In this document: positions 1-25,877 of the stretch, one piece after another
Position numbering within the stretch: the first letter of the stretch is position 1
How the letters are laid out: every line of letters begins with the position of its first letter
IMG/VR virus record: IMGVR_UViG_3300031576_000264
Coordinates: 1-25,877 of that record
Strand: one strand, 5' to 3'
DNA from: a virus
Length of the DNA: 25,877 bases
Notes under the pieces: generated by a model
Seen by the model: the letters and a program-made list of their open reading frames with translations, nothing else
The model's database searches: none
What the model was told of the DNA's origin: nothing
Program-made: the position numbers and the translations under genes

Positions 1-3000
1 CCCGAGGACATCCAGCGCGAGGCCATATCCGCTCATCGTGGCCGCGATCATGCCGTCGCCAGGAATGCCCGTCAGGTCCGTGCCTGTGATCGGCCCTTCG
101 ATCTCGAAGCCACTCAGGTAGTTGGCGCTACCGAGCTCATCGGCTTGCGGGTCCGTGCCGTGAAAGGCGCACTCGTCGCCGCGGCGCTCGACTGGGTCGA
201 GTCCCGCCGTGACGCCGACCATTGACCGACGGATGCCACCCGCCAGGCTCACCCGGCCCAGGTACGTCCCCTCGTTGGCGCCGGACAGGATCAGCGCGCC
301 GCCTGAGACGGCGGTGTTCGTCTTCGTGCCGGTCCAGCCCGGGGCCTCGACCTGAGAATCGGTCAGGCTGTAGAGACTCGTCGCGACGTTGATCTCCGAC
401 ACTGTGGCCGTGACCTCTTGAGCCGAGAGGATGCCAGACCTCGAGACGGACCGGACTCGGATCGTCTGCCCTGCAGCGAAGGTCAGCGGCACGAGGAACT
501 CGGACGCAACGCGCCGGCCGAGCAGCATCGAGCCGGCCCACGTCGAGCCGTACCGGACCTCGTAGCCGGCGACATCCGACACGTTGACCGGCGGTCCGAT
601 CACGACGTGGAGCATTGTCGCCTGCACCTCTGCCGTCACGCTCCGAGGGTCTTCCGGCCGCCGCAGATTGCCGAGGACGACGATCGTGCCGAGCGTTCCG
701 AACTCGGGCTCCGGCCGCGTCCCCTGCTTTGCGACGGCAACGACGGAGACGTTGAGCCACGTCTGTTTTCCGAACGGGCCGATCACCATGCGATCGCCAT
801 GGGTCCGACCCGAGCTGATCCATTCGCCTTGGCCGTGGTCGCCGTCCGTCCTCACCTTGTAGAAGACCTCGGCGCCGTGCCACTTCGCGGACGGGTTCCA
901 CTCGACGCGAACGAAGTCCTGGATCCCGCCGTCAGCCGACTTGACCTGCGTCTCGGAGAGGAAGAGGTCCGTGACCACGCCCGGCATCATGCGCGGGTCC
1001 GGCATCGTGTCGGTGAACGTCTCGACGGTCCCAGGGTCGTCGTCGTAGATCGCCGCCGCGTACTCCGAAGCCGCGATCGTGCGCTCGAGCGTCACCGGGT
1101 CCGTCTCGAGCGAGATGGCCCGATAGGGTCGGAAGTAGCTGTTGATCGGTCCGGCCTGGTATGGGCACCCGATCACCGGCACGTCGCCGACATCCCAGTT
1201 GGCGGTCACCGTGATCGCGTCGCCTCGGACGTAGACCCCGTTCGTGAGGGTGCGCTCCTGAAGAACATCGACGCCGGTGCCGCTCGTCCTGACCTTGATC
1301 TTCGTGGTGCCGGCTACGTTGATGTCGCAGTCGAGTTTTACGGTGCTGGCCGTGGCCGCGAGGATGCGCCCCGACCTGGCCTCTACGCTCTGCTTCGCGC
1401 TTTCGTGCTGCGACTCGAAGACGTCCCCGGGCAGAAGGTGGATCGTCTCGATGCCGGCCTTCCCCTCGAAGGTGCGCTTGCTGAGCTTGTGGAAGTTGAC
1501 CCGGTACTGCGCGAGACGGTAGGCATGGCACGCCCGCGTGACGCCCACGGCCTGGATTGTCTCCTTCACCACAGGCTCGCCGTTCGTGAAGATGGCCGTC
1601 TCGTCCATCCGGATCGCGGTGTCAGCCTCGAAGTTTGCCTCTTCGTTGAAGTACTGGACCTCGACGACGTTCGGCCGCTGCCGCCTGCCCTTGTAGGCGA
1701 GCGTCACGTCTTTCAGGCTGCCCATCCCGAGGACCGCCACGGGGCTCGCGGTCTTCTCGACGAGGCACCGGATCTCGTTGCCGGCGATGAACATGCGCCC
1801 CCAGTGCGAGAGCGCGATCGACTGGATGAACTCCCATCCGCTCTGCACCGTGTCGATCACGATGTCCAGCGTCGCCCGCTTGACCGTCCCTCCGCGGCCG
1901 TCGCTCACCATCAGGTCGCAGTTGTCGGCGAAGGCGTCGAGCTCGGCCAGGCCGACGTTGTTCAGGCGCAGCTTCCCGTTCCTCGAGAGCCCGTCGTGCG
2001 GGTTCAAGAGCATGTCCAGGATGCACCACGCCGGGTTATCGGTGTAGACGCGCGCCGAGCCGAACGCCGGCACCGACTCGGAGACTCCGTCCCAGACCCA
2101 GACCTTCCGGCCCTTCGCGACGACGGTGATCGTCGGGATGGCTCCCGAGAGCTGGTCCGTGCCGACGACGCGGAGTCCGATGAGAGCCTTACCCGGGTAG
2201 CTCTGGGCGTCGTTCGTGATCTCGTTGACCGAGCCGAGCTGCGCGCGGGATTCCTTGTCGGGGTCGATCTCGGGCGACGGCGGGGCGGCCTGGCCGTTCG
2301 GCATCGTCGTCCCCGCGGCAAACCGCTCGATCTGCACCTCGTACTTCGCGCGGGCGAGCGGGCTCACCGTGATCATGCGCGTCATCGGCCCGCGCTTGGC
2401 GCCCGTGTGCATGTAGGTGAGCGTCGTCCAGGTGGTCAGGCCCTTCACCCGGAAGCGCACGAAGTAGGCGACGTGGCGCGGTCCGACCGAGCCGCCGCCG
2501 TTCAGGTCAAGGTTGTAGAGCCCTTGCGGGTAGTTGATGATGAGATCGACGGCCTCGACCTCGTCCGTCGTCTCGTGCGTGAACGGCATCCCGGGCTGCA
2601 GCACGAGCTCGGAGTAGGCGATCGCGACGGTGGTCTGGAAGAAGCCAGGCATCGGCTCCTGCTCGTTCGAGCCGAGGCGGATCGAGACGGACGCGCCGTA
2701 GTTCCTGGCCGGGCTCCCGTCGATCTGGATGGAGTCCGGCAGGCTCGGGCCGGTCAGGTCGTCCGCATCGGCCGTGAGCCCGCCGATGGCCTGGATCGGC
2801 CCGCGCGAGACGAACATCATGAGGTAGAGGATGGAGCGGCCCGTCTCGTCCGCCTTCAGGAAGGCGTGGATGAAGTTGCCTCCGGTCCGGTGCTCGCCGT
2901 AGATGACCGGCTGCGCGACGCCGACTTGCGACGTGTTCCGCAGTCCGGACAGGTCGAACGTCGGCGAGTCTTCCTCGGCGGCGTCGTTCGGGCTCGGGAT

Positions 3001-3687
3001 CGCCGGCAGGAAGAGCGTCGACAGGAAGCTGAGGATGATCCCGATCCCGAGGGCGATCAGGGTGATGAACTCGCCCGGGTAGAACCCGAAGACGAGGACG
3101 ACGCCTGGCCTGGCCTCGAGCTCGCGGACCTCCTCGACAGAAACCAGTCTGCCGTTCAGCACCGCCACGTTCGCCCCGGCCGGGGCATAGTCGCCGATCT
3201 TGGAGCCCTCTCGAAACGTCGCCCGAATGATCTCCCGCTGAAACGGCTTGGTGAACTCGGGGCAGTAGACCACGGTCACGTCGCCGGGCTCAGGGTGGAC
3301 GAGCGGAGGCCGGAAGCGCCCTGCCCATCGGTAGCAGCCACGGATCGCGCCGGCCCGCCTGGAGGCCCCCAGGGGCGTGACGACGACGCCACCTCTCACG
3401 GCATGGATCAGCTTGCCACCGCCCAGGTAGACCGCGGCGTGGGGCTCCGTGGCCGGCTCGCCGTCTGGGCTCTTCAGGATGACGAGTTCCCCGGCGCCTG
3501 GTTCCGGTCCAGTCTCTTCCCAGAGGTCGTCCATCGCGCCGGAGACTTGCAGGCCCATCCGGCGGCACATCTCGACGACGAGCCCCCAGCACCGGCCACG
3601 GTCGCTGAAGTCCTGGCCGAGCAGGTCCCGGTAGAGGTCGTACGGCAGGACCGTTTCTCGGGCGGACTCGGTGTGCGGCGCGTTCAT
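1..3687 (-). CDS. Tail-tip fusion protein: NlpC/P60 (K-like) + I-like + central tail hub J-like, C-terminus outside window
   Basis: One frame stays open from ATG 3687 to the left edge (1229 codons, no stop), so the C-terminus is missing. Residues 20-125 look like the NlpC/P60 peptidase of lambda gpK, with Cys33 in an RCWGLV motif, His83 in HAAVYLGGG and His95 in LIHA. Residues 130-200 resemble the ubiquitin-like part of tail assembly protein I. Residues 206-230 are a hydrophobic, membrane-like segment as in gpI. From about 250 on it reads like the J family (COG4733), with GVAQPVIYGEHRTGG near 255-270 and VYTDNPAWCILDMLLNP near 550. Two fibronectin-III-like stretches lie near 905-1095. In lambda, K, I and J are separate; J forms the hub and contacts the receptor. 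Peptidoglycan cleavage and host binding are inferred. It follows a 24-codon ORF with an ATGA overlap and has no strong Shine-Dalgarno. Confidence 0.9.
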   Translation of the reverse strand, partial: MNAPHTESARETVLPYDLYRDLLGQDFSDRGRCWGLVVEMCRRMGLQVSGAMDDLWEETGPEPGAGELVILKSPDGEPATEPHAAVYLGGGKLIHAVRGGVVVTPLGASRRAGAIRGCYRWAGRFRPPLVHPEPGDVTVVYCPEFTKPFQREIIRATFREGSKIGDYAPAGANVAVLNGRLVSVEEVRELEARPGVVLVFGFYPGEFITLIALGIGIILSFLSTLFLPAIPSPNDAAEEDSPTFDLSGLRNTSQVGVAQPVIYGEHRTGGNFIHAFLKADETGRSILYLMMFVSRGPIQAIGGLTADADDLTGPSLPDSIQIDGSPARNYGASVSIRLGSNEQEPMPGFFQTTVAIAYSELVLQPGMPFTHETTDEVEAVDLIINYPQGLYNLDLNGGGSVGPRHVAYFVRFRVKGLTTWTTLTYMHTGAKRGPMTRMITVSPLARAKYEVQIERFAAGTTMPNGQAAPPSPEIDPDKESRAQLGSVNEITNDAQSYPGKALIGLRVVGTDQLSGAIPTITVVAKGRKVWVWDGVSESVPAFGSARVYTDNPAWCILDMLLNPHDGLSRNGKLRLNNVGLAELDAFADNCDLMVSDGRGGTVKRATLDIVIDTVQSGWEFIQSIALSHWGRMFIAGNEIRCLVEKTASPVAVLGMGSLKDVTLAYKGRRQRPNVVEVQYFNEEANFEADTAIRMDETAIFTNGEPVVKETIQAVGVTRACHAYRLAQYRVNFHKLSKRTFEGKAGIETIHLLPGDVFESQHESAKQSVEARSGRILAATASTVKLDCDINVAGTTKIKVRTSGTGVDVLQERTLTNGVYVRGDAITVTANWDVGDVPVIGCPYQAGPINSYFRPYRAISLETDPVTLERTIAASEYAAAIYDDDPGTVETFTDTMPDPRMMPGVVTDLFLSETQVKSADGGIQDFVRVEWNPSAKWHGAEVFYKVRTDGDHGQGEWISSGRTHGDRMVIGPFGKQTWLNVSVVAVAKQGTRPEPEFGTLGTIVVLGNLRRPEDPRSVTAEVQATMLHVVIGPPVNVSDVAGYEVRYGSTWAGSMLLGRRVASEFLVPLTFAAGQTIRVRSVSRSGILSAQEVTATVSEINVATSLYSLTDSQVEAPGWTGTKTNTAVSGGALILSGANEGTYLGRVSLAGGIRRSMVGVTAGLDPVERRGDECAFHGTDPQADELGSANYLSGFEIEGPITGTDLTGIPGDGMIAATMSGYGLALDVLG

Positions 3688-3758
3688 CTGAAACAGATTT
3701 CCAGATTCCACCCCAAATCCGTCCGACTTCGTGCCCATCTATTGAATTGGGGACTCAT
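3684..3758 (-). CDS. 24-aa micro-ORF bridging L and the K-I-J fusion
   Basis: A 24-codon ORF begins at ATG 3758, overlapping the TGA of the L gene as ATGA. It ends at a TGA (3686-3684) that again overlaps the ATG of the K-I-J gene as ATGA. It fills the otherwise empty 67 bases between the two large genes. The peptide starts MSPQFNRWARS, is basic with four aromatic residues, and is less GC-rich than its neighbours. I recognise no family. The double overlap suggests it keeps ribosomes moving from L to the tail-tip gene, which has no good ribosome-binding site of its own. A functional peptide cannot be excluded, nor that the arrangement is chance. Confidence 0.45.
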   Translation of the reverse strand: MSPQFNRWARSRTDLGWNLEICFR

Positions 3759-4444
3759 ACCCTGGCCGGCCCCTTCGGAATGCCCGCGTGGAACCCAGCC
3801 CGGTTCGGATGCTGCCGGACCTTCCCGTTTGCCACCTCGTTGTGCCCGTGCACGCGGCAGCCGTTCCCGCCGTCGCGGGTCAGGTCGCACGTCGTCGGGC
3901 TGAAGTTGGGGTAGGCCGCAGCGATCAGGTTCGGGAGGGTCTTGAGGTAGCCGCACTCGCCGGCGCCGTAGATCAGGTCACACCGGCTCCGGTGCTGCCT
4001 TCGGTTGCAGTACGGGGCCTCGAAGAGGTTGTACTGGCCGATCCGAAGCACCGCGACTTCGAGGTTTACCTGCGCGTCCTGCACGGTCCACTCGCCCCAG
4101 TCCTGCTTGTCGGCCGCGGCGAGGTTCTGCGTGTTCACGAGGTATAGGTGGACGATCCGGTCGATGATCCCGTCCGCTTCGAGGTACGCGGACACCTCGC
4201 GCGAGAGATTGCCGATCCGGACTTCGATCAGCGGCAGGTCCCCCTCGGCGTCGCGCGGGATCGACGCCACGATGATCGGGAACGGCACCCAGAGCTTCCC
4301 GTTCCAGGAGATCGAGGCGTCATGCCCGGCGATGCGGATGCCGTTCGTCCCGTCGAGGTCCGCCTCGAAGAGGAACGCCCACGGGTACTGATTGTGCATC
4401 GCGTTCTTCGATGCGACGAAGGAGCCTGAGAGGACTTCAGGCAT
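3755..4444 (-). CDS. Minor tail protein L-like, Cys-rich C-terminus
   Basis: 229 aa, close to lambda gpL (232 aa). The N-terminal ~140 residues are beta-rich, containing FLFEADLDGTNGIRIAGHDA and later VPFPIIVASIPRDAEGDLP, as in the phage minor tail protein L family. The C-terminal part has five cysteines at about 146, 155, 164, 186 and 196. In lambda gpL four C-terminal cysteines bind an iron-sulfur cluster at the tail tip, so the same role is inferred here. The ATG at 4444 directly follows the stop of the M-like gene, and the gene lies immediately upstream of the tail-tip fusion, the conserved M-L-K-I-J order. The fifth cysteine and a His/Asn-rich tail beyond residue 196 are small departures from lambda. 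Confidence 0.82.
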   Translation of the reverse strand: MPEVLSGSFVASKNAMHNQYPWAFLFEADLDGTNGIRIAGHDASISWNGKLWVPFPIIVASIPRDAEGDLPLIEVRIGNLSREVSAYLEADGIIDRIVHLYLVNTQNLAAADKQDWGEWTVQDAQVNLEVAVLRIGQYNLFEAPYCNRRQHRSRCDLIYGAGECGYLKTLPNLIAAAYPNFSPTTCDLTRDGGNGCRVHGHNEVANGKVRQHPNRAGFHAGIPKGPARV

Positions 4445-5563
4445 CTACGCGAACACCTCCTCGACTGCCGTGCTGAGCGAGTAGATCCGCGCGCCGCCCG
4501 TGCTGCCCCGCGCGATCTGCCGCGCGTTGAGAGGCGCGACGAAGCGCAGCTTGATCGCCGTCGCCGTCTCCGGATCGTTCCAGGTAAACGCCTTCTTCCG
4601 CCCGGTCATGTTCGCGTGGAACGCCGTGATCGAGTCGTGGTCGGTCGAAGAGACGACGCCCCACACCATCGGCCAGCGCGTCCGCGACCTGCTCCCGCGC
4701 GCGTGCGTGACGACGTGCCCGCCGTCAGGCCGGAACTCGTTGTGCTGCCACTGATCGTCCGGGACGTTCGGCCGGTCAGGCTGCACCGGGAGCGTGTCGC
4801 CCGTCGAGTCGTCCTCGACCGAGAGCGCGATGGGAGTGAGCGTCGGCGCAGCGGTGAGCGTGTAGGCCGGCCAGAGATCGGCGAGGACGGCGTTCACCCC
4901 GATGTCCCGGACGCGAAACCGATCGACGTACCCCACGAGCGAGCCGTCGATCTTCGTGAAGAAGCCGCCGTAGTAGGTGGCCGAGAGGAACGTCGTCAGG
5001 CTCCGATTCGTCCCCGTGTTGAACTGCCCGAGGTTGATCGTCGAGGTGAGGACGTTCGATCCGTCGATGTAGAAGTAGACGAAGAGCGTGGAGGCACCGA
5101 TCACGATGTCGATCTTCAGCCGGTACGTCTGCCCGGCGACGAGCGGCGCCACCGGAAGGTTGTTCAGCGCCACCAACGTCTCGCTCGCGGCGGCCGTCCC
5201 GCGCAGCACCACACGCATCGCATGGCTCGCGCCGGCTGCGTTCCGCTCGATCTGGAACCCGAGCCCTGAGCGGCCAGACGCGAGGTTCATCACGGTCAGG
5301 CCCATCCGGACTGAGGAGCCGACGCCAGTCGGAAGCGTCGCCGGCATGACGACGTCGCCCTCGTACTGGATGATCTTCGGCGAGGTCAGGACCACGCCGG
5401 GATCGGACGGCGCAAACGTCATCTGCGCCTCGGCGTTGAGCGAGGCGACGGTCTGCGATGCCTTCTGCCCGTCCGAGGCAAAGCCCGAGCTGGTCACCTG
5501 AATCCATTGCGTCGAGACAGACCCCGCCACACCGAAGTCGTCCTGTTGAATCAGGAGACTCAT
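4445..5563 (-). CDS. Minor tail protein, lectin-like N-terminus with gpM-like C-terminus
   Basis: 372 aa, far longer than lambda gpM (109 aa). Residues 1-230 form a beta-sandwich-like region resembling concanavalin/LamG-type folds, with repeated Gly/Ser strands and segments such as FYIDGSNVL and VGYVDRFRVRDIGV. The last ~120 residues have the gpM-like pattern: an HARGSRSRTRWPMVW stretch, then an alpha-helix and FTWNDPETATAIKLRFVAP. The inferred role is a distal-tail or tip-adjacent protein with an added carbohydrate-binding-like domain. The ATG at 5563 overlaps the TGA of the tape measure gene as ATGA. The stop codon TAG (4447-4445) directly abuts the start of L. The lectin-like domain could equally be structural; no binding residues can be named. 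Confidence 0.65.
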   Translation of the reverse strand: MSLLIQQDDFGVAGSVSTQWIQVTSSGFASDGQKASQTVASLNAEAQMTFAPSDPGVVLTSPKIIQYEGDVVMPATLPTGVGSSVRMGLTVMNLASGRSGLGFQIERNAAGASHAMRVVLRGTAAASETLVALNNLPVAPLVAGQTYRLKIDIVIGASTLFVYFYIDGSNVLTSTINLGQFNTGTNRSLTTFLSATYYGGFFTKIDGSLVGYVDRFRVRDIGVNAVLADLWPAYTLTAAPTLTPIALSVEDDSTGDTLPVQPDRPNVPDDQWQHNEFRPDGGHVVTHARGSRSRTRWPMVWGVVSSTDHDSITAFHANMTGRKKAFTWNDPETATAIKLRFVAPLNARQIARGSTGGARIYSLSTAVEEVFA

Positions 5564-7158
5564 GCGGAGCGCAGCTTTCGGCGGAAGGCGTTGGAGCTTT
5601 CGAGGCCGGACATGACGCCGCGGCGCGCGGCACGCTCCACCTCGCGCGGGTTGGCGTTCCCGTAGAAGTTCTGCACGAGCTGCACGCCGCCTCCGGAGCC
5701 GTTCGGGTGGACGTATCCGCTCGTGCCAGGCTGGAAGTACTCGGGGCCGTTCTCGCCGACGACGTAGCCACGGCCGGCAGAGACTGGGCCGCCCGAAGCG
5801 CGCCCGCCTCCGGACAGGTTCAGGCCGCCGAGGCCCTGCGGCTGGACCGGCAACCCGAGTGCGCTCGCGATGATCCGGAAGAGAGCGAGCTGGATCAGCA
5901 TGCGGCCAATATCCCGGAGGATGTTGAGAGCCATCTCCTTGAACGCCGCGCCGAGGCTCTTCGTCCCGTCGATGATCCCCATCAATCCGTCCGTGATGTG
6001 GTTCGAAAGCAGGTCAGCGATCGCGGTCAGGTCGGCGCGGAACGCAGCGAGGTCTTCGGCCCGCAGCCTCGCGAGTTCTTCCCGGAACTCTCTGAGCTGC
6101 GCGACGCCTTCCTCGAACTGTTCCCTGTCAAACCGGAACGAGTCCCGCCAAACATCCCGAAGGCCGCGGAGCGCGTCGGCGACGTCGTTGACGTCAGCCT
6201 TCGTCTCCGTGATGGCGTTGTCCCACCTGAAGAGCCGGTCCAGCGCCTGGTCCAGCGCCTGCGTCGCCGCATCCATCGCCGCAGCGAGCCCGCCAGAATC
6301 GCGCCCGGTGGCATCCGCAAGCTTGAGCGCGTCGTTCGCCGCCTTGACCGCCGCCTCGCCAGCTTTCGTGTACTCGCCACCGAGAGAGCGCACGGTGCGA
6401 AGCAGATCGCTCATCTGTTCGACGGCGTTCGCGGTGTCAGAGAGCGGTGGCGCTACGAACTGCGGATCGAATCGCCCGATTGCCCTGGTAGAGGCTTCAG
6501 CGAGGGCGTTGTAGGCGTCGGCCAGTTGCTGGATCTCCAAGCCCTCACGCACGCGGGCGCGGGCTTGGCCCTTCTCGCCAGTAAGGTCGAACGTGTCGCC
6601 TGGAGACAAGAACCCTTTCCAGATGTCTCCGAGCTTCACCGCGCCGCTCGCCAGCGCGCGAATGAAGACGATCATCTGCTTGATCGCTTCGACCACCTCT
6701 CGCAAGAACCGGACGATGGCCTCTTTGTTCTGTCGGAGCCACCTGGCGATCGCGTCCAGGGTTTCGACCATGCCGCCCGAGAACTCGCCGACGACGCTCC
6801 CGAAGACTGAGATGACCGACGCCTTCAGGCGTGACATTGCTTCCGCAACCGCGTTGATCTTCTGTTGCGTTCCGGCTCCGAACACCGCCTGAAACGTCGT
6901 CGCGTTCTTCGCGAGGTTGGACATCAACGCGCCGAAGACCGCGAAGATCCCGCCTCCCAGGAGCAGCGAGCGGAGCGAAAAGAAGGACTTGAGCACGCCG
7001 CCCATCTGCCGGCCTAGCAGCAACACGGGAGCGAGGAGCAGCCTGCCGATCCCGCGGCCAATCCCGCTGATCGTGCCCCCGATCGAGCGCATGACCCGCG
7101 TCGCTTCGTCGCGAGCCCTCACCACGATCGTCATTTCGCTGCTATCGCCGGCTGCCAC
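5560..7158 (-). CDS. Tape measure protein
   Basis: 532 aa from GTG 7158. That start has GAGG centred about 10 bases upstream and overlaps the chaperone extension by 17 bases; ATG 7134 is an alternative. A longer in-frame start at 7272 adds only an Arg-rich run that looks non-coding. It holds a hydrophobic segment near residues 35-80 (LLLAPVLLLG, LLLGGGIFAVFGALM) and long amphipathic helices with many Asp/Ala/Arg. A further hydrophobic helix lies near 430-460. The C-terminus has a GGPVSAGRGYVVGENGPEYF motif, typical of lambda-like tape measure proteins. The protein sets tail length and fills the tube. At about 0.15 nm per residue it predicts a short tail of roughly 80 nm. It sits between the tail chaperone and minor tail genes, as expected. 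Confidence 0.9.
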   Translation of the reverse strand: MAAGDSSEMTIVVRARDEATRVMRSIGGTISGIGRGIGRLLLAPVLLLGRQMGGVLKSFFSLRSLLLGGGIFAVFGALMSNLAKNATTFQAVFGAGTQQKINAVAEAMSRLKASVISVFGSVVGEFSGGMVETLDAIARWLRQNKEAIVRFLREVVEAIKQMIVFIRALASGAVKLGDIWKGFLSPGDTFDLTGEKGQARARVREGLEIQQLADAYNALAEASTRAIGRFDPQFVAPPLSDTANAVEQMSDLLRTVRSLGGEYTKAGEAAVKAANDALKLADATGRDSGGLAAAMDAATQALDQALDRLFRWDNAITETKADVNDVADALRGLRDVWRDSFRFDREQFEEGVAQLREFREELARLRAEDLAAFRADLTAIADLLSNHITDGLMGIIDGTKSLGAAFKEMALNILRDIGRMLIQLALFRIIASALGLPVQPQGLGGLNLSGGGRASGGPVSAGRGYVVGENGPEYFQPGTSGYVHPNGSGGGVQLVQNFYGNANPREVERAARRGVMSGLESSNAFRRKLRSA

Positions 7159-7932
7159 GGTCCTTAGCCTCCCTCTCGTGCTTCTTGAACTCCTCGTGCT
7201 CGAGCCGCGACACCTCGCCCGAGAACGCCTGCATCGCCGCCACGAACGTCGCACTCTGATCCAGCGCGGCACCTGGGGCCGGCCAGCACCCGTAGGTCAA
7301 CCACGGGTAGAAGGACAGCGCCTCGGCCACCTGGACAGACACCGCCTGACTCGGGCACTGGTAGAGGTCGATCGTCTCGCCCCTGAACCGGAAGGCCGCA
7401 ATCCGGGCAGTACAGGGCACGTCGCAGCCCCATTGGGCGCGCAAGTCGGGGTTGGCCTGGCAGGCGTTGCAATCGAACTCAAACCTCCCCGCCGCGACGT
7501 GCGCGGCCAGAATCAGTTTTTTTCGTCGTCCTCCGAGAGCGTGTTGACCTCGACGATGGCATCGGCAAGCTCGGTGCGATCAGCCCGGCTGATCCGGGAT
7601 AGGAAGGCGTCCGTGACGAAGAAGCGCGACGGGTTGCGCTTGCTGTCAGGCTCGGCCTCGAACGGGATTGCTGCGCCATCCGCGTCGTAGAAGTCCTCGC
7701 ACCCGACGAGGCCGAGCCTGAGCGTCTTCAGCTCGACGGTGCCGCCGAGCATCCTGCCCGACATCTCCTTCCCGTCTTGGTGGTACGCCACGATCCCGTC
7801 GCGAAGCTCGGTTTGCTCCTTGACGGTCAGAGGCTTGAGCTTCCAGCGCGTCGGCTTCGCGCCCTCCGCGAGCTTCCGGTCGCTCTTGAGAACGTAGTCG
7901 AACGGCTTGTTCGGATCGACAGCAATCGCCAT
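7142..7932 (-). CDS. Tail assembly chaperone, -1 frameshift fusion product (lambda gpGT-like)
   Basis: Predicted 263-aa product: the 139 residues of the G-like protein are joined by a -1 slip at AAAAAAC (7522-7516) to 124 residues read from 7516 to the TAG at 7144-7142. The -1 frame has no convincing independent start: its first in-frame start codon is a TTG at 7444, inside the conserved region. Immediately before that TTG lies a CNAC motif, with further cysteines following (GCDVPC, YQCP), so the extension is Cys-rich and possibly metal-binding. Its C-terminus is charged and helical (LEHEEFKKHEREAKD). In lambda the G and GT proteins are made in a fixed ratio, bind the tape measure and recruit tail tube subunits. 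The gene sits between tail tube and tape measure, where such pairs are found in nearly all long-tailed phages. Confidence 0.85.
7491..7507 (-). promoter_or_regulatory. Hairpin downstream of the slippery site (frameshift stimulator)
   Basis: On the minus strand, GCCGCG (7507-7502) pairs perfectly with CGCGGC (7496-7491) around a CACGT loop. It begins 8 bases after the heptamer, within the 5-9 base spacing typical of stimulatory structures. A pseudoknot with downstream sequence was not assessed. Confidence 0.7.
7513..7932 (-). CDS. Tail assembly chaperone, zero-frame product (lambda gpG-like)
   Basis: 139 aa. ATG 7932 is chosen because AGGAGG lies 9 bases upstream; the TTG at 7938 would be only 3 bases from that site. 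The protein contains VKEQTELRDGIVAYHQDGKEM and LRLGLVGCEDFYDADG and ends in the acidic SEDDEKN directly before TGA. This is the abundant, non-shifted chaperone, expected to bind the tape measure during tail assembly and be absent from the virion. Identification rests mainly on position between tail tube and tape measure, size, and the frameshift signal at its last codons; sequence similarity to lambda gpG itself is not evident by eye. Confidence 0.85.
   Translation of the reverse strand: MAIAVDPNKPFDYVLKSDRKLAEGAKPTRWKLKPLTVKEQTELRDGIVAYHQDGKEMSGRMLGGTVELKTLRLGLVGCEDFYDADGAAIPFEAEPDSKRNPSRFFVTDAFLSRISRADRTELADAIVEVNTLSEDDEKN
7516..7522 (-). promoter_or_regulatory. -1 ribosomal frameshift slippery heptamer A AAA AAC
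   Basis: Read on the minus strand, the last sense codons are GAA AAA AAC, then TGA. The zero-frame phasing A AAA AAC is the standard X XXY YYZ form. After a one-base slip both tRNAs re-pair on AAA AAA, and reading resumes at CTG 7516 in the long -1 frame. The run of seven A's on the coding strand is conspicuous in this GC-rich window. Confidence 0.88.
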
Positions 7933-7950
7933 TGGCAAGGTCCTCCTGGG

Positions 7951-8898
7951 TTACGCCTTCGTGATCACGATCTCGTCGTCGCCGCTGGAGCGGTTCAGGT
8001 CCCCGGTCAGCTCGGCCACGCGGATGCCGTTTCTCTCCCCGATGCCCATCGACTTGATGAGCGCCTTCGGGGCCGAGAACGTCAGGTTCGCCCCCTGGAT
8101 GTTGAACGCGACCGCGAACTCGGTGCCGGCCAGGAACATCCCGTTCCAGTCCTTCGTTCCCGTCGCCTCGAACTCGGGGTCCGTCTCGAACGTCACGTTC
8201 CGGTTGACGATCAGGAAGTGCAGGATGCCCTCGGCCGCGTTCACGTCCTCGCGGGCGACGACCTCGTTGCCGACATCCCAGGCGAACCGCGCCACCTTCG
8301 CCGCGAAGCTGTCGAGCGTCAGCGTCGGAGCCAGGAACGCGCTCGGCTTCGTCGCCTCGTGGGTCACGCTGTTGACCGCGCCGGCCGTGCTGAAGCCGTT
8401 GTAGACGCCCCAGATTTCAAACGACAGGAGCGACGTCTCGCCGTTCTGATGGACGCCCCTGACCGTCCCGGCGCACCCCTTCATCGCGTAGCGCATCGAC
8501 GCCGTGCCGGTCGATCCGACGTAGACGTAGAAGCTCATGCACGAGTGGTCGGAGTGCTTGCTCGACGGCTTCAGCACGAGGTTGCTGGCCGGGTTCGTCC
8601 CGACGAAGCCGCAGATCCGCATCAGGTTGTTCCACTGATCCTCGCTCGCGGCCGTCGCGGTTCGGCGCATCTCGAGGTCGAACGTCATCCGCATCGGCGT
8701 CTTGCCGATCACGGCCGGGAACTTCGACATGTCCGTGGTCATCACGTTGCGGTCGTGCGCCTCGAAGTCCGCGAAGAGCTGCGCGTTCTTCACGAGGAAC
8801 TTGCTCTCCGTGCCGTCGACCGCGGGCGCGTTGAACGTGCCCTTCGTGCTCTCGACCTTCCCGGCCAGCTCGAAGATTCTGCCCAGATAAACGCCCAT
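7951..8898 (-). CDS. Major tail tube protein
   Basis: 315 aa; ATG 8898 has GGAGG about 5 bases upstream. The protein begins MGVYLGRIFELAGKVEST and is rich in beta strands and Thr/Phe/Val. It contains phrases typical of siphovirus tube subunits, such as MRMTFDLEMRRT near 70 and LSFEIWGVYNGF near 160-170. It is inferred to polymerise as hexameric rings forming the tail tube around the tape measure. Support is its place directly after the tail-completion genes and directly before the chaperone, plus size and composition. At 315 aa it is longer than the lambda V core, so it may carry an extra surface domain, but I cannot mark a boundary. Confidence 0.78.
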   Translation of the reverse strand: MGVYLGRIFELAGKVESTKGTFNAPAVDGTESKFLVKNAQLFADFEAHDRNVMTTDMSKFPAVIGKTPMRMTFDLEMRRTATAASEDQWNNLMRICGFVGTNPASNLVLKPSSKHSDHSCMSFYVYVGSTGTASMRYAMKGCAGTVRGVHQNGETSLLSFEIWGVYNGFSTAGAVNSVTHEATKPSAFLAPTLTLDSFAAKVARFAWDVGNEVVAREDVNAAEGILHFLIVNRNVTFETDPEFEATGTKDWNGMFLAGTEFAVAFNIQGANLTFSAPKALIKSMGIGERNGIRVAELTGDLNRSSGDDEIVITKA

Positions 8899-8907
8899 CG
8901 TTGCCTC

Positions 8908-9387
8908 CTATGCGATCTGGACCGAAGGGTCCTGGTCGCTTGTGCGGTAGTGGATGCGCATCGTCATCGTGATGCGACAGGTCGGATCGTCGTCCGGCGC
9001 CGGGAGCCCGACGATGGTCCCGGTAATCTCCGAGTCGATGACTGCCCCGCCGAGTGTGAAGTCGCGGATCGCCTTCGCGAGGTCGTGCTCCCACACCTCG
9101 GCATCGGTGTCCGGATTCCAGCTCTGCGGCCCGAAGAAGCACTTGATGACGACCGTCGCGTACACGTCGTAGATGTTCGACGAGCCGTTCGCCGTCATCC
9201 GCTTCCATTCCTTCGAGGCCCCGACGATGAGGATGATCGGGGTGGTCGGAAGGACGCGATCCGGCAGCCGCTCGCGGAGGACGGTCGGGCGCTTCGTCTG
9301 CGCCCAAGTGGTGACGCCCGCGTCACCGATCTGCGTGAAGAGCGTCTTCAGCGCGGCGAGCGGGGCTTCTCCGACGAAGGTCGGCAT
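8908..9387 (-). CDS. Probable tail terminator / tail completion protein
   Basis: 159 aa. It starts MPTFVGEAPLAALKTLFTQIGD and has an alternating alpha/beta pattern with conserved-looking segments TTPIILIVGASKEW and YDVYATVVIKCFF. The placement, last gene before the tail tube and after the gp10-like neck protein, is where gpU-type terminators lie. Such proteins cap the growing tube and dock it to the head. The ATG (9387-9385) overlaps the preceding TAA by one base (TAATG). Family assignment is from context and fold-like pattern, not from a recognised motif. Confidence 0.55.
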   Translation of the reverse strand: MPTFVGEAPLAALKTLFTQIGDAGVTTWAQTKRPTVLRERLPDRVLPTTPIILIVGASKEWKRMTANGSSNIYDVYATVVIKCFFGPQSWNPDTDAEVWEHDLAKAIRDFTLGGAVIDSEITGTIVGLPAPDDDPTCRITMTMRIHYRTSDQDPSVQIA

Positions 9388-9590
9388 TAGACGAGCACCG
9401 AGCCCTTCGGCACGCGCCTCGAGGGCTTGCAGTCGAGCAGATCATCGCCGCGCATCCGGACCGTCAGGTAGTCGCCCTTCTCCGCGCGCCGGACGGTGAC
9501 GGTGCGGATGGGCAGACCCGCTCCGGTCCTGTTGGTCACCGGACGCCCAGGGCGGCGCGCTCCTGGCCGACGCTCGTACTTGCGCGTCAT
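9387..9590 (-). CDS. Small basic hypothetical protein in the neck/tail-completion block
   Basis: 67 aa from ATG 9590, which overlaps the preceding TGA as ATGA. The longer frame starting at 9761 would overlap the previous gene almost fully and looks non-coding. The N-terminal 20 residues are strongly basic (MTRKYERRPGARRPGRP). A short beta-like segment (PIRTVTVRRAEKGDYLTVRM) follows, ending in VPKGSVLV. No family recognised. The coupled position suggests a structural or assembly accessory role, but nothing in the sequence names one. Confidence 0.6.
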   Translation of the reverse strand: MTRKYERRPGARRPGRPVTNRTGAGLPIRTVTVRRAEKGDYLTVRMRGDDLLDCKPSRRVPKGSVLV

Positions 9591-10294
9591 GCGGCGACCT
9601 TCTCGCACTCGACCGTCGCCATGAACTGCATCCGGGTCGGCTGCTCGGTGCGCCAGGCGAGGAGCCGGAAGAGGTCGGACGCGGAGCCGAGCCAGGACGG
9701 CGGATTGAAGACGCGGGCGCCGCCCGCGAGCGAGCGGACGAAGGCGCGGATCTCGTACCACTCCTCGGGCTGGATGTTGCTGTACTGGATCACGAACGTC
9801 GGCCGGCTGTTCTGGTTGCGCCTGGCGCGGCGGGTGGCGAGGAACTCGGGGTAGGCGTTCTCGTCGACGTCGGGGTCGATGTCCTGGTCCAGGCTGAACC
9901 CAGGAGACGGGAGCGCGACGGCGGGAGGTGCGGCAGGCGTTGCACGGGCATCCGCCGGAACGTCGCCGAGGTTGGCCGCGCCCCAGGTCGGAGCCGTCGC
10001 GCCGAGGTTCCCGAAGACGACGCGGTACTGGCCATCCGAGTCGCCAGCGTTGACGTTCTGTGCCGCGACGAAGACGATCGTGCAGGACGCTGTGTTGAGG
10101 CCCGCAGCGGACACGATCCCGACGTTGCCGGTGATGAGATGCCGCATCCGAAGGTCGTACCCGTCCGCCCGCGATCGCTTCGCCGTCACGAGCGCAGCGT
10201 GGTCGATCACAGCATTCCAGCGGTTGGACGGCACCTTGAAGTCACGGAAGATCGCGGACGCGCCTGCGGTCAGAGTCACGGTGAGCTCGGGCAT
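9587..10294 (-). CDS. Hypothetical phage structural protein with gpM-like C-terminal segment
   Basis: 235 aa from ATG 10294, overlapping the previous TGA by one base (TGATG); GTG 10297 is an equal alternative. The N-terminal 90 residues look like a small beta fold (TVTLTAGASAIFRDFKVPSN). A Pro/Ala-rich linker lies near 105-135. The C-terminal 80 residues follow a beta-helix-beta scheme reminiscent of gpM-type minor tail proteins (TFVIQYSNIQPEEWYEIRAF, FRLLAWRTEQPTRMQF). It lies between the gp10-like neck protein and the tail terminator candidate. I cannot assign a precise role; connector, tail completion or minor tail protein are all possible. Confidence 0.6.
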   Translation of the reverse strand: MPELTVTLTAGASAIFRDFKVPSNRWNAVIDHAALVTAKRSRADGYDLRMRHLITGNVGIVSAAGLNTASCTIVFVAAQNVNAGDSDGQYRVVFGNLGATAPTWGAANLGDVPADARATPAAPPAVALPSPGFSLDQDIDPDVDENAYPEFLATRRARRNQNSRPTFVIQYSNIQPEEWYEIRAFVRSLAGGARVFNPPSWLGSASDLFRLLAWRTEQPTRMQFMATVECEKVAA

Positions 10295-10908
10295 CACCCG
10301 GTACTCCGGATCTGCTTCAGCGTGAGGTCGATCGCTTCCTTCACGAAGCCCTTGAGCGAGCCCTGACTGATCATCGTGTTGACCGTCGCGAAGAAGTGAA
10401 GCCGCGGCGGGATGGACACCTTGCGGAGCAGGACGAAGCCGGACCGTTCCGCGCCGACCGCGGCGCCGACGGTGCTCCCGGCCTTGTTCACGCGGAGTGG
10501 AATGCGCAGGTACGGCCGCCCGTAGATGTCCGGGAGCCTGCCGCCCTTGCCGACCGTGCCGAGCTCGTGAACGCGGGCGTAGCGGGCGATCCGCGGCGTC
10601 AGGAACCCGATGCGGATCGACGGCTCGGTGTTGCCATTCTGCCCGTCCTCGGTCTTGAAGATGAGCCCGCGGGCGAGGGAGCCGGTGCGGCGCACGAGGC
10701 CCCTGGACGACGCAGGGCGCACGCCCAGGCCGCCGAGGGCCGGGATGGGCACGCGGTCGTCTGGCACGCCCAGGCTCTCCCTCGTGACCGTCCGGACGAC
10801 TGCCGCCCCGAACTTGACGAAGCCGCGCTTCAGGTTTGGCCCCATCCTCTGGGGGAACTTGGTGAGCAGCGCCTGGACCCGCTTGTCGTCGATCGTGACG
10901 TTAAGCAC
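10294..10908 (-). CDS. HK97 gp10-like neck / tail-completion protein
   Basis: 204 aa from GTG 10908, overlapping the adaptor gene by 8 bases. It has the layout of the HK97 gp10 family: an N-terminal helix that interacts with itself (VQALLTKFPQRMGPNLKRGFVKFGAAVVRTV), then RRTGSLARGL near 75. The central ARYARVHELGTVGKGGRLPDI corresponds to the family's YAxxVEFGT motif and is followed by GRPYLRIPL. The C-terminus is a helix. Members connect the completed head to the tail. The position just downstream of the gp6-like adaptor agrees. It is longer than HK97 gp10 because of a loop near 135-165. Confidence 0.75.
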   Translation of the reverse strand: MLNVTIDDKRVQALLTKFPQRMGPNLKRGFVKFGAAVVRTVTRESLGVPDDRVPIPALGGLGVRPASSRGLVRRTGSLARGLIFKTEDGQNGNTEPSIRIGFLTPRIARYARVHELGTVGKGGRLPDIYGRPYLRIPLRVNKAGSTVGAAVGAERSGFVLLRKVSIPPRLHFFATVNTMISQGSLKGFVKEAIDLTLKQIRSTG

Positions 10909-11521
10909 CGATCACCACCCTCCGGTGACGCTCGAGCACCGAGCGGACCGAGGAGAGAATCCCAGGCATCGGCGGCTCCTGGACGATCACGGAGCCCATC
11001 TCGCTCGCGAGCGACTGCATGCCGTTGCTGTTCCGCCGGTGATAGTTGAACGCGACTTGCTGGTCGACGGCCCCTGCGATGTCAGGGTAGAGCGTCACGA
11101 AGCTCTCGACGTCCGCCGCCATGCCTCCGACGTAGACCACCCTCAGCGCGTTGCGCGCCGGCTCGGAGCCGACCCAGAGGTCAGACCGGATCGTGAGCAG
11201 TCCGCTCTGGTCAAGCGCGGGAGAGAGGAAGTCGTCGCCCGCGTCGAGGGCGGTATCCGCTGCGAACTCCTGGTCGGGATCGAACGACACGGACGTAACG
11301 GAAGTGACTGGGTACGCGCGGAGATGGAAGACCCGCTGATAGGACGAGACGGTCAGGTATTCCGTCAGCGTCCGCTTCTGGACGTCCCGGCCGAGGAACT
11401 TCTCGACCTGCGCCGAGACGGCGAGGATGAGCTGCCGGAAGAGAGGGATCTGTTCGTCCTGGTTGGGAGCGGCGCCGGGAAGCACGAGCTGAGCGACCCG
11501 GGCTTCTGTCGTGAGTTCCAC
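10901..11521 (-). CDS. Head-tail adaptor (HK97 gp6-like)
   Basis: 206 aa from GTG 11521, with AAGG 5 bases upstream. The N-terminus has the gp6-like pattern: helix LFRQLILAVSAQVEKFLGRD, then strand pairs YLTVSSYQRVFHLRAYPVTS and LTIRSDLWVG. These are followed by LRVVYVGGMA and the helical VTLYPDIAGAVDQQVAFNYHRR. In HK97 this protein forms a ring beneath the portal on which the neck and tail dock. The gene follows the capsid genes and precedes the gp10-like gene, the canonical order. Confidence 0.8.
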   Translation of the reverse strand: MELTTEARVAQLVLPGAAPNQDEQIPLFRQLILAVSAQVEKFLGRDVQKRTLTEYLTVSSYQRVFHLRAYPVTSVTSVSFDPDQEFAADTALDAGDDFLSPALDQSGLLTIRSDLWVGSEPARNALRVVYVGGMAADVESFVTLYPDIAGAVDQQVAFNYHRRNSNGMQSLASEMGSVIVQEPPMPGILSSVRSVLERHRRVVIGA

Positions 11522-11554
11522 GGCGCCTTATCCCTTTTCTCCGCTACTGCAGGA

Positions 11555-11995
11555 TCAGCCGACGTCGCCTTCGATGTACTCGGTGGCGAGCACGGTCGAC
11601 TGCTTGCCGGCGCTGAGAACGGCGACCACTGCCACGGGCAGGGTCGTGTTGGCCTGGCTCGTCACCGCGACGCATCGCAGGTAACGGAGCCGCTTCGAGA
11701 GGTCGACGACGAAGATCCCGGACGCCTTGTAGTCGTGGGTCGTTCCGAGGAGCGCCGCCGTGACGACGCTGAAGCCGGACACCGCCGCGTAGCTGGAATC
11801 GTCCGAGGACTCTTCGAGCGTCAGCGTGAGCGTGCCGGCGCCCGTGATGGTGACGTCGCCGAACATCAACACGAAGGCCGCCCGGAGGAAGCCCTTGCAG
11901 TCGATACCTTTGCCGTTGACGGTCGTCGCGGTGTCGATCGCCTTCACGATGGTCGGCCTGGTGACGGTCTTGAAGGCCGCATTTCCACTGCTCAT
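11555..11995 (-). CDS. Probable capsid decoration / auxiliary head protein
   Basis: 146 aa from ATG 11995 with AAAGG about 10 bases upstream. It is almost all beta and small residues (Ala, Thr, Val, Gly), with motifs such as GTLTLTLEESSDDSSYAAV and LRYLRCVAVTSQANTTLPVAV. The single-domain beta-sandwich appearance and position directly downstream of the major capsid gene fit a decoration or head-stabilising protein; this is inference. A strong hairpin in the 60-base gap before it may tune its level relative to the capsid protein. No specific family recognised with certainty. Confidence 0.55.
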   Translation of the reverse strand: MSSGNAAFKTVTRPTIVKAIDTATTVNGKGIDCKGFLRAAFVLMFGDVTITGAGTLTLTLEESSDDSSYAAVSGFSVVTAALLGTTHDYKASGIFVVDLSKRLRYLRCVAVTSQANTTLPVAVVAVLSAGKQSTVLATEYIEGDVG

Positions 11996-12016
11996 TGCAT
12001 TGGTCCTTTCGTTGCG

Positions 12017-12038
12017 AGGCGGGCCTTGCGGCCCGCCT
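12017..12038 (-). terminator. 9-bp GC hairpin between capsid and decoration genes
   Basis: AGGCGGGCC (12017-12025) is a perfect inverted repeat of GGCCCGCCT (12030-12038) around a 4-base loop. No T tract follows on the minus strand, so it is not a classical intrinsic terminator. It could be a partial terminator, a pause, or an mRNA processing or stabilising stem after the highly expressed capsid gene. Confidence 0.5.
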
Positions 12039-12056
12039 GGCGTCAGGGTTGCGTGG

Positions 12057-13349
12057 TTAGCTGAACGTGAGGTAGGTGAACGCGCTCGGCAGGCAGATCA
12101 CCTCGGGGTGCTCGACGTTGGCGTCGAACTCCTTGACGATCCGGAAGTACCCCTTGACCTTCTTGAAGGCGTCGTCGGCCTGGTCGCTGAACGCGATGCC
12201 CGGGTTCAGCCACTCGGCCCACATGACCTCCGGCCAGTTGCAGAAGAAGATCCTCGACGTGGTGCTCGCCGCGATCGAGTTGCAGATCACGACGGGGTAG
12301 CCGAGGAGGAACTTCTGCGGGATGCCGGTGGCGCCGTTCTCGATCGAGAGGAACTTCTCGTGGTTGCCGGCCGCGATCTGGGTGAGCTGGTTGTTCCAGA
12401 GCGTGTGCCAGACGTAGGCGTGCATCGCCCACTTGCCGCCGCTGATCTCGACGTTCGCGCCCTCGAGCTGCGCGATGCACTTGTGGAGCATCGGGAAGAT
12501 CGTCGAGGCCGCGTGGCCGGAGATGTTCACCGTGAGCGCGCCCACGATGTTCAGCAGGCCGAGGACGTTGGCGCCGATGCCACTGCCCTCGAAGAGCTGC
12601 GAGTCTTCCTTGAGCTCCATCGTCCGGGTGATCGACCGGCGGATCCGGTTCTCGACCACGCCCGGGGCCTTCTGGAGCAGCGACGCCGAGGCCGAGGTCA
12701 GCACCGCCGCCATGTGGGGGTTGAGGCTGATCTGGTCCGCCGTCTGGTTCGAGTGCGTGACCTCGACGTCCTCGCCGACCATGTAGGCCGTCTCGACGCC
12801 GACCTGCCGCGGGAACTCGATCGGGCTGTTCGTGAGCCCGGTCATCATCTGCAGCCCGAGCTGGCTCTTGACGCCAGTCGCCCGGAGCGGGTCGATGATG
12901 GCGTCCATCACCTCGTTCGGGATGTAGAAGCCGGCCGCGGAGTCGTCGCCGAGCTGCAGCGCCGCCTTCTGCTTCGCGACTTCCTCGAAGACGTCCTTCT
13001 CGACGCCCACGTTCGCGTCCCACTTCTGGTTGCGCAGGTAGCGCAGCACGAGGGACAGCCGGAAGTTCTCGGCCTCCACGCGCTTCAGGTTCGGGATGGC
13101 GAAGTGCCCCTTGTACCTGCCGAGATGGTAGAGCGGCCGGACCGGCACGCCCTTGATCCGCGGCTGGTCGTCGTCGCTGTCTGTGATGGGCCGGGAGCGC
13201 GACTTTGTCTCCAGATCCGTGATGCGCTCGAGCAGCGGCTTGAGGTCGTCAGCCTTCGCGACGCCCTTCATCCGACTGTCGAGCTCGGCGCCGAGCATCG
13301 GCTTCACAGCCTCCGCGATCGCCGCCGCTCCGTCCTTGTCGATCTTCAT
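12057..13349 (-). CDS. Major capsid protein, HK97 fold
   Basis: 430 aa; ATG 13349 is preceded by a strong AGGAGG 4 bases upstream, one of the best ribosome-binding sites in the window. Residues 1-~105 are helical and charged, like the scaffolding delta domain that the prohead protease removes. From ~135 the HK97 pattern begins: SAAGFYIPNEVMDAIIDPLR, then IEFPRQVGVETAYMVGEDVE near 180-200. The helical LLQKAPGVVENRIRRSITR near 230-245 and ENGATGIPQKFLLGYPVVI near 335-355 follow, ending HPEVICLPSAFTYLTF. It forms the icosahedral shell. It lies after the protease and before the adaptor, as in HK97. The exact cleavage site cannot be read with certainty. Confidence 0.92.
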   Translation of the reverse strand: MKIDKDGAAAIAEAVKPMLGAELDSRMKGVAKADDLKPLLERITDLETKSRSRPITDSDDDQPRIKGVPVRPLYHLGRYKGHFAIPNLKRVEAENFRLSLVLRYLRNQKWDANVGVEKDVFEEVAKQKAALQLGDDSAAGFYIPNEVMDAIIDPLRATGVKSQLGLQMMTGLTNSPIEFPRQVGVETAYMVGEDVEVTHSNQTADQISLNPHMAAVLTSASASLLQKAPGVVENRIRRSITRTMELKEDSQLFEGSGIGANVLGLLNIVGALTVNISGHAASTIFPMLHKCIAQLEGANVEISGGKWAMHAYVWHTLWNNQLTQIAAGNHEKFLSIENGATGIPQKFLLGYPVVICNSIAASTTSRIFFCNWPEVMWAEWLNPGIAFSDQADDAFKKVKGYFRIVKEFDANVEHPEVICLPSAFTYLTFS

Positions 13350-13392
13350 GAAACCTCCTCAATCGCCCGGGTCGCCCGAGCGTGTGTTCGTG

Positions 13393-14388
13393 TCAGCCGC
13401 CCGAAGTGAGCAGCGTCGCCATGTGGTCAGGGTCCGCGAACGCCGCCTCGAGGTCCGCGTTCTCGGGATCGTCGTCGTCCTCGTCGCCGAGTGTCAGCTC
13501 GGCATCGCGCCGAGAGAACTCGTCACGGATCGTCTTCACTACGAGGTCAGCGATCGCCGCCGCGCCAAGCCCCTTCGCATCGTCCGCCTCGGGCTCGGCT
13601 GCCGGATCAGCGTCGTCGTCCGCCGGCTTCGTGCCCTTCAGCTCGTTGAGCTTTGCGACCGCCGCGTCGAGGTCCGCCTGCATGATCTGGGGCGGATCGC
13701 CCTTCGGTGTCAGGAGCGCGAGGATCTCGTCGCACTTTGCCGCGATGTCGTCCTTCGCCGGCTCGGGCGCGGCCGGGGCGGGTTCGTCTGCCTTGATGAT
13801 CATGATGGACCTCTGGATCGGTGAGCGGATGAACTCACGGACCTTCGTGGCATCGGCGCCCTTCAGGACGTCGGAGCGAGTGAGCTTGCCGCCGAAGACG
13901 GGAGCCAGGCCGCGGTTGACGAGGAGCGCCTCGGCGTTCATCGGGACCGAGACGACGCTGATCTCGAGCAGCTCGCTCTTCGTGATGTGCATCCCGCGCG
14001 GCTCGATGAAGCCGTACTCGATGGGCTTGAACCCGACGCTCACGGACTTGATGAAGCCGGCGTCGACGAGGTTCTCGATCAGGCCGGCGTGCGGGTAGAT
14101 GTCGGCCGGCGCGAACTCGATGTCGATGACGAGGTTCTTGCCCTCGACGCCGACGTAGACGCCGCGGCCGATCGGAGGGGCAAAGTGGTCGTGCCCCCAG
14201 AGGATCGGCATGCCGGTCGCCTTGAACGCCTCGAGCTCCCAGTTTGGCTCGATGACGTCGCCGGCGCGATCGACGCTCGGCGTGGAGGCGACGAAGCGAT
14301 AGGTGCGGGCCTTGCCCGCGGCCTTTGTGACGACCCGCAGAGTGCAGGTCCGCTTCAGTTGTTCAGGCGCGCCTTTGCGCTCGTTCAC
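13393..14388 (-). CDS. Prohead protease (HK97-type, peptidase S78) with acidic scaffold-like C-terminus
   Basis: 331 aa from GTG 14388. Residues 15-165 are the protease: VDRAGDVIEPNWELEAFKATG near 39-60, the His of LWGHDHFAPPIGR at 66, the Ser of FIKSVSVGF near 115-117, and the conserved LLEISVVSVPMNAEALL near 141-156. Residues ~200-331 form a low-complexity, Ala/Asp/Glu-rich helical tail with runs such as PADDDADPAAEPEADD and GDEDDDDPEN. This resembles an attached scaffold. The enzyme is expected to cut the delta domain of the capsid protein and itself during prohead maturation. HK97 has a ~225-aa protease and uses the delta domain as scaffold, so the ~130-aa acidic tail is an addition. Confidence 0.87.
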   Translation of the reverse strand: MNERKGAPEQLKRTCTLRVVTKAAGKARTYRFVASTPSVDRAGDVIEPNWELEAFKATGMPILWGHDHFAPPIGRGVYVGVEGKNLVIDIEFAPADIYPHAGLIENLVDAGFIKSVSVGFKPIEYGFIEPRGMHITKSELLEISVVSVPMNAEALLVNRGLAPVFGGKLTRSDVLKGADATKVREFIRSPIQRSIMIIKADEPAPAAPEPAKDDIAAKCDEILALLTPKGDPPQIMQADLDAAVAKLNELKGTKPADDDADPAAEPEADDAKGLGAAAIADLVVKTIRDEFSRRDAELTLGDEDDDDPENADLEAAFADPDHMATLLTSGG

Positions 14389-14404
14389 CTCGCGGTCCGA
14401 TCGT

Positions 14405-14422
14405 GTGAGCCTGAGTGCTCAC
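14405..14422 (-). promoter_or_regulatory. 6-bp inverted repeat upstream of the protease gene
   Basis: GTGAGC and GCTCAC flank a 6-base CTGAGT loop in the 65-base space between the 66-aa gene and the protease start. No promoter boxes or T tract seen. It may be an RNA stem affecting protease translation, or chance. Confidence 0.25.
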
Positions 14423-14453
14423 GCGACTGGCAAGGACACGCAGCGGCATCATA

Positions 14454-14654
14454 TCAGGTTCGGCGGACATGTCTCACGCACTCGAACACGCCGTCCCGCC
14501 GGATGAACGTGTGCTCTCCCCATCCTGGATGGACCTCGACGTCACGCGGAACGTCGATCCGCTCCCTCGGTGTCTGCTCGATGATGGCGTGGAGGTGCCC
14601 GCAGTTCAGCTCGACGAATGGGGCGGTTCTACATCTCAACTCGAGGGGGTCCAT
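14454..14654 (-). CDS. 66-aa hypothetical protein between portal-MuF and protease
   Basis: ATG 14654 overlaps the portal stop by one base (TGATG). The frame continues upstream, but only as a shadow of the portal gene. The peptide starts MDPLELRCRTAPFVELNCGH and contains Cys8, Cys18 and a Cys near 59, plus several His. It also has the segment VPRDVEVHPGWGEHTFIRRDG. The spread of Cys and His could form a small metal site, but no recognised zinc motif is present. No family recognised. The tight coupling to the portal gene argues that it is real. Confidence 0.6.
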   Translation of the reverse strand: MDPLELRCRTAPFVELNCGHLHAIIEQTPRERIDVPRDVEVHPGWGEHTFIRRDGVFECVRHVRRT

Positions 14655-16900
14655 CACGCCACCGGCAGCGCCGAGCACCGGCACTGGATGACCTCCTCGG
14701 GAGGGCCGCCCGGCTCGAGCGGGTAGAGCAGGCCGTTGCTGAACCGCTCCCCGGTCTTCCTCCGCTCCCCGTCGATGGCCGCGTGGCTCGGGCGGGTGTG
14801 GGCGTCCCCGGCCGCCGACCATTCCGTCTCTTCAATGCCCTCGGCCTTCCACACTTCGGCCCGCACCTGGGAACCGATCATGCCGGCCTCGGTCCTCGCG
14901 ACGACCATGCCGTTCGACCGAATGACGTGACCGAACTCGCGCTGGATGGCGTCGGCCAGGGCGAGAGGGTCCGTGTCGGAGTTGACCGCGGCGAGCACCC
15001 GGTCACGGATCTGAAGCCGCCACGACGTGGAGAGCCGGACCATCTGGGCGGTCCGCTGCGCCGCCGCTGCGAGCCAACGGGGGTCGGACAGCTCGATCAC
15101 GTCGAAGCCGCCGAGGACTTGGCCGGCGTTCCTGACCGCCGAGAGCGCCACCTGGTTGAACGGCTCGCGGACCCACGACCGGGCCAGCTCGCGCCACCTG
15201 GCCGGCGTACCGAGGACGCGCTCGAGCTCGGCAGGCGTCAGAGGTGGGAGGGGCGGTCCCTCTTCGCCCGTCTCGAAGCGAGGATGGTTGACCGGACCGT
15301 CGACGCCCTTGCGTCCCGTCCCATGCGCGGCGGCGAGCGACTCCTTCCTGACCTGCTTGTAGAACTTGGCGAGGGCGTTCCCGATCGTGCCTGTCGCCTT
15401 CCGGTGCCAGTGGCGCAGCACGCGGCGGCTCTTCGCCTTCGGCATCACCGACTTCGTTTGAAAAAGAGTAGGGGGCACGGTGGAGAGCGACGATCGCGTC
15501 GGTCCAGTTGCCGCGGAGAGCCGTGCCCTTGCCTGCATAGCTCTTACCGCGACAGCTCCTCCTCCGACCACGACCGCCGGCGCCGTGCCCCCTGCCCTCG
15601 GTTTGTTTGATCCGTCTCCGATCGTGATGGCTGCTCCCGCCGCCGCTGGGCCGTCCGCGATTACGACCGCGCCCGTGGCCGTCTCGGTGGTCGGGGCTTC
15701 ATCGCCCCACGCCACCTTCGGCATCCCGAGCATGAGCCGCTCGTTCACCTGGTTGAGCGTGTAGCCCGCGTCAAGGAGCTGCGTGGCGACCGTCATTTTG
15801 TCGCCGAGGTCCGCAGAGAGCGCCTCGACGTTCGCGAGGTCGAAGACGCCCCAGAACTCCTGCCCCGCGGTCAGCGAGATCGGCCGGAAGAGCTGCGCCC
15901 AGAGCGCGTCCTCGACGGCGTGGATCATCGGGATCATGGTGTTCTTCCACATCCACCACGCCGCGGTCTTGGACGACGCGAGGTTCATCTCGCCGTGGTC
16001 ACCCATCTCGAGTTCGGTCACGCCGAGCGCCGCGCGGATCTCCTGGATGGAGCGTTCCCGCTGCGACGGCATCGCCATGTCCTTAGAGGTCTGGGCCGTG
16101 GCGATCCACTCCATGCCCTTCGGCAGGACCGCGACGCCGCCCTTCTTCCGCGCGCCCTTGAAGTTGTCGCTCCACTTCGCGCGCGAGACGTCGGCCTGCT
16201 CCTGACTCAGCTCCTGCTCGCTCTTCAGGATGCCGCCCGGCGTGCAGTCGTTGTCGAGCAGCGCGTTCGTGTAGGCGTCGGCCTTGTAGTCGAGCGCGAT
16301 GCCCTGCTTCGCCGCTTCGATCCCGGCGAGCCCTCGGTATGGGTTGTCCGGGTTGTAGAGCCGGTGATGGATGACGGACTCTGCCGGCACGGTGCCGTAG
16401 TCGCGGCTCTTCACGCTGAGCTGCCAGTGGGAGATCAGGCCCGTGCGCTGGTCAACGATGTGCGTCGCAGCGCGCGGGTGGATCCGGTGGAGCTCGGCCG
16501 GCATCTCGTGGAGCAGCGCCGGCTTCCCCATGCGGTTGAGCTTCAGCCAGATCCACTCCCCGTAGAGCGCGAAGTCGATCGGGATGGACTCCCACATCTC
16601 CGTTACTGGCATCATCGGAGACGGCCGCGCGAAGAGCCGGACGAGTTCGTGCGACCCTGGGAGGTTCTGGCCCTGGGTCTTCTGCTCCCTCGAGCCCGTC
16701 TTGATCAGGAACGGGAGCCCGGCCATGTTTCGCCCGAGAGCGCGGGCGCCCGCGTAGACCCACGGCGACTGCCGGTATGCCGAGACGAGGTCTGCCGTCC
16801 TGCCGCCGATCAGCTTCCACGAGGCGTGCTCGGTGATCCAATCGAAGGCCGCGGTGCTCTTGCGGAGGAACCGCCCGATGCGCTGGAAGAGTCCGGCCAT
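14654..16900 (-). CDS. Portal protein fused to MuF-like minor head protein
   Basis: 748 aa from ATG 16900. Residues ~10-420 match the HK97-type portal family: SAYRQSPWVYAGARALGRNMAGLPF near 40-64, VIHHRLYNPDNPYRGLAGIEA near 185-205, NDCTPGGILKSEQELSQEQ near 225-243, and ALGVTELEMGDHGEMNLASS near 300. An Ala/Gly/Thr-rich linker spans about 415-500. Residues ~530-748 are a Mu gpF / SPP1 gp7-like domain, with MVVARTEAGMIGSQVRAEVWK, DAHTRPSHAAIDGERR and the terminal EEVIQCRCSALPV signature. The portal is the DNA channel; MuF-like proteins ride in the head and may be ejected. Separate genes are the usual state, so one polypeptide implies 12 MuF copies per vertex unless it is cleaved. Confidence 0.9.
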   Translation of the reverse strand: MAGLFQRIGRFLRKSTAAFDWITEHASWKLIGGRTADLVSAYRQSPWVYAGARALGRNMAGLPFLIKTGSREQKTQGQNLPGSHELVRLFARPSPMMPVTEMWESIPIDFALYGEWIWLKLNRMGKPALLHEMPAELHRIHPRAATHIVDQRTGLISHWQLSVKSRDYGTVPAESVIHHRLYNPDNPYRGLAGIEAAKQGIALDYKADAYTNALLDNDCTPGGILKSEQELSQEQADVSRAKWSDNFKGARKKGGVAVLPKGMEWIATAQTSKDMAMPSQRERSIQEIRAALGVTELEMGDHGEMNLASSKTAAWWMWKNTMIPMIHAVEDALWAQLFRPISLTAGQEFWGVFDLANVEALSADLGDKMTVATQLLDAGYTLNQVNERLMLGMPKVAWGDEAPTTETATGAVVIADGPAAAGAAITIGDGSNKPRAGGTAPAVVVGGGAVAVRAMQARARLSAATGPTRSSLSTVPPTLFQTKSVMPKAKSRRVLRHWHRKATGTIGNALAKFYKQVRKESLAAAHGTGRKGVDGPVNHPRFETGEEGPPLPPLTPAELERVLGTPARWRELARSWVREPFNQVALSAVRNAGQVLGGFDVIELSDPRWLAAAAQRTAQMVRLSTSWRLQIRDRVLAAVNSDTDPLALADAIQREFGHVIRSNGMVVARTEAGMIGSQVRAEVWKAEGIEETEWSAAGDAHTRPSHAAIDGERRKTGERFSNGLLYPLEPGGPPEEVIQCRCSALPVA

Positions 16901-16907
16901 CGGCGGA

Positions 16908-17282
16908 TCAGATCAGGCGAGCCGAGAACGAGCCGGAGAACGCGCCGGTTGCCCCGATGGTGATCGTGAGCGCCTCGCCCATCGCGCCCTCGAAGTCGCC
17001 CTCCCAATCGAAGGCGTCGGTGTTGCCACTGACGCTCGAGGTGGCGGCGCCGCCCGAGACCTGGCGCACCGAGCCAGTGTGCAGCTCGATGCCGGTCTGC
17101 ATTCCAGGCGAGAGCACGACGTTGGCCCGCGTGCAGCGCCACTTTCGTCCGGTGATCGCCTTGCCGATCGTGACCGCGGTGGCCGCCGTGCAGGCTTCGG
17201 CATTCACGACGATGTGCGACACGTTGGACGTCGCCACGAGCGAGGCCGGCGCGACGTTGGCGGGCATGCATGCGATGGTCAC
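16908..17282 (-). CDS. Hypothetical beta-rich protein upstream of the portal
   Basis: 124 aa. Starts at GTG 17282 with AAGGAG 8 bases upstream. It is rich in Ala, Thr, Gly and Ser and appears to be all beta (SHIVVNAEACTAATAVTIGK, ALTITIGATGAFSGSF). It has four Cys, one in the N-terminal MTIACMPANVAP. No family recognised. It ends 7 bases before the portal start and belongs to a block of three beta-rich genes lying between terminase and portal. A virion surface or head-accessory role is inferred from composition and neighbours only. Confidence 0.65.
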   Translation of the reverse strand: MTIACMPANVAPASLVATSNVSHIVVNAEACTAATAVTIGKAITGRKWRCTRANVVLSPGMQTGIELHTGSVRQVSGGAATSSVSGNTDAFDWEGDFEGAMGEALTITIGATGAFSGSFSARLI

Positions 17283-17294
17283 GAGTGGTTCTCC

Positions 17295-17690
17295 TTACGC
17301 TGCCGCGGTCGGCCAGGTCTGGTAGTAGATCGTCCCGTTGAGGACGCAGCTTCCGGCGCCGCCTGCGATCTTGAGCGAGCCGCCAGCGTTCGCGTCCACC
17401 AACTTGTTCGGCGTGTCTTCCGCCGCGAGGATCGCAAACGATGGCACCGTCTGCAGCTCACCATCGTCCATGTCGAGGGTCGCGACAGCGGCGTCCGCGA
17501 CGGTGTCTGACGAGGCCGCGGCCTTGACGATGGTCGGCGTGAGCAGCGCGGCTGCGCCAGTGATCCGAAGGCTTCCGCCGGTCACGACGTTGTATTTCCC
17601 GCTTCCTGGGTCCGCGATCACCGCGGCGAGAGCTCCGGTGAAGGCGTGGTCTACGAAGCTCACGAACCCATTGCCGTTGACAATCGTCAT
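17295..17690 (-). CDS. Hypothetical beta-rich protein with an internal duplication
   Basis: 131 aa from ATG 17690, starting 2 bases after the stop of the glycine-rich gene. It is composed of short beta strands and Ala/Gly/Val. Two stretches look duplicated: one near residues 30-50 with GGSLRITGAAA, another near 100-115 with GGSLKIAGGAG, each preceded by a charged turn. That suggests a repeat-built beta domain such as a fibre or decoration module. Same block as the glycine-rich protein and the 124-aa protein; all three may be virion surface components. No family recognised. Confidence 0.65.
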   Translation of the reverse strand: MTIVNGNGFVSFVDHAFTGALAAVIADPGSGKYNVVTGGSLRITGAAALLTPTIVKAAASSDTVADAAVATLDMDDGELQTVPSFAILAAEDTPNKLVDANAGGSLKIAGGAGSCVLNGTIYYQTWPTAAA

Positions 17691-17692
17691 GG

Positions 17693-18667
17693 TCAGGCCA
17701 CCTTCGTGACGTGCGCTCGGATGTATCCGTAGAGGCGTTTCCCAGCGGTGCCGCCGCCGACGCCTAGGCTCCGAGCGGCCGTCAGCACGAGTCTCATGTT
17801 CGTTGCCTTCCAGACGCCAGCGGCACCAGGCTTGTCCTGCGTGATCGTCGTGTCGCCTCCGACGTCATCGGACTCGTAGAGGTTGATCTTCGAGCCATCG
17901 CGGGAGCGCAGGTTGACCTCGGTCACGATGAGTCGGAAGCCGGCGCCAGGGTTCGCGACCGCGGACGGGAGCTTCCCGTTGACGGGAAACATCCGGCCGT
18001 TGAACCCGACGACGCCGGCCGCCTGGTAGACCTTGCCTGTCTCGGCCGTGTAGGTGATGCGGAGGTTCCCGGCCTGGCCAGCGGCGGCAGAATTGCCGCC
18101 ACCGCCACCACCGCCAGGCGCTTCACCTTGGACCGCAGGGACGAAGAGGTCGCCATCGCCACCAGCGCCGCCGTTCCCCGCGTCTCCGTCTCCACCAGCG
18201 CCGCCTGGGCCACCACCACCGACGCCTCCGCTCCCGGCTGCCCCGTCAACGGCCTCGCCAGCGCAGCCGCCACCACCGCCACCGAAGTTGCCGGATCCCG
18301 TGCCGCCGTTCCCGCCGCTCTTCTTCGTGGTCCCGGTGCTCGCGGCTGCGGTGCCACCGAGCCCGCCCGTGATGCTCGTGGCGGGCAGGCCACGCTTCGC
18401 CGTTTTGCCGCCGAACGTGGCGTCGGCACCGACCGCCGTCGCGTAGGCCATGACGGTGCCAGGGACGACCGCGACGTTCGTCTCCGTGATGCTCGCGCCT
18501 CCACCACCGCCGCCGCCGTCGACGTGGCCGCCGCCGGATGAGCCGCGCAGGACGTACTTCGTGAGCAGGACGACGTCGAGCGGAACGGTGAAGTTGCCGT
18601 CACCCGACAGGACTTCGACGGTCAAAGGTTCGGCCGCCTCGAGTTCATCAGAGAACCCCGGGCACAT
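17693..18667 (-). CDS. Glycine-rich surface/adhesin-like protein
   Basis: 324 aa from ATG 18667, overlapping the 3' end of the terminase gene by 20 bases; TTG 18682 is an alternative. The N-terminus follows the pattern of phage glycine-rich domains (GDGNFTVPLDVVLLTKYVLRG near 23-43). Then comes a ~150-residue region dominated by Gly with Ala/Ser/Asp, in GGGGGGA, GGAGGDGD and GGGGGGN runs. This resembles polyglycine-II type sandwiches known from phage tail-fibre adhesins. Residues ~210-324 form a separate beta domain ending RLYGYIRAHVTKVA. Such proteins usually lie with tail fibre genes; here it lies between terminase and portal. Whether it decorates the head, acts at the neck or binds cell surfaces is unknown. 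Confidence 0.75.
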   Translation of the reverse strand: MCPGFSDELEAAEPLTVEVLSGDGNFTVPLDVVLLTKYVLRGSSGGGHVDGGGGGGGASITETNVAVVPGTVMAYATAVGADATFGGKTAKRGLPATSITGGLGGTAAASTGTTKKSGGNGGTGSGNFGGGGGGCAGEAVDGAAGSGGVGGGGPGGAGGDGDAGNGGAGGDGDLFVPAVQGEAPGGGGGGGNSAAAGQAGNLRITYTAETGKVYQAAGVVGFNGRMFPVNGKLPSAVANPGAGFRLIVTEVNLRSRDGSKINLYESDDVGGDTTITQDKPGAAGVWKATNMRLVLTAARSLGVGGGTAGKRLYGYIRAHVTKVA

Positions 18668-20081
18668 AGCCCGTTGCGGCAAGGGCGATCACAAGGGAGT
18701 CAGAGAAGTCGGGGGACCTCCCAATCCTGGTCCGAGTCTTCTCCTTGTCCTCGATGGAAATACTACCAGATCGGTGCGGACCGTAGCGCAAGGCGACGAG
18801 GTCGGCGCGCGTCTCCCGCCACTTCTCCGGCACGGAAATGAGCTTGTGCCGGAAGTAGTACCGAAGCAGGTCGTGCAGCTCGGTTTTGTGGTTCGGGTAG
18901 TGCGCCTCCTCGCCAAGCAGGCTCCACCACGAGCCCTTCGCGCCGGCCCCGAAGTCGCATGCCGTCACGAAGATCCCGTCGTGTTTCAGGCTGTGAACCA
19001 CGCCCGCGCCTGCCCCTCCGACGTCGACCGCGATCATGGCCGGCTCGAGCTTCCACTCCTCGATCGCGGTCTTGACCTTGCCGGCCGTCTCGATCAGGTC
19101 GTGGCCCCGCCAGGACGTGACGGAGATCACCACGCGATGCTCGTCGAGGATCGTCAGGACCGACTTGTCCCCGGTCGGAGAGAAGGCGACGTCGAGCCCT
19201 GCGGACCGCTTCTTAGTCACCGCCGGGATGAGCTTCTCCGTGGACTGAATCAGGCTCATGGGGATGAGCTGCCGATCACCTTCGGGCGGGAAGCGTCCCC
19301 GCACTCGAGCGATGAAGCGCGGATCGTCGAGCCCCCACTCGACCTTCGCGTCGTAGACGAACTGCCGCGTGATCGAGCCAGGGATCAGGACGCGACCGCG
19401 CGCGACCCACTCCTCGGTGATCTCGTCCTCGGTCAGGTCTCGCTTCTCCTTCAGCCCGCGCCAGGCGCGCACGTTCGGATGTTCGTACCCGTCGATCTGG
19501 ATGACGTGCCACGAAGGAAGCGCCGCCGTCTCGAAGAAGTAACCCTCGGGCACGATCGGGTTCCCGTTCAGGATCATCCGATCGTCAGGACCCATCACGA
19601 GAGACTTGAACGCGGCCCATAGCTGAGGGTCGTTCACGCCCTGCGCCTCCTCGACGATCACGAGCACGCGCGGGCCGTGGATGCCGTGCGCCGCGTTCGG
19701 GTTGTCGACGGAGACGATCGACGCATCCCACCCGTCCTTGATGATCCAGTTCTCTTTGCCCATGAAGCCGCCGAGGTTCTGTCCTCGGTTCAGGCACTCG
19801 TCGTAGGCGCGCCTGATCTCGCCCCACACTCCGCGCTTGATCGCCTCGTGAGATGGGCCGCCGATGACGACTCGGGAGTACTTCCTCGTGAGCATCCACT
19901 CGTGGACGATCGAGGCGAGCTCGTGCGTCTTGCCGGTGCCGTGGGCGGCGTGGACGTTGAGGAGCCGGTGAGTCTCGAACGCGCGGCGGATCTCCCGCTG
20001 CTTCTTCCATCGACGACGCTTCAGGGTGGCGCGAGCGAACTTCAGCGGGTCACGCTTGACCGCATCGAGGAGCGCGCCCAT
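18648..20081 (-). CDS. terL: Terminase large subunit
   Basis: 477 aa from ATG 20081, which overlaps the small-subunit stop (TGATG); the frame upstream is only a shadow. ATPase half: Walker A AAHGTGKT at 45-52, Walker B VLVIVEEA at 139-146 with the catalytic Glu pair at 144-145, and the coupling motif NGNP at 172-175. Nuclease half, RNase H-like: GLDVAFSPTGDKS with Asp297, AVDVGGAGAG with Asp353, and SPDFSDSLVIALA with Asp458/Asp461. It pumps DNA into the prohead through the portal and cuts concatemers. The length is normal and all key residues are present. Sequence alone does not tell a cos from a headful packaging mode. Confidence 0.93.
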   Translation of the reverse strand: MGALLDAVKRDPLKFARATLKRRRWKKQREIRRAFETHRLLNVHAAHGTGKTHELASIVHEWMLTRKYSRVVIGGPSHEAIKRGVWGEIRRAYDECLNRGQNLGGFMGKENWIIKDGWDASIVSVDNPNAAHGIHGPRVLVIVEEAQGVNDPQLWAAFKSLVMGPDDRMILNGNPIVPEGYFFETAALPSWHVIQIDGYEHPNVRAWRGLKEKRDLTEDEITEEWVARGRVLIPGSITRQFVYDAKVEWGLDDPRFIARVRGRFPPEGDRQLIPMSLIQSTEKLIPAVTKKRSAGLDVAFSPTGDKSVLTILDEHRVVISVTSWRGHDLIETAGKVKTAIEEWKLEPAMIAVDVGGAGAGVVHSLKHDGIFVTACDFGAGAKGSWWSLLGEEAHYPNHKTELHDLLRYYFRHKLISVPEKWRETRADLVALRYGPHRSGSISIEDKEKTRTRIGRSPDFSDSLVIALAATGYVPGVL

Positions 20082-20503
20082 CAGGTCTTCGCGTCCTCCT
20101 CGAACTGTTCCGCGACGGTCTTGGCTCCCGGCAGTGGGGCAGCCTGGTCGATCAGGTATCGCTCGCGGCGCCGCGCCTTGAGCATGAAGATAGTCAGCAC
20201 GGTTTCGAACTTGCGCTCGGCTCCGACGCGCTTCCCATCGTGGTAGATGTCGTGCCTGATGCCGAAGGTCGCGCGAGAGAGCGCAGACTCCTCGAGGTCG
20301 TCGGTCAGCTCTTCGTCGATCGCGTGCCACACGGCCGCGAACTCGGGGTCCTCGGCGCGCCATCGGTAGGCCGTGGTGCGACCGATCCGCATCGTGCGGC
20401 ATGCCTTCAGAACGGACCGCTTGGAGTGGAAGAGTCGGAGGAAGCGCTCCTTATCCTCGGCGATCCGCTTTTCTACTGTCCCGTTTGTTCCGTCGTCGGC
20501 CAG
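20081..20503 (-). CDS. terS: Terminase small subunit, HTH type, unusual start
   Basis: The clear part has a DNA-binding helix-turn-helix (SVLKACRTMRIGRTTAYRW) followed by DPEFAAVWHAIDEELTDDLEESALSRATFGI. This is the standard pattern of phBC6A51-type small terminase proteins. The C-terminus (AEQFEEDAKT) overlaps the TerL ATG. The only canonical in-frame start, ATG 20392, lies inside the helix-turn-helix. The frame upstream clearly continues the family pattern (KERFLRLFHSKRS) but has no ATG, GTG or TTG before a TAG at 20545-20543. I give CTG 20503 as a tentative start (140 aa). A GTA or ATC start, a sequence error, or expression linked to the upstream ORF are alternatives. It recognises the packaging site and works with TerL. 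Confidence 0.75.
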   Translation of the reverse strand: MADDGTNGTVEKRIAEDKERFLRLFHSKRSVLKACRTMRIGRTTAYRWRAEDPEFAAVWHAIDEELTDDLEESALSRATFGIRHDIYHDGKRVGAERKFETVLTIFMLKARRRERYLIDQAAPLPGAKTVAEQFEEDAKT

Positions 20504-20542
20504 GTGCTCGCACCGTTCGGCAAGGGCGCGGCTATGGGGATT

Positions 20543-20704
20543 CTACGCCATCGGAAGGCCAGCTCGGACACGGGCGATGATCCACGGGATGCGCGCCTGC
20601 CGCGCTTCATAGTCGGCAACGCGACGGGTGGCTCTCCGTGTTGCGGCTGACTCTGTGAACTCGTCGTACCGACCGCGCCCGAAGTGGCGAGCCCTGCAAT
20701 CCAC
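20543..20704 (-). CDS. Small basic ORF in the same frame as terS, separated by one TAG
   Basis: The frame is open from 20788 down to TAG 20545-20543, and wobble positions look coding. GTG 20704 (53 aa) is the only canonical start and has no ribosome-binding site; the open frame adds 28 residues upstream if a rare start is used. The peptide is rich in Arg/Ala and predicted helical (FTESAATRRATRRVADYEAR, IPWIIARVRAGLPMA). It is in frame with terS across a single TAG. No family recognised. It may be a small independent gene or the 5' remnant of a longer terminase gene. Confidence 0.4.
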   Translation of the reverse strand: MDCRARHFGRGRYDEFTESAATRRATRRVADYEARQARIPWIIARVRAGLPMA

Positions 20705-20781
20705 GGACGGGGCCGAGGATCGCTCGTCCTCCAGGACCTGGTCGATGACGTGCTGCGGAGCGACACGCTGCGAGTAGAGGG

Positions 20782-21183
20782 CTACGATCTAACGGCCCTC
20801 TTCCTGACCGGCACGATGAGCCCGCCACGTTCGCACATCCCGACGGCATCGAGGTACTCGGCCCAGAACTGGACGACGTCCCAGAAAAGGATGCCGATGC
20901 CGCCGGCCTCGACGACCGCGGTGAGGTGGTCGATCTGCTCCGGCGTCGCGAGCGCATACTGATCCCGCTTCGCCTCTCCCGCGATGTGACAACCCGACCT
21001 CTTCGGCATCCCCTTGGGCACGAAGCCGGAGACGTCCGACCACCCGATCGGAGCCCCGTGCACACGGCCTGTCGGGACGAACTCCCCGTCGCGCCAGACG
21101 CCAGCGGTCCACTCGCCGGCCGGGTGGCGGGAGAGTCGGATCAGGTGCGGGTGCAGGGCCGCGAGGTCCAGGACGGCGGTCAC
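20782..21183 (-). CDS. Hypothetical protein, 133 aa
   Basis: Starts at GTG 21183, 38 bases after the Cys-rich gene; no clear ribosome-binding site is visible. The longer ORF reaching 21444 is a shadow of that gene upstream of this point. The sequence begins VTAVLDLAALHPHLIRL and has a Gly/Trp-rich central part (GVWRDGEFVPTG, APIGWSDVSGFVP). Then come two helical stretches (TPEQIDHLTAVVEAGGIGIL, VVQFWAEYLDAV) and a basic C-terminus. No recognised domain. It immediately precedes the terminase genes, but I see no sign of an HNH or other packaging endonuclease. Confidence 0.6.
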   Translation of the reverse strand: MTAVLDLAALHPHLIRLSRHPAGEWTAGVWRDGEFVPTGRVHGAPIGWSDVSGFVPKGMPKRSGCHIAGEAKRDQYALATPEQIDHLTAVVEAGGIGILFWDVVQFWAEYLDAVGMCERGGLIVPVRKRAVRS

Positions 21184-21221
21184 GAGCGGCGACTCGCGCG
21201 GGTTGGCGGCGCGTGGGAGGC

Positions 21222-21512
21222 TCAGAGGATGGACCTCGTGAACGGTTCCGGCTTCTCCTGCCACTCGCCGCACCAATCGAATGGACCTGGAGTTGGCCAC
21301 ACGCAACAGTCCCGGACCTCCTCCTCGTCCCCAGGCATCGCCACCGGTGGATTCTTCCGGCACTCTCCGATTTGGGACTCGATCCGATCGCCGTTGGCGC
21401 AGCCGATGGGCTCGTCTCGCTCCCAGAACCGGCACGTCTCGCATCGGTCGGGACGTGGCATCGCCGCGCGGGTCGCTTCGTCGGAGTGGATTCCGAGCGG
21501 GTCGATGGTCAT
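21222..21512 (-). CDS. Cys-rich small protein, possible metal binder
   Basis: 96 aa. ATG 21512 overlaps the DUF1376 gene stop as ATGA and has GGAG 5 bases upstream. It has eight Cys-containing positions, including CETCRFWERDEP near 24-35 and later single Cys, a CC pair and a final Cys before GEWQEK. Small proteins with this CxxCxFW start are frequent in phage genomes and look like one or two structural metal sites. No catalytic motif is visible and the function is unknown. It is part of a coupled run with the gene before it. Confidence 0.7.
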   Translation of the reverse strand: MTIDPLGIHSDEATRAAMPRPDRCETCRFWERDEPIGCANGDRIESQIGECRKNPPVAMPGDEEEVRDCCVWPTPGPFDWCGEWQEKPEPFTRSIL

Positions 21513-22204
21513 GCGATCTCCTTCCCTTCCTCAGGGAGCATCGTGAGTGGCGGTAACCCGGCCTGCTTCCGCGCGAAGTTGAGCTTCACGAGCTTGCCGG
21601 CGATCTTGGCGGCGGCCTTCTCCTGGTCGGTCCGGTCGTCGCGGATGTGCTGGTCGACGTCCACGTCGGACGGGCCATAGGGCAGGCGTCGTTCGCTTCG
21701 GCCATTGTCGAAGTTGCGCGCGGCGGCGCCGGGCGGCGAAGCCATGCCCGAAGCGCCGTCCGTCGCGCCGCTGTCCGGTAAGGGGGGTAGGGGGGTAAAC
21801 CCCGGAGACGGAGACGGGGGGTTGGTGCTGCGGTTGGTGCGCGGTTGGAATGTCCCGTTGGTGCTGCGGTTGGCTCCTTGGGCACTTGCTCTGCCGCGCG
21901 CCGCCTGCCGTTTGGACTGCGCCTCGGCATACGCAGCTACCGAGTCATGAGTCTCGTTGCGAAGCCCGTCCTCGGTCTTCACGAACCGGGCGAGAACCGC
22001 CGCTCTGGCCTTCTTCCACGCTCGCGTATCCCCGCCGATCTTGGCGAGGATCTTCTCGTCGGAAGGAATGACGCCATTCCGCAACCACAACTCGTCCAAG
22101 AGGTTGCGATAGATCCCCTGTTCCGCCGCGGTCATGTCCGTGTACGCCGTCGACTTCCGCCAACGGTCGATCCACCACCACCCCGCCCTCATTCCACTCC
22201 CCAT
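21509..22204 (-). CDS. DUF1376 (YdaU-like) protein, possible replication accessory
   Basis: 231 aa from ATG 22204, chosen for a strong GGAGGGG about 5 bases upstream; a GTG at 22234 would overlap the previous stop. Residues 8-95 fit DUF1376: WWWIDRWRKSTAYTDMTAAEQGIYRNLLDELW, then GVIPSDEKILAKIGG. This domain is common at the N-terminus of phage and prophage replication-region proteins and is thought to be DNA-binding. Residues ~100-170 are a low-complexity Ser/Asn/Thr/Pro linker, and the C-terminal ~45 residues are helical and charged. No helicase or primase motif is present, so replication function is only suggested. Confidence 0.72.
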   Translation of the reverse strand: MGSGMRAGWWWIDRWRKSTAYTDMTAAEQGIYRNLLDELWLRNGVIPSDEKILAKIGGDTRAWKKARAAVLARFVKTEDGLRNETHDSVAAYAEAQSKRQAARGRASAQGANRSTNGTFQPRTNRSTNPPSPSPGFTPLPPLPDSGATDGASGMASPPGAAARNFDNGRSERRLPYGPSDVDVDQHIRDDRTDQEKAAAKIAGKLVKLNFARKQAGLPPLTMLPEEGKEIA

Positions 22205-22233
22205 CGTCCCCTCCCATCGCACCGCCAAGGTCA

Positions 22234-22554
22234 CTACTCCTCGTCGCCCTCGTCCATCAGCCCGAGGCCGGACAGCCGCCGCCTGCGTCGCCGGGCCTTC
22301 CAGGCGTCAGGCTTGGGCGGCGCACGCTCCGGGAGGCCCACGAGCCACAGCGGCAGCCCGAGCCGCTCAGAGAGCGCCGTGGCGATCCTGAACGCATCGA
22401 AGGCCCCGCGCGGATCGCCAGGGCAATGCGATCCGCCTCGAGACGTCACGGTCCGGAACGTGCGGTGGATCTCGCCCGATGGCGTGACGAGCTCCGGCCG
22501 GCCTGACCCGAGACGAAGCACGACGCGACGGTCCGCAACCAGGTGAAGGGTCAG
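22234..22554 (-). CDS. Hypothetical protein, about 95-106 aa
   Basis: The coding signature (high GC at wobble positions) begins right after the Acb2-like gene. CTG 22554 overlaps that gene's TGA as CTGA, matching the ATGA/GTGA couplings all around, and gives 106 aa. The first canonical start is GTG 22521 (95 aa). The same frame is open further upstream to ATG 22998, but codon use across the Acb2-like gene looks non-coding. Features: LTLHLVADRRVVLRL near the start, FDAFRIATALSERLGLPLWLVG in the middle, and a run of six Arg near the C-terminus followed by an acidic end. No recognised family. Confidence 0.5.
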   Translation of the reverse strand: MTLHLVADRRVVLRLGSGRPELVTPSGEIHRTFRTVTSRGGSHCPGDPRGAFDAFRIATALSERLGLPLWLVGLPERAPPKPDAWKARRRRRRLSGLGLMDEGDEE

Positions 22555-22787
22555 CCCGCGATCGGCTGGATGAGGTGCGCCCGAACCGCCGCGTCTTTCG
22601 CCTCGAGGAGCTTCCTGAGCGACACGGTCGTCTCCTGGTTCGATGACGCCTTTGCCACGACGAGCGCGAGGTCCGCGAACGGCTTGCTCACGTCCTGAAG
22701 GTGCTGGGGAAGGTGGTCGTACCGGAAGAACTGGAGAACGTGCTTGACGGCCGGGTTGGTCGTCGCCTCTTCGACTTGCTGAGCCAT
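22551..22787 (-). CDS. Small two-helix protein resembling the Acb2/Tad1 hairpin family (possible cyclic-nucleotide sponge)
   Basis: 78 aa from ATG 22787. The pattern is FFRYDHLPQHLQDVSKPFADLA, a short Ser/Asn turn, then TTVSLRKLLEAKDAAVRAHL. That is two amphipathic helices joined by a turn, with the LRKLLEAKDAAVRA-type signature of a very widespread small phage family. I relate it to the Acb2/Tad1 hairpin domain, whose characterised members (Acb2, T4 Vs.4) form hexamers. Those members sequester cyclic di- and trinucleotides made by CBASS or Thoeris defence. The link is by pattern memory, not by search. Codon use is strongly coding. It lies among small accessory genes, a usual place for anti-defence proteins. 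If unrelated, it is a conserved phage hypothetical. Confidence 0.75.
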   Translation of the reverse strand: MAQQVEEATTNPAVKHVLQFFRYDHLPQHLQDVSKPFADLALVVAKASSNQETTVSLRKLLEAKDAAVRAHLIQPIAG

Positions 22788-22994
22788 GCTCGCTGCTTTC
22801 TCCCGGGATATCCGCCGCGGGTCGGTTGGATGGTGTCCCGCGTCCCGCCTCGGTATCCGGCCGAGGCGCAGTCCCATGCGATCTGATCGCCGGTTCGGTG
22901 CGATCGAAGGGCTGCGAGACAGGCTTGGTTGATCTGATCCGCCGCGCAACCAGGTGGAGCGCGTTGCGGGCGGGAAGGTCGGGTTGGGCGGCGG
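22788..22994. other. Stretch without a confident gene
   Basis: This 207-base stretch has one open frame on the minus strand from ATG 22998, coupled by ATGA to the zinc-ribbon gene. That frame has no stop until 22234 and runs straight through the Acb2-like gene in another phase. The first ~30 codons look plausible, the rest do not. The stretch also contains GATCAGATC twice, 51 bases apart, and the hairpin at 22847-22867. No clear -35/-10 boxes. It may be a leader or promoter region for the Acb2-like gene or hold a decayed small gene. Confidence 0.4.
22847..22867 (-). promoter_or_regulatory. 7-bp inverted repeat upstream of the Acb2-like gene
   Basis: GCCTCGG and CCGAGGC flank a 7-base loop, about 60 bases before the Acb2-like ATG. 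With no T tract it is not an intrinsic terminator of the usual type. It could be an operator, a leader stem, or chance in GC-rich DNA. Confidence 0.35.
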
Positions 22995-23171
22995 TCATGG
23001 CGGCACCGGATTCCCGTCGCGCTCGGCTCGTTCGATGCCTTCCTCCATGCGCTCCTCGTGGCGCTTCTCGCGGAAGCATGATGGGCACATCCCGTAGGCC
23101 GATCGCGCGGAGCCGTACTTGGCCTTGGTCGGCTCCTGACAGACCGAGCACTCGAAGAGGCGCAGCTTCAT
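22995..23171 (-). CDS. Zinc-ribbon small protein, 58 aa
   Basis: ATG 23171 overlaps the previous TGA as ATGA. The N-terminal half has paired CxxC motifs (FECSVCQEP near 7-15 and YGMCPSCFREKRHEE near 26-40), a textbook treble-clef/zinc-ribbon spacing. The C-terminal half is a charged helix. It probably binds one zinc; nucleic acid or protein binding is possible but not shown. A longer in-frame start at 23477 would overlap two other coupled genes and is rejected. Confidence 0.75.
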   Translation of the reverse strand: MKLRLFECSVCQEPTKAKYGSARSAYGMCPSCFREKRHEERMEEGIERAERDGNPVPP

Positions 23172-23386
23172 CGCTTCGCGCGTTTCGCCGCCAGCTCGAT
23201 CTTGCCGGTGATCGACGCGAGGTAGTCGGCGGCCATCGACATCGCTCCCGCCCTCGCGAGCAACGGGCCGCGGGCGATGTCGCGCTCGCCTGTCCCCAGA
23301 GCCATCGCCACTTCCCCGCGCGCCTCCTTGCGGAGAGCCCTGATTGAACGGTCGTGGTCCCTCGGTGTCCTCGCTCGCTTCTTCAT
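23168..23386 (-). CDS. Small basic helical protein, 72 aa
   Basis: ATG 23386 overlaps the preceding TGA as ATGA, and the end overlaps the next ATG the same way. It starts MKKRARTPRDHDRSIRALRK, is strongly basic at both ends, and has a central Ala/Met-rich helix (LLARAGAMSMAADYLASITG). No motif recognised. The composition would suit nucleic acid or protein contact, but no function can be given. Confidence 0.65.
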   Translation of the reverse strand: MKKRARTPRDHDRSIRALRKEARGEVAMALGTGERDIARGPLLARAGAMSMAADYLASITGKIELAAKRAKR

Positions 23387-23682
23387 TCTGGCTCTCCCAT
23401 CGTTGGTTCGTGGAACAGGTGCGGTTGCCTGAACTCCTGCGGGCGCGGCATCGCGTGCCCGCTCCTCGCGTCGCCATCAGGCGGACGCCGGTGCTGTGCG
23501 GCCTGGGCGCACGTCGAGAAGTGGCTCGGATAGCCGCGCACCATCCGCGTGATCTGGTTCTCTGCGCCGTCCTGGACGATCTCGGCCACGAGGACCTCGC
23601 GCTCGTCCAGCGGCATCGCCTTCCCGTTTGGAGTCTTCGCCCAGATGATCGCGCGGTGGCAGGTCCGGCAGGTGTCGCTCAC
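23383..23682 (-). CDS. Zinc-ribbon-like small protein, 99 aa
   Basis: GTG 23682 overlaps the previous stop as GTGA; a longer start at 23730 is rejected for overlap. Near the N-terminus lies CRTCHRAIIWAKTPNGKAMPLD, and near residue 55-60 HFSTC, giving a C-x2-C...H-x3-C arrangement. This family is common in phages, where short proteins carry CxxCxxxIxWA followed by a later HFxTC. The function is unknown. The C-terminal ~35 residues are Pro/His/Gln-rich and probably disordered. Confidence 0.72.
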   Translation of the reverse strand: MSDTCRTCHRAIIWAKTPNGKAMPLDEREVLVAEIVQDGAENQITRMVRGYPSHFSTCAQAAQHRRPPDGDARSGHAMPRPQEFRQPHLFHEPTMGEPE

Positions 23683-24035
23683 GCCCGCGCTCCGACCGTT
23701 GTCGCGCTCGCGCCGCGGCTCGACCACCACGCGACGTAGTCCGCCGGCGAGACGCCGCGCTTCATGCCCGTCTCGGGTGCCGCCGCGTGCTCGAACATCA
23801 TCGTCGGTGACGACGTGACGAGCTCGGGGTGTCCCTCGAGCGGACGCAGGTCGAGGATCACGCCGCCCTCGACGACCTTGCTCAACGCCTCCGGATCACA
23901 CCGGACGGCGGTCCTTTCGCCAGCGCACGAGCCGTAGCCGTACACGGTCCTCCCGCTCATGCCGATGACGGCCAGGCGATAGGAGTCGAGGGCGACGGGG
24001 AGCTGGACCTTCGCGGGCTTCACCGTGAGGCTCAC
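23679..24035 (-). CDS. Hypothetical protein, 118 aa
   Basis: GTG 24035 overlaps the previous TGA as GTGA. The N-terminal half appears to be beta strands (VKPAKVQLPVALDSYRLAVI, RTVYGYGSCAGERTAV). A segment LRPLEGHPELVTSS and a C-terminal PADYVAWWSSRGASAT helix follow. No family recognised. It sits in the string of overlapping small genes upstream of the zinc-ribbon genes. Confidence 0.65.
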   Translation of the reverse strand: MSLTVKPAKVQLPVALDSYRLAVIGMSGRTVYGYGSCAGERTAVRCDPEALSKVVEGGVILDLRPLEGHPELVTSSPTMMFEHAAAPETGMKRGVSPADYVAWWSSRGASATTVGARA

Positions 24036-24328
24036 GACCCGGTCTTCCTGCGCGGCTTCTTCGGCGCGTCGACTCCGGGCAGGTTCGGGGCCTTCAGGTC
24101 CTCGCGCCTGGCGTCCATCGCCGCGGTGATGTCGTCCTGCAGGAGCGTCACGACCTCCTTGCCGGCGTCGACGATCTTCTTGTGCGGCCTGCACTCGGCC
24201 TTGATGAGGGCCACCTGTTCCTCGTGCCCGAGGATGTCATCGTCCGTCTCGGGCAGCGTGACCGGAACCTGGATCGTCAGCCGTCCGATCGAGACGGTCT
24301 GACCTCGGATGTCTTCAGCCTTCGCCAT
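24032..24328 (-). CDS. Hypothetical protein, 98 aa
   Basis: ATG 24328 is chosen for GGGAGG 5 bases upstream; the longer start at 24343 would put that site inside the gene. The N-terminal half has a strand pair (QTVSIGRLTIQVPVTLPETD). A charged central helix (LGHEEQVALIKAECRPHKKI) and a basic, Pro/Lys-rich tail (PKKPRRKTG) follow. No recognised domain. Probably translated independently, unlike its coupled neighbours. Confidence 0.65.
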   Translation of the reverse strand: MAKAEDIRGQTVSIGRLTIQVPVTLPETDDDILGHEEQVALIKAECRPHKKIVDAGKEVVTLLQDDITAAMDARREDLKAPNLPGVDAPKKPRRKTGS

Positions 24329-24346
24329 GCGAGCCTCCCGCACTGG

Positions 24347-24529
24347 TCAGAGAAAAAGAACGGGCGCGGCCGTCACGGAAAGTGCGTTCGCCAGACCGCC
24401 GCGCCCCACCGACCCGCGCAGCAATCGCCGGATGCGCTCCCGACATCTGACGGCGTCTTCGGAGGTCTGAGTCGCCGGCCAGCGTGGGTTAGGCCTCCAG
24501 CCCTGGGCGCGAGGCATGACGACGTTCAT
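24347..24529 (-). CDS. Small basic protein, 60 aa
   Basis: ATG 24529 overlaps the previous TGA as ATGA. The sequence is Arg/Pro-rich with a helical middle (SEDAVRCRERIRRLLRGS) and a hydrophobic end (SVTAAPVLFL). No family recognised. Reality is supported by the overlap and by filling the space between two better genes; it could still be a spurious frame. Confidence 0.5.
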   Translation of the reverse strand: MNVVMPRAQGWRPNPRWPATQTSEDAVRCRERIRRLLRGSVGRGGLANALSVTAAPVLFL

Positions 24530-24711
24530 CGCCGCCTCGCCTTCAGGCGCTTCTCGGCGGCCTCGAGCGCAACCAGGACAGCGTTCGCCACAAATGGGTC
24601 GATCATCTCGCCTTGCATCGCCTTGACGACGCGGCGCAACGCGACGATCTCGCCACGGGTCAGGACGACCGTCGCCTTCAAGTGCTTGCGAAAGGTGGAG
24701 CGGTTGCTCAC
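24526..24711 (-). CDS. Small helical protein, 61 aa
   Basis: Starts at GTG 24711, five bases after the stop of the 138-aa gene. The sequence starts MSNRSTFRKHLKATVVLTRG and continues as two amphipathic helices (EIVALRRVVKAMQGEM, VANAVLVALEAAEKRLKARRR). That is a small helical-hairpin look with a basic C-terminus. Function unknown. Confidence 0.6.
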   Translation of the reverse strand: MSNRSTFRKHLKATVVLTRGEIVALRRVVKAMQGEMIDPFVANAVLVALEAAEKRLKARRR

Positions 24712-24715
24712 CGGA

Positions 24716-25132
24716 TCAGTCCGCCACCCGGTCGCGCGTCTTGGCGTCCGTCTGATGCGTCACCTGGTAGGTCCCAGGCGGCAGGTCGCAGTGCGCGTGC
24801 TCCGGGTGCGAGACGAGCAGCCGCTCCTTCGCCACGATCACGGGACCGAGGAACGTCCCCGGCGTGCACCACTCCGGCAGCGTCGTCCCGATGAAGACCT
24901 CGGCGCGCCCCTCCGCGACGTGCCGCGAGCCCTGCGTCTCGCCGATGGCGAGCTGGTTGCTCGGCGCTGCCTTGCCCCGCGGGTGGCTCGCCTTTACGCG
25001 GTGGAGGTAGATGTCGCCCTGCCGGCACACCTTCCCGACCTCCATCGTCTCGATCCTCCGGACCTCGGTCTTCGCGTTCGCCTCGGCCTCGCGCACCAAC
25101 CGCTCGTGAGCCTCGATCGCTGTCGTCTGCAT
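24716..25132 (-). CDS. Hypothetical protein, partner of the DUF6745-like gene
   Basis: 138 aa. ATG 25132 has AGGAGG 10 bases upstream. The N-terminal 30 residues are a charged helix (AHERLVREAEANAKTEVRR). Then comes a beta-rich region with VCRQGDIYLHRVKASHPRG near 35-55, LAIGETQGSRHVAEG near 61-75 and HPEHAHCDLPPGTYQVTHQ near 108-127. My recollection is that a small protein of this kind is often found directly downstream of DUF6745 proteins in bacterial and phage genomes, as here. Its role is not known. No catalytic triad can be asserted. Confidence 0.68.
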   Translation of the reverse strand: MQTTAIEAHERLVREAEANAKTEVRRIETMEVGKVCRQGDIYLHRVKASHPRGKAAPSNQLAIGETQGSRHVAEGRAEVFIGTTLPEWCTPGTFLGPVIVAKERLLVSHPEHAHCDLPPGTYQVTHQTDAKTRDRVAD

Positions 25133-25150
25133 GATGAAAGAACCTCCTGG

Positions 25151-25877
25151 TTACGCCTCTGCGATGAGGCGGGTCTCGTCGAAGCCGGCGATCGCGTTGT
25201 GCGCTTCCCGGCAAGTCTGAACCTCGCGCGGCACGTTCATGAAGTAGACCCGTGCCGTTGATCCGTCCGTTCCTTCGAGCCACTGGTCGCCGCTCTTCGG
25301 CTCGCGCAGGAGAATCCGGCACGCGCTGCCCTCGAGCTTCAGCGCGTCCATGTCGACCACCTTCGCGCCGATCTCGCCGAGGTAGCGGCCGACGCCATAG
25401 CGTTCGACCATCACGCGGCGGACCTCGATGTTCTCGGTCTTGTCGATCTCAGCGAGCGTGATCGTCTCTGGCTTCGTGATGACGTGCGCGTTCACCCGAA
25501 CGCCGTGCCAGGCGTAGATCCCGAACCCGTCCCGGTACGCGATCGCTGGCCCGTCCTCGCAGTGCAGCCGCGTGCGCTCGTCGCGGTGAAGCACGAGCGG
25601 CCGGTCGGTGATGACGACGAGGTTCTTGAACGGCCACCACCATCCGCACTCGCGGCCGGTCGCGATCAGGCCGGCCATCCGCGTGCAGCACTCGAGCGTG
25701 CACACGCACGCGAGGTAGTCGTAGAAGCCGAGCCCGCCAGCATCATGCTGGCCGGGCGAGGCTCGTCCGACCTGAGCCCCGACCTGAGCCCCGACCTGAG
25801 CCCCGACCTGAGCCCAGACCTGAGCCCCGACCTGAGCCCCGACCTGAGCCCCGACCTGAGCCCAGACCTGATCCCCG
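25151..25877 (-). CDS. DUF6745-like protein with Gly-Ala-Gln-Val repeats, N-terminus outside window
   Basis: 241 codons are visible and the frame is open at the right edge, so the N-terminus is missing; GTG 25705 is not its start. The first ~36 visible residues are GAQV/WAQV tetrapeptide repeats. Next come GGLGFYDYLACVCTLECC, the hydrophobic GWWWPFKNLVVITDRP, then GPAIAYRDGFGIYAWHGVRV and IDKTENIEVRRVMVERYGVG. These correspond to the DUF6745 pattern (GPAxxYxDGxxxYxxHGV, ENxEVRRVMxERxG). The C-terminus includes CREAHNAIAGFDETRL. Family members occur in bacteria and phages without known function. The Cys cluster near 25690-25710 (three or four Cys) is notable. It is the first gene of the run seen here. 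Confidence 0.75.
   Translation of the reverse strand, partial: GDQVWAQVGAQVGAQVGAQVWAQVGAQVGAQVGAQVGRASPGQHDAGGLGFYDYLACVCTLECCTRMAGLIATGRECGWWWPFKNLVVITDRPLVLHRDERTRLHCEDGPAIAYRDGFGIYAWHGVRVNAHVITKPETITLAEIDKTENIEVRRVMVERYGVGRYLGEIGAKVVDMDALKLEGSACRILLREPKSGDQWLEGTDGSTARVYFMNVPREVQTCREAHNAIAGFDETRLIAEA
25769..25876 (-). repeat. Nine 12-bp tandem repeats coding for GAQV/WAQV
   Basis: Unit GACCTGAGCCCC (plus strand) is repeated nine times without gaps up to the window edge. Units 4 and 8 end in CCA instead of CCC, giving a higher-order 48-bp period, and unit 9 has ATC in place of AGC. On the minus strand it stays in frame with the DUF6745-like gene and encodes GAQV, with WAQV at every fourth unit and one GDQV. 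The array probably continues past the window. Confidence 0.92.

Follow-up and report, generated by a model that had tools for sequence, protein, structure and literature searches.

A probable −1 frameshift site abutting the stop codon of a putative tail assembly chaperone gene in a large, mostly unannotated phage family

The putative tail assembly chaperone gene of an uncultured virus most probably carries a programmed −1 ribosomal frameshift site of the lambda G/GT kind, a reading to which we assign a probability of about 94%. The DNA analysed is a single viral contig of 25,877 nt (the window), in which the chaperone and frameshift features are all on the minus strand (Table 1). At the 3′ end of the zero-frame gene G, the codons GAA (7524-7522), AAA (7521-7519) and AAC (7518-7516) are followed by TGA (7515-7513), and a slippery heptamer, A AAA AAC, directly abuts the stop. 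Most ribosomes would read GAA AAA AAC and terminate at TGA, yielding the short chaperone G, while a minority, with A AAA AAC occupied by the tRNAs for Lys and Asn, would slip back one base, continue with CTG ATT CTG and add the 124-residue T domain, giving GT. By analogy with lambda, G is expected to coat the tape measure and a few GT copies to recruit the tail tube protein, and the G:GT ratio would matter for tail assembly. The TGA, in or beside the A site, may let release factor compete against slippage; the ribosome may also be slowed by the hairpin further downstream. A sequence-only reading had proposed a −1 frameshift signal in this gene; the layout and the conservation of the heptamer support the proposal, with slippage itself predicted from these features, and the site in the window is a clear, testable case of frameshifting.

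The individual elements of the site were located as that reading had described them, namely a zero frame ending GAA AAA AAC TGA with the heptamer directly before the stop, then an 8-base spacer and a 6-bp GC stem with a 5-base loop (together 7515-7491). The arms of the hairpin are GCCGCG (7507-7502) and CGCGGC (7496-7491), enclosing the loop CACGT (7501-7497). AAAAAAC is present once in the window, against 0.30 copies expected, and at least one copy was found in 26 of 100 shuffles; AAAAAACTGA also has one copy, with 0.00 expected (100 shuffles). The slip site holds a run of seven A residues and is the only place on the coding strand of the window with a run of six or more. The T frame opens with CTG at 7516, stays open from 7516 to 7145 and closes with TAG at 7144-7142, and its third-position GC content of 0.87 is similar to that of other structural genes.

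Table 1. Features of the chaperone locus in the window
Feature	Position	Strand	Basis
Probable major tail tube protein, 315 aa	7951..8898	−	Position and size only
Zero-frame tail assembly chaperone G (probable), 139 aa	7513..7932	−	ORF; ATG start; G proteins of relatives align
Slippery heptamer A AAA AAC	7522-7516	−	Sequence; phase kept in relatives
Zero-frame TGA stop ("intercodon") abutting the heptamer	7513..7515	−	Sequence; immediate stop in relatives; leucine codon bias
Spacer from heptamer to stem, TGATTCTG	7515-7508	−	8 nt
Local hairpin GCCGCG-CACGT-CGCGGC, 8 nt past the heptamer	7491..7507	−	Sequence; some subclass relatives
−1 frame T extension, 124 codons and TAG stop, readable only after slippage	7142..7516	−	Translation; homologues
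Four cysteines of T (C17, C20, C32, C55)	7355..7471 (codons from 7471, 7462, 7426, 7357)	−	Invariant
Tape measure protein, start ATG 7134	5560..7134	−	phrog_1538 tape measure, E 6.9e-14

The start of G was placed at ATG 7932, with the Shine-Dalgarno sequence AGGAGG at 7947-7942; the TTG at 7938 given in the ORF list is a less likely start than this ATG with its AGGAGG. G proteins of relatives align to that of the window, with C-termini of the form ..E.EKN/RKN, and 2 of the 18 relatives in the alignment match phrog_313, a tail assembly chaperone family (best E 2.8e-4). Against curated families, G and T of the window themselves gave nothing significant (Pfam Phage_TAC_5 for G, E 0.06; phrog_389, E 0.098), and PDB sequence searches gave no meaningful match. 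Window G as query matched no phage record, and single-protein searches of viral contigs with G and the capsid protein as queries returned zero matches. A fold search with G ranked two chains of 2ob9, the tail assembly chaperone of HK97, highest, at a non-significant E of 3.8. The assignment of G as a probable tail chaperone rests on its genome position, the two relatives in phrog_313, one T relative that matches phrog_9001 (also tail assembly chaperone) and this non-significant fold match. The G/T locus lies between the presumed tail tube gene and the tape measure gene in the window, in Alteromonas phage P24 and in relatives, the tube gene being placed by position (a family search with the 7951..8898 product found no match), and in five relatives the ORF after T is the tape measure. 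The gene order typical of G/GT loci, to which the sequence-only reading had appealed, is kept.

With T of the window as query, one named phage was recovered, Alteromonas phage P24 (MK241539), at a weak E of 0.04. The P24 G protein ends S-E-R-K-N-stop, encoded AGA AAA AAC TAA, so that the heptamer A AAA AAC is again followed by an immediate stop; a homologous T lies in the −1 frame, the spacing between the heptamer and its cysteine pair equals that in the window, and an annotated tape measure gene comes directly after it. P24 differs in that its T has 26% identity to that of the window and the GC hairpin of the window type is absent. The weak E value notwithstanding, the P24 locus is, judged on its sequence, unmistakably the same cassette. 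In the P24 record the T frame (MK241539.2, about 23370-23672; 9004-9309 in our locus L002) lies in a stretch without annotation that separates the chaperone gene from the tape measure gene, and the G/GT fusion is absent.

Conservation of the heptamer was assessed in several searches. A pattern search with the heptamer and the cysteine pair, biased by the presence of the heptamer in the pattern, matched at least 120 viral contigs; in 107 of the 120 listed, G and T are both long frames and are arranged as in the window. A first blind search used the T cysteine motif only, with the slip site left out, and again matched at least 120 viral contigs. Among the 120 matches listed, 115 have AAAAAAC and four AAAAAAT, all in exact phase, and one is an unrelated protein. 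A slippery heptamer is therefore present in all 119 true members listed (119 of 119), which we call the main group. A second blind search, with the T C-terminal motif, covered a wider group (the O group), which is nearer to the window than the main group is, and gave at least 120 matches; 99 of the 120 listed have A AAA AAN or G GGA AAC (70 AAAAAAC, 18 AAAAAAA, 10 GGGAAAC and 1 AAAAAAT). Three of the other 21 are cut by a contig edge, several have a heptamer but space the cysteines differently, and in some the heptamer is A AAT TTT or G GGT TTT, as tandem slippage would predict. In a third blind search, with the motif LILAAHVAA of the window's subclass, AAAAAAC was present in five of five true relatives with the cysteine motif. 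The sequence-only reading had named relatives lacking the heptamer, or with the two frames fused or separately started, as evidence that would count against it; since the blind searches recovered, among the matches listed, in-phase heptamers in all 119 main-group members and in most of the O group, the proposal has come through this comparison.

Several further observations were made on these relatives. Three loci that match the T C-terminal motif without A AAA AAN (L173, L191 and L201) have A AAT TTT or G GGT TTT and represent another branch with the same overall design. Four others (L169, L185, L257 and L263) match that motif without a clear heptamer, and L169, L257 and L263 are glycine-rich ahead of the cysteines. 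Among loci L290-L374, recovered with a pattern that included the heptamer, at least 74 genome loci have an intact cassette, most of them in Acidobacteriota (Bryobacterales) MAGs. Main-group phages therefore look like Bryobacterales prophages; with the heptamer in the pattern, these loci carry no information about its conservation. In L017 (8073-8762), and likewise in L032, L057 and L076, the gene that separates T from the distal tail genes encodes only about 205-230 aa, and L018 seemingly has no gene there; the L017 gene had no match in PHROG. Should this main-group gene encode the tape measure, very short tails would be expected.

The heptamers found in relatives also bear on whether the fusion might arise at the level of transcription, by RNA polymerase stuttering on the A run to produce some mRNAs with an extra or missing A. 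Runs of A can cause such slippage, and the window has seven in a row; the main group, however, mostly has only six (CGA or AGA before AAA AAC), and all of the sites retain the X XXY YYZ phase. A homopolymer run is not maintained across the family, with G GGA AAC in 10 of 99 O-group members among the matches listed and G GGT TTT in one exception. Because G GGA AAC contains no homopolymer, we consider transcriptional slippage very unlikely. Tandem −1 slippage of the ribosome on A AAA AAC, by comparison, is consistent with the conserved phase, with the A AAA AAU and G GGA AAC variants and with the alternative heptamers.

The T extension of the window is homologous to that of P24 and of about 200 distinct contigs. 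Its four cysteines are invariant across a 60-sequence alignment and likely make up a putative metal-binding site. An AlphaFold2 model of T, in which the junction is helical, has an average pLDDT of 86; fold searches with T gave no significant match. Since T of the window and 15 relatives matched no Pfam family at E 0.01, the four-cysteine domain could serve as a handle for spotting such fusions in metagenomes. Inspection of the open reading frames and starts bore out the description of a −1 frame that is open for 124 codons but has no usable start of its own, the first start-like codon being a TTG at 7444, 24 codons in and past the first two cysteines (CNAC). This counts against T being translated alone, by reinitiation or from its own start near the G stop, with the heptamer incidental. 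Phage operons often contain overlapping stop/start pairs, and among the O-group matches listed 19 of 99 have an ATG in the T frame ahead of the first cysteine; in 53 of the 99, though, neither ATG, GTG nor TTG precedes that cysteine, and essentially every member of the main group listed retains the heptamer. Independent translation of T is accordingly regarded as extremely unlikely.

Under the frameshift reading, the stop codon that follows the heptamer deserves particular attention. Among the matches listed, 89% of main-group members and 51% of O-group members have a stop as the next codon; about half of the O group has a sense codon there, and many of these members stop one codon later. The first T codon is leucine, and the choice of leucine codon decides whether the immediate stop is present. 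Before Ile, Thr or Met, 90 of 91 cases use CTG or CTA here, compared with 170 of 225 nearby T codons (p 2e-8). CTA as first T codon accounts for 32 of 110 cases against a background of 11 of 225, a six-fold enrichment (p 2e-9), and before Val, where CTA alone gives a stop (CTG yielding TGG), CTA is used in four of five. This bias toward CTG and CTA indicates that the immediate stop after the heptamer is under selection.

Why the stop is kept is a separate question within the frameshift reading. It might simply spare a useless zero-frame tail and play no part in slippage, an explanation that we place slightly below even odds. The O-group members with sense codons at this place, many of them stopping one codon later, fit that explanation, as does the fact that CTG, common anyway, yields TGA for free before Ile. 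The six-fold enrichment of the rare CTA and its use before Val speak somewhat against it, yet are compatible with either reason for keeping the stop. PMC4373837, citing earlier work, reports competition between release factor and slippage at such a stop for bacterial ribosomes on an HIV site, which also counts against a purely tail-sparing role. Alternatively, the stop may be a working part of the switch: slippage would occur with the stop waiting in the A site, the supply of release factor would set the chaperone ratio and with it tail assembly, and this design would be common to a large, mostly uncultured phage group that includes many Acidobacteriota prophages. We put this forward tentatively and think it somewhat doubtful. 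The selected stop offers a simple test of the timing of slippage on bacterial ribosomes, which could precede or follow entry of the next codon into the A site.

The downstream RNA stem was evaluated in the window and in relatives. An equivalent hairpin appears in 23% of synonymous recodings of the same peptide, and predicted folding of the 61 nt downstream of the heptamer is no stronger than that of dinucleotide shuffles (z +0.35). A local hairpin is found in the same place in several subclass relatives, with six of six pairs in L187, five in L199, L203 and L264, and three or four in L178, L189 and L195; in L187 a two-sided change converts a G-C pair to C-G. Support from these relatives for the hairpin is moderate, since the sequence coding for Ala-x-His-Val-Ala-Ala favours such a structure. 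Most relatives have a longer stem that closes over the Cys codon, its start lying about 5-6 nt past the heptamer; on inspection of its sequence, the window lacks this long stem and has the short local hairpin in its place. The stem claimed by the sequence-only reading is present as a perfect 6-bp helix, but taken alone it is not above chance in the window and differs from the stem conserved in most relatives.

For the long stem of the relatives, 7.57 of 12 Watson–Crick pairs form in the O group at the expected register, against at most 4.53 when the arms are slid by up to 6 nt, and in the main group 7.33 against 5.36. Shuffling of the 3′ arms in the O group gave 6.60 pairs (SD 0.12), and the observed value was reached in 0 of 2000 shuffles, although such tests overstate independence as the relatives share ancestry. 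Compensatory pairs include G-C (24) and A-T (17) at column 18 and C-G (17) and T-A (13) at column 20, counts that are not of independent events in related sequences; column 12 of the main group has G-C, C-G and A-T pairs. A fold test with synonymous codons gave a clear signal in the O group (mean z −1.41) and a weak one in the main group (mean z −0.28), where the null pool holds the same conserved codons. A longest-helix test gave no separation in the main group, whose stem has a one-base bulge, but its pairwise columns do covary. Taken over the alignments, the long stem of the relatives covaries.

In tandem slippage, the shift follows decoding of AAC, and Asn is the residue at the junction in the main product; earlier slippage gives a minor product. 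The main junction should then read DDEKN-LILAAHV, with DDEKK-LILAAHV as a minor form, and the lysine junction (DEK-K-LILAAHV) previously proposed has to be corrected as the main product. The predicted tryptic junction peptides would be NLILAAHVAAGR for a tandem slip after AAC is decoded and LILAAHVAAGR for an earlier slip. In E. coli, A_AAA_AAC is a weaker slip site than A_AAA_AAG (PMC5009743), which counts against the frameshift reading. Frameshifting of 6-7% was found for a tail chaperone cluster in another study (PMC3711429). The site in the window belongs to a large phage family that is mostly unannotated and missed by current annotation, with T lacking annotation even in the deposited P24 genome.

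The kind of mechanism proposed here is already known from lambda G/GT; what is added is the family, the selected stop, the covarying stem of the relatives and the four-cysteine extension. The lambda heptamer is G GGA AAG, whereas that of the window is A AAA AAC, with a stop directly after it and a T domain with four invariant cysteines. Both loci precede the tape measure gene, have a −1 shift near the end of G and give, in the window by prediction, a short and an extended product; the G and GT roles would also be shared, lambda G binding the tape measure and GT additionally the tube protein, at a G:GT ratio of about 30:1 (PMC5009743). The g-t frameshift sites of the haloarchaeal viruses HCTV-2 and HCTV-1 differ in having archaeal hosts. 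A stop codon immediately after the slippery heptamer is also found in Rous sarcoma virus and barley yellow dwarf virus (PMC4373837), but these are eukaryotic RNA viruses in which the genes and structures are unrelated to those described here.
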